Under the pieces are notes generated by a model that searched no databases, had not been told where the DNA came from, and saw only the letters and a program-made list of their open reading frames with translations. A DNA stretch of 64,000 nucleotides from Bacteroidota bacterium (GTDB lineage Bacteria; Bacteroidota; Bacteroidia; NS11-12g; UBA955): positions 1 through 64,000 of the forward strand of contig JAQCBH010000006.1 in the NCBI GenBank assembly GCA_027621365.1, read 5' to 3'. Made by a program: the position numbers and the translations under genes. Of this stretch, positions 1 to 64,000 are shown in pieces (the first letter of the stretch is position 1; each line of letters opens with the position of its first letter).

Positions 1-1
1 C

Positions 2-658
2 AACTTGGATTTGCGTTATCAAAACGAACCTGCCCGACACAAGTTGTTGGATATGATTGGTGATCTGGCTTTGGTCGGTATGCCCATTAAGGGTCAAATC
101 ATGGCCGCAAGACCGGGTCATGCCTCCAATGTGGCCTTTGCCAAAAAGATCAAGCAGGTGATGAAAAAGGAATTGCGCCGCAAACAAAGCGGTGTCCCTG
201 CTTACAACCCCAGCGAAAAACCCCTGTACACCACCAAAGAAGTGATGAAGCTTCTTCCCCATGCCCATCCCTTCTTGTTGGTGGATAAGGTGTTGTCGGT
301 CGATGAGACTTCGGTGGTCGGGGTGAAAAACATCACCTACGATCAGTACTTCTTCAATGGTCATTTTCCCGGAGACCCCATATTCCCAGGTGTTTTGCAG
401 ATCGAAGCCATGGCTCAGTGCGGTGGTATTTTGATTTTGAGCACCGTTGATGATCCCGAGAACTACGGCACGTATTTCTTGAAGATTGACAATGCCAAGT
501 TCAAGGACAAAGTGGTTCCTGGAGACACCTTGATCATGAAGTTGGAGTTGACCGAACCCGTTCGTCGTGGACTTTGCGTCATGAAAGGCCGCGCTTGGGT
601 GGGTGAAAAACTGGTATGTGAAGCCGAAATGATGGCCCAAGTCGTAAAAATATCCTAA
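2..658 (+). CDS. lpxC/fabZ: Bifunctional UDP-3-O-acyl-GlcNAc deacetylase / 3-hydroxyacyl-ACP dehydratase (LpxC-FabZ fusion), 3' part
   Basis: The 5' end lies outside the window; the frame is open from base 2. Seen: the first ~55 codons match the LpxC C-terminus (RHKLLDMIGDLALVG with the catalytic-region His, then PGHASNVAFAKK). From about codon 75 there is a complete FabZ hot-dog domain, with LLPHAHPFLLVD carrying the catalytic His and GHFPGDPIFPGVLQIEAMAQ carrying the catalytic Glu. Known: LpxC performs the committed deacetylation of lipid A synthesis and FabZ dehydrates 3-hydroxyacyl-ACP; the two are fused in Bacteroidetes. The fusion joins enzymes that draw on the same 3-hydroxyacyl-ACP pool. 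Two bases separate the stop from lpxA, so both are surely cotranscribed. Confidence 0.97.
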   Translation, partial: NLDLRYQNEPARHKLLDMIGDLALVGMPIKGQIMAARPGHASNVAFAKKIKQVMKKELRRKQSGVPAYNPSEKPLYTTKEVMKLLPHAHPFLLVDKVLSVDETSVVGVKNITYDQYFFNGHFPGDPIFPGVLQIEAMAQCGGILILSTVDDPENYGTYFLKIDNAKFKDKVVPGDTLIMKLELTEPVRRGLCVMKGRAWVGEKLVCEAEMMAQVVKIS

Positions 659-660
659 AC

Positions 661-1443
661 ATGATTCAACCCCTATCCTACGTTCATCCTACCGCTAAGA
701 TTGCCGAGGGTGTCGTTATTGACCCATTCGTCACCATTCACGGTGATGTAGAAATCGGAGAAGGTTCTCACATCATGTCAGGAGCGACCATTTTCAAGGG
801 AAGCCGAATTGGAAAAGGCGTTCGCGTGTTTCCTGGTGCTTCGATCGGCGCCATTCCTCAAGATTTGAAATTTGACGGTGAAGACAGCCTGACCATCATT
901 GGCGACAATTCTACGGTTCGCGAATACGTAACCATCAACAGAGGTACCAAGGCTTTGGGCTACACCAAAGTCGGCAAGAATGTATTGTTGATGGCTTATG
1001 TGCACTTGGCGCACGACTGTGTGGTTGGAGACAACTGCATCTTGGCCAATAGTGTTCAAGTGGCTGGTCACGTGACCATTGGCGATTGGGCCATTTTGGG
1101 CGGGGCGGCTTTGGTGCACCAGTTTGTCAAAGTGGGTCAACACTCCATGATCTCCGGCGGATCATTGGTTCGCAAAGACGTGCCTCCCTATACCAAAGCT
1201 GCTCGTGAACCCCTGAGTTACGAAGGTGTGAATTCCATCGGTTTGAGACGCCGCAATTTCAACGATGAAAAGATTCGCGAGATACAGGACATTTATAGAA
1301 CCTTGTTTGTCAAAGGACACAATGCCAGCAAGGCGATGAAAACCATCGAAACAGAATTTGCCCCCACTCCTGAGCGAGATGAGATCTTGCAATTCATCAG
1401 AGAATCGGATCGGGGCATCATGAAGGGCTATTTAGCAAAATGA
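661..1443 (+). CDS. lpxA: Acyl-ACP--UDP-N-acetylglucosamine O-acyltransferase
   Basis: 260 residues, the usual LpxA length. Seen: left-handed beta-helix hexapeptide repeats over residues ~5-190 ([LIV]-G-x4 pattern), the conserved HLAHDCVVGDN segment with the catalytic His, and a helical C-terminal domain from ~195. Known: LpxA transfers 3-hydroxyacyl from ACP to the 3-OH of UDP-GlcNAc in the cytoplasm, the first step of lipid A synthesis. It starts two bases after the lpxC/fabZ stop, and its TGA overlaps the ATG of the following ABC ATPase (ATGA), so the three genes form one transcript. Nothing unusual was noticed. Confidence 0.97.
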   Translation: MIQPLSYVHPTAKIAEGVVIDPFVTIHGDVEIGEGSHIMSGATIFKGSRIGKGVRVFPGASIGAIPQDLKFDGEDSLTIIGDNSTVREYVTINRGTKALGYTKVGKNVLLMAYVHLAHDCVVGDNCILANSVQVAGHVTIGDWAILGGAALVHQFVKVGQHSMISGGSLVRKDVPPYTKAAREPLSYEGVNSIGLRRRNFNDEKIREIQDIYRTLFVKGHNASKAMKTIETEFAPTPERDEILQFIRESDRGIMKGYLAK

Positions 1444-2087
1444 CCCTAGAACTTCGTTTGGACAATGCCGGAAAGAGCTTCTTGAATCAGTGGCTTTTTC
1501 GAGGTGTTTCCCAGCGATGGTTAGCCAAAAAAGGCAGTAGTTTGGCCATTTTGGGGGCCAATGGTTCGGGGAAGTCAACCATGACCTTGATGATGGCTGG
1601 TCAGTTGGTGCCCAGTGAAGGGTCGTGCAAATGGTTCGCAGGGCAGCAGGAGTGGCCCAGTCCCTTGGGGTGCTTATCTCTTTCTTCACCGGCTTTGGAA
1701 CTTCCAGAAGAATGGACCTTGACCGAGTGGTTTGAATTTCAAAACAAGGTGCTTCCATTTAGAAAGGGCTTCGATTTGACTAAGTTTATCGCTGATTGTC
1801 AATATAGCAACAAGGTGGCCAAAAAGCCCATTTCCACCTTTTCGTCAGGCATGAAACAGCGTGTGAAATTGGCTCTAGCGCTTTGGGCTGATGTACCTTT
1901 GTCTATCGTAGATGAACCCCTGACCAACTTGGATAAACAGGGTGAAGAATTGTACCGTTTGTGGGTTTCTGAGTGCCTTGAACATCAATCCATCATCGTA
2001 GCCTCCAACCGCCAAGAAGAATACTCCTTTTGCCAGGAGCACTGGCAGATTGGTTCTGAGGGATTGGTCGTTACGGCTGTATCATGA
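1440..2087 (+). CDS. ABC transporter ATP-binding protein, orphan ATPase in the lpx operon
   Basis: 215 residues with a single ABC nucleotide-binding domain. Seen: Walker A GANGSGKST (~39-47), signature SSGMKQR (~137-143) and Walker B LSIVDEPLTNLD. No membrane segments and no permease gene adjoin it. It overlaps lpxA by four bases (ATGA) and its 3' end overlaps the convergent FG-GAP gene by 17 bp. The substrate cannot be read from the sequence. Size and stand-alone state fit small exporters such as CcmA, and the ccm genes at 33.6-37.9 kb lack an ATPase, but that link is inference. A role in lipid or LPS export is the alternative suggested by the operon. Confidence 0.85.
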   Translation: MTLELRLDNAGKSFLNQWLFRGVSQRWLAKKGSSLAILGANGSGKSTMTLMMAGQLVPSEGSCKWFAGQQEWPSPLGCLSLSSPALELPEEWTLTEWFEFQNKVLPFRKGFDLTKFIADCQYSNKVAKKPISTFSSGMKQRVKLALALWADVPLSIVDEPLTNLDKQGEELYRLWVSECLEHQSIIVASNRQEEYSFCQEHWQIGSEGLVVTAVS

Positions 2088-4347
2088 TGATCGGCCAAGA
2101 AGCCTGAGTTTGGCCATTTGAAGCTTTCAAATAGTAAGCCCCTGCTTTTGCATCGGTTATCTGGATCAACAAGCTTCGCTCACCTGTTGCCATGTTCCCT
2201 GACCAGATTCTACGCCCCGTACAATCCCATAATTCAAGCGATAAGCGGTTCGCTGCATCTTCGCGCTCCAATAGGAATATCCCACTGTGTGGGTTGGGGA
2301 AAACGCGAACCTGTACTGGCTTTTTCAAACTTTGGGTAGCAGAAATCTGTCGCCCTTGATTGCTTTTGGCCAATCCAATCCCGCCTCTGCCGTTGCCGTA
2401 AATCAACTCAGGAATAGAATCGGCATCCAAATCGACGGCCTCGCCAATGACTCGAAACCCAAATGAAGGCACAGTGGAATCGCCTCCCAAAGCGGCTTCA
2501 AACAGCCATTGGGTGTTGGGCAATAATGAATCTGTTATTGCGTGACCTTCTATGCTGTAACGGTATATCAAACCTTGGGCAGTACCTAGGATCAATTCTT
2601 CTTGGCCATCAAAATCCAAATCAGCGATGCGGGGAACCGCATAGCCGAATGACAAGAATCCAGGAGGTTCGCGGTCGGTTTTCCATTCGTTTGCACGAAC
2701 GCCCCAGGCTGATTGGCTGACGCGGGTAAATGATTGTGCATTTCCTTGCTCAAAGGCAGAGATTTTGCCGTTGTAGTATCCCACCAAAATGTCTGTTTTG
2801 CCATCACCTGAGAAATCGTGCATGCACGGAGCTGCATTCACCACATCGAACCCAACAGGATAAGCGCCTAAGGGAAGGCCAGAATAAACAAATTGGGGTT
2901 TTTGGCCTGTAGCAGCGTCGTTTTTTAACCAGTGAACCTGACCATTCCCCAAGCCTATGAGCATGTCCCAATCGCCGTCGTTGTCCAAATCACCCGTGCA
3001 GGGAATCATTTCTGACCAAGCCGAATCCGACAGATTCAAATAGTCGGTATTCATCAATTTGAGTGCATAATCAGGGGCTCCCAAATTTTCAAACAGGTAG
3101 AGACGATCAGCCAGACCTTGAGTTTTGGAAAAATCGCCATTGCTAGCCACCACAATGTCCAAATCGCCATCTCCATCAGCGTCGATGGAACAGGGTGCTG
3201 TTCGAGCACCCAAATCCAAACGTTCAGAAGCCATGAAATCATGGGTTTGCAAAGACCATTTCGTTTCCTTCCCCACCAATAAACCTTTGTAAAAACTCAC
3301 TTGATGGGTTTCCTGCACATCAGCGCTTCCATTGGGAGCAATCAGCAAATCGCGAACTCCATCCCCATCGGCATCGGCCAAATATCCGGCTGGAAAAATG
3401 AATTCATGGAAATCCTCACCGTTTTTAAACGGAAACAAGGTGTCGACCGCAATCATGGTGTCGTAGTAGTTCCCGAAGTCCAAACGGCCGTTTTCCAAGT
3501 AAGTAAAGCGTTTGAAGCCAATGTTGGAAATGACCATCTCCATATCACCATCGCCGTCTTTGTCGTACAAGAAACAGGAGCTCCCACCCGCATGACGAGG
3601 AGTCAGTTTGTTTTGATAAGGACATTCCCCGAGCAAAACACTGTTATCAAATCCCTCATTGAAATATCCAAAGCATACATCCATGACTTGGAATTCAAAG
3701 GTGTCTGAACTCCAGTTCTTTTCGGCTCTTACATCACGAAATTCCGTATAGGTCAGATTCCATGGGTCGTATTTCACGATGTCCAGGTCTCCATCTCCAT
3801 CAATATCGACGATGTCTGGCATATCGGTATTGGAAAAGGACAACAGGTTGTGCAAAATGAAAAAGGTACTGTCGTATTGATTGCGGTAAAACTGAGGGCC
3901 GGCTTCGCCGTAGGTATTCAATCGAATCTCAAACTGAGGAACGCTGTCTGAAGCGCCGGTTTTGTTCATGTAGATGAAGAGGTCTCCACTCTCGCTCAAG
4001 GTAAAAACATCCAATTTCTGGTCGCTGTTCAAATCAGCCAACTTGTAGAAATAATACCCACTTGGAAAGGCTCTTGAATAGCGCATATCCCAAACCAACT
4101 GACCCTTTTCGTCGCGAATCCATGTTTCCAGATGGTTGTCGTATCGATCAAATACCAGCATGTCAGATCGGCCATCTTGATTGATGTCCATGCTTTGGAA
4201 TTGGGGACTGTTCCAGCCTCCTGTCAATGGCTGTCCCACCCTGGAGCCGTTGACATCAATGGGGTATTGCTTTTGAACGCGGAAAGCAGGTTGTGCCTGA
4301 AGGGCAATTCCAACCAGTGAAAGTAAGGTTATGAGCAGCTTACGCAT
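2071..4347 (-). CDS. Secreted FG-GAP/VCBS-repeat protein with T9SS C-terminal sorting domain
   Basis: 758 residues. Seen: an N-terminal signal peptide (LLITLLSLVGIALQAQ). Many calcium-loop FG-GAP/VCBS repeats follow, recognisable as DxDxDGxxD motifs (DINQDGRSD, DIDGDGDLDI, DADGDGDLDI, DLDNDGDWD, DFSGDGKTD), folding as a beta-propeller. The C-terminus (last ~80 residues) has VRVFPNPHSGIF, typical of a type IX secretion sorting domain (type A). The product is therefore exported through the Sec pathway and then T9SS to the surface or medium. Its ligand is unknown. Eight bases upstream lies TAACTTAG, one mismatch from the TAnnTTTG box. It is convergent with, and overlaps, the ABC ATPase gene. Confidence 0.92.
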   Translation of the reverse strand: MRKLLITLLSLVGIALQAQPAFRVQKQYPIDVNGSRVGQPLTGGWNSPQFQSMDINQDGRSDMLVFDRYDNHLETWIRDEKGQLVWDMRYSRAFPSGYYFYKLADLNSDQKLDVFTLSESGDLFIYMNKTGASDSVPQFEIRLNTYGEAGPQFYRNQYDSTFFILHNLLSFSNTDMPDIVDIDGDGDLDIVKYDPWNLTYTEFRDVRAEKNWSSDTFEFQVMDVCFGYFNEGFDNSVLLGECPYQNKLTPRHAGGSSCFLYDKDGDGDMEMVISNIGFKRFTYLENGRLDFGNYYDTMIAVDTLFPFKNGEDFHEFIFPAGYLADADGDGVRDLLIAPNGSADVQETHQVSFYKGLLVGKETKWSLQTHDFMASERLDLGARTAPCSIDADGDGDLDIVVASNGDFSKTQGLADRLYLFENLGAPDYALKLMNTDYLNLSDSAWSEMIPCTGDLDNDGDWDMLIGLGNGQVHWLKNDAATGQKPQFVYSGLPLGAYPVGFDVVNAAPCMHDFSGDGKTDILVGYYNGKISAFEQGNAQSFTRVSQSAWGVRANEWKTDREPPGFLSFGYAVPRIADLDFDGQEELILGTAQGLIYRYSIEGHAITDSLLPNTQWLFEAALGGDSTVPSFGFRVIGEAVDLDADSIPELIYGNGRGGIGLAKSNQGRQISATQSLKKPVQVRVFPNPHSGIFLLEREDAANRLSLELWDCTGRRIWSGNMATGERSLLIQITDAKAGAYYLKASNGQTQASWPIIMIQP

Positions 4348-4366
4348 TGGACATCTAAGTTAAGTG

Positions 4367-4400
4367 TTGATGGGCAATCTTTCTAGACGACCTACCTTTG
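4367..4400 (+). promoter_or_regulatory. Bacteroidetes-type promoter of murF
   Basis: TTG at 4367-4369, a 23-base spacer, then TACCTTTG at 4393-4400, an exact match to the known Bacteroidetes -7 consensus TAnnTTTG. Only four bases separate the box from the murF ATG, so the transcript is predicted to begin at or next to the start codon. The spacer is at the long end of the usual range. Confidence 0.6.
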
Positions 4401-4404
4401 AAGT

Positions 4405-5721
4405 ATGATCGCTACTCCTATTGACCGCATTTACGAACAACTCGTTTCCTGTGGCTTGGAATATTGTACAGACAGCCGTTCCATCACGGTAGGTTCGTTT
4501 TTCTTTTGTCTGCGGGGTGAGCGATTTGATGCCAACGATTTAGTGGCTGAAATTTTGGAAAAAGGAGCCTCTTATGTAGTGACCGACAATCCCGAATTTC
4601 ATGGTCATGATTCCGTTTTCTGGGTAGAAGATTCCCTGGTGGCTTTTCAGCATGTTGCGGCCTTTCATGCGGCTCAATTGAACATTCAGTTTGTAGCTAT
4701 CGGAGGAAGCAACGGCAAGACATCGACCAAAGAATTGGTTCATCGTGTTTTAGCGTTGAAATACAAAGTTTACGCTACTCCAGGCAATTTCAACAATCAT
4801 GTTGGAGTTCCCATGACCTTGTTGGCCTTGAGAGAGAAACACGATGTCGCTGTGGTAGAATTGGGTACCAATCACCCTGGGGAGATGAAAGAATTGTGTG
4901 CCTTGTTCGCTCCTCAAATTGGGGTCATTACCAACATTGGTAAGGAGCATTTGGAAGGATTTGGCACGGTTGAGGCTGTCGCTCGCGAGGAAAGCGAATT
5001 GTATTTGAGATTGCAAGAGTGCGGAGGCAAAGCCATGGTCAATGCTGACGATGCCTGGTTGGAAAACATGTCCAAGCGCTTGACCCATCTCACTCGTTTT
5101 TCCATTGCCCATGATACCGCATCGATTCAGGGTCGGGTTTTGAAGGCCATGCCACAATTGGAATTTGAATTGATCGTAAAGGGCCAGTCGGTCGGTGCAT
5201 TTCAAGCCGAATTGGGAGGTTCATACAACTTGTACAACATGTTGGCGGCCATTTCGGTGGGTTTGGAGATGGGGATTGATGCCCGTCAAGCCGCTGAGCA
5301 GTGTTGTTCGTATGTTCCCACCAACAATCGCTCCCAGTGGATAGAGACGCCCAAGACTCAGGTTTATTTAGATGCCTACAACGCCAATCCTAGCAGCATG
5401 AGAGCCTCTTTGGCAGATTTCATGACCTTGGACGGAAGCAAGGCCATTCTCTTGGGAGATATGTTCGAATTGGGGGAAACCGAGATTCAGGAGCACAAAG
5501 AACTATTGGAATGGCTGTGGGAACAGGCCCCCTGTGACCTGTATCTGTGTGGTCCACGTTTTAAAAAGGCGGCTGGCTCCTTCCCCATGGTCTTTGATTC
5601 AGCTGATGCATTATTGGCTTGGTTGGATACGCATCCCATCGATGCTCAGTATGCCTTTATCAAAGGTTCTCGGGGCATGAAAATGGAAAAGGCCCTGGAG
5701 CATTTCCAAGGCCTTTCGTAA
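4405..5721 (+). CDS. murF: UDP-N-acetylmuramoyl-tripeptide--D-alanyl-D-alanine ligase
   Basis: 438 residues, normal for MurF. Seen: Mur ligase N-terminal domain (TDSRSITVGSFFFCLRG), ATP-binding GGSNGKTSTKE (~98-108), central ELGTNHPGEM and ITNIGKEHLEGFG, and C-terminal domain with DAYNANPSSMRASL and LGDMFELG. Known: it adds D-Ala-D-Ala to the UDP-MurNAc-tripeptide in the cytoplasm, the last soluble step of peptidoglycan precursor synthesis. It stands alone between a divergent secreted-protein gene and the convergent nuo operon, with its own promoter four bases upstream. It is outside the usual dcw/mur cluster. Confidence 0.96.
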   Translation: MIATPIDRIYEQLVSCGLEYCTDSRSITVGSFFFCLRGERFDANDLVAEILEKGASYVVTDNPEFHGHDSVFWVEDSLVAFQHVAAFHAAQLNIQFVAIGGSNGKTSTKELVHRVLALKYKVYATPGNFNNHVGVPMTLLALREKHDVAVVELGTNHPGEMKELCALFAPQIGVITNIGKEHLEGFGTVEAVAREESELYLRLQECGGKAMVNADDAWLENMSKRLTHLTRFSIAHDTASIQGRVLKAMPQLEFELIVKGQSVGAFQAELGGSYNLYNMLAAISVGLEMGIDARQAAEQCCSYVPTNNRSQWIETPKTQVYLDAYNANPSSMRASLADFMTLDGSKAILLGDMFELGETEIQEHKELLEWLWEQAPCDLYLCGPRFKKAAGSFPMVFDSADALLAWLDTHPIDAQYAFIKGSRGMKMEKALEHFQGLS

Positions 5722-5738
5722 GAAAAGTATTTCAGGTC

Positions 5739-6761
5739 TTAAGCCAAGAACAACATTACGGCTCCCGTGAGCAGCATGTTGACAATGGCCAAAGGAATCA
5801 ATCCTTTCCAGCCCAAGTGCATCAATTGATCGTAGCGGAATCGGGGCAAGGTCCAACGAATCCACATGAATACGAAGATGAAGAAGATCACTTTGGCAAA
5901 CATGACGGCAATTTGAGCTACCGCTAACAGGGTTGGGTTGGCAATCAAATCCAAGCCGGGGAAGTTGTAACCGCCCAAGTATACGGTCGCCATCAGCGCA
6001 CTCGAAACGAACATGTTGATGTATTCGGCAAACAAATAGAAACCCAACTTCATGGAGGAATATTCTACGTTGTAACCACCGATGAGTTCGGTTTCGCACT
6101 CTGCCATGTCAAAGGGAGCACGGTTGCACTCAGCCAAGGCACAGGTAAAGAAGATGATGAATCCCAAAGGCTGATACCAAATGTTCCAGTTCAACCCCTG
6201 TTGCTGTTCGACAATTTCTTTCAAGCTCAAAGTTCCGCTCATCATGATGACAGCGATCAAAGCTAGACCCATGCTCAACTCGTAACTGATCATTTGGGCA
6301 CTGGCGCGAATGGCACCGAACAAGGAGTATTTGTTGTTGGAAGCCCAGCCGCCAATCATGATTCCGTATACACCAATGGAAACGATTCCAACGATATAAA
6401 GAACACCGATGTTGATATCGGCTACTTGAAGGCTCACCAAACGGTCTCCAATCGGCAAGGTATCTCCCCAGGGAATGACCGCACTGGTGATGCATGCCGT
6501 TACCATGGCCAATCCCGGACCTAGAATGAACATCCAACGCTCGGAGTTTTTCGGAATCAATTCTTCCTTGAAAAACAATTTACCGGCATCGGCTAGAGGT
6601 TGCAATACACCAAATGGGCCCGCACGATCAGGACCAATGCGATCTTGGAAGAAAGCGGCAATCTTGCGTTCTCCGTAAGTCATGTAGGCAGCCATTCCCA
6701 AGGTGATGGCCGTCAAAATCAAGACGAAAACCGATTTTTCAATTAACAGTGCTGCGTCCAT
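5739..6761 (-). CDS. nuoH: NADH-quinone oxidoreductase subunit H
   Basis: 340 residues with about eight hydrophobic segments. Seen: family signatures RIGPDRAGPFGVLQPLADAGKLFFKE is recognisable as RIGPDRAGPFG plus LADAGKLFFKE near residues 40-66, and CALAECNRAPFDMAECETEL at the quinone-site loop. Known: NuoH (ND1-like) forms the membrane anchor and much of the quinone-binding pocket of complex I. Its start codon shares one base with the nuoG stop. It is the last gene of this nuo operon: nuoI-N do not follow, and the convergent murF ends 17 bp away. Confidence 0.96.
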   Translation of the reverse strand: MDAALLIEKSVFVLILTAITLGMAAYMTYGERKIAAFFQDRIGPDRAGPFGVLQPLADAGKLFFKEELIPKNSERWMFILGPGLAMVTACITSAVIPWGDTLPIGDRLVSLQVADINIGVLYIVGIVSIGVYGIMIGGWASNNKYSLFGAIRASAQMISYELSMGLALIAVIMMSGTLSLKEIVEQQQGLNWNIWYQPLGFIIFFTCALAECNRAPFDMAECETELIGGYNVEYSSMKLGFYLFAEYINMFVSSALMATVYLGGYNFPGLDLIANPTLLAVAQIAVMFAKVIFFIFVFMWIRWTLPRFRYDQLMHLGWKGLIPLAIVNMLLTGAVMLFLA

Positions 6762-7729
6762 TAGGCTTTGTTCAATAAGGGTGTGTGTTCAGGAGCCGTT
6801 TGCTCGTAATGTCCAGCTGAAATGACCGATGATCTCTCGATTTTTCGAGGGCCTTCGACGTTCCACTGGCTCAAGTCTTTTTTGTCGAAGCGACATTCGT
6901 TGCAGATGAACTCGGTTACTTCGCCGTTCTCGTCTTTGCGACCGGTTACTCGAGCAATTTCATTGCCGACCATCCACAATACCGCCTTGCCACTGCATTT
7001 GCTGCATTCGCAGTTGGCGTCCATGGGTTTGGTGTACCATACGCGTGATCGGAAACGGAAAGTTTTATCGGTCAGCGCACCTACTGGACACACATCAATG
7101 ACGTTTCCAATGAAGTCGTTTTCCAAGGATTTCTCGATGAAGGTTCCGATTTCAGCAGCGTCACCACGGTGCAAAACCCCGTGTTCGCGTTTGTCAGTCA
7201 ATTGATTGGCTGTGTGGACACACCGATAACACATGATGCAACGAGTCATGTGAAGCTGAATATAGGGTCCAATATCGATCTTGTCGAACTCGCGACGTTT
7301 GAATTCGTAGCGGGTTTTGGACTTGCCGTGTTCGAAAGCCAAATCTTGCAATTTGCATTCTCCGGCTTGGTCGCAAACGGGGCAATCCAAGGGGTGGTTC
7401 AGCAACAAGAATTCAACGACTCCACCTCGCGCATCGACCACGCGCTCAGAGGTTTTGTTTTTGACTTCCATTCCGTCCATGACGGTTGTGCTGCAGGAAG
7501 CGACCAATTTGGGCATGGGACGAGGGTCCTTTTCAGAACCTTTCGAAACTTCAACCAAACAGGTGCGGCATTTGCCGCCACTACCCTTTAAGCTGCTATA
7601 ATAACACATGGCGGGAGGAACTACTTCCCCACCTATTTGCCTGGCGGCATTCAATATAGTCGTACCTGGCGCTACCTGAATGGTTTTGCCGTCAATGGTG
7701 ACCGAAACTGTTTCTGGATTCTCTGACAT
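6761..7729 (-). CDS. nuoG: NADH-quinone oxidoreductase subunit G, short Bacteroidetes form
   Basis: 322 residues. Seen: N-terminal 2Fe-2S ferredoxin domain (MCYYSSLKGSGGKCRTC), HPLDCPVCDQAGECKLQD for the His/Cys-ligated cluster, CIMCYRCVHTA and DVCPVGAL for the next 4Fe-4S cluster. A further Cys-rich stretch follows (CECSKC ... FICNEC), resembling the start of the Mo/W bis-MGD region. The large molybdopterin-oxidoreductase-like C-terminal domain of E. coli NuoG is absent; the protein stops about 60 residues after this stretch. The short form is common in Flavobacteriia, so it is probably functional rather than truncated by mutation. It starts two bases after the nuoF stop. Confidence 0.93.
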   Translation of the reverse strand: MSENPETVSVTIDGKTIQVAPGTTILNAARQIGGEVVPPAMCYYSSLKGSGGKCRTCLVEVSKGSEKDPRPMPKLVASCSTTVMDGMEVKNKTSERVVDARGGVVEFLLLNHPLDCPVCDQAGECKLQDLAFEHGKSKTRYEFKRREFDKIDIGPYIQLHMTRCIMCYRCVHTANQLTDKREHGVLHRGDAAEIGTFIEKSLENDFIGNVIDVCPVGALTDKTFRFRSRVWYTKPMDANCECSKCSGKAVLWMVGNEIARVTGRKDENGEVTEFICNECRFDKKDLSQWNVEGPRKIERSSVISAGHYEQTAPEHTPLLNKA

Positions 7730-7731
7730 GC

Positions 7732-9084
7732 TTATGCGGGTTGTGCGTCAAATGTTTTTTCTGTGACCAAGCCGTAATTGCGCTCTTGGCTCAGTTTGGG
7801 TTCGTTGATGTGCCATTCAAATTCTTCTCTGAAGTGGCGTATAGCGGCAGCTACGGGCCAGGCGGCTGCATCGCCCAAGGGGCAAATGGTATTTCCTTCG
7901 ATTTTGCGCTGAATGTCCCAAAGCAAATCAATGTCTTCCATCGTGCCATGGCCCTCTTCGATGCGGTGCAGTACTTTTTCCATCCAACCGGTTCCTTCAC
8001 GGCAAGGACTGCATTGCCCGCAGCTCTCGTGGTGATAGAAACGGCTAAAGTTCCAAGTATTGCGTACGATGCATTGGTCTTCGTCGTATACGATGAAACC
8101 ACCAGAACCCAACATGGATCCGGTAGCGAAACCGCCATCAGCCAAGCTTTCATAGCTCATCAAACGGGGCTCACCAGCCGCTGTTTTGCAAATCAAGTAA
8201 TGGGGCAATACAGGAACCGAAGAACCTCCAGGGATCAAGGCCTTCAGGCGCTTGCCGTTTTTGATTCCCCCGCAGTATTCTTCACTGTAAATGAACTCTT
8301 CAACCGGTAGGCCCAATTCAATTTCGTAAACGCCAGGTTTGTTGATGTTTCCACTGGCTGAAATCAATTTGGTTCCAGTGCTTCGGCCAATTCCAATGGC
8401 TGCGTAAGCATCTCCGCCATGCTGAATGATGGGTACAACGGCTGCAATGGTTTCTACGTTGTTGACCACTGTGGGACGCTGCCACAAACCTTTTACCGCA
8501 GGAAACGGTGGCTTCATGCGGGGATTGCCTCGTTTGCCTTCCAATGATTCAATCAAGGCCGTCTCCTCTCCACAGATATAAGCACCTGCACCCGGAGTGA
8601 TCGCCAAGTCCAAATCAAAGCCGGAGCCCATGATGTTTTTGCCCAACCAACCATTGGCATAGGCTTCTGCAATGGCTTGCTCCACGATGCGCATGACGAA
8701 CATGTATTCACCGCGTATATATATGTACGATTGGTTGGCACCCAAAGCGTAGGAGGAAAGAATCATGCCTTCGATCAATAAATGAGGGATTTTTTCCATC
8801 AAATAGCGATCCTTGAAAGTGCCGGGCTCTGATTCATCGGCATTGCACAATAAATGGCGAGGAACACCATCGGGTTTGGCCAAGAAGCTCCACTTCATCC
8901 CGGTTGGGAAACCGGCTCCGCCTCGACCGCGCAAGCCTGATTTTTTCACTTCTTCCACCACGTCGTCAGACGACATGCCTTTCAAAGCCTTTTCAACGGC
9001 TTGGTATCCGCCTTGTTTGCGGTAAACGTCGTAAGTGCGAATGCCTTCGACGTCAATATGCTCTAATAGGAGTTTCTTGCTCAT
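7732..9084 (-). CDS. nuoF: NADH-quinone oxidoreductase subunit F
   Basis: 450 residues. Seen: RGRGGAGFPTGMKW (~53-66, FMN/NADH binding), GAGAYICGEETALIESLEG, and the C-terminal cluster motif CGQCSPCREGTGW with a later Cys (NTICPLGDAAAWP) ligating the N3 4Fe-4S cluster. Known: NuoF oxidises NADH and passes electrons through FMN into the Fe-S chain of complex I. Its ATG overlaps the nuoE stop by four bases (ATGA), and nuoG follows after two bases. No anomalies were seen. Confidence 0.97.
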   Translation of the reverse strand: MSKKLLLEHIDVEGIRTYDVYRKQGGYQAVEKALKGMSSDDVVEEVKKSGLRGRGGAGFPTGMKWSFLAKPDGVPRHLLCNADESEPGTFKDRYLMEKIPHLLIEGMILSSYALGANQSYIYIRGEYMFVMRIVEQAIAEAYANGWLGKNIMGSGFDLDLAITPGAGAYICGEETALIESLEGKRGNPRMKPPFPAVKGLWQRPTVVNNVETIAAVVPIIQHGGDAYAAIGIGRSTGTKLISASGNINKPGVYEIELGLPVEEFIYSEEYCGGIKNGKRLKALIPGGSSVPVLPHYLICKTAAGEPRLMSYESLADGGFATGSMLGSGGFIVYDEDQCIVRNTWNFSRFYHHESCGQCSPCREGTGWMEKVLHRIEEGHGTMEDIDLLWDIQRKIEGNTICPLGDAAAWPVAAAIRHFREEFEWHINEPKLSQERNYGLVTEKTFDAQPA

Positions 9085-9611
9085 TTTAGACCCATGTAAT
9101 TAGCGACAGGATTGGCACGGTACTCTTCGATGAGAGCATCGACCTTTTCTTCTGTCAAGTGTTCATGAAAAGATTCACCGGCTTGAAGCATGGGCGCGTA
9201 TCCGCAGGCACCCAAACACTCAACCGATTTTAAGGTAAACAAGCCATCGGCCGTTGTTTCGCCATCTTTGATGCCCAACCTCTTTTCGATGTGAGCGATG
9301 ATGCGTTCGGCTCCTTCAATCATGCAAGGACCCGTGCGGCAAACTTCCAATTTGACTTTGCCCACAGGCTTGGTATCGTACATGGAATAAAAGGTAGCGA
9401 CTTCATACACTTCAATGGGATTCAAATGCAGGAGTCGAGCCACATAATCCATGGCTTCTGTATCCAAATGACCAAAATGCGCTTGGGCCAAGTGCAAAAC
9501 CCGGATCAAGGCGCTTTTCTGCTTGCCCTCTGGAAATAGAGATACTATACGGTTCACTTCCTCGAGCAACTCGGGAGTAAATTGGCGTGATTCGTTCATA
9601 ACAGCGGTCAT
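9081..9611 (-). CDS. nuoE: NADH-quinone oxidoreductase subunit E
   Basis: 176 residues, standard for the 24-kDa thioredoxin-like subunit. Seen: the four Cys ligands of the N1a 2Fe-2S cluster in CRTGPCMIEGAE and VECLGACGYAPM, and an upstream helical region with YEVATFYSMY. It lies between nuoD (five-base gap) and nuoF (four-base overlap). Known: NuoE is part of the NADH dehydrogenase module with NuoF and NuoG. Confidence 0.96.
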   Translation of the reverse strand: MTAVMNESRQFTPELLEEVNRIVSLFPEGKQKSALIRVLHLAQAHFGHLDTEAMDYVARLLHLNPIEVYEVATFYSMYDTKPVGKVKLEVCRTGPCMIEGAERIIAHIEKRLGIKDGETTADGLFTLKSVECLGACGYAPMLQAGESFHEHLTEEKVDALIEEYRANPVANYMGLK

Positions 9612-9616
9612 GTGGA

Positions 9617-10837
9617 TTATGCGTCTAACTCACCGGCGATGACGTTCATGCTGCTCATGGTCAAAATGGCATCGCTGAGCAATGAACCCTGAATCATCTC
9701 GGGATAGGCTTGGTAATAAATGAAACAAGGCCTGCGAAAATGCAGGCGATAAGGTGTGCGACCACCGTCACTGATCAGGTAATAACCCAATTCACCGTTG
9801 GCGCCCTCTACCGCATGGTAAATTTCACCACTGGGGATCGGGGTTTCGCCCATGATAATTTTGAAGTGGTAAATCAAGGCTTCCATGCTGCTGTACACCT
9901 CCTGCTTGGGAGGAATGTAGAAGGATGGAATATCGGCATGGTAGGATCCTTGGGGCATATTTTCCAAGGCCTGTTCAATGATTCGGAGACTTTGGCGAAT
10001 TTCTTCTTGGCGAACCTGGAAACGATCGTAGGTGTCACCGTCCTTGCCTACAGGAATGTCAAAGTCAAAATCTTCGTAGCTGCTGTAGGGGTTCATGACG
10101 CGAACATCATAGTCCACACCGGCGGCGCGGAGATTGGGACCTGCGAATGAATAGCTCAACGCTCTTTCGGCAGTGATGGGACCTGCGCCAATGACGCGAT
10201 CCATGAAAATTCGATTTCGCTCCAACAGGCTGTTGAATTCTTCGAAACGGGCGGGAAAGGTTTTGAGGAAGTCGCGCAGTTTATCCATGAAGGCCGGACT
10301 GAAGTCGCGGTCGAAACCACCGATTCGACCCACATTGGTGGTCAAACGTGCTCCACTAATCTCTTCGTACAAATCGTAAATGCGCTCTCGTTCCTGGAAC
10401 ATGTAGGTGAAACCCGTCAAGGCACCAGTATCTACTCCTATCACTGAGTTGCAGACCAAGTGGTCGGCGATACGGGCCAATTCCATGACGATCACGCGCA
10501 TGTAGTCTACACGCTTGGGCATTTCTGCTCCGATCAATTTCTCTACGCTCATGTGCCAACCCATGTTGTTGATGGGCGCTGAACAGTAGTTCAAACGATC
10601 GGTAATGGGCGTAACCTGATGGAAAGGACGGCGCTCCGCCAATTTCTCAAAGGCACGGTGAATGTAACCCACGGTGGGTTCTGCACTGACGATGCGTTCG
10701 CCATCTACTTTCAAGACATTTTGAAAAATTCCATGTGTAGCGGGGTGAGTTGGGCCCAAGTTCAGGGTGGCCAATTCTCCATCAATGCTATCAAGGCTTC
10801 TCAATTGGCCCTTTTCGTTAAAAATCAAATCGCTCAT
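9617..10837 (-). CDS. nuoD: NADH-quinone oxidoreductase subunit D
   Basis: 406 residues. Seen: NLGPTHPATHGIFQNVLKVDGE (read as LGPTHPATHG near residue 27), GYIHRAFEKLAE, NRLNYCSAPINNMG-like segment with TDRLNYCSAP, and the C-terminal GEIYHAVEGANGELGYYL. Known: NuoD is the hydrogenase-like 49-kDa subunit that forms the quinone cavity with NuoB. nuoC is a separate gene here, not fused as in enterics, and overlaps nuoD by four bases (ATGA). Confidence 0.97.
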   Translation of the reverse strand: MSDLIFNEKGQLRSLDSIDGELATLNLGPTHPATHGIFQNVLKVDGERIVSAEPTVGYIHRAFEKLAERRPFHQVTPITDRLNYCSAPINNMGWHMSVEKLIGAEMPKRVDYMRVIVMELARIADHLVCNSVIGVDTGALTGFTYMFQERERIYDLYEEISGARLTTNVGRIGGFDRDFSPAFMDKLRDFLKTFPARFEEFNSLLERNRIFMDRVIGAGPITAERALSYSFAGPNLRAAGVDYDVRVMNPYSSYEDFDFDIPVGKDGDTYDRFQVRQEEIRQSLRIIEQALENMPQGSYHADIPSFYIPPKQEVYSSMEALIYHFKIIMGETPIPSGEIYHAVEGANGELGYYLISDGGRTPYRLHFRRPCFIYYQAYPEMIQGSLLSDAILTMSSMNVIAGELDA

Positions 10838-11343
10838 CTTCCAAAGAATTGGTCGTCCTTGTCGTCTCTAGTTTCGTCTTCCAATGCATACTGTTTCAAC
10901 ATCGGATGGTAATCCATCTGGTCCATGTTGAGAATGCGTCTCAAATCGGGGTGACCTTCAAACTTCACTCCGTAAAAATCAAAGGTTTCGCGCTCCATCC
11001 AATTGGCCCCGGCAAACTCGTTGCACAAAGTAGGAACTGTTGCTGCATCTTGAGCTATGGCCACCTTGAGCCTCAAACGCAGGTTCTGAGTCAAACTGTG
11101 CAAGTGATAGACCACTTCTAGCTCCTTGCCTGCTTTGTCTGGATAGTGAACGGCGCACAAATCGGTCAGTAACTGAACAGGCGCTTTTTCATAGGCCTTG
11201 AGAGCCTGAATGGCTTCAATCAAATGCTCGGCGGGAACTTGGATATTGACCATTCCGTAAGAGTCTTGCTCCATGGAAGTTGCCCACTGTGCAGAAGCAA
11301 AGTCAGCTTGTAAGGTTTCGAATGACGGTGTAGCCTGGCTCAT
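10834..11343 (-). CDS. nuoC: NADH-quinone oxidoreductase subunit C
   Basis: 169 residues, the 30-kDa subunit. Seen: [22 protein letters not shown] and the family signature [26 protein letters not shown] (conserved part [10 protein letters not shown] followed by GHPDLRRIL). Known: NuoC belongs to the peripheral connecting arm and binds NuoD. It overlaps nuoB and nuoD by four bases each, indicating translational coupling. Confidence 0.96.
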
Positions 11344-11882
11344 TTGGTTTCAATATTGTAGCTTTCCAACATGCGCTTGTATTCGTCGGAATTGCGTCTG
11401 CGCAAGCTTTCGTTTTTGGCCAATTCTTGAATTTTGATAACCCCTTCAATGATTTGTTCAGGGCGCGGTGGGCAACCGGGAACGTATACATCGACGGGAA
11501 TGACGCGATCAATGCCTTGTAGAACAGAGTAGGTGTCAAAAATGCCACCGCTACAGGCACAGGCGCCCACGCTCAAAACCCACTTGGGTTCAGCCATTTG
11601 ATCATACACTTGCTTCAAGATGGGAGCCATTTTTTTGGATATGGTACCCATGACCATCAACAGGTCGGCTTGACGAGGAGTAAAACTCAGTCGTTCTGAA
11701 CCAAAACGAGCCAAGTCGTAATTGGACCCCATCGTCGCCATGAATTCAATTCCGCAACAGGAGGTTGCAAAGGGCAAGGGCCACAATGAGTTGGCGCGAG
11801 CCATTCCAATGACTTTGTCTAATGAAGTGGCAAAAAAGCCCTGTCCTTCATAACCTTCTGGTTGATCTACAATCTTTACCAT
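11340..11882 (-). CDS. nuoB: NADH-quinone oxidoreductase subunit B
   Basis: 180 residues from the ATG at 11882; an in-frame upstream ATG (11924) would overlap nuoA by 38 bp and add a non-conserved 14-residue tail, so the shorter start was chosen. Seen: [10 protein letters not shown] (tandem Cys), [14 protein letters not shown] and [11 protein letters not shown] supply the four Cys ligands of cluster N2. Known: N2 is the terminal Fe-S cluster that reduces quinone. The gene starts four bases after nuoA ends and overlaps nuoC by four. Confidence 0.96.
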
Positions 11883-11886
11883 TTGT

Positions 11887-12252
11887 TTATTTCTCCCACT
11901 CAAGGGCACCTTTTTTCCAAACATAAATGAAGCCAGCCAAGAAGAAACCGATGAAGGTACTCACCGCCAAAAATCCTTCCCAACCCATCTCTTTGAAGTT
12001 AACAGCGTAGGGGTAGAAAAAGATTACTTCTACATCGAATAGAACGAAAAGGATGGCCGATAAGAAGTATTTGACGGATACTGGGAATCGCGCATCTCCT
12101 TGAATTTCAATACCGCACTCAAAGTTCTCGTCTTTGTTCGTGGTTTTTCGTTTGGGGCCCAAAAGGTGTGATAAGCCCAAAGCGATGGTCACAAAGCCAA
12201 CGGCGACCGCGATTTGAATCAAAATCGGAATGTAGGATGAAGGCTGGTTCAT
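11887..12252 (-). CDS. nuoA: NADH-quinone oxidoreductase subunit A
   Basis: 121 residues with three transmembrane helices (~10-30, ~65-85, ~92-112). Seen: [20 protein letters not shown] and [14 protein letters not shown], the ND3-type loop that contacts the quinone site. It is the first gene of the nuo operon. A TAACTTTG box lies seven bases upstream of its ATG, so the operon probably starts there with a very short leader. Confidence 0.96.
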
Positions 12253-12259
12253 GCGTGCG

Positions 12260-12267
12260 CAAAGTTA
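12260..12267 (-). promoter_or_regulatory. -7 box (TAACTTTG) of the nuo operon
   Basis: An exact match to TAnnTTTG on the minus strand, seven bases before the nuoA ATG. No clear TTG is seen at the expected -33 distance; that region instead falls in a perfect inverted repeat (12281-12309), which may mean activator dependence or operator control. Confidence 0.5.
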
Positions 12268-12280
12268 AGGTCTGAAGGCT

Positions 12281-12309
12281 GATTTTAACGGGGTTTTTGG
12301 CTTAAAATC
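12281..12309. promoter_or_regulatory. Inverted repeat between nuoA and the divergent secreted-protein gene
   Basis: Perfect 8-bp arms GATTTTAA (12281-12288) and TTAAAATC (12302-12309), separated by 13 bases. The proximal arm sits where the nuo -33 element would be expected, so binding of a dimeric regulator would affect the nuo promoter. It is not followed by a T-run on either strand, so it is not an obvious terminator. The functional reading is inference. Confidence 0.35.
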
Positions 12310-12386
12310 GTGTAAAAAAACAGGGTCAATTGTTGAGCCGCAGATATTTGTTTTTCTACTGTCTTATTTTCAACGAATTTTGAATC

Positions 12387-13166
12387 ATGAAAAAGACACT
12401 AATTGCTGGAATTATAGTTGTTTCTGCAGCGGCTCCTATCCTACTTTCCAATTCTTCAGGTCCAGGCGGAAACAGAACCGGATCTCCCGGAAGTGCGGGT
12501 ACTTGTCAGGGTTGCCATGGTGGCAGTGCCGATTTGGGTGCAAGTTTGACTGTCAAGATGATCGACAAGTCGACTTCAACGGTGGTGACCAACTACGAAC
12601 CCGGAAAATCCTACACCATTGAACTAATTTCTTCTGGAGGTACTTCGACCAAGCGCGGGTTCCAGTTTACTTTGGTTGACGCGGCTGGAAAAACCCAAGG
12701 AACGTTTTCCAATCCTTCTGCTAACTGCAGTATTTCCAATTCTGGCAATGCTTCAATTGTCGGACATACTTCTCCTGGAACAGGTTCTGCTTGGTCATGC
12801 GATTGGGCCGCACCCGCATCGGGAGCCACTGATTTGACTTTGCATGCAACGAGTATTTGTTCGAATAGCAATGGTACGAATAGTGGTGATCAGTATTCCA
12901 AATTGACTCAAGTTTACTCGGTCAACACTGCGGGAGTTGAAGCTCCCATTGCTCCTGAATTTCGACTCATCAACCACCCCAGTGAAGGTTTGATTCGTTG
13001 GACTCAAGAAGTCGATTTTGCCTTATTGTACAACCTACAAGGTCAATTGGTTATGCAGGCTTCAAATGCCAAAGAATTGCTCGCATCAGACTTGCCTAAA
13101 GGCCTGTATACATTGATGTTGACATCTGGAGAAAAAACATCCAGACAGCGCGTCATGCTGCGTTAA
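12387..13166 (+). CDS. Secreted Reeler-like/choice-of-anchor V protein with one CxxCH motif and T9SS-like C-terminus
   Basis: 259 residues. Seen: signal peptide (LIAGIIVVSAAAPILLSNSS), then GSPGSAGTCQGCHGGSAD with a CxxCH motif at ~residues 38-42. An Ig-like beta domain follows (YEPGKSYTIELISSGG ... RGFQFTLVDAAGK), and after residue ~195 a C-terminal beta domain resembling a T9SS type A sorting signal (ALLYNLQGQLV ... LPKGLYTLMLTSG). Known: this arrangement occurs in Bacteroidetes proteins called choice-of-anchor V. CxxCH is the c-type heme attachment motif, so covalent heme is possible but unproven. It is divergent from nuoA. Its stop abuts that of mltG with no gap. Confidence 0.85.
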   Translation: MKKTLIAGIIVVSAAAPILLSNSSGPGGNRTGSPGSAGTCQGCHGGSADLGASLTVKMIDKSTSTVVTNYEPGKSYTIELISSGGTSTKRGFQFTLVDAAGKTQGTFSNPSANCSISNSGNASIVGHTSPGTGSAWSCDWAAPASGATDLTLHATSICSNSNGTNSGDQYSKLTQVYSVNTAGVEAPIAPEFRLINHPSEGLIRWTQEVDFALLYNLQGQLVMQASNAKELLASDLPKGLYTLMLTSGEKTSRQRVMLR

Positions 13167-14195
13167 TTATCGGTTTTTCTCGCGTTCGTTCATGGCGCGA
13201 TTGAAGGCCCGAGCATAGCGTTTGTGCTCTTCGAATGTTTTTGAAAAATGATGCCTGTGGCTGCCGTCAATTTTGGCGCAAAAAAACAGGTAATCGTGCT
13301 TTTTGTAGTTCAAAACAGCATCTATGGCCCTAGGGTCAGCCGTACAAATAGGCCCTGGAGGCAATCCTTCGTGCAGATAGGTGTTGTATGGTGATTCAAT
13401 GCTCAAGGCATCGGCCCTGACTCGTGCGATTTTTCCTCGAGCAAAGTTCACCGTAGGATCGGCTTGCAATTTCATGCCTTTTCTCAATCGATTGAGGTAC
13501 ACTCCAGCGATGGATTCGTATTCGTCTGCTTTGTTGCTCTCCTTGGTCACGATTGAGGCAATGATGACGGCTTCAACAGGCGTGATTCCTTGCGTCGAGG
13601 CCTTTTCTAGTCGTTCTGTTGTCCACCAGACATCTGATTCACGTTTCATTCGTTCAATCAACCCAAAAGCATGTGTGGAAGCCGATAAATTGTAGGTATT
13701 GGGGATAAACAAGGCGGGCCAGGTATGGGAATTGACGTTCCAAGGTTCCAAACCAAGTTCATCGTTCAAAACCGATGCGATTTCTGCGCTATCAGCATCA
13801 ATGCATTGCGATAAGGACTGACTGATTTTCGCCAAATGCCATCCGGAATGCAAGACCCAATTGTGGGTTTGACCGCGATTGGCCCTCAAATCTTGGAGCA
13901 AATTCCACCAATGAGAATGAGGTTTGATCAACAAACGACAGGCCTTTACCTGAGGATAACCTATGTTTTTAGCCCAGAATGAAAGTGGGATGATGGGGTG
14001 ATATCCCAAATCAGATTGTAATGCTGAATCCAATTGGTTCAATGTCCAGTGTCCGCGTACCTGAAACTCTTGGGTTCGTTCGTTTTGACTGCTACCCCAA
14101 CTGGCTACGACGGCCACCATCAATACGAGCGAAACCAAAACCAGCAAAGGCCTTGAATGGGAGCGGGACTTTGGCTTTCTTTTTTGTGGACTCAT
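13167..14195 (-). CDS. mltG: Endolytic transglycosylase MltG (YceG-like)
   Basis: 342 residues from the ATG at 14195; a TTG 12 bases upstream is in frame but less likely. Seen: a basic N-terminus, one transmembrane helix (PLLVLVSLVLMVAVVASW, ~19-36) and the YceG catalytic core with ASIVTKESNKADEYESIAGVYLNRLRKGMKL (catalytic Glu in TKES), LQADPTVNFA, YNTYLHEGLPPGPI and FCAKIDGSHRHHFSKT. Known: MltG cleaves nascent glycan strands at the inner membrane and sets their length. It is divergent from dapB across a 26-bp gap. Confidence 0.94.
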   Translation of the reverse strand: MSPQKRKPKSRSHSRPLLVLVSLVLMVAVVASWGSSQNERTQEFQVRGHWTLNQLDSALQSDLGYHPIIPLSFWAKNIGYPQVKACRLLIKPHSHWWNLLQDLRANRGQTHNWVLHSGWHLAKISQSLSQCIDADSAEIASVLNDELGLEPWNVNSHTWPALFIPNTYNLSASTHAFGLIERMKRESDVWWTTERLEKASTQGITPVEAVIIASIVTKESNKADEYESIAGVYLNRLRKGMKLQADPTVNFARGKIARVRADALSIESPYNTYLHEGLPPGPICTADPRAIDAVLNYKKHDYLFFCAKIDGSHRHHFSKTFEEHKRYARAFNRAMNEREKNR

Positions 14196-14217
14196 TTGGG
14201 CCTGCAAACTACCTTTG
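14183..14217 (+). promoter_or_regulatory. Promoter of dapB, possibly bidirectional with mltG
   Basis: TTTG at 14183-14186, a 23-base spacer and TACCTTTG at 14210-14217, ending four bases before the dapB GTG. The same bases read on the minus strand give TAGTTTG (rc of 14205-14211) nine bases before the mltG ATG, one base short of consensus. A shared divergent promoter is therefore plausible. Confidence 0.55.
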
Positions 14218-14221
14218 TTTG

Positions 14222-14950
14222 GTGAAAATTGCCATAATTGGATATGGGAAAATGGGCAAAATGCTGGAAGCTTTGTCTCATGAGTACGAAATAGAAGTCA
14301 CCGAGCGATACGATAGTGCATCACCTCTTAAGAACGATAGTCCTTTGCAGGTAGATGTGGCCATTGATTTCACTGAGCCTCAACTAGCCCTTTCTCACAT
14401 AGACATTTGCTCTTCTCGTGGAATTGCTTTGGTTGTGGGTACAACCGGCTGGTACAACGACTTTGCTCGAGTAGAAGATTGGGTCAAACAACGCCGTTCT
14501 GGCTTGTTTTACGCCACGAACTTTAGCATTGGTGTGAATGTGTTTTTTCAAATGAACGAGGCATTGGCCACATGGTTAAAAGGAAAAGGGTATCAAGCCT
14601 CTATGCGCGAAATTCACCATACGGCTAAAAAAGATGCTCCCAGCGGTACGGCGCTTACACTGGCACAAGGCATCATTCAAGCTGGCGAATACACTCAGTG
14701 GGCTCTATCAGATTCCTCTGATACCATCCCTGATTCCACATTGTCTATCGAGGCAGAGAGACGCGACCCTGTACCAGGCACTCATTCCATCGAATGGAAT
14801 TCCAGCATCGATAGCATTCGAATTGAACATGTGGCCCATTCACGCGAGGGATTTGCCCGAGGGGCCTTGGTCGCTGCTCAATGGCTTTTTGGCAAATCAG
14901 GTGTCTTCACCATGCGCGATATGCTTAATTTTACCGATTCAAATTCGTAA
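14222..14950 (+). CDS. dapB: 4-hydroxy-tetrahydrodipicolinate reductase
   Basis: 242 residues from the GTG at 14222. The frame is open further upstream, but that part lies inside the mltG region and is not conserved. Seen: IAIIGYGKMGKM (nucleotide-binding, residues ~3-14), VGTTGWYND, and the catalytic EIHHTAKKDAPSGTALTLA. Known: DapB makes tetrahydrodipicolinate for diaminopimelate and lysine. dapD of the same pathway is at 43.9 kb. The stop shares one base with the lepB start (TAATG), so the two are coupled. Confidence 0.95.
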   Translation: MKIAIIGYGKMGKMLEALSHEYEIEVTERYDSASPLKNDSPLQVDVAIDFTEPQLALSHIDICSSRGIALVVGTTGWYNDFARVEDWVKQRRSGLFYATNFSIGVNVFFQMNEALATWLKGKGYQASMREIHHTAKKDAPSGTALTLAQGIIQAGEYTQWALSDSSDTIPDSTLSIEAERRDPVPGTHSIEWNSSIDSIRIEHVAHSREGFARGALVAAQWLFGKSGVFTMRDMLNFTDSNS

Positions 14951-16515
14951 TGGAAGCAATCAATCTTCAGTGGTTTCTCTTGATGTGGGCTGGCGCTTGG
15001 GTCGGAGTTAGAATAGGTCTTCATCGCTTGTTTCAAGCAGCCGGTCAGGATTCTTGGAAAGCCTGGGTGCCTGTGTATTCTTGGTATATATGGATACAAA
15101 TAGTTGGCAGACCTTGGTGGTACCTAATCGGTATGTTGATTCCATGCGTCAACATCTTGTTTTCCTTCAATTTGAGTTTGGATTTGCTGCGAAGCTTTGG
15201 CAAAAACAGCTTCAAGGATCAATTCTTGGGCATCGTATTCAGCTTTGCCTACTTCCCCATTTGGGCATGGCGAGATGAAAAGCTCACGTATCTAGGTCCT
15301 GCTGGAGACAAACAATGGCGCAAAGACCATGTTCCCGTGAATGGAGGCAGCCGCGAATGGGCCGATGCTTTGCTATTTGCAGCCTATGTCGCGGGTGGCA
15401 TGAGGGCCTTGTTTTTTGATCTGTACCAGATCCCTACCCCCTCGATGGAATCCAATTTGAAGGTGGGTGATTATTTGGTGGTGAGCCGTGTGAAAATCGG
15501 CATGCGCATACCCTTTACACCCATAGCTTTGCCGGTTTATTCAGCCAAAGAACTCTTTGGAATTCCCGCTTATATAAGTTCTATTCAATTGCCTTACATG
15601 CGTTTGCCTGGTTGGTATACCGTCAAAAACAACGATGTGATGGTGTTCAATTGGCCCGGCGATGATGACCGTTACCCCATTGATCGCAAAGACAATTATG
15701 TCAAGCGTTGCGTGGGTATTCCCGGAGATACCGTTCAAATGATCGAGGGTCAGATTTTCATCAATCACAAGAAATTACCCGTGGTTGGCATGCAGCAAAA
15801 ACGCTATTTGGTCATGATGTCTGAGCCCATCACCCAAGAGTTCCTTTTGAAATACGATTTGGGTGATTTTTTGCCTGCTCGTCGAGCCATGGATTTGCTC
15901 AAAGCGCAACCCAACTTGATTCCGTATAATATTTCGACCTACCCAGCCAATGCCCGTCGAATACAGGAAGATCCCGCTGTAAAAGTCGTGATGGAAGATG
16001 TCAAAGACGATGGCCAACACGAACCCATTTTCCCCGATACCCTTGCAACGCAGTTTTTAAAACATCGTTGGGATGTCAACAACTGGGGTCCTGTGTATTT
16101 GCCTAAGCGTGGCCAAACGATTACACTTACGGCTGAAAATTGGGATGTCCTGAAGTTGGCCATCAACAAATACGAAGGAAACAACATTGTGGTTCAGCAG
16201 CGCGGACAAAACGCTGATGGAAGCCCCAAAGTAGCCTTCGTAAGCAATGGTGGTTCGGGAGAAGAATTGGAGTCATATACCTTCAAAATGGGCTATTATT
16301 GGATGATCGGTGATAACCGATACAATAGCTTAGACTCTCGATTCTGGGGTTATGTTCCCGAAGATCACATGTTGGGAAAACCCCTGTTTACGTTTTTCGG
16401 ATTGAAGAAGGTTATCGGCATTGACGAATTGGGTCTGCCCCTGATTCAAAACAACGAATGGATGTACGAAAGCAAAGGCATTCGTTGGAACAAGATCTTC
16501 CGGGCTATCGATTAG
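14950..16515 (+). CDS. lepB: Signal peptidase I, long Bacteroidetes type
   Basis: 521 residues, much longer than E. coli LepB because of several N-terminal hydrophobic segments (~5-25, 55-80) and a large insertion between the catalytic boxes. Seen: IPTPSMESNLKVGDYL (catalytic Ser, ~163), DNYVKRCVGIPGDTV (catalytic Lys) and YWMIGDNRYNSLDSRFWG. Known: it cleaves Sec signal peptides at the periplasmic face. It follows dapB with a one-base overlap and is convergent with the RemB-like gene, overlapping it by four bases (TTAG). Confidence 0.95.
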   Translation: MEAINLQWFLLMWAGAWVGVRIGLHRLFQAAGQDSWKAWVPVYSWYIWIQIVGRPWWYLIGMLIPCVNILFSFNLSLDLLRSFGKNSFKDQFLGIVFSFAYFPIWAWRDEKLTYLGPAGDKQWRKDHVPVNGGSREWADALLFAAYVAGGMRALFFDLYQIPTPSMESNLKVGDYLVVSRVKIGMRIPFTPIALPVYSAKELFGIPAYISSIQLPYMRLPGWYTVKNNDVMVFNWPGDDDRYPIDRKDNYVKRCVGIPGDTVQMIEGQIFINHKKLPVVGMQQKRYLVMMSEPITQEFLLKYDLGDFLPARRAMDLLKAQPNLIPYNISTYPANARRIQEDPAVKVVMEDVKDDGQHEPIFPDTLATQFLKHRWDVNNWGPVYLPKRGQTITLTAENWDVLKLAINKYEGNNIVVQQRGQNADGSPKVAFVSNGGSGEELESYTFKMGYYWMIGDNRYNSLDSRFWGYVPEDHMLGKPLFTFFGLKKVIGIDELGLPLIQNNEWMYESKGIRWNKIFRAID

Positions 16516-18158
16516 AACAGAGCCATATTGGTGAATTTGTTCAATCGAATTCCCAGCCACACATAGAATTCTTGACGTTCCTCAAACCCTCTTTGGCTGC
16601 GGGTTTGCAAGCCTGCATTGAGGAAGCAATTTTGTTGAATTTGAAACAATGCCTCGCTCCTGGAATTTAAAATCATCGCTAGTTCACCCTGCAGGGTTTT
16701 GTTTTGATATTCCCTGACACGAGAATTGTAGCTGCGAGTTGGATTTCCGCCCCAGTTCTGCCCTTTTGACCAATTGTCAAAGCCTTTGTAGGCAATCATG
16801 GTTTGGTGGCTCAAAGTTAGACGTGGCTCTGCATGAGGAACGACATCAATGCGAAATATGCCTTCCCTGAAATTGGAACCCAAGGCATGTGCCAAGGGTT
16901 GGCCGAAATGAGTGACACCGGTTAAGTCAGACATGTGAGCATACGTATAGGGTGTGACATTGTTATATTCCACCTGAATGCAGGCATTGGCATATGGGTT
17001 TACAGGACTTATAGCTATGCCCAATTGATAAGCGAATTTATTGGCCCACCAGCCGTTACCATCCATGATTTCGCTGAATTTGTATTCATCCAACAAGAAT
17101 TGCCCGTATACAGCAAAATGTTTTCGCTTGTATGAAGCATCGAATCCCGCTAGCGCGTTATCAGCTGTACCCAATGAACTTTCAATTGATTTATAAAAAA
17201 TGATAGGATTCAAATAATCAATTGGTAATCCTCCATTGCGGCGGTGTGAAAGGATGATCTCATTGAAGCCCAAATCAAAATTCAACCGATCAAAATGCAA
17301 TTCTCCACGATGATGGATGAAATACTTCGTTGCATATACAAGTCCTGCTGGATATCTCTCAAAAACAGAAGGGACATCCAGTTTTTTCCAAAGATTTTGG
17401 TAACGAAATGGACCCAACTTCGTATTGAAGCGCAAGAATGCGGTGGGCGGTGCAAAATCATCCAAAAACAGGGATCGTTGGCCAATGCCTATTTTTTGCT
17501 TGTCGTGTCCTACGGTTGCTATGATGTGATTGGTACTAGCGTCTCCAATCAAAGGTGCATTAACATATCCTCTATAAGCCCAGTAGTTCGTGGGCCCACC
17601 CTGGAATTTGCCAAAAGCAGTCCCTCCAGGCACCATTCCAAACGTATCAATGTAGCGGTTGATATATCCAGGAAAACGATTCAAGTTATCAGCAATGCTG
17701 GAGTAGAATCCAATTTTGTTTTCAATGGTGCCGAAAACCTCGGCCCCACGAGTATTGGCGTTGACCCACCGAAGCTCTCCCTCAGGAGCGGGAGGCGATG
17801 AATTCAAATCGACAATGGGGTTGATGACAAAGAAACTCTTGGGTTTGTTGGCGTCAGACGCCCAAGACCAGAACCATGCCCCATTTTTGTAAATCGATGA
17901 TTTTGGGAATTTTTTCCAGGCTCCATCGCACAAATCAGCATGCTCAGGATGGTCTTGCTGGAAAAAATGTCCATTTTCAGAGCCTATCCATTTCCAAGCC
18001 GATTCCGGTTCTCTCAAATAAAAATTGAAAGCATCCAATTGGCGCAAATCATTCATGGCCATATACCTAACTTGCAAGCTATTGGGTTCATACAAGCGGT
18101 ATTGTGCTTTCAATGCAACTGTGGCAAGGGAAAGCAGAAGTAGTAGTCTTTTTGGCAT
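16512..18158 (-). CDS. RemB-like / Wzi-family outer-membrane beta-barrel protein
   Basis: 548 residues. Seen: signal peptide (RLLLLLSLATVALKAQ), then a long region of alternating hydrophobic strands rich in Tyr, Phe, Asn and Arg, ending in a short aromatic-terminated strand, typical of an outer-membrane barrel. The opening (LYEPNSLQVRYMAMNDLRQLDAFNFYL) and length resemble gliding-motility protein RemB and capsule-assembly Wzi proteins of Flavobacteria; this is recognition by pattern, not by search. It is last in the EVE-pyrR-pyrB-asparaginase operon. Its ribosome site AAGGAG is unusually strong for this window and lies in a hairpin with the upstream stop. Confidence 0.7.
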   Translation of the reverse strand: MPKRLLLLLSLATVALKAQYRLYEPNSLQVRYMAMNDLRQLDAFNFYLREPESAWKWIGSENGHFFQQDHPEHADLCDGAWKKFPKSSIYKNGAWFWSWASDANKPKSFFVINPIVDLNSSPPAPEGELRWVNANTRGAEVFGTIENKIGFYSSIADNLNRFPGYINRYIDTFGMVPGGTAFGKFQGGPTNYWAYRGYVNAPLIGDASTNHIIATVGHDKQKIGIGQRSLFLDDFAPPTAFLRFNTKLGPFRYQNLWKKLDVPSVFERYPAGLVYATKYFIHHRGELHFDRLNFDLGFNEIILSHRRNGGLPIDYLNPIIFYKSIESSLGTADNALAGFDASYKRKHFAVYGQFLLDEYKFSEIMDGNGWWANKFAYQLGIAISPVNPYANACIQVEYNNVTPYTYAHMSDLTGVTHFGQPLAHALGSNFREGIFRIDVVPHAEPRLTLSHQTMIAYKGFDNWSKGQNWGGNPTRSYNSRVREYQNKTLQGELAMILNSRSEALFQIQQNCFLNAGLQTRSQRGFEERQEFYVWLGIRLNKFTNMALF

Positions 18159-18159
18159 G

Positions 18160-18175
18160 GCTCCTTAAAAGGAGC
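18160..18175 (-). promoter_or_regulatory. Hairpin covering the Shine-Dalgarno of the RemB-like gene and the asparaginase stop
   Basis: The 16-base inverted repeat GCTCCTTTTAAGGAGC (minus strand) contains the asparaginase stop TAA and the AAGGAG ribosome site, and ends one base before the RemB-like ATG. In RNA a GCUCC/GGAGC stem with a six-base loop can form. A ribosome finishing asparaginase would melt it, which would couple translation of the two genes. Structure is seen; coupling is inference. Confidence 0.5.
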
Positions 18176-19178
18176 AATTTAGGCTCACCGATTGGGTATA
18201 GCCAACGTTATTTCCTGCAAAATTCACAATAGATTGCTTGGAATAGGCCTCCAATTCTTGCTTTTCTTGTGAGCTAATCAGGTCAAGTTCTGACAACAAT
18301 TGATGAGCTACCTGGTATTGGGGTCCCATTTTGCCATCGTCAATTTTGATCACGAGGGCCATTTTCTCGGAGGGAATGGCCAGCGAATAAATACCGTCTG
18401 CACCCGTTTTGCCTATGATTCTACCTTTGGTGATTCGAACCAGATCGCTGCAGTATCGTTTGCTTCCTGCGATCAATTCTGGATGCTTGGCCACCGCTTC
18501 AACCAATCGATGACAAGCATTTTGCAGGGATTGGTCATGGGTCACTCTCTCGGGCATAATCAAGTTCAAATAAGCCAAGGCCTGATTTCGCAATGGCATT
18601 CCGTAAATCGGAGCACTGCAACCGTCTACCCCTAACTTCAGTTCTTCTTCCGGCATTTCATAAAACAACGAAATCATTTTGCGAATGCTCAATTGAAGGG
18701 CGTGGTCGGGATAGAGATATTGGTTCAAATCATAAGACTGAGCCATGCTGGCGGCCAGAAAACCGGTGTGCTTGCCAGAGCAGTTGTTGTGCAAACAAGA
18801 GGGCTTTTGCCCAGCTAGAATCAAGGCTTCGTAGTCCTTTCTCAAGGTTGGAGCTTGCGGTCCGCAACCCAAATGGTCAGCCGTAAGATTCAACTGTTTT
18901 AACATACGAGATACCAGCTCTGTATGCATGGCTTCTCCGTTGTGAGAAGCGCACAATATGGCCAATTCCTCCGATCCCCAATTCAAGCGATCAAAGTCTC
19001 CCGATTGCAAAAAAGGCAAGTGCTGAAAGTACTTCATGGCTGAACGTGGGTAAGCCCACTGTTCTGGATGGCCCATTGACCAAAGGGTTTGCCCCTGCTC
19101 ACCTACTATGACTATGGCCCCTCGGTGAAAACTTTCTACCATAGGGCCACGCCAAATCTCCACCAATACTGGATTCAT
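18165..19178 (-). CDS. Asparaginase, AnsA/PF06089 (thermolabile asparaginase II) family
   Basis: 337 residues, the family's usual length. Seen: VEIWRGPMVESFHRGAIVIV at the N-terminus, PRSAMKYFQHLPFL, CASHNGEAMHTELV, HNNCSGKHTGFLAAS (conserved SGKH) and GVDGCSAPIYGMPL. Known: the family, typified by rhizobial enzymes, hydrolyses L-asparagine to aspartate and ammonia and is unrelated to E. coli AnsA/AnsB folds. Its ATG shares a base with the pyrB stop (TAATG). Aspartate is the substrate of PyrB, so the gene order suggests a supply role. Stop and downstream ribosome site form a hairpin. Confidence 0.9.
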   Translation of the reverse strand: MNPVLVEIWRGPMVESFHRGAIVIVGEQGQTLWSMGHPEQWAYPRSAMKYFQHLPFLQSGDFDRLNWGSEELAILCASHNGEAMHTELVSRMLKQLNLTADHLGCGPQAPTLRKDYEALILAGQKPSCLHNNCSGKHTGFLAASMAQSYDLNQYLYPDHALQLSIRKMISLFYEMPEEELKLGVDGCSAPIYGMPLRNQALAYLNLIMPERVTHDQSLQNACHRLVEAVAKHPELIAGSKRYCSDLVRITKGRIIGKTGADGIYSLAIPSEKMALVIKIDDGKMGPQYQVAHQLLSELDLISSQEKQELEAYSKQSIVNFAGNNVGYTQSVSLNCSF

Positions 19179-20107
19179 TACAATTTGTGTTGGGCCAGCA
19201 AAAACAGCACAGCCATGCGAATGGCCACCCCGTTTTCCACTTGCTGAAGTATGATGCTCGAATGGCTGTCTGCCACGTCCGAACTGATTTCAACCCCTCG
19301 ATTGATGGGGCCGGGGTGCATGATGGTAATCTCTTTCGAAAGGGAAGCTAATTTCTTTGCTGTCAATCCATAGAGAGAAGAATATTCCCTCAATGAGGGG
19401 AAGAAACGCTGGTCTTGACGTTCCAATTGAATGCGAAGCATATTGGCAACATCGCACCATTCAATCGCTTCCATCAGATTGTGGCTCACGCGAACACCCA
19501 AGGTATGGATGTTTCTAGGAATCAATGTGGAAGGCCCGCAGACCATGACATCGGCTCCCAACAACTGCAGGCATTGTATGTTGCTAATGGCCACTCGAGA
19601 GTGCAGGATGTCACCGACGATGACCACCTTTTTTCCAGCGACATCGCCCAGTTTTTCGCGAATGGAAAAAGCATCCAATAGGGCTTGCGTCGGATGCTCG
19701 TGCGTTCCGTCTCCCGCATTGACAATTTGAGCATTGACGTGACGGGCCAAGAACTGACAGGCTCCAGGTGCCGGATGGCGCATGACTACCATGTCAACCT
19801 TCATGCTCAGAATGTTATTGACCGTATCAATTAAGGTCTCACCCTTTTTGACACTTGAGCTAGAAGATGAAAAATTGACCACATCGGCTCCCAGTCGCTT
19901 TTCAGCTAACTCGAACGATACGCGGGTTCGCGTTGAATTTTCAAAAAACAGGTTGGCAATGGTAACATCACGCAAAGCCGGAGTTTTCTTCACTTGACTG
20001 TTAAGCAAATCTTTGAAGGTGTCGGCTGTTTCGAAAATCGTTTGAATCTGAGCTTCGTTTAGGCCCTTAATTCCCAATAAATGATTCAAGTGTTCCCGGT
20101 TACTCAT
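19178..20107 (-). CDS. pyrB: Aspartate carbamoyltransferase, catalytic subunit
   Basis: 309 residues. Seen: carbamoyl-phosphate motif FFENSTRTRVSFELAEKRLG, flexible loop SSSSSVKKGETL, GDGTHEHPTQALLDAF, VIVGDILHSRVA and MHPGPINRGVEI. Known: it joins carbamoyl phosphate and aspartate in the first committed step of pyrimidine synthesis. No pyrI regulatory subunit gene is next to it. It overlaps pyrR by four bases (ATGA) and the asparaginase gene by one. Confidence 0.97.
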   Translation of the reverse strand: MSNREHLNHLLGIKGLNEAQIQTIFETADTFKDLLNSQVKKTPALRDVTIANLFFENSTRTRVSFELAEKRLGADVVNFSSSSSSVKKGETLIDTVNNILSMKVDMVVMRHPAPGACQFLARHVNAQIVNAGDGTHEHPTQALLDAFSIREKLGDVAGKKVVIVGDILHSRVAISNIQCLQLLGADVMVCGPSTLIPRNIHTLGVRVSHNLMEAIEWCDVANMLRIQLERQDQRFFPSLREYSSLYGLTAKKLASLSKEITIMHPGPINRGVEISSDVADSHSSIILQQVENGVAIRMAVLFLLAQHKL

Positions 20108-20643
20108 CTTTTTTCATCCAAAAGCCAAACCATTTGTTCCTGGTCTGACCATTCCACTTTTACGTATTCCCCTGTGCTCTTAGAGTCCACTACCAAGCCC
20201 CAGTATTGAGGCGTAATAGGAAGTTCTCGTTCCATTCGGCGATCAATCAATACCATTAATTCTACTTGAGCTGGACGCCCGTAATGCATCAAACCATCGA
20301 TGGCAGAGCGAACGCTTCTCCCCGTATAGAGAACATCGTCGATCAATAGGATGCGCTTGCCCTCAGTAGAAAATGGAATGTTAGAAGGTTTGGGTAAATG
20401 AATCTCTCCCCGACCGATATCATCTCGGTACAAGGTGTGGTCCAATTCTCCGAACAAGTGAAATTGATCATTCAATTGTTTAAGTTCATGGTAAACTCGG
20501 CGAGCCAATTGGACTCCTCGGGGTTGCAGTCCGACGATGGCAAAGGTTTTTGGGTCGCATCCTTGTTCGAATAATTGCGCAGCAAACCTCTTGATTATAA
20601 GGTCAATACGCTTGTTCTCGAGCAGTAGTTTAGGCGACTTCAT
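20104..20643 (-). CDS. pyrR: Bifunctional pyr operon regulator / uracil phosphoribosyltransferase PyrR
   Basis: 179 residues from the ATG at 20643, which overlaps the EVE gene by 14 bp; an extended start would add eight non-conserved residues. Seen: PRPP-binding loop RILLIDDVLYTGRSVRSAID (~98-117) and QPRGVQLARRV near the N-terminus. Known: in Firmicutes PyrR binds pyr mRNA and causes attenuation; elsewhere it may act only as a uracil phosphoribosyltransferase. No pyr attenuator was seen between the genes, which overlap with no spacer. Confidence 0.93.
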   Translation of the reverse strand: MKSPKLLLENKRIDLIIKRFAAQLFEQGCDPKTFAIVGLQPRGVQLARRVYHELKQLNDQFHLFGELDHTLYRDDIGRGEIHLPKPSNIPFSTEGKRILLIDDVLYTGRSVRSAIDGLMHYGRPAQVELMVLIDRRMERELPITPQYWGLVVDSKSTGEYVKVEWSDQEQMVWLLDEKR

Positions 20644-21043
20644 TTGCCAGTTGCAATATAGCATCAAATTCGGCTCTGCTGACAGGGCAAACCGACAATC
20701 GAGATTGTTTGATCAAAGCCATTTGAGCCAAACGAGAATCCGACTTCATTTCTGCTAAGGAAACGGGTCGTTTGAGGGCTTGAAATGGCTCTACATCGAC
20801 GCATACCCATTGTTCAACATCGGTCGTTGGGTCTTGATAATGGCCTCGAATCACTTTGGCAATGCCTACAACTTCTTTTCCCTCATTGCTGTGGTAGAAC
20901 AAGCACAAGTCGCCCACTTCCATGTCTCGGAGGTTATTGCGAGCTTGGTAATTGCGAACACCGTCCCAAAAGGTGAATCCATCTTTTTCAAATTGGGTCC
21001 AACTGTACTTAAAAGGTTCAGACTTGATCAACCAATGCTTCAT
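20630..21043 (-). CDS. EVE-domain protein (thymocyte nuclear protein 1-like)
   Basis: 137 residues from the ATG at 21043; the frame continues upstream but is unconserved and passes the promoter box. Seen: MKHWLIKSEPFKYSWTQF, GVRNYQARNNLRDMEVGDLCLFYHS and the C-terminal KQSRLSVCPVSRAEFDAIL, all typical of EVE/DUF55 proteins in the PUA-like fold. Known: EVE domains are thought to bind modified bases; the cellular role is unsettled. It is the first gene of the pyr operon and lies behind a TACCTTTG box four bases upstream. Confidence 0.9.
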   Translation of the reverse strand: MKHWLIKSEPFKYSWTQFEKDGFTFWDGVRNYQARNNLRDMEVGDLCLFYHSNEGKEVVGIAKVIRGHYQDPTTDVEQWVCVDVEPFQALKRPVSLAEMKSDSRLAQMALIKQSRLSVCPVSRAEFDAILQLANEVA

Positions 21044-21047
21044 GAAA

Positions 21048-21055
21048 CAAAGGTA
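21048..21055 (-). promoter_or_regulatory. -7 box (TACCTTTG) of the EVE-pyrR-pyrB operon
   Basis: Exact TAnnTTTG match on the minus strand, four bases before the EVE ATG, identical in sequence and spacing to the boxes before murF and dapB. No TTG was found at the usual -33 distance. Confidence 0.5.
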
Positions 21056-21141
21056 AGAATCGCACAGTTTTGTGCATTTGTATTTGGAAGCCAAACAAAT
21101 CTTGCTAAATTTACAACCAATCATCTGTTAAGAATCTTGTC

Positions 21142-21960
21142 ATGTATCTAACCACCAATCTGAAACTCCTGAGAAAACGGCGCAAACGCAGCCAAGAAGA
21201 TGTTGCTCAAAATTTGGGAATAACACGTTCAGCCTATAATAGCTATGAGAATGGAGTAGCTGAACCCGGTATTCAGGTGCTGATTCGATTGAGTGATTTT
21301 TACCAAGTCAACATTGACAAATTGATTCGATTGGATCTAGAGTCAGTTGCCGAAAGCCAATTGTCTCAATTGGAAAAAGGCTTTGATTTGGATGTGAAGG
21401 GTACTCGTTTGCGCGTTTTGGCCACAACGGTTGATTCAGAAGATGATGAAAACGTGGAATTGGTTCCCGTCAAAGCCAAAGCTGGCTATGCTACTGGATA
21501 CGCTGATCCTGATTTCATTCGAGTTCTCCCTGCTTTCAAACTTCCCTTTTTGAATCAAAATCGCAAGTACCGCACCTTCCCTATTTCAGGAGATAGTATG
21601 CCTCCTGTGCTCGATGGCGCTTTTGTAACCGGAGAATATTTGCAAGACTGGAATCACATCAAAAATGGTCAGCCTTATATCGTGGTGACTGCCGACGAAG
21701 GAATCGTTTTTAAAGTGATCTATAACCGCATAGAGGAAGATGGAAGTTTGTTGCTTTGCAGCACCAATCCGCTTTATCAACCTTACAATGTCAAGGTTCA
21801 AGACGTGCTCGAAATTTGGAAATTTGTCAATTACATCAACCCCAAGTTCGAAGAACCCAAAGCCTCGAATCAAGACGAAGTGGGTCCTGCTTTACGCATC
21901 ATTCAAAGGGAAATGAGTTTGATCCGCGAACAGGTGCGCAACATAGAAGATAAGATTTAG
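21142..21960 (+). CDS. LexA-like XRE-family transcriptional regulator with S24 peptidase domain
   Basis: 272 residues. Seen: an N-terminal helix-turn-helix of XRE type (SQEDVAQNLGITRSAYNSYENG, residues 17-38 in part), a linker, and a C-terminal LexA/S24 domain. Putative catalytic Ser152 lies in SGDSM and Lys191 in GIVFKV, 39 residues apart as in LexA-type self-cleaving repressors. An Ala114-Gly115 bond in AKAGYATGY precedes the Ser by 38 residues, where LexA is cut. A C-terminal helix (~245-272) may dimerise. Known: such proteins are stress-responsive repressors, but not all cleave themselves. It is divergent from the EVE operon (98 bp). Targets are unknown. Confidence 0.88.
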   Translation: MYLTTNLKLLRKRRKRSQEDVAQNLGITRSAYNSYENGVAEPGIQVLIRLSDFYQVNIDKLIRLDLESVAESQLSQLEKGFDLDVKGTRLRVLATTVDSEDDENVELVPVKAKAGYATGYADPDFIRVLPAFKLPFLNQNRKYRTFPISGDSMPPVLDGAFVTGEYLQDWNHIKNGQPYIVVTADEGIVFKVIYNRIEEDGSLLLCSTNPLYQPYNVKVQDVLEIWKFVNYINPKFEEPKASNQDEVGPALRIIQREMSLIREQVRNIEDKI

Positions 21961-21970
21961 CCTTTTGGGC

Positions 21971-21978
21971 TATCTTTG
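21971..21978 (+). promoter_or_regulatory. -7 box (TATCTTTG) upstream of pdhA
   Basis: Exact TAnnTTTG match starting 11 bases after the regulator stop and 22 bases before the pdhA ATG. No clear -33 TTG at proper spacing was found, so the call is tentative. Confidence 0.35.
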
Positions 21979-22000
21979 CCGCGACTTTTTTGGCACTTTC

Positions 22001-22987
22001 ATGAAATTCACCAAAGAACAATACCTGAATTGGTACAGGACTATGTTGCTCGTTCGTCGTTTCGAAGAGAAATCGGCTCAATTGTACGGACAACAAAAAA
22101 TCAAAGGCTTTTGCCATTTATATATCGGTCAAGAAGCCATTGTGGCTGGAATGATGACGGCTATTACCCCTGACGACAAGGTGATTACTGCCTACCGTGA
22201 CCACGCTCATGCATTGGCGATGGGTATGTCTGCTGACAGCGTAATGGCCGAACTTTTCGGAAAAGCAACGGGCTGTTCTGGAGGCAAGGGCGGTAGCATG
22301 CACATGTTCAGCAAAGAGAAGAATTTCTTCGGAGGACATGGCATTGTGGGTGCTCAAATCCCGTTGGGTGCAGGTATGGCTTTGGCTGAACAGTACCAGG
22401 GAACTTCGAACGTCAGTTTGACCTTCTTCGGAGACGGTGCGGTTCGCCAAGGGGCTTTGCACGAAGCATTCAACATGGCAATGTTGTGGAAGTTGCCCGC
22501 GATTTTCATTTGTGAAAACAACGAATATGCCATGGGAACCAGTGTGGCGCGTACGACCAATGTCTTGGATATATATAAAATCGGTGCCGCTTACGACATG
22601 CCCAGTTTTCAAGTAGATGGAATGAAGTGCGAAACCGTGCACGAAGCCATTGCTGAGGCGGCTGAAAGAGCTCGCAAAGGTGAAGGTCCTACCCTTTTGG
22701 AAATCAAAACGTACCGTTACCGCGGCCATTCCATGAGTGATCCTGCCAAATACAGAACCAAAGATGAGTTGGAAGCATACAAAGGGAAAGACCCCATTGA
22801 GACTACAAAAGCCAGCATCTTGAAAAAGAAATATGCGACAGAGGCTGAGTTGGAAGCCATGGAAGATGCCATCGTTGCCAATGTGAACGCCAGCGTTGAA
22901 TTTGCCGAAAGCTCTCCCTATCCCGATGCCTCTGAATTGTACAAAGACGTCTATGTAGAAGACAATTATCCCTTCATTCAGGATTGA
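22001..22987 (+). CDS. pdhA: Pyruvate dehydrogenase E1 component, alpha subunit
   Basis: 328 residues from the ATG at 22001; the 12-residue upstream extension is not conserved. Seen: RRFEEKSAQLYGQQKIKGF, YRDHAHALAMG, GGKGGSMHMF, the thiamine pyrophosphate motif GDGAVRQGALHEAFNMA ... CENN, and the phosphorylation-loop-like YRYRGHSMSDPAKYR. Known: the E1 alpha/beta pair decarboxylates pyruvate and acetylates E2 lipoyl groups. No E1 beta, E2 or E3 gene is next to it; a TPR membrane protein follows after 51 bp. A related branched-chain 2-oxoacid E1 is possible but less likely. Confidence 0.92.
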   Translation: MKFTKEQYLNWYRTMLLVRRFEEKSAQLYGQQKIKGFCHLYIGQEAIVAGMMTAITPDDKVITAYRDHAHALAMGMSADSVMAELFGKATGCSGGKGGSMHMFSKEKNFFGGHGIVGAQIPLGAGMALAEQYQGTSNVSLTFFGDGAVRQGALHEAFNMAMLWKLPAIFICENNEYAMGTSVARTTNVLDIYKIGAAYDMPSFQVDGMKCETVHEAIAEAAERARKGEGPTLLEIKTYRYRGHSMSDPAKYRTKDELEAYKGKDPIETTKASILKKKYATEAELEAMEDAIVANVNASVEFAESSPYPDASELYKDVYVEDNYPFIQD

Positions 22988-23038
22988 TTCAGCATCCAAT
23001 AAACATCATTATATTCGCCCCCCTGTTTTAGTATACTC

Positions 23039-23725
23039 ATGGATTTCAAACAAATCACCGAGAACCTTCGTCAAAGATTGACCGATTTTTATTCCAACAA
23101 CAAGAAAACTGTGCAAATCGTTGCGGGTTCCTTGGTTGTCATCGTAGGTGGATCCTACTATTGGTATGGTGTTCACATGCCCCAACAAGAAAGCCAGGCC
23201 GCTGAGAAATTGGCCAAATTGGAATATTATTTCATGAACGATTCGACCACCATCGTGTTGAATGGAGATAAAGCCTTGAAAATTGAATCAGCTCCTTCTA
23301 TTGCTGATTCTTACAGTGGTACCCATAAAGGCAGCGAAGCCGCTTTGATGGCGGGTTTGACTTACTTGCACACGGGTGAATTTAAAAAAGCGTTGAATTA
23401 TTTGGATATGGCCAAAGCAGGCGACGCAATTTTGGGCCCCCAAGTGATCGCTGCAAAAGCCGCTTGTTATTCAGAGTTGAACGATTATGGCAAGGCTGCT
23501 TCTATGTACGAGCGTGCTGCCAAATTGGGAGATAATGAATTTACAGCACGGAACTATGTCAAGGCTGCCCAGCATTATACCTTGAACAAGGATTACAAAG
23601 AAGCCCTTCGTTGCTGGGAAACCTTGAAGCAAGACTATCCCCTTTCTCAGGAAATGGGTCAAGAAGTTCAGAATGCGGATATGTACATCCAGCATTTGAA
23701 AGGACTTCTAGGAGATCTCAATTAA
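23039..23725 (+). CDS. Membrane-anchored tetratricopeptide-repeat protein (YfgM-like)
   Basis: 228 residues. Seen: a short cytoplasmic N-terminus, one transmembrane helix (~24-45, VQIVAGSLVVIVGGSYYW) and then helical repeats in the periplasm, with TPR-like units such as AALMAGLTYLHTGEFKKALNYLDMA and AAKAACYSELNDYGKAASMYERAAKL. The topology is like YfgM/ancillary SecYEG-BamB proteins, a common Bacteroidetes gene of unclear role, probably protein-protein interaction at the inner membrane. It follows pdhA by 51 bp and is followed by a hairpin and terminator. Confidence 0.85.
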   Translation: MDFKQITENLRQRLTDFYSNNKKTVQIVAGSLVVIVGGSYYWYGVHMPQQESQAAEKLAKLEYYFMNDSTTIVLNGDKALKIESAPSIADSYSGTHKGSEAALMAGLTYLHTGEFKKALNYLDMAKAGDAILGPQVIAAKAACYSELNDYGKAASMYERAAKLGDNEFTARNYVKAAQHYTLNKDYKEALRCWETLKQDYPLSQEMGQEVQNADMYIQHLKGLLGDLN

Positions 23726-23812
23726 AGGTCCAGTACCATCTTTGATTTCTGACGCTGTCCTTTTCTTTTAAAAATTATCATTCGGTCAAATCCCTGTGAC
23801 GAAATTCATGTT

Positions 23813-23839
23813 CATTCGTGATTTTGCAAAAATCGAATG
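23813..23839 (+). other. Stable hairpin in the TPR gene 3' region
   Basis: CATTC(gt)GATTTT-gca-AAAATCGAATG gives an 11-bp stem with a two-base bulge and a three-base loop, ten bases upstream of the terminator. It could protect the mRNA end or belong to a small 3'-derived RNA. The structure is direct; function is unknown. Confidence 0.45.
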
Positions 23840-23849
23840 TCAGCCAATG

Positions 23850-23874
23850 ACCCTGTTGAATAACGGGGTTTTTT
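23850..23874 (+). terminator. Rho-independent terminator after the pdhA-TPR unit
   Basis: ACCCTG / CGGGGT stem (six pairs including one G-U) with loop TTGAATAA, followed directly by a run of T. It lies 125 bases after the TPR stop and 70 bases before the DUF349 gene. Only one other gene-external terminator (48268-48298) was recognised in the window. Confidence 0.65.
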
Positions 23875-23944
23875 GCTTGGGTAGCTTCTATGAACCTACT
23901 CATACTTCCGTGTAAAAAACTATAAATACCTATACCTTACTACC

Positions 23945-25753
23945 ATGATCCAACACGCTGAAAGCTACAGCAGTGAATTGCAAATCGCCGAAACTTTGAT
24001 GCAGGCCGATCCACAAACCGTTCGCCACACATTCCATAAAATGGACAAAGAGGCCTTGTTGGTTTTTGCCGAAAACATGATCAACACTCCTTTAGAAGAA
24101 GATAGCCAGGCCATTTTTGATACCTTGTTATCTGCCTTTGATCAATGCTTGGATCGCGAGCGCCCACAGTTAATCAAAGAGTGGGTAGAATCGGGTAAAG
24201 AGGTACGAGATTTTGTTCCTCCACACGATCCCTTGAAGAATCGTTTGCAGGCGGCCGTTGAGGCGTTCAAAGCCAAACGCGAGGATCAACGCAAGCAAGC
24301 TTTGGCAGAGCGTTTGGAAAATCTCAAGCAAAAGCAGAGCATTTTGGCCACCATACAAGCCTTGGCTGAAGCAGAAGAAACGGAATCTTCTTTGGGTGAA
24401 ATGCGTGAATTGATGCGCAAATGGAAGGAAATTAGGCACATTCCTCAAGAGCATCAGGAAGAGTTGTATGCGGCGTATAAAGTGGCTGTTGATCGGTTTT
24501 ATGACAACCTCTCTATGTTCATGGAGTTGAAAGATTTGGATCGTGAAAAAAACCTTGAGGTCAAAATTGATTTGATCAAACGCACCGAATCGCTCAAAGA
24601 GGAAAGCAGTGTGCGCAAAGCCATGGTGGGATTAAATAAGATTCACGAGGAATGGAAAAATACAGGTCCCGTTAGAAAGGAGATATCAGAGGAAATTTGG
24701 AATCGCTTCAAATTGGCTTCTGATACCATCATTCAAGTAAAGAAGGCACAACAAGCCGAGATCGATACAGAGCGTCTTTCCAATTATCAGCAGAAAATGT
24801 TGTTGGTGGAAAAAGCAGAGACAGCATTGACTGCCCTTCCATCTAGCCCCCGCGAGTGGTCACAAGTATCCAAACAGCTAGACGAATTGATGGAATCATG
24901 GAAAACCATAGGTCCCGTACCCGCGGAACACAACGAAGAGATTTGGAAGCGATTTCAATCGGCTAGAAATGGATTCTATACCGAGAGAAAGCAATTCTTC
25001 AAACAGCTTGACTCTGTGCGCGAAGAAAACCTCATCGCCAAACTCAAGTTGTGTGTAGAAGCTGAATCCTTGCAGGATAGCACTGAATTTCAGAAAACGG
25101 CTGATTTGTTGCAGGCCCTTCAAGAAAAATGGAAAGCCATTGGCCCCGTTCCAGAAGAACACAATGAAGGCATTTGGAACCGTTTCCGTGCTGCCTTTGA
25201 TAACTTTTATGGCCGTAGAAAAGTGTGGATGTCGGAGCGCAAAGAGCAAGAATCGGGAGCTGTTGAACTGAAAGAAGCTGTTTTGGTGAAGTTGGAAGGC
25301 TTGCGCGAAATGACCGATAACCAAGCCATGTTTGCGGAATTGAAAAAGCTGCAAAAGGAATGGAACGATTCGGGATTTGTTTCTGGTAAGAAATTTCACA
25401 GTTTGAACAACAAGTACAGAGCCCTGTGCGACGAGTTGTTTGGTCGCTACCGTGAGGAAGCCCAGCAGAATAGACGGAATCAATACAAGTCTTCGATTGA
25501 TCGTATGGCCAAAGGCCCCAATGCGGCCACGACCATGAACATAGAAGAGCGCAAGATTCGAGATCGCATTTCTAAAGTAAAGGAAGAAATACTCACCATT
25601 GAGAACAATAAGAATTTCTTCACTTTATCGAAAAATGCCGATGCAGTATTGAAGCAGTTTGATGACAAAATTTCTCAACTCCAATCGCAGTTGGGCAAGT
25701 TAAAGGAAGAGGCCGATATGTTGAAGCAGGCCCGCTCCCAACATGCTTCATAA
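23945..25753 (+). CDS. DUF349-repeat coiled-coil protein
   Basis: 602 residues, no signal peptide. Seen: several DUF349 repeats recognisable by the pattern GPVxxExxExIWxRFxxAxDxFY: KEISEEIWNRFKLASD (~240), EHNEEIWKRFQSAR (~330) and EHNEGIWNRFRAAFDNFYGRRK (~410), with less perfect copies around 155 and 480. The rest is charged helix, with a long coiled coil near the C-terminus (~535-595). Known: DUF349 proteins are widespread in Bacteroidetes and Actinobacteria; no biochemical role is firmly set. It is first in a tight operon and overlaps the next gene by 11 bp. Confidence 0.9.
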   Translation: MIQHAESYSSELQIAETLMQADPQTVRHTFHKMDKEALLVFAENMINTPLEEDSQAIFDTLLSAFDQCLDRERPQLIKEWVESGKEVRDFVPPHDPLKNRLQAAVEAFKAKREDQRKQALAERLENLKQKQSILATIQALAEAEETESSLGEMRELMRKWKEIRHIPQEHQEELYAAYKVAVDRFYDNLSMFMELKDLDREKNLEVKIDLIKRTESLKEESSVRKAMVGLNKIHEEWKNTGPVRKEISEEIWNRFKLASDTIIQVKKAQQAEIDTERLSNYQQKMLLVEKAETALTALPSSPREWSQVSKQLDELMESWKTIGPVPAEHNEEIWKRFQSARNGFYTERKQFFKQLDSVREENLIAKLKLCVEAESLQDSTEFQKTADLLQALQEKWKAIGPVPEEHNEGIWNRFRAAFDNFYGRRKVWMSERKEQESGAVELKEAVLVKLEGLREMTDNQAMFAELKKLQKEWNDSGFVSGKKFHSLNNKYRALCDELFGRYREEAQQNRRNQYKSSIDRMAKGPNAATTMNIEERKIRDRISKVKEEILTIENNKNFFTLSKNADAVLKQFDDKISQLQSQLGKLKEEADMLKQARSQHAS

Positions 25754-26489
25754 GCTGTATACATGGATTGATTATGGGTTGTATTTGATCAAATCCAACT
25801 CGTTGCACGGAACGCACTCTCCCTTTGTTTATCAATGGGCCGAGACCGTCTTATACTCAAAACACCGCTCTCCCAATCACCGAGTAGAATTGGCTCGTTC
25901 TTGGGCATTGAAAAGTGCGAAGACACCCGAAGGATCTTCGGTTTCTTTGAAAAATTGGGTCTTGATGCACGAATCTTCGGCCAAGTATGGGCAGTTGTTG
26001 CAGCGTCATTTGCTGCGGTTTAGACCAGAACGATTGGTGGTATACGGATGTGGTACGGGAATACTTCCCGCCTATGCCTTGGAGTTACCCACAGAGCAAC
26101 AGCCACAGGTTCATGCCTATTTGGAGAGTCCATCTTGGCTTCCCTATTTGGAAAAGACCATGGAGCTCGTGGGTTCAGCTTCTGAGTCATGGGTGGTGCA
26201 CCAGCATCCAGAAGATGGCTTGGAATGGCAGGGAAACGATCTTGTGCTCATTGACGCCTTGTGGTTGGTGGAACAAGACTCATCCCGATGGTTCGAAAAA
26301 TGGGACCAATTGGATCATCCGGCCCACAGCGTATGGATTTACAACGTTCAAGCCAATGAAAGAACGCGCGAATGGTCCCGGTGGATGCAGCACAAAGGAT
26401 CCTACAACATAAGCGTGGATTTATTTTGGACATTGTGCTTATTTTACCGACCTGAACAATCGGCAGAATCCTTTATTTTGAGATATTAA
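25743..26489 (+). CDS. Class I SAM-dependent methyltransferase-like protein
   Basis: 248 residues. Seen: an N-terminal KSNSLHGTHSPFVYQW segment found in a Bacteroidetes methyltransferase group, a motif-I-like strand and loop RLVVYGCGTGILPAYALEL (~98-116), and NDLVLIDALWL (~167-177), resembling the acidic post-III strand of O-methyltransferases. The glycine loop is less canonical than GxGxG (here GCGTG), so SAM binding is likely but not certain. The substrate is unknown. It overlaps the DUF349 gene by 11 bp, and its stop shares a base with the thioesterase start. Confidence 0.65.
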   Translation: MLHKLYTWIDYGLYLIKSNSLHGTHSPFVYQWAETVLYSKHRSPNHRVELARSWALKSAKTPEGSSVSLKNWVLMHESSAKYGQLLQRHLLRFRPERLVVYGCGTGILPAYALELPTEQQPQVHAYLESPSWLPYLEKTMELVGSASESWVVHQHPEDGLEWQGNDLVLIDALWLVEQDSSRWFEKWDQLDHPAHSVWIYNVQANERTREWSRWMQHKGSYNISVDLFWTLCLFYRPEQSAESFILRY

Positions 26490-26890
26490 TGGCCTTTACA
26501 CACCCCATAAGAGTTAGATACGCCGAATGCGACAGAATGGGCTTTGTACACCATTCCAACTATGCCCTTTATTTTGAAGAAGCACGCACCGAATACTTGC
26601 GTTCTTTGGGAGTGAATTACAAGCAGTTGGAAGACGAGGGCGTCATCATGCCCCTGCGAAGCATGCACCATGATTTCATCAAGGCCGCCCGTTACGATGA
26701 TTTATTAAGCATTGAAGTGAAATTGGTGGGTGAAGTAGGCGTTCGCTGCCAATTCGAATACAAAGTGGTGAATCAAGAAGGCGTTCATTGTTGCAACGGA
26801 ATGACGGAATTGTTCTTTGTCAATCGGGACTCCATGAGACCCATGCGAATTCCTGATTCGCTCAAGCATTTGTTCGTATCGGAAGCATAA
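26489..26890 (+). CDS. Acyl-CoA thioesterase, YbgC/FadM hot-dog family
   Basis: 133 residues. Seen: the 4HBT signature IRVRYAECDRMGFVHHSNYALYFEEART (catalytic Asp in AECD, near residue 14) followed by MPLRSMHHDFIKAARYDDLL. Known: YbgC-like enzymes hydrolyse short or medium acyl-CoA or acyl-ACP thioesters. TAATG overlaps join it to both neighbours, so it is cotranslated with the methyltransferase-like and YihY proteins. The substrate cannot be told from sequence. Confidence 0.92.
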   Translation: MAFTHPIRVRYAECDRMGFVHHSNYALYFEEARTEYLRSLGVNYKQLEDEGVIMPLRSMHHDFIKAARYDDLLSIEVKLVGEVGVRCQFEYKVVNQEGVHCCNGMTELFFVNRDSMRPMRIPDSLKHLFVSEA

Positions 26891-27885
26891 TGGCGAGAAA
26901 TTATCGCTCATACAACCACCATCGCAAATCTGAAACTATTGATGATCAGTCCGTTCCAGTTTTGGAAAAGGTCAAAGCGGTTCGTACGGATCACCCATTC
27001 CTGTCTTATTTGAAGTCAAAGACATTCAAAGGATTTGAGGGGCACAGTTTGTACGATGTCGGACGCTATTTCTTGCGGGCCATGTTCACGGAAAACTTGA
27101 ATATGAGGGCCTCAGCACTGAGTTTCAATTTTTTCTTGGCCTTATTCCCGGCCTTGATTTTCACCTTGACCTTGATTGCCTACTTGCCTTTTGACGATTT
27201 GAAAACCCAATTTGTTCAAGAACTTTCTCGCATTTTGCCCGAAAAGTCGTTCAAAGAGGTTTCTGGAACCGTCCAAGAAGTGCTTTTGAAGCAGAATCGA
27301 GGCCTCTTGTCGTTTGGTTTTGCGTTGACCCTGTACTTTGCTTCTAATGCTTTTCATATACTCATCAATAACTTCAATAGACGATTGCCAGTAGTGGTCA
27401 AAAAGAACTGGTTTCAGTTGCGATTGAAAGCGCTGTTCATGACCGTTTTGATTTCTTCCATGGTTATTGTTGTCTTGGTATTGATCACCTGGGGCTACCA
27501 ATTGCATCGTTACATGGTCACCGAACAATGGAGAATTGGGTTTATTTATGAGTTCATCCTGGTCATTTTTGAATACCTGCTGATCGCTTTTCTGATCTTT
27601 TTGGCTATATCCAGTGTTTACTACTTTGGGCCGCATCATCAATGGCGTTGGAAGTTCTTCTCAGCCGGCAGTATACTAGCCTCTTCCCTTTCCATATTGT
27701 CCAGTTTGGTCTTTAGTTTTTACGTCAACAACTTTGACAGCTACAACAAGATTTACGGATCTATCGGAGCTATCATTGCTCTGTTGATATTGATTTATAT
27801 CAACGTATTGGCCGTAATTGTGGGATTTGAACTGAATACCAGCATCGAAAAAGTTGGGCTCTTTCCCCAATCGCAGGAGGATTAG
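26890..27885 (+). CDS. YihY/virulence factor BrkB family membrane protein
   Basis: 331 residues. Seen: a basic cytoplasmic N-terminus of ~65 residues, then six hydrophobic segments (~80-105, ~140-160, ~185-210, ~215-240, ~250-275, ~285-315). The family core is NMRASALSFNFFLALFPALIF and the end is YGSIGAIIALLILIYINVLAVIVGFELN. Known: YihY proteins are inner-membrane proteins of uncertain function, long misnamed RNase BN. It is the last gene of the DUF349 operon and overlaps the convergent DUF721 gene by four bases (TTAG). Confidence 0.93.
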   Translation: MARNYRSYNHHRKSETIDDQSVPVLEKVKAVRTDHPFLSYLKSKTFKGFEGHSLYDVGRYFLRAMFTENLNMRASALSFNFFLALFPALIFTLTLIAYLPFDDLKTQFVQELSRILPEKSFKEVSGTVQEVLLKQNRGLLSFGFALTLYFASNAFHILINNFNRRLPVVVKKNWFQLRLKALFMTVLISSMVIVVLVLITWGYQLHRYMVTEQWRIGFIYEFILVIFEYLLIAFLIFLAISSVYYFGPHHQWRWKFFSAGSILASSLSILSSLVFSFYVNNFDSYNKIYGSIGAIIALLILIYINVLAVIVGFELNTSIEKVGLFPQSQED

Positions 27886-28172
27886 TGTCCTACAAATATT
27901 TTCTCTATGGCCTGTTCTTGGAGGTGTAGGTTGCAATTCTGCATGATTTGTTCTCGTTGGTAGAACAGCTCGTTTTTCAAAACAGGATTGGAAACATGGA
28001 TGTACAAGGTCTTGCCTTTGAGTTCCAATTTGTCGGTGTGTTTGGCAATCAAGGGACCCACTATTTCTGACCACTGTTGGATCAGTTTGGCCTCCGTGAG
28101 TTTGCTATTGAGCCTGTAGCGCTCAAACATACGGTCCAAGACTTGGGATATATTCTTTTCTTCGTTAGACAT
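27882..28172 (-). CDS. DUF721 protein (DciA-like)
   Basis: 96 residues from the ATG at 28172, which overlaps the permease stop by eight bases; an upstream in-frame start is unconserved. Seen: the DUF721 pattern ISQVLDRMFERYRLNSKLTEAKLIQQWSEIVGPLIAKHTDKLEL, with the conserved W(S/E)xIVGP and the strand pair GKTLYIHVSNPVLKNEL. Known: DUF721 includes DciA, a loader of the replicative helicase in bacteria lacking DnaC; short Bacteroidetes members align with its KH-like domain. Coexpression with an amino acid permease looks incidental. Confidence 0.88.
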   Translation of the reverse strand: MSNEEKNISQVLDRMFERYRLNSKLTEAKLIQQWSEIVGPLIAKHTDKLELKGKTLYIHVSNPVLKNELFYQREQIMQNCNLHLQEQAIEKIFVGH

Positions 28173-29925
28173 CGCGGAGTTGGCTATTTCTGTATCCGTA
28201 GGCAAAGTAAATGACCAATCCGATGCCAAACCAAAGGAAAAACCACTGCCAATTGGAAGCTTCCATGCCCGTCAATAGGTAGGCGCAAAAACCTAGCCCC
28301 ATCATAGGAATAAAAGAGGTGTTTTTCCATAAAGCTATGACCGTTAACAAGGGTAAAAAGACAAACCAATACAACTGATGCGACAACCAACTGGTTTGGG
28401 GGTCATGCAGATCAGGCGCGCATCCCGCGTGTTTGACAATCTGAGGAGAATCATAGGCAAATCTCAAGTGGTCAAAGAATTCTGGCCATTGGTTCTGCAA
28501 GCCCCAAACGGTTAATGCTGCCAACAAGGGGAAGATCCAACGCGAAGGCCAATGGGGCAAATGAAACTTGCCCTCCGAAACCTCTCGTTTGGGCAGCAGC
28601 AATACCCCGCCACAGACCAAAACAAATGCAAACAAGGTACCGATGCTCGTAAAGTCCAAGACGAAGGAATCATTGACAAAAAAGATGGGCACACCTACCA
28701 GCAAACCGGTCATGATCGTGGAAAAGGAAGGGGTTTTGAATTTGGGATGGACCTTAGAAAAAGCCTTTGGGAGCAGGCCGTCTCGACTCATGGACATCCA
28801 GATTCTGGGCTGCCCCATCTGAAAGACCAGCAAAACGCTAGTCATGGCCACTACGGCTGAAATCGAAACCAAAAACTCCATCCAGCGAATGCCTTTTGAG
28901 GAAAAAGCTAGGGCTAAGGGGTCGGCTACCCCCAATTGGGTGTAGGGTACCATTCCCGTCAGAACCAACGAAATCAAGATGTACAATACCGTGCAAATGG
29001 CCAGAGCCCAGAACATGCCCAATGGTAGATTTCTCTGCGGATGTTCGGTCTCTTCAGCCAATGTAGAAATGGCATCAAATCCGATGTAGGTAAAGAAAAC
29101 TGCTGATATGCCGGCTAAAACTCCACCAAAGCCTTTAGGCATAAAGGGTTTGAAATTTTCAGCATCGACATAGAATGCCCCAACGACTATCACTAGCAAA
29201 ACAACCGCCAATTTGATGATAACCATGGCATTGCTGCTGTTTCGGGATTCCTTGACTCCCCTATACACCAGGGCTGTAATGATCAAGTTGATCGCAAAGG
29301 CAGGGATGTCTGCTATGAATCGAATGCCCCCAATAATGGGTGCTTGATGCCAAGCTTCCCAGGCCGTGACTTGGTCTTGATTCATGTTCTGGCCAACCCA
29401 ATCACTGGTGTTCGCTAGTTCGGTTATTCTCACTCCTTGGGCGGCCATAGCGGTAGCCACCTCTTCTACGCTTTCCAAAGCGCTTCGGTAATCCGTGATG
29501 AGGTAACGTGGTAGATCCCATCCGATGGCATCCAGAATGTGGGTAAAATACCCCGACCAGGCAAAGGAAACATAAATGTTCCCAATGGCGTATTCCATGA
29601 TCAAGGCCCAACCAATGATCCAAGCAAACAATTCCCCAAAGGAAGCGTAGGCGTATGTGTAAGCACTGCCAGAGGTCGGAATTCTCGCAGCAAATTCAGC
29701 GTAGCACAGGGCGGCAAGCGCACAGGCCACCCCGCAAATGATGAACAACCAAATCACGGCAGGACCGGCTGAAGCGCAGGCCTCGCCAATGCTGGAAAAA
29801 ATCCCGCCACCGATGATGGCTGCGATTCCAAAAAACACCAAATCTTTGAGTTTTAACACTCTTTGCAGTCCAGTTGCGTCTGCATGACTAAAATCAGTTT
29901 TTCGTTGGAAGAGGCGTTTCAACAT
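28165..29925 (-). CDS. Amino acid permease, APC superfamily (cationic amino acid transporter type)
   Basis: 586 residues with about 12-14 transmembrane helices. Seen: the APC signature near the N-terminus (FFGIAAIIGGGIFSSIGEA, helix 1 break), PTSGSAYTYAYASFGELFAW, FFTYIGFDAISTLAEETEHPQRNLP (helix 8) and QPRIWMSMSRDGLLPKAFSKVHPKFKTP. A ~60-residue insertion with charged loop lies near residues 150-210 and a long loop near 465-510. Known: such carriers import amino acids; specificity is not readable. It starts 59 bp from the divergent heavy-metal operon. Confidence 0.92.
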   Translation of the reverse strand: MLKRLFQRKTDFSHADATGLQRVLKLKDLVFFGIAAIIGGGIFSSIGEACASAGPAVIWLFIICGVACALAALCYAEFAARIPTSGSAYTYAYASFGELFAWIIGWALIMEYAIGNIYVSFAWSGYFTHILDAIGWDLPRYLITDYRSALESVEEVATAMAAQGVRITELANTSDWVGQNMNQDQVTAWEAWHQAPIIGGIRFIADIPAFAINLIITALVYRGVKESRNSSNAMVIIKLAVVLLVIVVGAFYVDAENFKPFMPKGFGGVLAGISAVFFTYIGFDAISTLAEETEHPQRNLPLGMFWALAICTVLYILISLVLTGMVPYTQLGVADPLALAFSSKGIRWMEFLVSISAVVAMTSVLLVFQMGQPRIWMSMSRDGLLPKAFSKVHPKFKTPSFSTIMTGLLVGVPIFFVNDSFVLDFTSIGTLFAFVLVCGGVLLLPKREVSEGKFHLPHWPSRWIFPLLAALTVWGLQNQWPEFFDHLRFAYDSPQIVKHAGCAPDLHDPQTSWLSHQLYWFVFLPLLTVIALWKNTSFIPMMGLGFCAYLLTGMEASNWQWFFLWFGIGLVIYFAYGYRNSQLRDV

Positions 29926-29949
29926 GGACTGCGAGTATACAATGAGGGT

Positions 29950-29979
29950 TTTGCATTGGCATTATTTTTGTTATTTTTG
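29950..29979 (+). promoter_or_regulatory. Promoter of the HYC_CC_PP-HMA-TonB receptor operon
   Basis: TTTG at 29950-29953, an 18-base spacer and TATTTTTG at 29972-29979, five bases before the ATG. A second copy of TATTTTTG lies directly before it (29963-29970), so two overlapping -7 boxes are possible. This matches the Bacteroidetes sigma consensus well. Confidence 0.65.
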
Positions 29980-29984
29980 ACCTC

Positions 29985-30380
29985 ATGAATGGGCCTCGAG
30001 TTTCGGCTTGGATCTTAATGGCGGTGGTTGCATTGAGTAGCGGTCCTGTTCAGGCCTTTGTACACGTTTGCTCCAATCAAGGCTCCCAGTGGAGTGAATC
30101 ATCCTGTTCGACCGAGTACCATACTAAGCCCTCCTGCTGTTCCCAAAAAGCATCGGTTCAGCCCAAATCTTGTTGTGAGTCGGTTTATTTGTTTGGACTT
30201 TCTGCCAAATTTAAAGATCGTTTACCCCAACAGGATTTCAATAAAATATTTGCTTTGTGGCTTGGGAAAGTGCAGGAGAATCTAGCAGTGAAAAGAGAAT
30301 GGGAACACGGTAAATCAACCATCAAAGTTCCATTTCCACCTCCTGATGTGCGTTTACTCATTCAGCGCATCAATCAATAG
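29985..30380 (+). CDS. Small secreted Cys-rich protein, HYC_CC_PP-like
   Basis: 131 residues. Seen: signal peptide (~1-24, VSAWILMAVVALSSGPVQA), then FVHVCSNQG (His27-Val-Cys29), Cys41, two Cys-Cys pairs (51-52 and 63-64) and a proline run PFPPPDVRLL near the C-terminus. This order fits the Bacteroidetes family named for HYC, CC and PP motifs, with Val in place of Tyr. Known: the family occurs beside HMA-domain proteins and TonB receptors; its biochemical role has not been described to my knowledge. Periplasmic metal binding by the Cys pairs is inference. Confidence 0.75.
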   Translation: MNGPRVSAWILMAVVALSSGPVQAFVHVCSNQGSQWSESSCSTEYHTKPSCCSQKASVQPKSCCESVYLFGLSAKFKDRLPQQDFNKIFALWLGKVQENLAVKREWEHGKSTIKVPFPPPDVRLLIQRINQ

Positions 30381-30399
30381 GTCTTGAATCGTTTGAAGG

Positions 30400-30431
30400 T
30401 TCGCTGCCGCAGCGAGCGAAGTACAGCGGCA
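30400..30431 (+). other. GC-rich alternative hairpins between the Cys-rich gene and the HMA gene
   Basis: Three mutually exclusive stems can form: TTCGCT/AGCGAA (30400-30405 with 30415-30420), CGCTG/CAGCG (30402-30414) and TGCCGC/GCGGCA (30405-30410 with 30426-30431). They fill the 72-base gap between two operon genes. An mRNA processing or attenuation role is possible but not shown. Confidence 0.3.
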
Positions 30432-30452
30432 ACTCCAAAAACAATCAAGATA

Positions 30453-30830
30453 ATGAAAACAACTTCTATCCTTAAAGCAGGATTTGCCATGTTGGCGATG
30501 CTGCTCGTGTTTGCCCTCGTGGAGGCTCAAACACCAAAATCGAATAAAACGACCATTCAATTTGTCGTCAAAGGCAATTGTGGAATGTGCAAAGAGCGAA
30601 TCGAAGCCGCTTTGGACAAACCCGGTATCTACAAGGCCATTTACACGCCTTCAACCCAAATGGTGGTTGTTACCTACAACCCTACTAAGGTTCAAATCAA
30701 CCAGCTGCACAACTTGGTCGCGATGGTAGGCCATGATACTCAGTTGGTCACGGCCTCCAATGTGGTGTATGCCAATTTGCCCCGTTGTTGCCAATACAGA
30801 GACGGATCATGCGAGGACGACGATTTTTAA
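30453..30830 (+). CDS. Secreted heavy-metal-associated (HMA) domain protein
   Basis: 125 residues from the ATG at 30453. The frame is open earlier, but the upstream part runs through the hairpins and lacks a signal peptide. Seen: signal peptide (~1-25, ending LVEAQ), then an HMA ferredoxin-like fold with the metal-binding loop GNCGMCKERIEAAL (Cys43, Cys46) and MVVVTYNPTKVQINQLHNLVAMVGHDT. The tail adds Cys112-Cys113 and Cys120 in RCCQYRDGSC. Known: HMA domains bind Cu(I), Zn, Cd or Hg through CxxC. It overlaps the TonB receptor by 22 bp, so the two are tightly coupled. Confidence 0.9.
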   Translation: MKTTSILKAGFAMLAMLLVFALVEAQTPKSNKTTIQFVVKGNCGMCKERIEAALDKPGIYKAIYTPSTQMVVVTYNPTKVQINQLHNLVAMVGHDTQLVTASNVVYANLPRCCQYRDGSCEDDDF

Positions 30831-32866
30831 TCGGTCTGATTTCGCTTCATTCGCCCCTGCTTTATTCTCAAATTCAACCGGCCGATACCTCGAGCATTCC
30901 TGAGGTGGAGATCAGACGGCAATCTTCGGGTCATCGTTGGAATACACAAGGTATTCGCCTAGGAGAACAATTGACTCAAGGAGAATTTAAGAGGGCGGCC
31001 TGTTGTACGCTTAGTGAAAGCTTTGAGCTAAACAATACCGTCGAGGTATCGAATGCCGATGGCGTAAGTGGAATCAAACAAGTAGAAATGCTGGGCTTGG
31101 CTGGCAAGTATGTCAACATGAGTCGAGACAACATTCCTTTGATTCAAGGGTTGAATTTGCTCAATGGATTGAGTGCTATACCAGGCCCCATGGTATCCAA
31201 TGTTCACATCAACAAGGGCACCTCTTCTGTGACTCTGGGCCATGATGGATTAACGGGCGCTTTGAATTATGCCTTGGCGGCTGATCCGATGGGCCCGCGT
31301 TTGTTCCTCAACGCATTTCAAAACTCCCAAATGAGGCAAGAGTACAACGCCATAGCCAAAGCGCAAATCAACGCTCGCACCTTTAATCACACCTACGCCA
31401 ACAGCGCAGGTCAAGCCGGTATAACCGATCGTAACGAAGATGGATTTTCGGACATGCCCCTTTCCAATCGATGGTTATTGGGCAATCACAGTCAATTCTA
31501 TGGAGATAAATTCGAAAGCCAATGGGGTTTTACGGCTTGGAAAGAAGACAAGCAAGCCGGAGTATTAGACGCTAGCCTTGGTGAGCTTTCCCAGAACCCT
31601 AACGATTTTCGATTTGAGTCTCAAGAACAACGCTTAGAGGCCTACGGCAAATTGGGCGTCTTTTTGAACGAAGACGGAAGCAGCAGTTGGGGAAATATCC
31701 TGACGTACAGCCAGCACCAAAACTCTTCGGTGTTGAATTCTTTGATTGGAAGAAACTACGAAGGCAAAGAACAAAGGTTCGAATACCAGTCTTTTTACCA
31801 ATCGGCAGAGTTTAACGAATTGTTCAATGTGAAGGCCGGTGTTCAATTCTCTTATGATCAAGCCAATGAAAGCCTGCGAAGTCGTCTATTCAACACTCCT
31901 TCTTCTCCTATGGCTTTGGCCGATCAATTGGATGTTCAAAGACGGGAGCGAAACTCTGCTGCATTCGCGGAACTGGTCAAGGAAGGCGATTTGTCTTATG
32001 TATTGGGCCTGCGTGTTGATCGCAACAGCTTGTTTGGAACCTTTGTCAGCCCTCGATTCAATGTCAAATGGGAACCCAAGCCCAACCACAAGCTTTATGC
32101 CTCAGGAGGTTTGGGTCGTCGAAGCCCATGGGCCCTGATTGAGTATTTTCCTTTGATGACCGCTTCTAGGCAAATAACCTGGGCTGGATCGGCCCCAACT
32201 CCATACGGATTGGAACAGGAAAAGGCCATGAATGGGGGTTTGTCGTATATCGGCAATTTCACTGCCTTTGGATTCCCCAGTACGTGGACGGTTGATGCCT
32301 TTTTAACGCAATTCCTGGTGCAGACCGTCTTAGACCGAGATCAACAAGCAGAAGCCTTGGTTATTCAATCTCTATCAGGCGATCAAGCAGGTCATACAAG
32401 ATCCTTGCATGTGGAATGGTCGGGCTATTTGCACCGAAGATTGAGCTTCAAATGGGCTTATCGATTCGTTGATAATCAGGTTTGGCTGGGCGACGAAGAG
32501 GGCAATTTTGGTTTTATGCAATCGCCTTTTCAAGCTCGTCACAGAGGTTTGATGGTTTGGGGGTACGAAACTCGCACCGATTGGTTTTTTGATGCTACGG
32601 CTCAATTCAATGGACAGAAACGGCTACCCAATTCGGCATATTGGAACGAAAGTTCGATGAGCCAAGCCTATGCCATTTGGAACGCGCAAGTTCGCAAAAC
32701 CTGGAAGGGCTTGGATGTTTACCTAGGTATGGAAAACATTGGTAATCAGATGGCTCCATCTGCCATTCGCAGCTTGGTCAATACGAATTTTGTTGATCCC
32801 ACCTTTGCCTGGGGGCCTACCAATGGTCGAATGTTGTATGCGGGGCTGCGTTACACCTTGCCGTAA
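30809..32866 (+). CDS. TonB-dependent receptor with Cys-Cys plug motif, metal-associated type
   Basis: 685 residues from the ATG at 30809, inside the HMA gene end. Seen: signal peptide (~1-21), a plug domain with FKRAACCTLSESFELN (Cys65-Cys66) and GIKQVEMLGLAGKYVNMSRD, then a 22-strand-type barrel ending YAGLRYTLP. The N-terminal carboxypeptidase-like beta domain found in many relatives is missing. Known: this ACC(N/T)LSESFE plug variant is recurrent in Bacteroidetes receptors next to HMA proteins. Metal or metallophore transport across the outer membrane is inference from motif and context. Its 3' end overlaps the convergent DUF2520 gene by 16 bp. Confidence 0.9.
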   Translation: MRGRRFLIGLISLHSPLLYSQIQPADTSSIPEVEIRRQSSGHRWNTQGIRLGEQLTQGEFKRAACCTLSESFELNNTVEVSNADGVSGIKQVEMLGLAGKYVNMSRDNIPLIQGLNLLNGLSAIPGPMVSNVHINKGTSSVTLGHDGLTGALNYALAADPMGPRLFLNAFQNSQMRQEYNAIAKAQINARTFNHTYANSAGQAGITDRNEDGFSDMPLSNRWLLGNHSQFYGDKFESQWGFTAWKEDKQAGVLDASLGELSQNPNDFRFESQEQRLEAYGKLGVFLNEDGSSSWGNILTYSQHQNSSVLNSLIGRNYEGKEQRFEYQSFYQSAEFNELFNVKAGVQFSYDQANESLRSRLFNTPSSPMALADQLDVQRRERNSAAFAELVKEGDLSYVLGLRVDRNSLFGTFVSPRFNVKWEPKPNHKLYASGGLGRRSPWALIEYFPLMTASRQITWAGSAPTPYGLEQEKAMNGGLSYIGNFTAFGFPSTWTVDAFLTQFLVQTVLDRDQQAEALVIQSLSGDQAGHTRSLHVEWSGYLHRRLSFKWAYRFVDNQVWLGDEEGNFGFMQSPFQARHRGLMVWGYETRTDWFFDATAQFNGQKRLPNSAYWNESSMSQAYAIWNAQVRKTWKGLDVYLGMENIGNQMAPSAIRSLVNTNFVDPTFAWGPTNGRMLYAGLRYTLP

Positions 32867-33588
32867 CGTTGGCGAATGAATTGGCTTAATTGCCGATACA
32901 ATTCTTGAACGGCGGCATCGCTTTGCATGAGCTCCAAGTGGTCGTACAGGGTTTGTTCGTCTCCGCGCCTGGCTGGGCCGGTTTGTGCTTGTTCACCGGG
33001 TAAGGCCAGCGCTTTGCTCAGGGTTTCATCCAATAGAGGCTTCAAAAGTTCAGGATCAAGTTGATGATCGCGGCAAATCTCAGCGGCCATCCCCATGACC
33101 GTTTGTCCAAAATTATTGGCCCATACAGCAGCCAAATGAAGGGATCTGCGCTGTTGACTATCAATAGTTTGAGTATTCAAACCTAAATTCTTACTCCATG
33201 CAAGGAGTTCAGTGGAATCTGATTCAATGAGTACAGGAATGGAGTCCCAATCAGGGTTTCTACCCAAACTGAAGCTCTGCAAGGGGTACCAAACGGCCGT
33301 TGAAAAGCGATTGGATGCAAAACGCTCGCAATTCCCACTGCATTGAATAAAAAGAGAATTACTAGGTGAGCGCTGTTCCAATTGCAAGCCGATTTGATCG
33401 TCAGGTATGGCTAAAAACACCAAGGGAGACATAGTCTCATCGCTTAGCCATTGATCACGTGAGGCAAACCCCTCTCCTGTCTTAGACTGACTGTAGATGC
33501 ATCGAATGTTGACGCCCTTACTTTCAAAGAGACGATGTAAGGCTTGACCCAATCGGCCGTATCCTACAATGTCTACCGCATCTATCAT
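32851..33588 (-). CDS. Rossmann-like and DUF2520 domain protein
   Basis: 245 residues. Seen: dinucleotide-binding start VDIVGYGRLGQALHRLFES (GxGxxG, ~6-24), LVFLAIPDDQI (~55-66), and a helical DUF2520 half with SLHLAAVWANNFGQTVMGMA and LLKPLLDETL. Known: the fold resembles ProC/ketopantoate reductase and 6-phosphogluconate-dehydrogenase-like oxidoreductases; the substrate of DUF2520 proteins is not established. It is the last gene of the PRODH-ccm operon, nine bases after ccmF. Similarity to pyrroline-5-carboxylate reductase and the proline dehydrogenase in the same operon is suggestive only. Confidence 0.9.
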   Translation of the reverse strand: MIDAVDIVGYGRLGQALHRLFESKGVNIRCIYSQSKTGEGFASRDQWLSDETMSPLVFLAIPDDQIGLQLEQRSPSNSLFIQCSGNCERFASNRFSTAVWYPLQSFSLGRNPDWDSIPVLIESDSTELLAWSKNLGLNTQTIDSQQRRSLHLAAVWANNFGQTVMGMAAEICRDHQLDPELLKPLLDETLSKALALPGEQAQTGPARRGDEQTLYDHLELMQSDAAVQELYRQLSQFIRQRYGKV

Positions 33589-33597
33589 GAGGCTAAT

Positions 33598-36243
33598 TTA
33601 CGCCAAAAGCTCTCGTTGTTCCTTCAGACGACGCGCGATGGTCATGGCGAATCCTAAGACCATGAGTACGGTTCCTGCCCATACCGAATTGATCCAGGGG
33701 AACTCAATTGACTTCACAACCACATAAGGGATAACGGGTTTTTTCTCGCCGGTCTGAATCACGAATTCCAAATTTTCCGCTTTGGGATTGGGATCCAAGA
33801 TTTTCATGTGCTGAATGCTGACATACAATCCCAGCTCATCTGATTCAACGGGTGCTGATTCAAAGGCTCCAGAAGCGGTATTGATTTTAAACTGCGGATA
33901 AACGTATCGGTATGCTTCGGTTGGAGATTCCGAAAACCCAATGTTGCTGCAGGCCATTTTAAGCTGAACTACTAGACCTTCTGCTGTGGGGTAGCTGCTG
34001 AAACTGTCCAATCTCAGGGCCAACTTGGCTGAAGAGGTCGTGAAGGTCTCTCCCATTCGCAACGTGTCTTGCTTGAATCCAGCAAAGGGCTCAGGCTTAT
34101 CCATACTGCTTTGATAACTCACGTGGGTGAAAATGTCTTTGCTCAAAAAGTGTCTTGTATCGGGCTCGGCCAACAATCCCATTTTGGGGTTGTTCTGGGT
34201 CTTCGGCTGCAACTGAAAACTATCTCCGGTTAGGGTATCGACAAAATTCAAGAGAAAATACTCGTTGATGCTGTCAAAGCCGGTCCCTTTTCGTTGACCC
34301 ATATAGGTAACGCCATAATTAGAAGCCTGTCCTTGACGGTCTTTGTATAAAATCGCGTTTTCACGATTGAACTCTATACCTTTTGCATCCATTTGGCCAT
34401 TGGCGTCCATTTCTGGGGCCAAGCCAATACCGGCACTTTGGGTAATGATGCGCTGATTGACCGAAGAGATCAAGACACCTAACAACAAAACACCAAAGCC
34501 AATGTGGGCCACACTAGAACCGTGATTCAACCATGATTTCTTCTTCTTTTCAAGGGCATACCAAGCATTGGCCGAAATCAAATAAACCGAGGCAAACAGG
34601 AAGAGCAAATAGCCCAAATTGTAAATATCCAGGGCCCAAGCCAACAGAACCGAAAGACTGAGTGACAACCCTACTGTTTTGAGAAGACCTTTGACCCAAA
34701 CTTCTAGAGGCGTTTCTCTAAATCGGAACCAGTGCCCCATGGCCATTAACACCATGATGGGCATGGCTAGCCACAATTGAACACGGTTGTAATCGGCTTC
34801 TTGAGGAACGGCGGTTTTGAAACCAAACAGTTTGTTGAAAACGGGAATGGAAGTGGCGAAGAACACTTGAACCAGACTCAATATCAAAAACATAGAGCCC
34901 AAGAACATCCAAAATTCTCGGCTACTCACTTTGTCCTCAGTAGCTACATCTTCTTTGGTCTCTTTCAATAGGGCCTGAATGAATCCCACCAAGGTCCCGG
35001 CAAATAAGACTATGCCCGCCCATTTGATGATGGAGGTAAAATGGGCTTCCCATGAATCGGGAATGGCCATACTCACTAAGGGTATCAAAACCAAAACGGC
35101 CACTAAGGCGTAGGCAATGGTAGATCGAAGAGTTTTTGACTGTACGGCGGCCCAATAGGAAAGTCCAATAAAGGCCAACAAGAAGAGCAACAATTGGCCC
35201 GACAATCCCAAATCGGTGAAACTGTGCACGGAAGCCTCTCCTAGTATACCACTTCGGGTCAAAAAGGTAGCGTACAGCACCAACCAGAAACTCAATTGAA
35301 TCAGCAAATGTGCCGAAAACAAATGCCTACCGGTGCTCTTGGCAATCAAAAGCATATGAGCGGCAGCGGCCATGAGCAACCAGGGCATCAAAGAAGCATT
35401 TTCTACGGGATCCCAAGCCCAGTATCCGCCGAAATTCAGGCTTTCATACGCCCAATATCCACCCATGATGATGCCCAAGCCCAAAATGCCCACACAGACC
35501 AAGCTCCAGATCAATGCCGGGCGAATCCAGGAGCGATTTTGACCCCCTTTCCACAAGGCGGACACGCTGTAAGCAAAGGGAACAACGGCTGTTGCAAATC
35601 CAAAAAACAAGGTGGGTGGATGAATGACCATCCAATAGTTCTGAAGCAAAGGATTCAAGCCATTTCCATCGGTAATGACCTGCAAATAGTTGCCTATGCC
35701 AATGCTCCCCAAAATGGGTATCTGCAGAAAATCAGGACGTTCTACGCGCAAAAGTTCAAAAGGACTGCTTCCCAAATGGAAACTACCCCATTCAATGCCC
35801 AGCAACATGGAGCTCAAGGCTACCTGGGCAAAAGCCATGATGGCCATGACGGGGGCTTTTAAATCCGTTTGTTTGCGGAGCAACGCCAAACCGATGGCTG
35901 CGTTCCAGAACATCCAGAGCAAGAAACTTCCCTCTTGACCTTCCCAAAAACAGGAAATCATGTAATGGGTGGGCAAGGCCAAAGAACTGTGCCTCCAGAC
36001 GTAGTAGTATTCAAATCGGTGAAAGAATATCAGGAAGAAGAGTACGGCAACAATGCTCAATACCCCAAAGCTGTGGGCCAAAAAGAAACGCTTTCCCCAA
36101 TCGTAGTAGCTGCTCGTTCCCTCTTTGCTCGCCTGGAAAAAGGCGAAAACCGCCAATAAGGCGGTGGCAAATGTCAATATAACGGCGGCGTGACCTAGGT
36201 TTCCCAACCAAAGCCACTCACCTGCAAATTCAATGCTTTTCAT
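33598..36243 (-). CDS. ccmF: Cytochrome c-type biogenesis protein CcmF (heme lyase, CcsA/CcmF family)
   Basis: 881 residues with about 14-15 transmembrane helices. Seen: the WWD-type heme-handling segment GGYWAWDPVENASLMPWLL (~276-294), MVIHPPTLFFGFA before it, and a large periplasmic domain (~600-840) before the last helix. Known: CcmF ligates heme to apocytochrome c at CxxCH. It is longer than the E. coli protein (647), mostly through the C-terminal periplasmic domain, as in other Bacteroidetes. It begins three bases after ccmE ends. Confidence 0.93.
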   Translation of the reverse strand: MKSIEFAGEWLWLGNLGHAAVILTFATALLAVFAFFQASKEGTSSYYDWGKRFFLAHSFGVLSIVAVLFFLIFFHRFEYYYVWRHSSLALPTHYMISCFWEGQEGSFLLWMFWNAAIGLALLRKQTDLKAPVMAIMAFAQVALSSMLLGIEWGSFHLGSSPFELLRVERPDFLQIPILGSIGIGNYLQVITDGNGLNPLLQNYWMVIHPPTLFFGFATAVVPFAYSVSALWKGGQNRSWIRPALIWSLVCVGILGLGIIMGGYWAYESLNFGGYWAWDPVENASLMPWLLMAAAAHMLLIAKSTGRHLFSAHLLIQLSFWLVLYATFLTRSGILGEASVHSFTDLGLSGQLLLFLLAFIGLSYWAAVQSKTLRSTIAYALVAVLVLIPLVSMAIPDSWEAHFTSIIKWAGIVLFAGTLVGFIQALLKETKEDVATEDKVSSREFWMFLGSMFLILSLVQVFFATSIPVFNKLFGFKTAVPQEADYNRVQLWLAMPIMVLMAMGHWFRFRETPLEVWVKGLLKTVGLSLSLSVLLAWALDIYNLGYLLFLFASVYLISANAWYALEKKKKSWLNHGSSVAHIGFGVLLLGVLISSVNQRIITQSAGIGLAPEMDANGQMDAKGIEFNRENAILYKDRQGQASNYGVTYMGQRKGTGFDSINEYFLLNFVDTLTGDSFQLQPKTQNNPKMGLLAEPDTRHFLSKDIFTHVSYQSSMDKPEPFAGFKQDTLRMGETFTTSSAKLALRLDSFSSYPTAEGLVVQLKMACSNIGFSESPTEAYRYVYPQFKINTASGAFESAPVESDELGLYVSIQHMKILDPNPKAENLEFVIQTGEKKPVIPYVVVKSIEFPWINSVWAGTVLMVLGFAMTIARRLKEQRELLA

Positions 36244-36246
36244 GAA

Positions 36247-36654
36247 TTACTGAACTTGTCCCACTTGAACAGGAGCGTCTTCGTATTTCGAAGGGCATTT
36301 GGAAAGGATGTCGGTTGCGTAGAAATCGCCAGCCCGGTGTTTGCCTATGAGCACCAGTTTCTCGCTGCGCTCCATGTCTTGTGGCTTGGGTTTGCCGTAA
36401 ATGACACGACTAGCATTTCCCAAAGAATCAATGGCGTAGAACACGAGCTTATTGGCGTCTTCTTGAGCATTGTATTCCAAGGGCTTGGATTTGTCCAGTT
36501 GGCAAACCACATGGTATTCCTTGTAGGGGTGTTCCTCACTCAATTGGGCCGCCTCGTAAAAGGAGACGTATTGCGTGGTATTCCCGTAAAGACTGATGAC
36601 CGTGGCCAAGCCAATAGCGGCCAAAACGATCAAGGCGATGTGCAGGGGTTTCAT
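36247..36654 (-). CDS. ccmE: Cytochrome c maturation heme chaperone CcmE, CxxxY type
   Basis: 135 residues. Seen: one N-terminal membrane anchor (~3-22), an OB-fold domain with YHVVCQLDKSKPLEYN, VFYAIDSLGNASRVIYGKPKPQ and EKLVLIGKHRAGDFYATDIL, then LSKCPSKYED. Where E. coli CcmE has LAKHDENY (the heme-binding His of HxxxY), this protein has LSKCPSKY, so the attachment residue is Cys120 with Tyr124. Known: CxxxY CcmE proteins occur in some deltaproteobacteria and archaea. It overlaps ccmD by four bases. Confidence 0.92.
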   Translation of the reverse strand: MKPLHIALIVLAAIGLATVISLYGNTTQYVSFYEAAQLSEEHPYKEYHVVCQLDKSKPLEYNAQEDANKLVFYAIDSLGNASRVIYGKPKPQDMERSEKLVLIGKHRAGDFYATDILSKCPSKYEDAPVQVGQVQ

Positions 36655-36824
36655 GAGGGATCCTCCTTTTCTATCGCTGAGATTTTTCGGTCTAAGCGAA
36701 TCAAATACAGAGCGATGCCCAGAAAAATCAGCACCAGAACGGTGGCGGTTGCATTGAATTTGGCTTCGCTCACCAAAAAGCCAACAGCGGCTTCAGAAAG
36801 GCTTTGCAAGAGATTAGGCATCAT
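36651..36824 (-). CDS. ccmD: CcmD-family small membrane protein
   Basis: 57 residues from the ATG at 36824. Seen: an amphipathic start, one transmembrane helix (ATATVLVLIFLGIALYLI) and the diagnostic Bacteroidetes ending RLDRKISAIEKE. Known: CcmD is a small stabilising component linking CcmC, CcmE and the ABC exporter CcmAB. It overlaps ccmC upstream by 11 bp and ccmE downstream by four, so the three are translated together. Low complexity makes the assignment rest on position and the C-terminal pattern. Confidence 0.8.
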   Translation of the reverse strand: MMPNLLQSLSEAAVGFLVSEAKFNATATVLVLIFLGIALYLIRLDRKISAIEKEDPS

Positions 36825-37887
36825 GGTTTTCAAATTTTTGGGCTATTCGATTTATGCGGTAAAGCAATTGGGCTATCCAAGTGTATACCAGTATCCATCC
36901 TAAAACGGCTGGGTAAAAAACAAGTTTGAGGGTGTCGTCCAAGTCGTATTTTTTGAAACCGACGGTTCCACCGCTGCCCGGATGCAAGGTGTTGCTTGAC
37001 AATTTGGGCATGATCCATACCAAGGCGATGAACAAAGGGAATACAAAGATTCCATAAACGCTGGACAAACGGGCGCGTTGCATGGGGTCTTTCAAGGTTG
37101 AACGCAACAAGAGGTAGGCGAAGTACATGATCATACCCAAAGCCACTCCATTCAATTTGGGATCTCGAGGCCACCAAGAACCCCAAGTAGCTCTGGCCCA
37201 AGCTGATCCGGTTACACAACCAATGATTCCGGCCAACAATGCCACCCTGATTAGGGCATCGGCGCGCAGGTCATCGTCCAATCGTCCCTTGGATAAGTAG
37301 CGAATGGCGTATATCACCGAAAACAGCAACAAAAACATCATGGCAAACCACATGGGAACATGAAAAAACTGGTTGCGAATGCTTTCGTTCAAAATCGGTC
37401 TATGGGGGAAGCCGGTGGTCCAATCGCCGTCTTGTTGGTAGGAATTAGCCGCTATTTGTGCGGTGGTATCCCCATTGTTGCAACTTGAGTCTAGCCAAAC
37501 GGCATCGGGAAGGCTGATCCAATTGGACTGGGCCTGATCATTTTCGAGTCGTATGAAAACCGTGTAAAGACGATCGAACGCATTGTTGCCTTGGCTGGCA
37601 TTGGGGGCAAATCTGGCACTCACTTGGCTATTTTCACTTTGAATCTCGCCTTGGTTGAGCCATTGAATGGGTCCAGACTGAAGCAGCAATTGACGCGCTT
37701 TCCATCCTTTTGGCACATTGTAGACATAAGCCTTCAATTGGGGATTCGTACCACTGAGTTTCTGAGGGGCTACATCCAGTATTCCCGGTTTCAATGGGAT
37801 GAACAAACCTGCAGTCAAGGTCGTTAACACCAGGATCAGTCCCAGTGCTTTCCAAGCTTGCTTGCGTATGAAGGTGTTGATTTTCAT
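36814..37887 (-). CDS. ccmC: Heme exporter/handling protein CcmC (CcsA family) with N-terminal extension
   Basis: 357 residues. Seen: an N-terminal helix (~13-32), then a ~140-residue non-membrane region (~35-175), then five further helices. These contain the WWD-like motif TGSAWARATWGSWWPRDPKL (~237-256) and the downstream LHPGSGG. Known: CcmC loads heme onto CcmE. The periplasmic N-terminal domain is longer than in E. coli CcmC (245 residues) but is seen in Bacteroidetes. Its ATG overlaps the proline dehydrogenase stop (ATGA). ccmA and ccmB are not adjacent. Confidence 0.9.
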   Translation of the reverse strand: MKINTFIRKQAWKALGLILVLTTLTAGLFIPLKPGILDVAPQKLSGTNPQLKAYVYNVPKGWKARQLLLQSGPIQWLNQGEIQSENSQVSARFAPNASQGNNAFDRLYTVFIRLENDQAQSNWISLPDAVWLDSSCNNGDTTAQIAANSYQQDGDWTTGFPHRPILNESIRNQFFHVPMWFAMMFLLLFSVIYAIRYLSKGRLDDDLRADALIRVALLAGIIGCVTGSAWARATWGSWWPRDPKLNGVALGMIMYFAYLLLRSTLKDPMQRARLSSVYGIFVFPLFIALVWIMPKLSSNTLHPGSGGTVGFKKYDLDDTLKLVFYPAVLGWILVYTWIAQLLYRINRIAQKFENHDA

Positions 37888-39044
37888 TGTTTTCTGCGCT
37901 TCATTTCTCGTTCGATCAAGCTGAGTTCACGGCCCGCCTGACCTTTGGCTGAAGTGTTTTCTTGTGCTCTCCTGAGAAGATAGGGCATTACCGCTGAAAT
38001 TGGACCATAAGGCACGTATTTGGCGACATTGTATCCGAAGTGTGACAAATTGTAACTGATGTGATCGCTCATGCCCAGCAACTGGGAGAAATAGACCCTT
38101 GAACCTTCCATTTCCCCCTGTTCTTGCAACCATTTGGCCGCCAAGAGACTGGAGTCTTCGTTGTGCGTGCCAATGCAACAGGAGATGCGAGGATGTTCCA
38201 AACACCATTGCACTGCGGCATTGTAATCGCGGTCGGTAGATACTTTGTCAACTTGTATGGGGCTCTGGTAACCCATTTCTAGAGCCCTTGCTCTCTCCTT
38301 TTCCATGTATGCTCCTCGAACCAATTTGAATCCCAAATGGTAAGAGCTATTTTCCGTCTGTTCTTTCAAATAGGCAAGACGATCGTGACGATACAATTGA
38401 AGGGTGTTATAGACAATACAGGATTCTTGATTGTACAAACTCATCGCTTCTTCCGTCAATCGATCAATGGCATCTTGTATCCATGACTCTTCTGCATCCA
38501 CAAACAAACGAACTTGTTTTTCGTGAGCCAATTGGCAAATGGAATTGAAACGGGCCTTGCCCCTTTCCCATTGAACTTGTTCAGCCTCGTTCAACTCTCT
38601 TCCTTCGCTTTGAGCATGAAGCAAGTCGAATGAAACGATGCCGGTAACCTTGAATACCGAAAACGGTATTCGTGCATCTTGTGAAGCCTTAACAATGGTT
38701 TCCATCACCTCGACGGCTGTTTGGTCGAATGCTTCTTCGCTCTCTTCTCCTTCAACGGAATAATCGAGAATGGTACCTATGCCTGAGGCGTTCAAATTCG
38801 AAATGGCCGTCTCACTGGCTTGCATGGACTCGCCCCCACAAAATTGCTCGAAAATGGTAGCCTTGATGATGCCCTTTAAACCCAGGGCGATGGTCAGTTT
38901 TGAAAGCCAGGCTCCATTGTTCAATAAGAAGTTGGAATTGAAGGAACGAAACAGCCATTGAGCCTTGCGCAATTGAAAATTACTTTTATGCGCAAACGCC
39001 ACTTTCGTATTGTCGAATGAAGGCAAATGGGACACCTCGTTCAT
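37884..39044 (-). CDS. Proline dehydrogenase (monofunctional PRODH)
   Basis: 386 residues. Seen: the FAD-binding barrel with RLFVDAEESWIQDAID, LGFKLVRGAYMEKERARA, IGTHNEDSSLLAAKWL, YFSQLLGMSDHISYNL and the substrate motif YLLRRAQENTS (two Arg). Known: it oxidises proline to pyrroline-5-carboxylate and passes electrons to the quinone pool. It lacks the P5C dehydrogenase half of PutA. It heads an operon with ccmCDEF and a DUF2520 protein, and a strong consensus promoter lies seven bases upstream. Confidence 0.95.
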   Translation of the reverse strand: MNEVSHLPSFDNTKVAFAHKSNFQLRKAQWLFRSFNSNFLLNNGAWLSKLTIALGLKGIIKATIFEQFCGGESMQASETAISNLNASGIGTILDYSVEGEESEEAFDQTAVEVMETIVKASQDARIPFSVFKVTGIVSFDLLHAQSEGRELNEAEQVQWERGKARFNSICQLAHEKQVRLFVDAEESWIQDAIDRLTEEAMSLYNQESCIVYNTLQLYRHDRLAYLKEQTENSSYHLGFKLVRGAYMEKERARALEMGYQSPIQVDKVSTDRDYNAAVQWCLEHPRISCCIGTHNEDSSLLAAKWLQEQGEMEGSRVYFSQLLGMSDHISYNLSHFGYNVAKYVPYGPISAVMPYLLRRAQENTSAKGQAGRELSLIEREMKRRKQ

Positions 39045-39051
39045 GTGAGTA

Positions 39052-39082
39052 CAAAAATACGGGGCGACAGGCTCAGAACAAA
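39052..39082 (-). promoter_or_regulatory. Consensus promoter of the PRODH-ccm operon
   Basis: On the minus strand TTTG (39082-39079), a 19-base spacer and TATTTTTG (39059-39052), then seven bases to the ATG. Both boxes and the spacing match the known Bacteroidetes promoter, the best in this window. Confidence 0.7.
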
Positions 39083-39090
39083 GAAGAAAC

Positions 39091-40836
39091 CTAGGGAATA
39101 CGAAGATTCAACAGGTCGACCACCTCTTTCAATTTTGGGTGTTTCTCCATCAAATAATCCAACTTCTCCTTGTCGGTGTAGGGCCTTCTGCCTTCGCTTT
39201 CTGATTCCTTGAGTACAAACGAAACACTCAAGCCCCTCATGCCCAATTCTCTCTGCAAGAAGGGAATCAAATCAGAGCGAACTTCTTCTAGGATTTCTTT
39301 GACATGAACAGCCGAAAATGCTGCTAGAATTTCGTTGTCTTGCCAGCTAAGATCAGCTTGGCTCAGAGAACCGTTGATGCGAGGCGTTTGTTTCGAGCAC
39401 CAAGTTGACCAAACTGATTTGATTTGGTCCAGTGTGAGGGCAATGTTGGGTGTTGGGTCTGTTTTTACTGCGTCTGATAGAACTTCATGGCTCGCTACCT
39501 CCATTGTAGGGGCCTCTTTCTTCATCGCCTTAAAGGCCTCAAATCCTTTTGATAGGGGTAGTTTGGCTTTGATTATGGTAGAAGTTGGCGAATCTTTTGA
39601 AACAGATTCCGTCTCTGAAGTAGGAACAGGATTCGTAACAGCAACCGTTGAAGTCGCTTTGTCGGGTTCTACGCGAATGAGGGCTTCGGGTTTGTAAGCT
39701 CGATCAGATATCGGCTTAGCATGGTTTAGGCTAAGGCCTTTTTTTTTTAACTCTTCGAATGAAGGCAAGGCGCCCATAACCAGAGGGAGTTGGGCCATCT
39801 TCAAAAGACAAAGTTCTATCAGCAACCTTGGATTGCGGCTGTTCTTGTATTTTTCATCGCAATCAGAAACCATATTCAAGCCATTTAATAGGTAGGCGAA
39901 GCCAAGCTTTTGGCTTTGTTCCAAATAGCGATCTCGAAAGCTCTCCCCAACATCCAACAAGGAAGCCGTTTTGGCATCTTGACACAAAATGAGGTTTCGC
40001 AAATGTTGCGCCCAAGATGAGACGAATACGGAACCATCAAAGCCTTTGTTCAAGATGGAGTCGAACTGAACCAAAGCCTCTGAAGCTTTGGTTTCAAACA
40101 AGGTTTGGCTCAATTGAAAGAAGTAATCAGGATCCAAAACGCTGAGAATGTCAACGGCTTGGTTGTAGGCCAATTTCCCTTCACCAAAGCTGACCAATTG
40201 ATCGAACATACTCAAGGCATCTCGTAAGCCTCCGTCAGCTTTCACAGCAATCAAGTGCAGGGCATCATCATCAGCCTCAATTCCTTCTTTTTCTGCAATG
40301 CCCTTCAAATGCTGAACCATGTCGTCAGTTGATATTCGATTGAAATTGAAAACTTGGCAACGCGACAGAATGGTGGGAAGAATCTTGTGCTTTTCAGTAG
40401 TAGCTAAGATGAAAATGGCGTAAGAAGGAGGCTCTTCCAAGGTTTTCAAAAACGCGTTGAAGGCTTGAGCCGACAACATATGTACCTCATCAATGATGTA
40501 AACCTTGTATTTCCCAACTTGAGGCGGGATGCGTACTTGGTCAATGAGGTGACGAATGTCGTCTACACTGTTATTGGAGGCGGCGTCGAGTTCGAAGATG
40601 TTGAAGGCATAGTCGCTTTCTTTCCCATCGTTCGCTTCTTTTTGGTTGATGACTTTGGCCAGGATTCGAGCACAGGTGGTTTTTCCTACTCCACGAGGCC
40701 CCGTGAACAAAAAAGCCTGGGCCAATTTGCCACTGTTGATTTCGTGCATGAGTGTATCAGCAACATGCCGTTGACCGACCACCTGATCAAAGGCCAAGGG
40801 GCGGTATTTTCGGGCCGATACGACGAAAGCAGACAT
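39091..40836 (-). CDS. dnaX: DNA polymerase III subunits gamma/tau, lacking the zinc-binding module
   Basis: 581 residues from the ATG at 40836. Seen: ARKYRPLAFDQVVGQ, Walker A GPRGVGKT (46-53), FELDAASNNSVDDIR, Walker B IIDEVH (114-119), TTEKHKILPTILSRCQ, then a variable linker and a tau-like C-terminus. Known: DnaX is the clamp-loader motor and normally carries a four-Cys zinc site right after the Walker A helix. Here residues ~62-78 read VINQKEANDGKESDYAF with no Cys at all. The flanking conserved sequence is intact, so this is a precise loss. It is divergent from the thioredoxin-like gene. Confidence 0.95.
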   Translation of the reverse strand: MSAFVVSARKYRPLAFDQVVGQRHVADTLMHEINSGKLAQAFLFTGPRGVGKTTCARILAKVINQKEANDGKESDYAFNIFELDAASNNSVDDIRHLIDQVRIPPQVGKYKVYIIDEVHMLSAQAFNAFLKTLEEPPSYAIFILATTEKHKILPTILSRCQVFNFNRISTDDMVQHLKGIAEKEGIEADDDALHLIAVKADGGLRDALSMFDQLVSFGEGKLAYNQAVDILSVLDPDYFFQLSQTLFETKASEALVQFDSILNKGFDGSVFVSSWAQHLRNLILCQDAKTASLLDVGESFRDRYLEQSQKLGFAYLLNGLNMVSDCDEKYKNSRNPRLLIELCLLKMAQLPLVMGALPSFEELKKKGLSLNHAKPISDRAYKPEALIRVEPDKATSTVAVTNPVPTSETESVSKDSPTSTIIKAKLPLSKGFEAFKAMKKEAPTMEVASHEVLSDAVKTDPTPNIALTLDQIKSVWSTWCSKQTPRINGSLSQADLSWQDNEILAAFSAVHVKEILEEVRSDLIPFLQRELGMRGLSVSFVLKESESEGRRPYTDKEKLDYLMEKHPKLKEVVDLLNLRIP

Positions 40837-40866
40837 GCTTGCAAAGTAACGCAAAAACCCTAGTGT

Positions 40867-40885
40867 ATGCCACCAAAATTGGCAT
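40867..40885. promoter_or_regulatory. Small dyad between dnaX and the thioredoxin-like gene
   Basis: ATGCCA (40867-40872) and TGGCAT (40880-40885) form a perfect 6-bp inverted repeat with a 7-base centre. It sits near the expected -33 position of dnaX, whose -7-like TTACTTTG ends five bases before the ATG. On the plus strand it is followed by T residues, but no plus-strand gene lies upstream to terminate. It may be chance. Confidence 0.25.
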
Positions 40886-40932
40886 TTTTACTGCCTTGGA
40901 TTCCCCAAGATTGCGCGTAATTTGCAGTAACA

Positions 40933-41460
40933 ATGAACATTGGTGATTCACTCAAGCCTTTTTGCTTAAAAAGCACGGACAATCAATTGGTTAACTCTTT
41001 TGATTTCGCCGAAAAATCTGCTCTAGTATTAGTGGCTACCTGCAACCATTGCCCCTATGCGCAGGCGTATTGGCCCAGGTTGATTCGATTGTTCAAGAAG
41101 TTCGAAGAAGACAACTTGGCTTTGGTCGCTATCAATGGAAACGATGTCGCTCAACAACCCTTGGACGGGTTTGAAGATATGAAGCGATTGGCGAAGCAGT
41201 TGCGATTGCCATTCCCCTATCTCCATGACGAAAAGCAAGATGTTTTGAAAGCATTGGGAGCGGAAAAGACGCCCGAAGTTTTTGTGTTCAACTCAAGGCG
41301 CAAATTGGTTTACAAAGGCGCCATTGACGACAACTGGGAAACTGAGCCCGGTGTCATGAGTGTGCACTTGGAAGATGCCATCGAATACACCTTAGACGGA
41401 TTGGAAATAGACTATCCCGAAATCCCCGCAGTCGGTTGTGGAATCAAATGGAAACGCTGA
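40933..41460 (+). CDS. Thioredoxin-like/AhpC-TSA family protein
   Basis: 175 residues, no signal peptide. Seen: a thioredoxin fold with VLVATCNHCPYAQAYWPRLI (Cys-x-x-Cys, ~37-40), LALVAINGNDVAQQP, LPFPYLHDEKQDVLKALGAEKTPEVFVFN and the cis-Pro TPEVFVF. Known: this cytoplasmic redoxin subfamily with CNHCPY is common and often called thioredoxin family protein; its substrate is unknown. It heads a three-gene run with an SDR oxidoreductase and MarC, and overlaps the SDR start by 13 bp. Confidence 0.9.
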   Translation: MNIGDSLKPFCLKSTDNQLVNSFDFAEKSALVLVATCNHCPYAQAYWPRLIRLFKKFEEDNLALVAINGNDVAQQPLDGFEDMKRLAKQLRLPFPYLHDEKQDVLKALGAEKTPEVFVFNSRRKLVYKGAIDDNWETEPGVMSVHLEDAIEYTLDGLEIDYPEIPAVGCGIKWKR

Positions 41461-42260
41461 AAAAATGCAGTTTGATCACCGGTGCCTCTAGCGGCATTGG
41501 TCAAGCCTTGGCCTTGGAATTGGCCAAAAAAGGCCACAATTTGGTATTGATGGCCCGAAATGCTGAGGCTCTTCAACAAACCATCCAAGAATGCCATCAA
41601 TCGGGTGCAAAAGCCATAGCCGTCATCGGTGACGTGAGCAAAGACTCCGATTGTCAAGCTTTTGTCGATCGCGCCATTCAGGAATTTGGCCGCATTGATG
41701 CCTTGTACAACAATGCTGGGATTAGCATGAGGGCCTTGTTCAGAGACGCTGAAGTGTCTGTTTTGGAATCGGTCATGGCCACCAACTTTTGGGGTACTGT
41801 TTATTGCACCAAATACGCCCTTCCCCATTTGATTGAATCAAAGGGAAGTGTGATTGGAGTTTCTTCAGTAGCCGGTTTCAAAGGGCTACCTGCTCGTACG
41901 GGTTACAGTGCATCCAAATTTGCCATGCACGGCTTTTTGGAAAGTCTGCGCATTGAGAATCGAAATACTGGGTTGCATGTTTTGATTGCCTGCCCGGGCT
42001 ACACTGCTAGCAACATTCGCAAAACTGCCCTCAATGCGGAAGGCCAAACCCAAAAGGAATCCCCATTGAACGAGAAAAAGCTAATGCCTGCCAGTGAAGT
42101 TGCGCAACATATTGTCAAGGCAGTAGAACACAGAAAAACCCGATTGGTCCTGACATTTCAAGGTAAAATGGCCTTGTTGATCAATACCGTAAGCTCGAAG
42201 CTGGCTGATTGGGTAGCCTATCGAGTCATTTCCAAAGAGCCCGATAGCCCGTTTCGTTAA
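41448..42260 (+). CDS. Short-chain dehydrogenase/reductase (SDR family)
   Basis: 270 residues from the ATG at 41448; another ATG 12 bases upstream is possible. Seen: cofactor loop TGASSGIGQAL (~11-21), DVSKD, NNAGISM (~85-91), the catalytic Ser in IGVSSVAGF and YSASKFAMHGF (Tyr-x3-Lys). Known: classical SDR enzymes use NAD(P)H on many small substrates, so specificity is unassigned. It overlaps the thioredoxin-like gene and is followed by marC after ten bases. Confidence 0.93.
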   Translation: METLKKCSLITGASSGIGQALALELAKKGHNLVLMARNAEALQQTIQECHQSGAKAIAVIGDVSKDSDCQAFVDRAIQEFGRIDALYNNAGISMRALFRDAEVSVLESVMATNFWGTVYCTKYALPHLIESKGSVIGVSSVAGFKGLPARTGYSASKFAMHGFLESLRIENRNTGLHVLIACPGYTASNIRKTALNAEGQTQKESPLNEKKLMPASEVAQHIVKAVEHRKTRLVLTFQGKMALLINTVSSKLADWVAYRVISKEPDSPFR

Positions 42261-42270
42261 TGATTAAGCC

Positions 42271-42828
42271 ATGAATTGGAACGAAGCCCTAACCGTATTT
42301 TTCACTCTGTTTGCTGTCATTGACATGTTGGGGTCTATCCCCATCTTGGTTTCTCTCAAGACCAAGATCGGGGCGATTCATCCGCTGAAAGTCACTTTGG
42401 CCTCTGCTGCCTTGATGATCGGCTTCCTATTGGCAGGAGAAACCTTTTTGGGATTGCTGGGAATTGACCAGTCATCTTTCGCCCTAGCAGGAAGCATTGT
42501 GATGTTTTTGTTGGGTTTGGAAATGGTACTGGGTATCGACATTTTTCGAAGCGACCCCAATTCCCCAAGTGGCAGTATTGTACCTATCGCTTTCCCCATC
42601 ATCGCAGGATCAGGTACGTTGACCACCATTCTGTCGTTGAAATCCATGTATTCGGAAGCCACGATTCTGCTCGGAATTCTGCCCAATCTACTCTTGATCT
42701 ATGTGGTCGTCAGCGGGACCGATTGGCTGGAAAAGAAAATTGGTCAAGCGGGCATGCTGACCATGCGAAAATTCTTCGGAGTGATTCTTTTGGCTATAGC
42801 CGTAAAGATCTTCAGGGGTTCACTTTAA
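42271..42828 (+). CDS. MarC family integral membrane protein
   Basis: 185 residues with six hydrophobic segments. Seen: FTLFAVIDMLGSIPILVSL near the N-terminus, FALAGSIVMFLLGLEMVLGI, VPIAFPIIAGSGTLTTILSL and MRKFFGVILLAIAVKI. Known: MarC proteins are inner-membrane proteins of unproven function, once linked to multiple antibiotic resistance but no longer so. Its stop overlaps that of the convergent glycosyltransferase by nine bases. Confidence 0.93.
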   Translation: MNWNEALTVFFTLFAVIDMLGSIPILVSLKTKIGAIHPLKVTLASAALMIGFLLAGETFLGLLGIDQSSFALAGSIVMFLLGLEMVLGIDIFRSDPNSPSGSIVPIAFPIIAGSGTLTTILSLKSMYSEATILLGILPNLLLIYVVVSGTDWLEKKIGQAGMLTMRKFFGVILLAIAVKIFRGSL

Positions 42829-43884
42829 CAAACCCGTGTACAGGGATTCCCATTGAGACCTCAATGACTTTGAATCCCATTTCGCGGATACCATTTGGGC
42901 CTTTTCAATTCGCTTGATCTGGGTTTCTTTGCGGCATAGTTCCAGCATAGTAGCGGCCATTTCTTCGGCATCATTGGGGTGGAAATACAAGGCTCCTTCT
43001 TCCATGAGTTCTTGAAAAACAGGTATTCGACTGGCAGCGATGGGCAAATTCAAATGCTGCGCTTCGATCAGTGGAATGCCAAATCCCTCTGTGAAACTGG
43101 GATAGACAAACCCTGAAGCTCCTTTTAACCAGGCCAACAAATCATCTTGGCTAGCATCTAAGACAAAATGAATGCGCTCAGCCCATGATTTGGTACTCAC
43201 CAAATCCTGCAATTTGTTCCATTCTGATCCAGGGCGTCCAATCAGCACCAAATCCCAATCGCATTGTTTCCAAATTTTGGAAAACGCGTGTATGAGTGTT
43301 CTGTGATTTTTGCGGGCATTGAAAGTAGAATGATAAACAAAATAAGGACTTGCATGGGCTTGAGCATCCACCCTTTTGGCCGATTCAAGAAAGTCCTGAC
43401 TCAAGCCTTGGTACATGACGCGAATGTCTGTGCGCTTCGGGAAATGATTCAACAACGATTGACGGGTGAATTCGCTGGTAGCCACAACCACACTGGCTCT
43501 CTTCATGGCCGAATTCAATTTCATGGAATAGATGCTTCGATCCCATGGCTTGTAATAATCCGGGTGATCCAAGAAAATGGTATCGTGAACCGTCAGTACA
43601 CTGGGTTTCTTTGCAGGCCAATCAAGGGGCAACTCATTGCTCAGACCATGGTACAGGTCTACGCCTTGTTTGAGTGCAAAACGACCCATTCCCCAACTGC
43701 GAAAACCCGGCCAAGCAATTTTTGGGGAAACGGATTGTAGGGTTCGGTAATGGGCTTCTTTTTCACATAACCAAAGAGATTCAAACGCCTCCAAGCTCTG
43801 CATGGTTTCTGCATGGAATCGAGCGTAATTGCCCAATCCAGAGTTGTTGAAATACAAGCGTTTTGAATCGAACCCTATGCGCAT
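42820..43884 (-). CDS. Glycosyltransferase family 4 (GT-B)
   Basis: 354 residues. Seen: N-terminal MRIGFDSKRLYFNNSGLGNYAR, LYHGLSNELP, VLTVHDTIFL, FVYHSTFNARKNHRTLI, LVLIGRPG and the C-terminal E-x7-E region GFVYPSFTEGFGIPLIEAQ. Known: GT4 enzymes use nucleotide-sugar donors for LPS, capsule or other glycans. It shares one base with the dapD stop (TAATG) and is thus the second gene of a dapD operon. Acceptor and sugar are unknown. Confidence 0.93.
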   Translation of the reverse strand: MRIGFDSKRLYFNNSGLGNYARFHAETMQSLEAFESLWLCEKEAHYRTLQSVSPKIAWPGFRSWGMGRFALKQGVDLYHGLSNELPLDWPAKKPSVLTVHDTIFLDHPDYYKPWDRSIYSMKLNSAMKRASVVVATSEFTRQSLLNHFPKRTDIRVMYQGLSQDFLESAKRVDAQAHASPYFVYHSTFNARKNHRTLIHAFSKIWKQCDWDLVLIGRPGSEWNKLQDLVSTKSWAERIHFVLDASQDDLLAWLKGASGFVYPSFTEGFGIPLIEAQHLNLPIAASRIPVFQELMEEGALYFHPNDAEEMAATMLELCRKETQIKRIEKAQMVSAKWDSKSLRSQWESLYTGLLK

Positions 43885-44696
43885 TAGACGGCTACATTGA
43901 AATCCCTTAACGCATCGTTCAGGGAAGTTTTTTGGTCGGTGCTGGCTTTGCGTTCTCCAATGATCAATGCGGCGGGAACATAAAACGTTCCACCTTCAAA
44001 TTCCTTGGCTGTATTTCCGGGAATCACGACACTGCGCTCAGGAATGTATCCTTTGGGCAATTCTTTACCCGTCCGCGTATCTATGATACGGGTGCTCATG
44101 GTCAAGGTCAGCCCAGCTCCCAATACGGCTTCTTTTCCCACATGAACGCCTTCCACTACGATGCATCGGCTACCGACAAAAGCGCCATCTTCAATGATCA
44201 CAGGGGCGGCTTGAACTGGCTCCAACACACCACCGATACCCACGCCACCGCTCAAATGAACATTTTTTCCAATTTGAGCGCAGCTACCCACGGTTGCCCA
44301 AGTGTCCACCATGGTTCCGGAATCTACATAGGCTCCGATATTGACATAACTGGGCATCAACACTACACCAGGGGCAATAAAAGCTCCGTGGCGTGCCACC
44401 GCATGAGGAACTACGCGAATTCCCAGAGCAGCATAATCTGTTTTGAGTGGCATTTTGTCGTGAAACTCCATGGGGCCGGCCGTACTCGTTTCCATTTTCC
44501 GAGTGGGGAAATAGAGAATAACCGCCTTCTTGACCCAGTCATTGACTTGCCAAATAGCACCGTTTGGCTCTGCTACTCGCAAACGGCCTTTATCCAAATC
44601 TTCAATGATGGATTCAATGGTTTTCAAGGTGTTGGGATCAGCCAACAGGCTTCGGTCGCTCCAGGCTTTTTCGACAATTTCTTCGCGTGTTTGCAT
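43884..44696 (-). CDS. dapD: 2,3,4,5-tetrahydropyridine-2,6-dicarboxylate N-succinyltransferase
   Basis: 270 residues, standard. Seen: an N-terminal helical domain with LDKGRLRVAEP, KKAVILYF, then left-handed beta-helix repeats (RHGAFIAPGVVLMPSYVNIGAYVDSGTMVDTWATVGSCAQIG in part) and the C-terminal LPKGYIPERSVVIPG. Known: DapD succinylates tetrahydrodipicolinate, showing that this organism uses the succinylase route to diaminopimelate. dapB is at 14.2 kb. It is divergent from the S9 peptidase gene across 48 bp that contain a 20-bp dyad. Confidence 0.96.
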   Translation of the reverse strand: MQTREEIVEKAWSDRSLLADPNTLKTIESIIEDLDKGRLRVAEPNGAIWQVNDWVKKAVILYFPTRKMETSTAGPMEFHDKMPLKTDYAALGIRVVPHAVARHGAFIAPGVVLMPSYVNIGAYVDSGTMVDTWATVGSCAQIGKNVHLSGGVGIGGVLEPVQAAPVIIEDGAFVGSRCIVVEGVHVGKEAVLGAGLTLTMSTRIIDTRTGKELPKGYIPERSVVIPGNTAKEFEGGTFYVPAALIIGERKASTDQKTSLNDALRDFNVAV

Positions 44697-44700
44697 TGCT

Positions 44701-44720
44701 CAATTTTAAGGGCAAAATTG
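44701..44720. promoter_or_regulatory. Inverted repeat between dapD and the S9 peptidase gene
   Basis: CAATTTT (44701-44707) and AAAATTG (44714-44720), perfect 7-bp arms with a 6-base centre. On the minus strand the near arm is part of TAAAATTG, one mismatch from the -7 consensus and five bases before the dapD ATG. A regulator bound here would cover the dapD promoter. Function is inference. Confidence 0.35.
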
Positions 44721-44744
44721 CGGGATAAGTCTCAAAGACACACT

Positions 44745-46994
44745 ATGATTACAAGGATTATCAGTACAACAGCCCTCTCATTGGGTTGCGTCTTGGGTTT
44801 GAGCGCCCAGTCTCTTTCGCAAGCCCAAGCCGCCGTAGAACAACGTGCAGCGCTAGACGGGAAAAAAGCATTGACTCTAGATGCTTGTTTCAGTCCCCGT
44901 CTGTACCCTAGTGGTTTGGGTAATGTGGCTTGGAGAGGTGAAAGTGAGAACATTGCCTTTGTTGACTACTCCCAAAAGACCCGGGACCTGAAGAACAAAA
45001 ACGCCCTTAGCGGAACAGAATCGGTTTTGATTACAGCCGATAGCTTTTTAAGCAGGTACGGCCTTCCCTATTTCCCTGCCTTGCATTGGATAAACGAGAA
45101 TCGATTCTGGTTCCAATCAAAATCTGGAATTCAATTTCATGATTTGGATGCTCAATCAGGAGAAAAAGGAATAGACATACCTAGCGGCACTCAAGCCTTG
45201 GAGATCAGCTCAGATGGTAGACAAGCGGCCTACATTCTGGATGATCAGTTGTTCATCAACTCTAACCCCTTCACCCAAGACGGTGGACAGGGCATCGTAT
45301 ATGGCCAAAGCGTACACCGCAACGAATTCGGCATTGAAAAAGGACTGTTTTGGTCGCCCAAGTCCTCGCTTTTGGCCTTTTACCGAATGGATGAGATTCG
45401 CGTCACCGATTATCCGCTGGTAGACTTGAACCAGAGACCTGCCAAGCATGAGCCCATTCCGTACCCCATGGCTGGAGATTCAAGCCACACAGTGAAAATC
45501 GGCATTGCCAATCCTGCAACTGGATCCATCGTATATGTAGATTGCCAAGGCCCCTACGATCAATACTTGACCAACATCACCTGGTCCCCTGACGAAAAAA
45601 GCCTGTATGTCTTTGTTGTGAATCGAGGCCAAGACACCTGCAGGTTGGAACAATTCAATGCGCAAACGGGACAGTCAATGGGAACCTTAATTACCCAAAT
45701 TAGCACGCGTTATGTGGAGCCTGAGCACGGTTTGGAGTTCCTGCCTGGTTCCAACACGGATTTTTTGTTCTTTTCGGAATATTCTGGATACAATCACCTA
45801 TGGTTATACAGTAGCAAAGGCAAATCACAACTGGATATCTCTCCAGTTGGATACCTGATGCAGGTCAATAAGGGAGCTGTAAAGCCCCTAACTTCGGGCA
45901 ATTGGGAAGTGTTAGACTTCTTGGGCTTTGGCGCTAAACCTCAGCAAATTGCCTTCACGGCGAGCAAAGAATCACCCTTGTGTGTTGATGCTTATGCAAT
46001 GGATTGGAGCTCTAAATCGCCCAACATGGTTCGTTTGACGCAAGGAAATGCGGTGCACAGTGTATCAGCGAGTCTTTGCAATTTCTCTAAATCGCTATTT
46101 ATCGATGTAGCAAGTGGAATCAACAATCCAAGGACCTGTTCCGCCCATTCTATGTATTGGAAATCAGCGTCCATTCTACCAACTCCCATGCTTTTGTTTG
46201 AATCCAACAATCCTACAGAGGAGTATTCAATGGCCCGTATGGAAATGGGTCAAATGGAACACGAAGGAAACACCTTGTACACCCGTACGTTTTACCCCAG
46301 CGACTTTGATCCCAGCAAAAAGTACCCCCTGGTTTGCTATTTGTACGGAGGACCGCATGCCCAAATGATACAAAACCGTTGGATGGGTGGCGCCAATTTG
46401 TGGTTTCATTACATGGCTCAAGCGGGCTACATTGTGTACACCGTTGACAACCGTGGTTCTTCTCATCGTGGGCTAGCCTTTGAACAAGCCACATTCCGAA
46501 ATTTGGGAACAGTTGAAATGCAGGACCAATTGGCCGTATTAAACCTTCTCAAAAGCCAACCATATGTTGATTCTACTCGCTGTGGCGTTCACGGCTGGAG
46601 TTTTGGAGGCTTCATGACTACCTCGCTCATGACCCGGGAAGCAGGAGCATTCAAGGTAGGTGTAGCAGGTGGGCCCGTAATTGATTGGAATTACTATGAA
46701 ATCATGTACACGGAGCGCTACATGGATAGGCCCTTTGAAAATCCAGATGGTTACGCGGCCAACAGCCTTTTGAATCACGCCGACAAGTTGGCTGGGCGTC
46801 TGCTCATGATTCACGGCACCTTGGACAATGTGGTATTGTGGCAGCACAGCCAATTGTTTGTAGAGCAGTGCGTAAAAAAGGGTGTTACAGGATTGGATTA
46901 CTTCATCTACCCTGGTCACGAGCACAATGTGATTGGGCCCGATCGAGCACACCTGTATAAAAAGGTCTCTCAATACTTCTTTGAGCATCTATAA
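44745..46994 (+). CDS. S9 family peptidase, dipeptidyl-peptidase IV type, secreted
   Basis: 749 residues from the ATG at 44745. Seen: signal peptide (ISTTALSLGCVLGLSAQ), an N-terminal eight-blade propeller (~30-480, DPPIV_N), and a C-terminal alpha/beta-hydrolase. The catalytic Ser is in GVHGWSFGGFMTTSL, the Asp in HGTLDNVV and the His in YPGHEHNV. Known: such enzymes remove X-Pro or X-Ala dipeptides from peptides in the periplasm. The frame stays open antisense to dapD upstream, but that part is not coding. HMG-CoA lyase follows after five bases. Confidence 0.95.
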   Translation: MITRIISTTALSLGCVLGLSAQSLSQAQAAVEQRAALDGKKALTLDACFSPRLYPSGLGNVAWRGESENIAFVDYSQKTRDLKNKNALSGTESVLITADSFLSRYGLPYFPALHWINENRFWFQSKSGIQFHDLDAQSGEKGIDIPSGTQALEISSDGRQAAYILDDQLFINSNPFTQDGGQGIVYGQSVHRNEFGIEKGLFWSPKSSLLAFYRMDEIRVTDYPLVDLNQRPAKHEPIPYPMAGDSSHTVKIGIANPATGSIVYVDCQGPYDQYLTNITWSPDEKSLYVFVVNRGQDTCRLEQFNAQTGQSMGTLITQISTRYVEPEHGLEFLPGSNTDFLFFSEYSGYNHLWLYSSKGKSQLDISPVGYLMQVNKGAVKPLTSGNWEVLDFLGFGAKPQQIAFTASKESPLCVDAYAMDWSSKSPNMVRLTQGNAVHSVSASLCNFSKSLFIDVASGINNPRTCSAHSMYWKSASILPTPMLLFESNNPTEEYSMARMEMGQMEHEGNTLYTRTFYPSDFDPSKKYPLVCYLYGGPHAQMIQNRWMGGANLWFHYMAQAGYIVYTVDNRGSSHRGLAFEQATFRNLGTVEMQDQLAVLNLLKSQPYVDSTRCGVHGWSFGGFMTTSLMTREAGAFKVGVAGGPVIDWNYYEIMYTERYMDRPFENPDGYAANSLLNHADKLAGRLLMIHGTLDNVVLWQHSQLFVEQCVKKGVTGLDYFIYPGHEHNVIGPDRAHLYKKVSQYFFEHL

Positions 46995-46999
46995 ATACC

Positions 47000-47857
47000 A
47001 TGGTTTCCCAGCGATTGTCGTACGTTGAATGCCCGAGAGATGCCATGCAGGGCATTGCTCGTCCCATTGCGACAACCGATAAAATTGCATTAGGGAAAAA
47101 ACTATTGAGTTGCGGGTTCGACGTGTTGGATTGCGGTTCATTTGTCAATCCAGCCACCATCCCGCAAATGGCCGATAGCGCTGAAGTTGTTCAGGCTTTA
47201 TCCCCCATCAAAGGTTCTTGCAAATTGTTGGTGATCGTCGCCAACATGCGAGGAGCCTTGAGGGCCTGTAGTTTGCCCGGAGTTGATTATTTGGGCTTCC
47301 CTTTCTCGGTAAGCGAAGAGTTTCAGCGTCGCAACACCAATTCCAGTCGCAGCGAGGCTTACATACGCCTGGGAAAGATTCAGGCATTGGCAAAGGCGGC
47401 CGGAAAAGAAGTGGTGGCCTACATCAGCATGGGTTTTGGCAATCCCTATGGCGAAGCTTACAGCGAAGAGGAGGTGTTGGAATGGGTGAACCGCATTCGT
47501 GCCTTGGGCATACGGCGCATCAGCCTAGCCGATACGACGGGTATAGCTCAAACCACTAGCATACGGGTCCTTTTTCAGGCCCTTTCGCAGACTGATTTAT
47601 TGGTTTCTGCCCACTTTCATGCCTTGCCGGGTCAATGGGAGGAAAAAGTCCATGCCGCTTTGGAATCGGGTTGTCGCCAATTTGAAGGCGCCTTTGGTGG
47701 TTTCGGCGGATGCCCCATGGCCAAAAATGAACTCACCGGTAACTTACCGACTGAAGAAGTCGTTCCATGGCTGATTGATCGTGGCCAATTGGAAACGCAA
47801 ATGGACATACAGGCCTTTCACGAAGCCCGCTTATTTGCTCAGGAAGTATATGGTTGA
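47000..47857 (+). CDS. Hydroxymethylglutaryl-CoA lyase
   Basis: 285 residues. Seen: VECPRDAMQGI at the N-terminus (conserved Arg), LDCGSFVNPATIPQMAD, YISMGFGNPYGEAY, ISLADTTGIA, SAHFHALPG (metal-binding His pair) and FGGCPMAKNELTGNLPTE (catalytic Cys). Known: the enzyme splits HMG-CoA to acetyl-CoA and acetoacetate, ending leucine degradation. It sits five bases behind the S9 peptidase, so peptide release and leucine use may be coexpressed (inference). Its stop abuts that of the convergent XRE gene. Confidence 0.94.
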   Translation: MVSQRLSYVECPRDAMQGIARPIATTDKIALGKKLLSCGFDVLDCGSFVNPATIPQMADSAEVVQALSPIKGSCKLLVIVANMRGALRACSLPGVDYLGFPFSVSEEFQRRNTNSSRSEAYIRLGKIQALAKAAGKEVVAYISMGFGNPYGEAYSEEEVLEWVNRIRALGIRRISLADTTGIAQTTSIRVLFQALSQTDLLVSAHFHALPGQWEEKVHAALESGCRQFEGAFGGFGGCPMAKNELTGNLPTEEVVPWLIDRGQLETQMDIQAFHEARLFAQEVYG

Positions 47858-48187
47858 TTATCCAATTTTCTGCAAACGCAGAAGATCGATGATGACGTCC
47901 AATTTGTGCATGAGCTGTTCAGTACGCTCATTTGACAATTGACTACTCTGAGCCAGCGCCAAGGCATTCAACTCAGTGGTTGAACCATCCATCGATACAA
48001 ATAAATCAAAAGGAGAAACCTCAAGCGCCTCACAAATGCGCTCCAAGGTATCTACTCTCATGGTTTGTTTTTTTAGCATGTAATGAAACCCCTGCTCACT
48101 CAAGTCACAACGCCTAGCCAACTCTTTGATTGGTATTCTTTTCGAGGCTGCAAGATTCTTGATCTTGTTATAATCTAACTTACTCAC
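47858..48187 (-). CDS. Small XRE-family helix-turn-helix protein with C-terminal helix
   Basis: 109 residues, GTG start. Seen: HTH region (~5-65) with IPIKELARRCDLSEQGFHYMLKK and DTLERICEALEVSPFDLF, then a Gly/Ser-poor linker and a probable coiled coil (~83-106, ERTEQLMHKLDVIIDLLRLQ). It has no peptidase or metabolite domain, so it is likely a simple DNA-binding dimer. The gene lies downstream of the LytTR operon on the same strand, behind an intergenic region with a terminator and an alternative hairpin that could control its expression. Confidence 0.88.
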   Translation of the reverse strand: MSKLDYNKIKNLAASKRIPIKELARRCDLSEQGFHYMLKKQTMRVDTLERICEALEVSPFDLFVSMDGSTTELNALALAQSSQLSNERTEQLMHKLDVIIDLLRLQKIG

Positions 48188-48267
48188 GATTTATTCAAGT
48201 ATGCTCACCCTATTTTAGGATGTACAACGATATAACTGCATCTTTTGATATTTATTTTATATTGGTC

Positions 48268-48298
48268 AAAAAAAAATGCAAACTGCCCTCATTGCATT
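48268..48298 (-). terminator. Rho-independent terminator after the LytTR operon
   Basis: On the minus strand AATGCAA (48298-48292 complement) and TTGCATT (48281-48275 complement) form a 7-bp stem with a ten-base loop, directly followed by seven further T. The upstream arm overlaps an alternative hairpin (48293-48311), giving an attenuator-like layout. Confidence 0.6.
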
Positions 48299-48311
48299 GA
48301 AAGCCAATGCA
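48293..48311 (-). promoter_or_regulatory. Alternative (antiterminator-like) hairpin before the XRE gene
   Basis: TGCATTG (48311-48305 complement) pairs with CAATGCA (48299-48293 complement), 7 bp around a five-base loop. The second arm is also the first arm of the terminator, so only one structure can form at a time. The XRE gene begins about 80 bases later. Confidence 0.45.
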
Positions 48312-48332
48312 TTATCCTGTGTCAAAAAAAGA

Positions 48333-49049
48333 TTATAAACGGCTTTTTTGCAACAATTTGGCCACTGATTCCTTGTAATTTTTGCCTATGGGAATTTGTA
48401 CGGTTCCAAGCTGCAAATTCTGAGGCTGAATGGACGATATCTTGTCGATGGAAACAATGAAACTTCTATGAGTGCGTAGGAACAACTCAGAGGGCAAGGT
48501 CTGCTCCATGTTGCGCATGGTTTGAAGTGTTACGTATCGCTTTTCTGGACTGGTCCAAATTTTCACATAATCGGCAAAGGCTTCTACATAGTGAATGTCT
48601 TTGTATTGGATTTTTTGATGATCACCGTCTACTTTCACGAATAGGTATCCGTCTTCCAATAGGGAGGCCTGAGATTGATGTCGAAGTTCACTGAACTCCA
48701 AAATGCGATGCACCGATTTGGCAATACGCTCAGGCGAAATGGGTTTGAGCAAATAGTCCAGGGCTTCCAAATCAAAAGCCTCAGCAGCGAAATCGGCATG
48801 TGCAGTAGTGAAGACCACCGCCGTTTGCGCCCCCATTTGCTCGTTCACCAAGGTCAAACCATCCATACTGGGCATATTGATATCGGTAAATACGACATCG
48901 ACCGAGTTTGACTTCCAATAGGCCAGCGCCTCACTTGAATCGGTAAATGTCGCCATAATGGAAAGTTCCGGATGATGGGCCAAATGAGCCTTTAACACTT
49001 CAATGGCCAATGGCTCATCGTCAATCAATATACAAGTTAAGTTTTTCAT
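48333..49049 (-). CDS. LytTR-family response regulator
   Basis: 238 residues. Seen: receiver domain with LIDDEPLA, phosphoacceptor Asp in VVFTDINMPSMDG (~54), Thr in VVFTTAHADFA and Lys in LLKPISPERI. The C-terminal LytTR DNA-binding domain (~135-235) shows LFVKVDGDHQKIQYKDIHYVEAFADYVKIW and FLRTHRSFIVSIDKI. Known: AlgR/AgrA/LytR-type regulators bind direct repeats. It is coupled to the histidine kinase by a four-base overlap. Targets are unknown. Confidence 0.94.
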   Translation of the reverse strand: MKNLTCILIDDEPLAIEVLKAHLAHHPELSIMATFTDSSEALAYWKSNSVDVVFTDINMPSMDGLTLVNEQMGAQTAVVFTTAHADFAAEAFDLEALDYLLKPISPERIAKSVHRILEFSELRHQSQASLLEDGYLFVKVDGDHQKIQYKDIHYVEAFADYVKIWTSPEKRYVTLQTMRNMEQTLPSELFLRTHRSFIVSIDKISSIQPQNLQLGTVQIPIGKNYKESVAKLLQKSRL

Positions 49050-50104
49050 GCTTTGTTTAAGGTTAATGAGAGTTCAACAATATATTCTTCGGCCGTTTTC
49101 GTTACCGAATATCGATGGGCATTGGGGTAAGAGAGCTCCAAACGCTTTTGCAAATTCAACAATCCAATTCCGCTGGATTCAATACTCTTTAATTGTTGAT
49201 GGGTTAAGCTGTTTATTATCAACAAAGAATATCCATCTGTAGTTTCTTCTCCTTTGCATTTGACGTAAGACGAGCCTATGCCTTTGGAACCGTGTTTAAA
49301 GGCGTTTTCCAACAAGGTCATCATGAGCATGGGCTCAATTTTCCAAGAATTTACTGGGCGTTGAAGATGTATGCTAGCTTCTACATTGTCTCCTAGCCTG
49401 AGTACTTCAAGTTCAAAATAGTTTTCCATCTGATCGAGTTCCAAATCAAGGGTAACTTCAGATTTTGAACTTTCATGCAATAAATAGCGCAAAATACCTG
49501 AAAGCTTCAGTATAGACTCTGAGGCTTTATCAGATTTGAGTAATGTGAGTCCATAAATGTTGTTCAGGCTATTGAACAAAAAGTGCGGATTGATTTGGGT
49601 CTTGAGAAACTTCAATTCCGTATGAAGTTGCAATTGCTCCAAATCTTGTCTATTGCGTTGTTCTTGGTACCAATCTTTCACCAGTTTTATGGCCATCGAA
49701 ACAGCGACTGTAAACAACAAACTCAAGGCAATGACCACCAAAAAGAAAGTCGACCATACCAGAGATTTTAGATCTTGGTCATTCAGAATGGTATGTACCA
49801 AAATAGCCATAGGAAAGGTGGCACTTCCCAATGTCAATAAAAGTCCAGAAGCGTAAGTCAAATACTGCTGTCGCCTCAAGAATCGGGGAACCAACAAGTA
49901 CAAATTCACATAAGCCACCACCATGTGAACGCTCAAAATGAGCATCATTTTTATGGCGGCTTGAACGGGAGTTTCGCTGTTTCTAAATATCCAAGCTCCT
50001 ACAATGGCCGATAATACCCAAAAAGCGACGTGGTGGAGTTTGTACCGCTCGGTCCAAAAAGAAAGTTGGCGGTAAAATCGATCAGAAACAAGGTGGTATT
50101 TCAT
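49046..50104 (-). CDS. LytS-type sensor histidine kinase (His_kinase/PF06580)
   Basis: 352 residues. Seen: four hydrophobic segments in the first ~150 residues (around 28-44, 52-72, 86-108, 118-142) without a large extracytoplasmic sensor. A kinase core follows with LKFLKTQINPHFLFNSLNNIYGL (phosphoacceptor His) and the ATP-binding region MLMMTLLENAFKHGSKG. Known: it phosphorylates the LytTR partner downstream. It overlaps the 72-residue membrane protein upstream by four bases and the regulator downstream by four. Confidence 0.93.
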   Translation of the reverse strand: MKYHLVSDRFYRQLSFWTERYKLHHVAFWVLSAIVGAWIFRNSETPVQAAIKMMLILSVHMVVAYVNLYLLVPRFLRRQQYLTYASGLLLTLGSATFPMAILVHTILNDQDLKSLVWSTFFLVVIALSLLFTVAVSMAIKLVKDWYQEQRNRQDLEQLQLHTELKFLKTQINPHFLFNSLNNIYGLTLLKSDKASESILKLSGILRYLLHESSKSEVTLDLELDQMENYFELEVLRLGDNVEASIHLQRPVNSWKIEPMLMMTLLENAFKHGSKGIGSSYVKCKGEETTDGYSLLIINSLTHQQLKSIESSGIGLLNLQKRLELSYPNAHRYSVTKTAEEYIVELSLTLNKA

Positions 50105-50319
50105 CGTTGCTCATAGAGCAACTTCATGAATTCAAGGCTCAATTCAACGGCTTTGTTGCCTATTGATACAGATCGTTGCACAGTCTCATGCAATTGATTG
50201 TATTCTTCAGTGATGCTTTGTGGCTTGGCCTGGAAATAACAACGGGCCCAAGAATAACCGAGCACGTTGAGAAATACCAACACAAAAATTATCAATGCAT
50301 TGCGCTTGAATCGTTGCAT
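50101..50319 (-). CDS. 72-residue membrane-anchored protein heading the LytTR operon, unknown
   Basis: Not recognised as a named family. Seen: a basic start (MQRFKRNA), one hydrophobic helix (LIIFVLVFLNVLGYSWA, ~9-25), then a ~45-residue polar, probably helical extracytoplasmic tail (ITEEYNQLHETVQRSVSIG ... LSLEFMKLLYEQR). The ATGA overlap with the kinase and the clean start argue that it is a real gene. The kinase has no evident sensor domain, so this peptide may serve as a sensory or inhibitory partner; that is inference. A 15-bp palindrome lies 31 bases upstream. Confidence 0.7.
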   Translation of the reverse strand: MQRFKRNALIIFVLVFLNVLGYSWARCYFQAKPQSITEEYNQLHETVQRSVSIGNKAVELSLEFMKLLYEQR

Positions 50320-50349
50320 GATACTGGGATTTCAAAAAACATGCCACGA

Positions 50350-50364
50350 ATGAATCGCATTCAT
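50350..50364. promoter_or_regulatory. Palindrome upstream of the LytTR operon
   Basis: ATGAAT-cgc-ATTCAT, perfect 6-bp arms around three bases, in the 61-bp gap between the LtaS-like gene end and the small membrane protein start. It is a candidate operator. LytTR proteins usually bind direct repeats, so another regulator is more likely, and chance cannot be excluded. Confidence 0.3.
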
Positions 50365-50380
50365 GAAATTCACTTTAACA

Positions 50381-52225
50381 TTACAGTTCGCCCTTGTCCA
50401 TGGCCTGCCACAGCTGATTTTCCAAGGCTCTTAATCGATTGAACTTGTCGCTTGGGGCCAAATCTATTTGGCTTTCCATGAACCCAGAAGAGTCAATCCA
50501 GCCCAATCGCCTCTCAGTATGCCAGGCAGCACAATGAGGATGATGCTTGCTGAGTGCATTTCTAGAATAGGGCAACAGAGAAGTTTTACCCCAGAGTCCA
50601 CTCAACAAGGTATTCCCAACATCCGTTTGACTACAAATTGAAGTTATCTGACTTGAGCGCCAATCGGCATGCAATGCAGGCCCTGAAATGAGCCATGGAA
50701 TATGAAAAAATGCCTCCTGACCCACATAGGTATAGCCGGTTTCGATGTCTCGACCGTGGTCAGCAATCACAACTATCAAAGACTCCTTGAACCAGTCCTT
50801 CTCCGCGTTTCGCATCCAGAAATTCCTCAAAGCTTGATCGCTGTAGCGTATGGCTGATCGATACCGCTGCATTTCTGACCATCCAAATTGGTATTCTGAA
50901 TCTTGCTCAGCCACTCGATAAGGCTCATGGCTGCTGAGCGATAGCCAAGTCAGGAATTGCGGGCTGTTGTGGTGAGTATCTAAAAAAAGCTCCAATTCCA
51001 TTAGGACATCACGATCGGTGAGACCCCATTTGTCTCGCTGATAAGAGGAATTGATACTCTTCTCATCTCGACAAACTTTATGGCCCATGGCACGGGCAAA
51101 AGCTGTGGTATTGGAAAATTCCCCATCACCTCCATACCAAAAACTCGTGGCATATCCCTTGTCAGCAAACGATTGAGCCAATCCTTTGTAGCGCGAAAAG
51201 CGCTCCGGCTCGTTCAATAAACTCTGCCAAACTTGTCCGGGATATCCCGCCAATATGGCAGCCAATCCCTTGTCCGTTCGGTCTCCTGCAGCATAAGTCC
51301 TAGAGAAACTCAAGGAAAATCGAGCCAATGAGTCCAGAAAGGGCATTTCGCTTTTGTCTTGTATCAGTCCTTTTCCTGATGAAAATACAGCCGATAACTC
51401 TGCCGAAAAACTTTCCATGATAAATAGCAAAACATGGGGATTTTGATTGGAACTTAATTTCAGGCTTTCTGATGTCGCTTCAGCTGACCAATAAGCATGG
51501 TTCTCCGTCTCTCCTCTCCACAAGGACAAATCTGGTTTGTATTGCTGCTGAGTGAGCACAAAAAACAGGTTCCAAGAAGAGTTCGAAGCAGCTATATTGC
51601 GCAAAGCATCCGGGCTGTACAAACAAGCACTGGCTTGAAGAGGTGTGGTCCCCAACCCTCCTCTAGCGGCAACAAATCCAATAAGCACAAGGGCAAGCAG
51701 CCTCAGCTTAGAATTTTCTTGCTGAGGAAATAAACGGCTCGAAACCAAACGACTCAACCAAACTAGTATCAGAGTTAAAGTCAGAGCACCCAATAGTTGG
51801 AAGACCGAAAGTGAAGCGATACACTCGGCGGGGAATTGCAAGAAATACAAGGTTTGGGCATTGAATCGAGTTCCCCATAGAACCCAAAACGAAGCATCAG
51901 AAACCGCAGTCATCAGCGTTACTTCGAGCACCAAAAACCAAGACAATCCCCACACCCACTTTGACCATCTGCTTGGCGGCAAAAGCGCTACCATCCCTAA
52001 TAGAATGCTCCAATAACCGACCATGGATAGGTCCATCTTCCATCCCTCTATACAGGTCTCCAGCCAAAGGGAGAGATGCCCGAGCAATCCCAAGAAAACC
52101 AGCCTTGCCAACAACTGCAGCGCATACAAAAAGGCCAAAACACCCAGCCACTGAACGAAAAAGAACCCCGAAGTAGGGGTTCCCTTTCTAAAAAATCGTT
52201 TATGTGACTGAGTGAGAGGATTCAT
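50381..52225 (-). CDS. LTA synthase-like membrane phosphotransferase/sulfatase-fold protein
   Basis: 614 residues from the ATG at 52225, which shares a base with the upstream stop. Seen: five hydrophobic segments in the first ~200 residues, then an extracytoplasmic sulfatase-fold domain. This has LLFIMESFSAELS (metal Glu), AAGDRTDKGLAAILAGYP (candidate nucleophile Thr in DRTDKG) and VVIADHGRD (metal Asp-His). Known: relatives include LtaS and phosphoglycerol or phosphoethanolamine transferases. A Bacteroidetes cell makes no lipoteichoic acid, so the likely role is modifying a lipid or surface glycan. It is cotranscribed with a T9SS protein and purC. Confidence 0.88.
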   Translation of the reverse strand: MNPLTQSHKRFFRKGTPTSGFFFVQWLGVLAFLYALQLLARLVFLGLLGHLSLWLETCIEGWKMDLSMVGYWSILLGMVALLPPSRWSKWVWGLSWFLVLEVTLMTAVSDASFWVLWGTRFNAQTLYFLQFPAECIASLSVFQLLGALTLTLILVWLSRLVSSRLFPQQENSKLRLLALVLIGFVAARGGLGTTPLQASACLYSPDALRNIAASNSSWNLFFVLTQQQYKPDLSLWRGETENHAYWSAEATSESLKLSSNQNPHVLLFIMESFSAELSAVFSSGKGLIQDKSEMPFLDSLARFSLSFSRTYAAGDRTDKGLAAILAGYPGQVWQSLLNEPERFSRYKGLAQSFADKGYATSFWYGGDGEFSNTTAFARAMGHKVCRDEKSINSSYQRDKWGLTDRDVLMELELFLDTHHNSPQFLTWLSLSSHEPYRVAEQDSEYQFGWSEMQRYRSAIRYSDQALRNFWMRNAEKDWFKESLIVVIADHGRDIETGYTYVGQEAFFHIPWLISGPALHADWRSSQITSICSQTDVGNTLLSGLWGKTSLLPYSRNALSKHHPHCAAWHTERRLGWIDSSGFMESQIDLAPSDKFNRLRALENQLWQAMDKGEL

Positions 52226-54066
52226 TATTCCGTGACAATCAAGGGAACCGTAATTCTCTGCCCGCTGTGAGTGATCACTTGGATGGAATACCATCCGGCA
52301 GGTCCTTGCAAACGATACGATTTATCGGAAAGCTCTTGAATAGCAAAAGTTTGACCCAATGCATTGATGGATGAAATAGAAGCAATTTGGGACTGTTCAA
52401 GCCCACGAATGGCAAATTCACCCGAACTCGGATTGGGGAAAAGAACCAATGCGATACTGGGTGCTTCTACCCCATTGACTTGTACACTGATGTATGCGTC
52501 TTTGGTTTTTTGATTCGAGCCATTGGCGTTTGATACGGTCAAAGAAACCGTGTAAGTACCAGCTGCCGAGAAACTAACTTGAGGATTGCGACTGCTCGCT
52601 GTAGTTCCTCCTTGATAATTGAAGGTATTGGGCGCGATGGTCCAGCTGTAACTGGTTGGGCTATTGCTAGACAAATCAATCAATTGAACAATCTGCAAAG
52701 GAGCAGGTTTGGTTTGATCAGCCGCAAAATCGGCCCCTGGCTTGCTTCCTGCAATGGTAGAAACGTTGATGTAGCTATTCTTGGTCAAGTTGCTGCTAAA
52801 CGAAGGATTACTTCCTTTTAAATCAACGGTGTAAGACCCCGTATTGTTGAATGAAACATACACAATGGAATCGGTCAATTTCGAACCGGCTTGCAAGGTA
52901 TAGGTCGACGGACTGATCGTCCATTGGTAGTTGTTGGTGTTGTAGCAGTTGGCCGTTAGAATCACCGTTTGGTTGGTACTAACCGCTGTAGCATTCGCTG
53001 AGAAATTGATAACAGGAGAAAGTACCAAGGGTACGCGACGAATCACATTATTGCCCAAGTCACTCACATAGATGGACTTGTCGCTGGGTCGATAATCAGC
53101 GTGAGACAAAGAGCGGAATCGAGCATCGGTCAGGTTTCCGTTGGTATAGCCAGAAACGCTGGAGCTACCGGCAAAAACACTCAATGAAGTTCCGTTCCAA
53201 ATCTTGATGCAAAAGCGGTCGATGATGTAAATCGATCCTTCGGCATAGACCACATCAGTGGGCTCGTCCAAACCCGAAGAAATGACGGTCTCTACCTTGC
53301 CGGTCGAGATGGTATATCGCTTGATTTTCTTGTTGTTGCGATCGGCAATCAACAAGGTGTTATTTGATTCAATGCAAATCCCCATGGGAGCATAAAAACG
53401 CGCACTCGATCCTGTGCCATCCACATCACCTGAGGTCATGGGTTTACCTGCTACGGTGTAAACCGATCCGCCGGAGATTTTTCGAATGCAATCGTTACCA
53501 AAATCAACGATGTACATATCACCGTTATCCATGATGACCATGTCTTCAGGAGAACTGAAGTAGGCATCGGCTAGAAAACCATCAGCATGATCACCCAAAA
53601 AGGTGTATTTGCCCGCAAAGGTGGACCAAATCGTTCCTTGTGCAGAGTTGACGTATTTGTTTCCCTTGCGAATCAAGCCGTTGTCTCGGTCACAGATGTA
53701 AATGTCATTGGTCGAAGGATGCACAGCGATACCTGCGGGTGTAGCAAAACGAGCCACGGAACCCGTTCCATTGTCGTAGCCTATCCCACCGGGTTCATTG
53801 GGGTCACCGAGGTACCCCCCGCGATTTCGGCTAATGGATCCGTCCAGAATGTGAAGGTTGTGTTGATCCGTGACCCAAATTCGGTTGTTTGTATCGAATG
53901 CCACCGACTGAGGCATGGAAAAATACTCAGCGTCCAAATTGTTATTGGCGGTCGCATTGTATTCGCCTGAACCTTGGTATTGTATTCCGACATAGGTGGT
54001 TACCGTCTGGGCTTTCAAGGCCCCTAAGACGGCTATAGTTAACATCAAGGAGTACCCTTTTTTCAT
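52225..54066 (-). CDS. Secreted NHL-repeat and PKD-domain protein with T9SS sorting domain
   Basis: 613 residues. Seen: signal peptide (LMLTIAVLGALKAQ), an NHL beta-propeller (~40-345; repeats such as MPQSVAFDTNNRIWVTDQHN, PAGIAVHPSTNDIYICDRDN and PMGICIESNNTLLIADRNNKKI), two PKD domains (~350-435 and ~440-530), and a C-terminal LVLFPNPSSGEFAIRG type A sorting domain. Known: such proteins are exported by type IX secretion to the surface; PKD domains space modules and may bind glycans. It overlaps purC by four bases and the LtaS-like gene by one. Confidence 0.92.
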   Translation of the reverse strand: MKKGYSLMLTIAVLGALKAQTVTTYVGIQYQGSGEYNATANNNLDAEYFSMPQSVAFDTNNRIWVTDQHNLHILDGSISRNRGGYLGDPNEPGGIGYDNGTGSVARFATPAGIAVHPSTNDIYICDRDNGLIRKGNKYVNSAQGTIWSTFAGKYTFLGDHADGFLADAYFSSPEDMVIMDNGDMYIVDFGNDCIRKISGGSVYTVAGKPMTSGDVDGTGSSARFYAPMGICIESNNTLLIADRNNKKIKRYTISTGKVETVISSGLDEPTDVVYAEGSIYIIDRFCIKIWNGTSLSVFAGSSSVSGYTNGNLTDARFRSLSHADYRPSDKSIYVSDLGNNVIRRVPLVLSPVINFSANATAVSTNQTVILTANCYNTNNYQWTISPSTYTLQAGSKLTDSIVYVSFNNTGSYTVDLKGSNPSFSSNLTKNSYINVSTIAGSKPGADFAADQTKPAPLQIVQLIDLSSNSPTSYSWTIAPNTFNYQGGTTASSRNPQVSFSAAGTYTVSLTVSNANGSNQKTKDAYISVQVNGVEAPSIALVLFPNPSSGEFAIRGLEQSQIASISSINALGQTFAIQELSDKSYRLQGPAGWYSIQVITHSGQRITVPLIVTE

Positions 54067-55004
54067 GATTGCAATTGATTGTTTATGGAGGTTTCGATGA
54101 ATTGTTCAATGTTCTTGTAGTCGCGCTTTATGAGCTCTTTACCCGTGACTACCCGGTAAAGTTCTTGGTATCTCAACGAAATTTCTTCTACCCATTCATC
54201 AGACATCTCGGGCATTTGATCGCCATCTCTTCCTTGAAATCCCTGTGAAATCAGCCATTCACGCACAAACTCTTTGCTGAGCTGTCGCTGCGCCTGGCCT
54301 TTGGATAAACATTCCTGGTAGGTGTCGGCGTAGAAATAGCGACTGCTGTCTGGGGTGTGAATCTCATCGATCAACATGGGTTCACCTTGCCACAAGCCAA
54401 ATTCGTACTTGGTATCGACCAAAATCAAACCTTGTTTGGCAGCGAATTCAGTTCCGCGTTGAAACAAAGACAAGGAGACTTGATAAAGCTTATCCAGCAA
54501 AGACTTTTCGACAATTCCGCGTGCGATGATGTCTTCGTAGCTAATGTCTTCATCATGCCCAGTTTCGGCTTTTGTAGCAGGCGTCAAAATGGGTTGTGGA
54601 AAGGCTTGGTTCTCCACCATGCCTTCGGGCATAGGGACACCACAGATCATTCGCTTGCCGCTTTTGTATTCGCGCCAAGCATGTCCCGTTAAATAACCCC
54701 TAACGACGAATTCAACTGCTATGGGTTGGCACTTTCGGCCCATGGTCACTTGAGCATCAGGTTGAGATTGCTTCCAGTTGGGGATGATGTCTTGAGTAAG
54801 ATCCAAGAACATACTAGCCACCTCGGTCAGTATTTGACCTTTGAAGGGAATGCTCTTGGGAAGAATATGGTCAAACGCTGAAATACGGTCACAGGCTACG
54901 ATGATCAATTGATCTTCGCCTATGCTGTACACATCGCGTACTTTACCCTTGTAAAAGGCCGTTTGGCCGGGAAACTGAAAATGAGTGGCCGTTAATGCGT
55001 TCAC
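54063..55004 (-). CDS. purC: Phosphoribosylaminoimidazole-succinocarboxamide synthase
   Basis: 313 residues with a GTG start, the long type. Seen: YKGKVRDVYSIGEDQLIIVACDRISAFDHILP, FVVRGYLTGHAWREYKSG, TPATKAETGHDEDISYED, LILVDTKYEFGLWQG and DEIHTPDSSRYF. Known: PurC joins aspartate to CAIR in purine synthesis. It is first in an operon with two surface-protein genes, an unexpected pairing. A TATTTTTG box lies 16 bases upstream. Confidence 0.95.
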   Translation of the reverse strand: MNALTATHFQFPGQTAFYKGKVRDVYSIGEDQLIIVACDRISAFDHILPKSIPFKGQILTEVASMFLDLTQDIIPNWKQSQPDAQVTMGRKCQPIAVEFVVRGYLTGHAWREYKSGKRMICGVPMPEGMVENQAFPQPILTPATKAETGHDEDISYEDIIARGIVEKSLLDKLYQVSLSLFQRGTEFAAKQGLILVDTKYEFGLWQGEPMLIDEIHTPDSSRYFYADTYQECLSKGQAQRQLSKEFVREWLISQGFQGRDGDQMPEMSDEWVEEISLRYQELYRVVTGKELIKRDYKNIEQFIETSINNQLQS

Positions 55005-55020
55005 AACTATGAGTTACTAG

Positions 55021-55028
55021 CAAAAATA
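55021..55028 (-). promoter_or_regulatory. -7 box (TATTTTTG) of purC
   Basis: Exact TAnnTTTG on the minus strand, in the 41-bp gap between the phoH stop and the purC GTG, 16 bases before the start codon. No properly spaced TTG was found. Confidence 0.4.
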
Positions 55029-55045
55029 AATCGGCTCCAACGGGA

Positions 55046-56017
55046 TTAATGAGAATCTTGTTCACATGCCGCATCGGTGTCATAGGCATGTATAATGTCC
55101 TTGACCAACTTGTGGCGAACGACATCTTCCGTATCCAATTCCACGACCCCGATTCCTTTGATTTTTCGAAGCAAATAAATGGCCTTGGCCAAGCCACTTT
55201 GGCTTTTTTTCGGCAAATCAATTTGTGTCAAATCTCCTGTGATGATCATTTTCGCATGAGGTCCCATACGAGTTAAGAACATTTTGATTTGCAGGTTGGT
55301 GCTATTCTGTGCCTCATCCAAGATGACAAAACAATTGTCAAGCGTACGCCCTCTCATGAAGGCCAGAGGGGCGATTTCAACCGTCCGGCTTTCGATCATG
55401 CTTTTGAGTTTGTCACTGGGAATCATATCCTCCAACGCATCATACAACGGCCTCAAATAGGGATCGATTTTCTCCTTCAAATCGCCCGGCAAGAAACCCA
55501 AGTTCTCCCCTGCCTCTACCGCAGGTCGAGTCAAAATAATGCGTTTGATTTGACGCTCTTTCAAAGCCAACACGGCCATGGCTACGGCTGTGTAGGTTTT
55601 TCCAGTACCCGCTGGCCCCATGGCGAAAACGATGTCGTTTTTTCGGGCCGCTTGAACCAGCTTTCGTTGATTCTTGGTACGAGCTTTGATTTTTTGACCG
55701 CGAGTGCCGATGAGCAACACTTCTTCGCCCGGCAATTCTCCATTTTCTTGGATTTCATCAGGCGCTAGATCACCCAAAATATCAGATATAGCATGTTCAC
55801 TCAACTCTCCTCTACGGCTGTACAATTTTTCCAACAACCGCATCTTTTCTGCAAAGGCTTGTAGAGACTGATCATCCCCAAATACTTTGATTTCATCGCC
55901 CCTAGCGACGAATTGGAGTTTTGGAAATTTTGATTTGATCAGGTCTAGATTTCGATTTTCAGGACCGTAAAAATCAAGGGGGTTGATAATTTCAAGGTTG
56001 TAAACGCTTTCTGCCAA
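55046..56017 (-). CDS. PhoH-family ATPase
   Basis: 323 residues if it starts at the TTG at 56017 (then AESVYNLEIINPLDFYG). The frame is open to 56149 but that part is unlike the family and overlaps the divergent gene. A TTG at 56041 is the alternative; no ATG is suitable. Seen: KH-like N-terminus (LQFVARGDEIKVFGDD), P-loop AMGPAGTGKTYTAVAMAV, TRPAVEAGENLGFLPGDL, FVILDEAQNST and MIITGDLTQIDLP. Known: PhoH is a cytoplasmic ATPase tied to RNA metabolism and phosphate stress. The start call is uncertain; the gene is not. Confidence 0.92.
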   Translation of the reverse strand: MAESVYNLEIINPLDFYGPENRNLDLIKSKFPKLQFVARGDEIKVFGDDQSLQAFAEKMRLLEKLYSRRGELSEHAISDILGDLAPDEIQENGELPGEEVLLIGTRGQKIKARTKNQRKLVQAARKNDIVFAMGPAGTGKTYTAVAMAVLALKERQIKRIILTRPAVEAGENLGFLPGDLKEKIDPYLRPLYDALEDMIPSDKLKSMIESRTVEIAPLAFMRGRTLDNCFVILDEAQNSTNLQIKMFLTRMGPHAKMIITGDLTQIDLPKKSQSGLAKAIYLLRKIKGIGVVELDTEDVVRHKLVKDIIHAYDTDAACEQDSH

Positions 56018-56032
56018 GGGATGTGCTGTTAT

Positions 56033-56042
56033 TTTGTACAAA
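56033..56042. promoter_or_regulatory. Palindrome TTTGTACAAA in the phoH divergent promoter
   Basis: A perfect 10-bp palindrome between the phoH start and the divergent start at 56044. Each half contains the TTTG of a possible -7 box, seven bases before one gene and about twenty before the other, so it may serve a bidirectional promoter. Only 26 bases separate the starts. Confidence 0.3.
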
Positions 56043-56043
56043 T

Positions 56044-56841
56044 ATGCGGGAAGGGCAGCAACAACCGAGCAAGCTATTGCATCTTTTGTGTGATTTCGAA
56101 GTGGGCAGCCCTGAATACTCGGTTTCTCAGGCCCAATTGCTACACGCATTTCCTGATTTCAAGTTGGCCATTAGCCCTCAAGCCATAAAAAAAGGCCACG
56201 TTCAGGCTCAGGCTATTTTCTTGCGATTGGTCCGAAACGCCTTCCCCGCTGGCACCATACATCTCTGTCATTTTCGCACCTTATCCCGTCAACCCAAGCG
56301 TTTTGTCGCTGCATGGAACGAAGGACAGCTCTTTTTGGCCCCCGACAATGGCGTGTTGACCTTGTTGTTTGGATCAGAGTTTACCGATTACTACCGATTG
56401 AACGTCACGGAGCCCTTTCAATCACCTCTCAAAAGCGCCTATTTGCCAGAAATGATTCGATTGCGGGAAAACGATTTTCAATTGAATGCCATTCTGGAGC
56501 CCAAAGATTCAGTCGTCAGCACTCAGTTGCTCGCTCCCACCATGTCTGGAAATACCCTCAGATTGACGGTGCTCTACAACGATGCTCATGGAAATGCTTA
56601 CTTGAATTTTGACCGGGCTGCTTTTGACTATTTTGGAGCAGGGCGAACGTTCAGTTTGCGCAATAGTTCTATGTCGATTGATCGCATCAGCCAGCACTAT
56701 GATGACGTGATTGAAGGCGAGGTATTGGCCTTATTCGGATGGGGAGATTTGTTGCAGATAGCCGTCAACGCTGGATCTGCTCAACAATACCTCGCCCTGA
56801 ATGAGGGAAAAATGTTGTTGTTGGAATTTCACGAATCATGA
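56044..56841 (+). CDS. SAM-hydroxide adenosyltransferase family (DUF62) homologue, degenerate active site
   Basis: 265 residues from the ATG at 56044. Seen: the family layout is recognisable in LLHLLCDF, AIFLRLVRNAFPAGTIHLCHF, LFLAPDNGVLTLLFG and the C-terminal beta-barrel domain (~160-262). The normal TDFG, DISH and Asp-Pro-Gly-Val-Gly type catalytic segments are replaced by CDFE, AISP and RTLSRQPKRF. Known: active members hydrolyse SAM to adenosine and methionine, or halogenate it, using an Asp-Arg-His set. This copy may bind SAM without the usual chemistry. It is divergent from phoH and overlaps the ABM gene by four bases. Confidence 0.7.
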   Translation: MREGQQQPSKLLHLLCDFEVGSPEYSVSQAQLLHAFPDFKLAISPQAIKKGHVQAQAIFLRLVRNAFPAGTIHLCHFRTLSRQPKRFVAAWNEGQLFLAPDNGVLTLLFGSEFTDYYRLNVTEPFQSPLKSAYLPEMIRLRENDFQLNAILEPKDSVVSTQLLAPTMSGNTLRLTVLYNDAHGNAYLNFDRAAFDYFGAGRTFSLRNSSMSIDRISQHYDDVIEGEVLALFGWGDLLQIAVNAGSAQQYLALNEGKMLLLEFHES

Positions 56842-57134
56842 TCGTTCGTTGGGTACATATGCATTTCCAGTCTGAGAAGGTGGAGCGATTCATCGCTGCA
56901 TTCGATCAGAGCAAAGAAGCCATTCGAATGTCTCCAGGCTGTCTCTCTCTTCGATTGCTTCGAGATCCAGCTGACCCCTGCTCCATTCAAACCCTGTCTA
57001 CATGGGAGAAAGCAGAAGACTTGGAACGCTACCGGCACAGCCAATTATTTGAAGATACTTGGGCCAAAACCAAGGTATTGTTCGATGAAAAACCTAGAGC
57101 TTACTCATACGAACTGCTCCGAGAATTGCTTTAA
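56838..57134 (+). CDS. Antibiotic biosynthesis monooxygenase (ABM)-domain protein
   Basis: 98 residues, a single ferredoxin-like ABM/Dabb domain. Seen: MIVRWVHMHFQSEKVERFIAAF, SPGCLSLRLLRDPADPC, STWEKAEDLERYRHSQLFE and WAKTKVLFDEKP. Known: small ABM proteins act as cofactor-free oxygenases or heme-degrading enzymes; most remain unassigned. It overlaps the DUF62 homologue by four bases (ATGA) and the convergent FAD-linked oxidase gene by four (TTAA). Confidence 0.85.
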   Translation: MIVRWVHMHFQSEKVERFIAAFDQSKEAIRMSPGCLSLRLLRDPADPCSIQTLSTWEKAEDLERYRHSQLFEDTWAKTKVLFDEKPRAYSYELLRELL

Positions 57135-58513
57135 ACCCACTTGCCGGGGTTCAATATTCCGTTTGGATCAAATACAGCCTTGATTCCTCGCATCAAAGCG
57201 AGTGCTCCAGGATCCAGTACATCTGATAAATAGGGTGCTTGAACCAAGCCCACCCCGTGTTCTCCACTCAGGGTGCCGCCCAGTTCTTTGCAGAGTTTAA
57301 AAATCTCTTTTATTCCCTTTGGAACTTCTTCTTTCCATTCTTCATCGCTTAAATGCGATTTTAAAATATTGATGTGCAAATTGCCATCACCGGCGTGCCC
57401 ATAACTCACCGTTTCAAAGCCGTAGTGCGAGCGAATTTGTTCCAAGCCTGTCAGCAATTCTGGCAAAGCCGCTCTGGGTACCACAGCATCTTCCTCTTTG
57501 TAAATGGAAATCTGTTTGACCGCCTCACCCATGGCCCGTCTCACCTTCCACCAATCTTCCTGATGTTGGCTCGATTGGGGCATCCACACCTCCAATGCAC
57601 CCGATTGGTCCAAGAATCCATACAATTCTTCTGACTGATGCATCAACTCTTCTTCCAATTCTCCCTCTATGGCAATGAGCAAGTAGTATTCTGCATCTTG
57701 ATGTTCGGGGAAAGCTGTTTGCGTGGCTTGTTTGCTGATCTGCACGGCTCTCTTTTCCATCAATTCTAAGGCAGCGGGCAGATTGGAGACCGAATTCAAA
57801 ATTCCATTTACCGCAAGGGCCGCTTGTCGGGATTGAGCAAAACAGGCCAACATCAATTTCTCTTTGGCTGGTTTTCGTACCAATTTCACTACCGCTTCGG
57901 TAACTATGCCCAATAAGCCTTCAGACCCTATCATAAGTTGCGTCAAAGAAAAGCCAGTAGCATTTTTTAGCGTATCGGCCCCTGTCCAAATCAAATCGCC
58001 ATTTGGCAGGGCTACTTGTAAGTTTAGAATGTGTTCTCGAGTGGTCCCGTATTTAACCGCCTTGGGGCCTCCTGCACCGTGCGCAATATTGCCGCCAATG
58101 GTGCTGCTTTGAAAGCTGGCCGGGTCTGGCGCATACCACAGTCCGAATTCTTGAGCCTTGGCTTTCAACTCGGCGTTGATGACGCCAGGCTGAACACGTG
58201 CTTGGGCATTTTTGGTATCAATCTCCAAAATGGCATTGAGCTTTCGGGTAGACAAGACCAATCCGCCTTTGACCGGAAGGCAGGCTCCAGAAAGACCCGT
58301 CCCTGCCCCTCGGGTATAGACAGGAATACCTGCCATGTTGCAATCTTTCAACAAATCGGCCACTTGTTGAGCAGAACGCGGCCAGGCTACCGCCTCAGGA
58401 AGGAACAATAGATCTTCGGTGTAATCGCTTCCATGTGCTTCGCATACCTCGCGCTGCAAGCTGTAATCTACTTCAGGCAAATGAGATCGCAACAAAGCTT
58501 CAATTGGGCTCAT
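57131..58513 (-). CDS. FAD-linked oxidase (GlcD / D-lactate dehydrogenase type)
   Basis: 460 residues from the ATG at 58513; a TTG nine bases upstream is less likely. Seen: PCMH-type FAD domain with PRSAQQVADLLKDCN, VYTRGAGTGLSGACLPVKGG, TIGGNIAHGAGGPKAVKYGTT and LIMIGSEGLLGIVTEA-like LMIGSEGLLGIVTEA. A C-terminal FAD-oxidase domain follows with SYGHAGDGNLHINIL and GTLSGEHGVGLVQAPYL. Known: relatives oxidise glycolate, D-lactate or D-2-hydroxyglutarate. The substrate is unresolved; no glcE or glcF gene is nearby. It is divergent from the histidine kinase gene. Confidence 0.92.
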   Translation of the reverse strand: MSPIEALLRSHLPEVDYSLQREVCEAHGSDYTEDLLFLPEAVAWPRSAQQVADLLKDCNMAGIPVYTRGAGTGLSGACLPVKGGLVLSTRKLNAILEIDTKNAQARVQPGVINAELKAKAQEFGLWYAPDPASFQSSTIGGNIAHGAGGPKAVKYGTTREHILNLQVALPNGDLIWTGADTLKNATGFSLTQLMIGSEGLLGIVTEAVVKLVRKPAKEKLMLACFAQSRQAALAVNGILNSVSNLPAALELMEKRAVQISKQATQTAFPEHQDAEYYLLIAIEGELEEELMHQSEELYGFLDQSGALEVWMPQSSQHQEDWWKVRRAMGEAVKQISIYKEEDAVVPRAALPELLTGLEQIRSHYGFETVSYGHAGDGNLHINILKSHLSDEEWKEEVPKGIKEIFKLCKELGGTLSGEHGVGLVQAPYLSDVLDPGALALMRGIKAVFDPNGILNPGKWV

Positions 58514-58588
58514 AGGCTGCAATATCGCTACAAATGCCTTGTTCGCCCATCATGCAGATATCAACAAGTCAAGGGCGATATTTGTGCC

Positions 58589-59746
58589 ATGAGGGTTCGA
58601 AATGGTTTGAGAATAGGCATGCTGTTGGTCAGCTTGTACCTTGTACTGGCCGTGATTTGGTGGACTTGGTCATTGATTGCCTACGGGGTTCGAACCGTAG
58701 AACTAGAAAAGGCATGGCTCCGACGCGATTATCAGCACATGGAAACTCGGTTAAGCTTGGATTTGGTGACCAATCGCTACCCCGGTCAGCAAGAGGTTAT
58801 TTGGAACGGAATACCTTACAAATGTGGCCTGTCTCAATTGTTCGATGACATCAACGAAAATGAGCATCATCTGCAAATCAAAATTGACCATAATCAACGG
58901 CTTTCCATCTTTGGCCTAGAGGAACAATTGTCAGCCATTGATAAACGGCTGCGCACGAATAAAACCAAATGGCTGGGCGAAGGTCTTACACTCGGGGCTT
59001 TGTTGTTGGTTATTTTGGGTTTGATGTGGAACAACTTGAACCGCATTTTGAAACTAAATCAGCAACAGACCAATTTTTTATTGGCGGTCACACATGAGTT
59101 GAAAACACCCATCGCTGCGGCCAAATTGGCCATCGAAACAGCCTTGAGAAAACCTGAACCCGAGTTGTTTGAACGAATGCTTACCCTTTCCAAGCAAAAC
59201 ATGAATCGCTTGGCAAAAACCATGGATAAAGTATTGCTAGCCACTCGCTTAGATACGAATATAGCCCAACCTAGCAAGGAGTGGATTCCCATTGAAGAAC
59301 TCATCGAAGAAAGTTTGAATCAAGCACAGGTAGCCCCAGAATTGATGAAAAACATTCACCTTGATATGGAAATGCGCTTGGAGATATTGGCAGACAAATC
59401 CATGATGGCAACCGCTTTGCAAAATTTGATTAGCAACTCTATAAAATATAGCGAAGAAAATTGCGTTAATATCAATGTCAAGACCCAAGTAGGCAACGAA
59501 CGTTGTACAATTTGGGTCAAAGACAATGGAATTGGAATAGAGGGAACCGAAAAAAAGATGGTGGTCAAGAAGTTCTATCGAGTTGGCGACGAGCATACCC
59601 GAGCTAGACAAGGCACAGGTCTGGGATTGTATTTGGTGAACCAAATCGCCAAAATGCACAATGCTCAATTGATCATCGAGGACAATACCCCTTCAGGAAC
59701 TTCTATAGGAATAGCATTTAAGCATCAAGATTTTCGAATGGAATGA
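58589..59746 (+). CDS. Two-component sensor histidine kinase (HisKA type)
   Basis: 385 residues from the ATG at 58589; the open upstream part lies inside the divergent gene. Seen: TM1 (GMLLVSLYLVLAVIWWTW), a ~95-residue periplasmic sensor, TM2 (LTLGALLLVILGLMW), HisKA with LLAVTHELKTPIAAAKLAIE (phosphoacceptor His), and HATPase with ALQNLISNSIKYSEE, VKDNGIGIEG and GTGLGLYLV. A GATATTTG box (one mismatch) lies four bases before the ATG. It overlaps the response regulator by four bases. Confidence 0.94.
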   Translation: MRVRNGLRIGMLLVSLYLVLAVIWWTWSLIAYGVRTVELEKAWLRRDYQHMETRLSLDLVTNRYPGQQEVIWNGIPYKCGLSQLFDDINENEHHLQIKIDHNQRLSIFGLEEQLSAIDKRLRTNKTKWLGEGLTLGALLLVILGLMWNNLNRILKLNQQQTNFLLAVTHELKTPIAAAKLAIETALRKPEPELFERMLTLSKQNMNRLAKTMDKVLLATRLDTNIAQPSKEWIPIEELIEESLNQAQVAPELMKNIHLDMEMRLEILADKSMMATALQNLISNSIKYSEENCVNINVKTQVGNERCTIWVKDNGIGIEGTEKKMVVKKFYRVGDEHTRARQGTGLGLYLVNQIAKMHNAQLIIEDNTPSGTSIGIAFKHQDFRME

Positions 59747-60441
59747 AAAACTACCGAGTTTTAGTAGTGGAGGATGAACAGGATTTGGCTGAATTGTTGA
59801 GGCTGAACCTTGAGATTGAGGGATACAAGGTAGCTTTGGCACCCCACGGTGCGATTGCCATTCAAAAACTGAAGTCCGAAAGTTTCGATTTGGTAATCAT
59901 GGACATCATGATGCCCAAGATGGATGGTTTTACCGCCATTCAACATGTAAGGCTTACTAACAACGACATTCCAATCATGATTTTGTCGGCTTCCAACCAA
60001 AGTCAAGATCGAATCAAGGGTTTGAAGTCTGGAGCAGATGATTATTTGTCCAAACCCTTTGAACTGGAGGAGTTGTTGCTGCGTGTTGACAAATTGATTC
60101 GCCGCACCCAAAAAGACACCACACGCCTAACCTTGACTGAATACAGCTTTGGTTCCAACAAGGTGGATTTCTCTTCTTACGCGGCTGTTGGGGTGCAAGG
60201 TGAGTTCAAATTGACCAAAAAGGAATCTCAATTGCTAAAATTGTTGATTGAGAAGAAAAACGAAGTGGTAACCCGAGAGGAAATACTGAAAACGGTTTGG
60301 GGATATACGGTCTTCCCTTCCACGCGTACCATCGACAATTTTATTCTGGCTTTCCGCAAGTACTTCGAAGAAGATCCCAAAAATCCCTCCTACTTCCTCA
60401 GCCTTCGTGGCGTGGGTTACAAATTCTCGATCAACGAGTAA
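59743..60441 (+). CDS. OmpR/PhoB-family response regulator
   Basis: 232 residues. Seen: receiver domain with VLVVEDEQDLAELL, phosphoacceptor Asp in DLVIMDIMMPKMDG (~53), ILSASNQSQDR and DDYLSKPFELEELL. A C-terminal winged helix follows with LTKKESQLLKLLIEKKNEVVTREEIL and STRTIDNFILAFRKYFEEDP. Known: it is the partner of the upstream kinase and regulates transcription. Targets are unknown. Its 3' end overlaps the convergent glycosyltransferase by 11 bp. Confidence 0.95.
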   Translation: MKNYRVLVVEDEQDLAELLRLNLEIEGYKVALAPHGAIAIQKLKSESFDLVIMDIMMPKMDGFTAIQHVRLTNNDIPIMILSASNQSQDRIKGLKSGADDYLSKPFELEELLLRVDKLIRRTQKDTTRLTLTEYSFGSNKVDFSSYAAVGVQGEFKLTKKESQLLKLLIEKKNEVVTREEILKTVWGYTVFPSTRTIDNFILAFRKYFEEDPKNPSYFLSLRGVGYKFSINE

Positions 60442-61327
60442 GGATGTCGAAGCGGGCTACTTTGATGTAGTTCTTGTATTCGCCTATTCTCCATCCGAAC
60501 CAGGATTCAATCGCGTACAACAAGCGCGCCTTTGCACCCATGTTCTTTTTTGATAAATCGGGCTGGAATTCCCAGTTCATCGCCAATATGCGCTCCTTCA
60601 TGCAAGCGGGATGAGTTCCTGCGTAGGGCTTGATGGAGTCGATTTGGTTGTAATCGAATTGGGCCGATGACCCTACCCGTTTGTTGACCGCATCGTCTGA
60701 ATGCCATAAGCGATGAAATTGACGCTGTTTGACTTGCTGTTGCTCCGGATGTTTGACCCAGCCATAGTGATAAACGTAAGCTGGAATCTCGGCTACCCTC
60801 AGTTTTTCGGCTGAACCTTGGCGAAATCCTTGCGCGTCCCTCCAAGAGAATATCTCAGGCTTGTTTTTGATGATACGAATCTCTTTTCGGTACCACCTGC
60901 GGCTATCTCCGATGTAGGCATAAGAGCCATAAAAATGTTTGTAATGCAGCAACAAAGCATCTACGCGTTCATCGTTATGGTATTGGGCCATAGCGGCTCG
61001 TATGATGGGATAATCCTCTTCGTGAAGACATTCGTCAGCCTGAATGTAAATCAACCAATCGGCGTCTGACGATACCAAAGCCTTGGCTTTGTCTGTTTCG
61101 ACGGCCAAAACTCTTCCCCCTTCCCTCAAAGAATCATCCCAATGAGTATCGACTAGATGGAGAGGCAAATGCGTAAGTCCTTCCAAATAGGATCGGGTGG
61201 AATCTTCAGAATGGCCAACCGCTATGGAAATTCGGCTGCACAAGGGAGCAATCGATTCCAAGGCTTCTTTGATGGGGTAATCGGCCTTGATGACGTTGCG
61301 AGCAATGGCAAATCCTTCGACCTTCAT
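60431..61327 (-). CDS. Glycosyltransferase, family 2-like (GT-A)
   Basis: 298 residues from the ATG at 61327, which overlaps the dnaE stop (ATGA). Seen: GFAIARNVIKADYPIKEALES at the N-terminus, SISIAVGHSEDST-like RISIAVGHSEDSTRSYLEG, and the DxD-like acidic metal site region DWLIYIQADECLHEED (~98-113). RRWYRKEIRIIKNKPEIFSW and VYHYGWVKHPEQQ follow. Known: such cytoplasmic enzymes add sugars to envelope glycans. Sugar and acceptor are unknown. Translational coupling to dnaE is unexpected functionally. Confidence 0.85.
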   Translation of the reverse strand: MKVEGFAIARNVIKADYPIKEALESIAPLCSRISIAVGHSEDSTRSYLEGLTHLPLHLVDTHWDDSLREGGRVLAVETDKAKALVSSDADWLIYIQADECLHEEDYPIIRAAMAQYHNDERVDALLLHYKHFYGSYAYIGDSRRWYRKEIRIIKNKPEIFSWRDAQGFRQGSAEKLRVAEIPAYVYHYGWVKHPEQQQVKQRQFHRLWHSDDAVNKRVGSSAQFDYNQIDSIKPYAGTHPACMKERILAMNWEFQPDLSKKNMGAKARLLYAIESWFGWRIGEYKNYIKVARFDILTR

Positions 61328-64000
61328 GAAGACAGTTTCAATACGCGAGGATCGACCTGGCAATTGTATTTCACTTCCATTTCATCCAGTGTAGCCAGAA
61401 GTTCATCGCAAATTCGCAATCCGCCGGCAGAGACCATAGAAACCTCGTAATTTTCAACCGGATCGTAGAACTTCACCCAGAGGTTGCAAGGGCCTGGATA
61501 GGCCTGGAGAACGTCTTTCAGCACTTGGTAGCGCCCGTTGATCAGGTCTTGAGGCAACATTTCCACGTACATGTTCTTGATCAGCCGTTCCGCATCGATT
61601 TCAGAAGCCAATTGAAGGGAGAGAATGTTGGTGCGCATCTCCCCTTTGTTCTCGTTGTATTCCAGCGTTCCTCCCAGTATCAGAATGTAGTCTTTGGCCA
61701 TCAAAGCCTTGTATTTGAGATAGTTATCCCTGAACAAAGCCAATTCATGGGAACCGCTGTAATCCATCAAATTGAAACGACCATAAGGAGTGCCTTTTTG
61801 GGAGATGAACTCTTTGGTAAAGGTGACAATACCCATGCATACAAATGATTGATTTTCTTTTCCTTGTTGAGCCTCAGCTAAACTCTTTATCGAATGAGTC
61901 ACCAAGGTATTGTAGACAAATTTGAAGTCGTCTAAGGGGTGCCTGGACAAGAAAATCCCAATCACCTCTTCTTCCAATTTGAGTTCTTCCAACAAGGAAA
62001 ACTCTTGCATGCTCGGAAGCTTGGGCTCAGACTCTTGAAGGGAATCGTCAAAGGCCGAACCAAACAAGGAGGTTTGGCCGCTCAATTTATCGGCTTGAAT
62101 TTTCTGGCCGTAGCGAATGGCCAGTTCTATGCCCAATCGACCATCGCTGTCGCTTTGTATGTACTGAGCGCGGTGGTAGCGTTTGTCAAAATCAAAGACA
62201 CCGGCTTTGGTCATGGATTCCAAGTTCTTCTTGTTCACGCTGCGCAGATTGACCCGAGAGGCCAAATCAAAAATGGAGGCATATTCCCCGTTTTTATCGC
62301 GCTCTTGAAGAATCTCTTCTACGGCTCCTTCCCCAACGCCTTTCACCGCGCTCAAGCCGAAGCGAATTTCGCCCGAAGAGGTCACCGTAAACACACTGCG
62401 GCTTTCGTTCAAATCAGGGCCTAAAACCTTGATTCCCATACGTTGAGCCTCTTCCATGTAGAAGGTTATCTTCTTGATATCGCCCATGTTGCTCTTCAAC
62501 ACGGCGGCCATGAATTCAGCCGGATAATGGGTTTTCAGGTAAGCCGTTTGAAAGGCAATGACGGCATAACAAGTTGAGTGTGATTTGTTAAAAGCGTATT
62601 GAGCGAATTCTTCCCAGTCGGAGTAAATTTTCTCAAGAACCTTTTCGGGATAACCTTTGGCCGTAGCTCCTTCCATGAATTCGGTTTTCAATTCATCGAT
62701 GATGCTCTTGTTCTTTTTACCCATGGCCTTGCGCAGCGCATCTGCCTTGCCCTTAGAGAATCCAGCCAATACCTGACTCAGCAGCATTACCTGCTCCTGA
62801 TAAACCGTAATTCCATAGGTTTCCTTCAAGTACCCTTCCATCTCGGGCAAATCGTATTCAACCGGTTTTCGGCCGTGCTTGCGATCAATGAAATCGGGAA
62901 TGTATTTCAAGGGACCGGGTCGATACAGGGCGTTCATGGCGATCAGGTCACCAAATTGCGTGGGTTGCAATTCGCGCATGTATTTCTGCATTCCCGGGCT
63001 TTCAAACTGGAAAATGCCGTTGGTTTCTCCTCGTTGGAAGAGCTCGTATGTCGCAGCATCATCAAGCGGAATGTCATCCAAGACGATATCTACCCCGTGT
63101 TTGGACTTGATCAAGCCAATGGCATCTTTCATGATGGTCAGGGTACTGAGACCCAAAAAGTCCATCTTCAAGAGGCCGGCTTTCTCGATTTGGTTGACGT
63201 CGTATTGCACCTGCATCCAAGGGGAATCCTTGCTGCGGGCTACGGGAACCACTTCGTCAATGTCTTTGGGGGCGATGATGATTCCGCAAGCGTGCACACC
63301 GGTGTTGCGCACACTGCCTTCCAACTTTTCGGCGTCTTTCAGCACCTTGGCGGCCGTGTCTTGCCCCGAATAAATTTTTTGAAGCTCACGGATTTGCTCG
63401 ATCTCTTCGGTTTTTAAGTTCTTGGAATCGTCTTTGGCTAGGTCTTCTGGTGAGGTATGCAAAAGATGCTTGAAGCCCAAGCTCCCCGGTATCAACTTGG
63501 CCAAGCGGTCGGTGTCTGGCAGCGGATACTCCAACACCCTTCCTACATCGCGTATGGCACTCTTAGCCGCCATGGTTCCATAGGTCACAATTTGGGCAAT
63601 GCGTCGCTCACCGTATTTCTTGGCTACGTAATCGATCACCTTGTCTCGACCCACATCGTCAAAATCAATATCGACGTCGGGCATGCTCACGCGTTCAGGA
63701 TTCAAGAATCGCTCAAAGAGCAAGTCGTACTTGACAGGATCCACATTGGTGATTCCCAGGCAATAAGCCACCAAAGAACCCGCGGCTGATCCACGACCTG
63801 GCCCTACCCAGACTCCAATCTCTCGAGCCGCCGTAGTGAAGTCCTGAACGATCAAGAAGTAACCCGCGTATCCACTGTGGGTGATCGTTCCCAGCTCAAA
63901 TTGCAATCGCTCTTCTACATCCTGAGGAATCACGCCGCCGTACTTCTTCCTAGCTCCTTCTCGAGCCAAGTGCTCCAAATACTGGTTTTGGTCTTTGAAC
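61324..64000 (-). CDS. dnaE: DNA polymerase III subunit alpha, C-terminal ~890 residues (runs off window)
   Basis: The frame is open to the window end, so the N-terminal PHP domain and part of the palm are missing from view, not from the gene. Seen: GYFLIVQDFTTAAREIGVWVGPGRGSAAGSLVAY, catalytic palm Asp in MPDVDIDFDD, KKYGERRIAQIVTYGTMAAKSAIRDVGR, VYQEQVMLLSQVLAGF, SHSTCYAVIAFQTAYLK, a helix-hairpin-helix region and an OB domain (SFVCMGIVTFTKEF). Known: replicative polymerase. The stop overlaps the downstream glycosyltransferase. Confidence 0.96.
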   Translation of the reverse strand, partial: FKDQNQYLEHLAREGARKKYGGVIPQDVEERLQFELGTITHSGYAGYFLIVQDFTTAAREIGVWVGPGRGSAAGSLVAYCLGITNVDPVKYDLLFERFLNPERVSMPDVDIDFDDVGRDKVIDYVAKKYGERRIAQIVTYGTMAAKSAIRDVGRVLEYPLPDTDRLAKLIPGSLGFKHLLHTSPEDLAKDDSKNLKTEEIEQIRELQKIYSGQDTAAKVLKDAEKLEGSVRNTGVHACGIIIAPKDIDEVVPVARSKDSPWMQVQYDVNQIEKAGLLKMDFLGLSTLTIMKDAIGLIKSKHGVDIVLDDIPLDDAATYELFQRGETNGIFQFESPGMQKYMRELQPTQFGDLIAMNALYRPGPLKYIPDFIDRKHGRKPVEYDLPEMEGYLKETYGITVYQEQVMLLSQVLAGFSKGKADALRKAMGKKNKSIIDELKTEFMEGATAKGYPEKVLEKIYSDWEEFAQYAFNKSHSTCYAVIAFQTAYLKTHYPAEFMAAVLKSNMGDIKKITFYMEEAQRMGIKVLGPDLNESRSVFTVTSSGEIRFGLSAVKGVGEGAVEEILQERDKNGEYASIFDLASRVNLRSVNKKNLESMTKAGVFDFDKRYHRAQYIQSDSDGRLGIELAIRYGQKIQADKLSGQTSLFGSAFDDSLQESEPKLPSMQEFSLLEELKLEEEVIGIFLSRHPLDDFKFVYNTLVTHSIKSLAEAQQGKENQSFVCMGIVTFTKEFISQKGTPYGRFNLMDYSGSHELALFRDNYLKYKALMAKDYILILGGTLEYNENKGEMRTNILSLQLASEIDAERLIKNMYVEMLPQDLINGRYQVLKDVLQAYPGPCNLWVKFYDPVENYEVSMVSAGGLRICDELLATLDEMEVKYNCQVDPRVLKLSS

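Follow-up and report, generated by a model that had tools for sequence, protein, structure and literature searches.

Little is known of how copper crosses the outer membrane of Gram-negative bacteria. Of the copper TonB receptors characterised in the literature that we searched, namely OprC/NosA, CrtA and the methanobactin receptor, none is from Bacteroidota. The copper ligands of OprC are C143 and M147 in the plug and H323 and M325 in the barrel, i.e. a CxxxM and an HxM motif, the plug cysteine being placed about 70 residues past the Ton box (PMC8610252). CrtA has an essential conserved His in its ligand site, and its orthologues, found mostly in beta/gamma-Proteobacteria, carry no conserved Cys or Met (PMC12914433). 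For the Cys-rich proteins of the HYC_CC_PP family (NF047658), no function is described in the literature searched.

Here we analyse a window, i.e. the whole stretch of 64,000 nucleotides, in which inspection of the open reading frames and the sequence gave three genes on the forward (+) strand at 29985-32866. Gene C (29985..30380, 131 aa) encodes an exported Cys-rich protein, a divergent HYC_CC_PP-like protein. Gene H (30453..30830, 125 aa) encodes a secreted HMA-domain protein with a CxxC motif and a C-terminal LPxCC tail, and gene R (30809..32866, 685 aa, ATG at 30809) a TonB-dependent outer-membrane receptor. The frames of H and R share 22 bp on the + strand (30809..30830), as the initial annotation had reported, and the two genes are likely translationally coupled through this overlap. 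Its statement that all partners are exported or outer-membrane proteins was likewise borne out. The module is real and conserved, and apparently undescribed. No account of it was found in the full-text literature searched, a coverage that leaves out most subscription journals, and it was not identified in papers on the ZntR regulon of R. anatipestifer or on zinc in P. gingivalis. A copper study of Bizionia lists a predicted OprC homologue and HMA proteins separately, and no description of the C-H-R module was found in it (PMC11213822).

The linkage of the three genes was evaluated on different genome sets. Searched genome-wide, 63 of 70 genomes from the same family gave a receptor match, and the order C-H-R was found in nearly all of the best 30 family loci, for which the upstream DNA was read, with minus-strand loci first turned to their reverse complement. 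Scanning 84,980 species, with one genome per species, gave 42 loci with H beside R in nearly all; the distant loci had the order C-R-H in Bernardetia and Cytophagales, and H-R in an Ignavibacteria genome. Additionally, a phylum sample of 297 evenly drawn genomes was used with a receptor cut-off of E<=1e-60. The receptor is carried by 77 of these genomes, and the family receptors are clearly separated from other TonB receptors, where the best non-family scores are 168-171 bits.

A total of 78 receptors were classified, with 15 having the order H-R, 31 the order R-H, 9 being fused and 23 without H. This means that H is adjacent or fused in 55/78, and that about 30% have no H next door. A small Cys-rich ORF is found upstream on the same strand for 69/78 receptors, and with a limit of 600 bp such an ORF precedes 65 of 75 receptors compared to 9 among 170 large non-receptor ORFs in the same loci. 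Adjacency beyond the lineage, on which the initial annotation had made its proposal depend, is thus phylum-wide. In the receptor tree, from which a few family rows mislabelled by the ORF filter were left out, the separate H/R gene orders show at least 7-11 changes on well supported branches, and the H-R fusion has at least two origins on supported branches. In the fusions, of which the one in L107 has 845 aa, the HMA domain or domains are N-terminal to the receptor, ahead of the plug. That linkage persists through rearrangement and fusion argues strongly for a joint function of the module.

R was assigned to the TonB-dependent receptors, a class with a plug domain and a 22-strand barrel. The match to the Plug domain (E=1e-4, 23.2 bits) is just below the cut-off of 23.9, and among 27 relatives the plug was matched in 23 and the barrel in 6. 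Foldseek matches to BtuB, FrpB, FepA and OprC were obtained at E<1e-17, and the barrel is a generic BtuB-like one. The only cysteines of R are C65 and C66, found in FKRAACCTLSESFE of the plug, and the plug cysteine pair noted by the initial annotation is a family trait: CC is present in 154/154 receptor ORFs of all loci and in 0/3 weaker TonB receptors. It is also present in 79/79 aligned receptors, where no other Cys column reaches 15%. In the AF2 model the barrel is good and the plug mostly has a pLDDT of about 30-50, and owing to this low confidence the position of CC relative to the periplasm was taken from the plug alignment only. By sequence, the family receptor profile had no solved relatives at E<=0.01. 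A broader receptor profile matches the TonB-linked receptor 9gbc, which is without CC; the pair aligns just before the plug segment NLSDAL of 9gbc and well before the region of the OprC plug ligands. This early part of TonB plugs lies toward the periplasmic side.

Like OprC/NosA, R is a TonB receptor, and it would share copper with them as a substrate; a plug Cys acting as key soft-metal ligand, which was shown for OprC, is proposed for R. Having neither CxxxM nor HxM, R was rejected as a receptor of the OprC/NosA type; its cysteines form a vicinal pair in the early plug, and its companions are HMA and Cys-rich proteins. CrtA is also a TonB receptor, and the feeding of haem-copper oxidases, shown for CrtA, is proposed for R. 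Judged by the published features of CrtA, an assignment of R to CrtA was rejected because CC is invariant in all aligned receptors. Furthermore, R is distributed in Bacteroidota and Ignavibacteria, as opposed to the mainly beta/gamma-proteobacterial CrtA.

H carries a signal peptide, the CxxC motif CGMC (C43, C46) and three further cysteines, C112, C113 and C120, in the tail LPRCCQYRDGSC, in agreement with the initial annotation. The match to the HMA domain PF00403 scores 26.7 bits against a cut-off of 24.8, and the AF2 model has a mean pLDDT of 86 and at least 94 across the HMA core. The solved folds nearest to the prediction are CopZ and MerP, with a TM-score (target) of 0.90 for CopZ. In sequence and fold, H comes closest for the most part to Cu(I) chaperones and ATPase domains; MerP and ZiaA are within range too. 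Both CxxCKxRI and the tail CC are invariant in family and distant alignments. The HMA fold with CxxC is common to H, MerP and CopZ, while CusF has an OB fold, not HMA; the periplasmic acceptor role proposed for H is like that of MerP and CusF. H differs from all three by a conserved C-terminal GHDT...LPxCC extension and by the partner of its family, either CusB or a TonB receptor of the outer membrane. Some family H proteins (L020, L023, L027, L028) have lipoprotein-like N termini, consistent with anchoring close to the receptor.

H was rejected as MerP (TIGR02052), with 25 bits where 92.55 are required and no mer genes recognised beside the module, and as MerTP, with 24.8 against 180 bits. 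We regard it as quite unlikely that a different metal of the soft or thiophilic kind (Ag, Hg, Zn, Cd) is served by the same architecture. Vicinal Cys and CxxC do bind many soft metals, and H also resembles the MerP and ZiaA domains, but the MerP and MerTP models are far below cut-off and the adjoining ATPases and oxidases are copper-type.

We consider it moderately probable that C-H-R is a module for TonB-dependent copper acquisition in which the plug CC pair would release the metal to the HMA protein as acceptor. TonB receptors import, and because the HMA domain precedes the plug in the fusions its place must be periplasmic and next to the plug. Together with the early position of CC in the plug, this leads us to propose metal exit via CC to H. 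Copper, ionic or weakly chelated, would be taken up by the receptor, and during TonB-driven remodelling of the plug the metal would pass through the vicinal C65-C66 early in the plug to the periplasmic HMA protein, a predicted lipoprotein in some relatives. H would hold the metal by CxxC and the LPxCC tail, and might deliver it to periplasmic users, e.g. a haem-copper oxidase or a copper-ATPase cycle. At the envelope, C would add a third ligand for soft metal, acting either as a buffer or as a loader of the receptor or the HMA protein.

We infer copper as the substrate, the import direction, the order of hand-off and the role of C. Import is the probable direction and the CC-to-HMA relay is plausible. 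Counting against import, the clearest contexts of the HMA-LPxCC family are those of copper efflux, not uptake. More tentatively, the module may represent a novel class of copper importer in the outer membrane, common across Bacteroidota: the plug CC would pass Cu(I) straight to an HMA metallochaperone that is either tethered to the receptor or co-expressed with it. If copper is imported, this would be an uptake route for a major phylum, gut Parabacteroides included, and if the hand-off is true, nature would here offer a model, at times within a single chain, for a TonB plug that transfers metal directly to a chaperone.

Copper is the best-supported and the likely metal of the module. Four loci encode a CusB adaptor that ends in an HMA-LPxCC domain, beside a CusA/CzcA-family pump; such CusB-type fusions are found at L110 5875-7458, L111 7717-9312, L112 4760-6397 and L113 7401-8981. 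There the copper/silver efflux adaptor would carry a chaperone domain of its own. The profile of H also finds relatives away from the receptor, and among such receptor-free HMA-LPxCC loci, CusA, CusB, a Cu-ATPase or a multicopper oxidase is present in 22/31. Of the 31, 11 belong to a first set in whose choice unusual frame lengths played a part, but such copper genes are likewise present in about half of the remaining twenty. Two receptor operons contain CopA, with all genes on one strand: the HYC protein, a CopZ-like protein, CopA, R and H in L201, and C, R, H and CopA in L212. Both ATPases have a CPC motif, with CopA and copper-translocating ATPase as best models. Within the three-gene cluster of the window neither a P-type ATPase nor a metal sensor was found, and the one copper-type ATPase of the window genome is on another contig. 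The absence of a P-type ATPase alongside the genes, as noted in the initial annotation, is therefore true in the window and does not extend to these two relatives. Its suggestion of a soft metal such as Cu(I) or Hg(II) is backed for copper by independent fusions and operons, while Hg(II) is without contextual support, no mercury context being found among the loci examined.

The same contexts bear on copper protection, in which H and C would be envelope copper traps and the receptor a sensor, scavenger or re-uptake route in detoxification. The fusion of the HMA-LPxCC family to CusB, its occurrence with CusA, multicopper oxidase and CopA resistance genes, and a plasmid copy of the receptor near CusA all speak for protection. 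We nevertheless find it unlikely, as TonB receptors are importers and the module usually stands without efflux genes, a P-type ATPase being present in 2/80 receptor loci; moreover, the window genome is without Cus and multicopper oxidase. That genome has one haem-copper oxidase, no CusA over cut-off and no multicopper oxidase, indicating copper demand without dedicated periplasmic efflux, for which supply fits better than resistance. COX1 is present in 282/297 phylum genomes, with a single receptor genome (G307) lacking it, and being nearly universal its co-occurrence with the receptor is uninformative.

A different function of the cysteines would be a redox or structural one, where CC is an element such as a gating disulfide, the receptor imports an unrelated cofactor and H and C are thiol partners. 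Such a role would suit the generic, BtuB-like barrel and the presence, at some loci, of thioredoxin/TlpA-like genes close to the module. These genes are present in just 8/80 loci, no redoxin is found within the window cluster, and the HMA fusions and CopA operons indicate metal, which makes this reading very improbable.

The third partner of the proposed copper acquisition module, C, has a signal peptide followed by FVHVC (H27-V-C29), two CC pairs (51-52, 63-64) and a PPP close to the C terminus, so that the features listed for it by the initial annotation are all present at 29985-30380. In the family alignment HxC...CC...C...PP is kept and little else is conserved. C resembles HYC_CC_PP in the HxC, CC, PP pattern and in its place upstream of the receptor, but the window member is too divergent to match the NF047658 model, which needs at least 28 bits, and Pfam gave nothing above noise. 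Some relatives in the same position do match: NF047658 is hit by 6/24 positional homologues (best E 1.6e-5), and a phylum homologue scores 44.4 bits, above cut-off. Profile-profile comparison of C with NF047658 gave 95%, over 31 N-terminal columns only. A working hypothesis for HYC_CC_PP proteins can be drawn from the module.

A strict match to the Bacteroidota-type promoter consensus TTTG-N18-TAttTTTG (TTTG-N18-TATTTTTG) is located at 29950..29979 on the + strand. The start codon of C, the first ATG of the cluster, is 5 bp past the end of this match, and the transcript is therefore likely leaderless or near-leaderless. The window has 3 strict matches compared to 1.5 by chance, and at least 3 occur in 18% of shuffles. 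Of the single consensus promoter described initially, the match directly before the first ATG stands, but with a count at chance level it rests on position, not rarity. As a sign of a shared regulon the consensus was rejected on this count and on strict matches upstream of the module in 5/37 relatives. Scans of the module for sigma-70 promoters and terminators were at chance level only, and no Rfam riboswitch was found upstream of or inside it. The 72-bp gap between C and H (30381-30452) is foldable (z -1.9 compared to shuffles) with an inverted repeat TCGCTG-CCG-CAGCGA, an element that might tune expression between C and H-R.

The neighbouring genes were named by reading of their sequences. 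Upstream, an amino-acid permease-like gene is on the opposite strand, and downstream, DUF2520-like and ccmF-like genes are convergent. Several family genomes have the module between the same neighbours as in the window (27882-29925 and 32851-36243), and finding ccmF, a gene of cytochrome c maturation, next to a putative copper module may reflect only shared ancestry. In other loci, TlpA/thioredoxin-like genes are found beside the module (L107 7076-7564, L108 4948-5427, L072 10431-11036), and these possibly keep Cys pairs reduced.

A copper-resistance cluster with a CopA-type ATPase and a multicopper oxidase holds HMA-LPxCC fused to DUF3347 (L113 15452-16300), and HMA proteins of similar size (274-319 aa) are found in the copper-resistance clusters of L114, L116-L119 and L235. 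On a Haliscomenobacter plasmid, an HMA-like protein and a receptor are about 4 kb from a CusA gene. The gut anaerobe Parabacteroides distasonis has C-R-H (L230 6155-9445), where the HMA protein has CxxC and the tail GCPVPP instead of LPxCC. C-R-H is also carried by a record listed as a plasmid of this species, with chromosomal-looking ftsK and smpB. The window genome has a second Cys-containing plug type, NCSICNTGD, in a TonB receptor on contig C19 (L224 6477-8549) that adjoins an XRE-type regulator.
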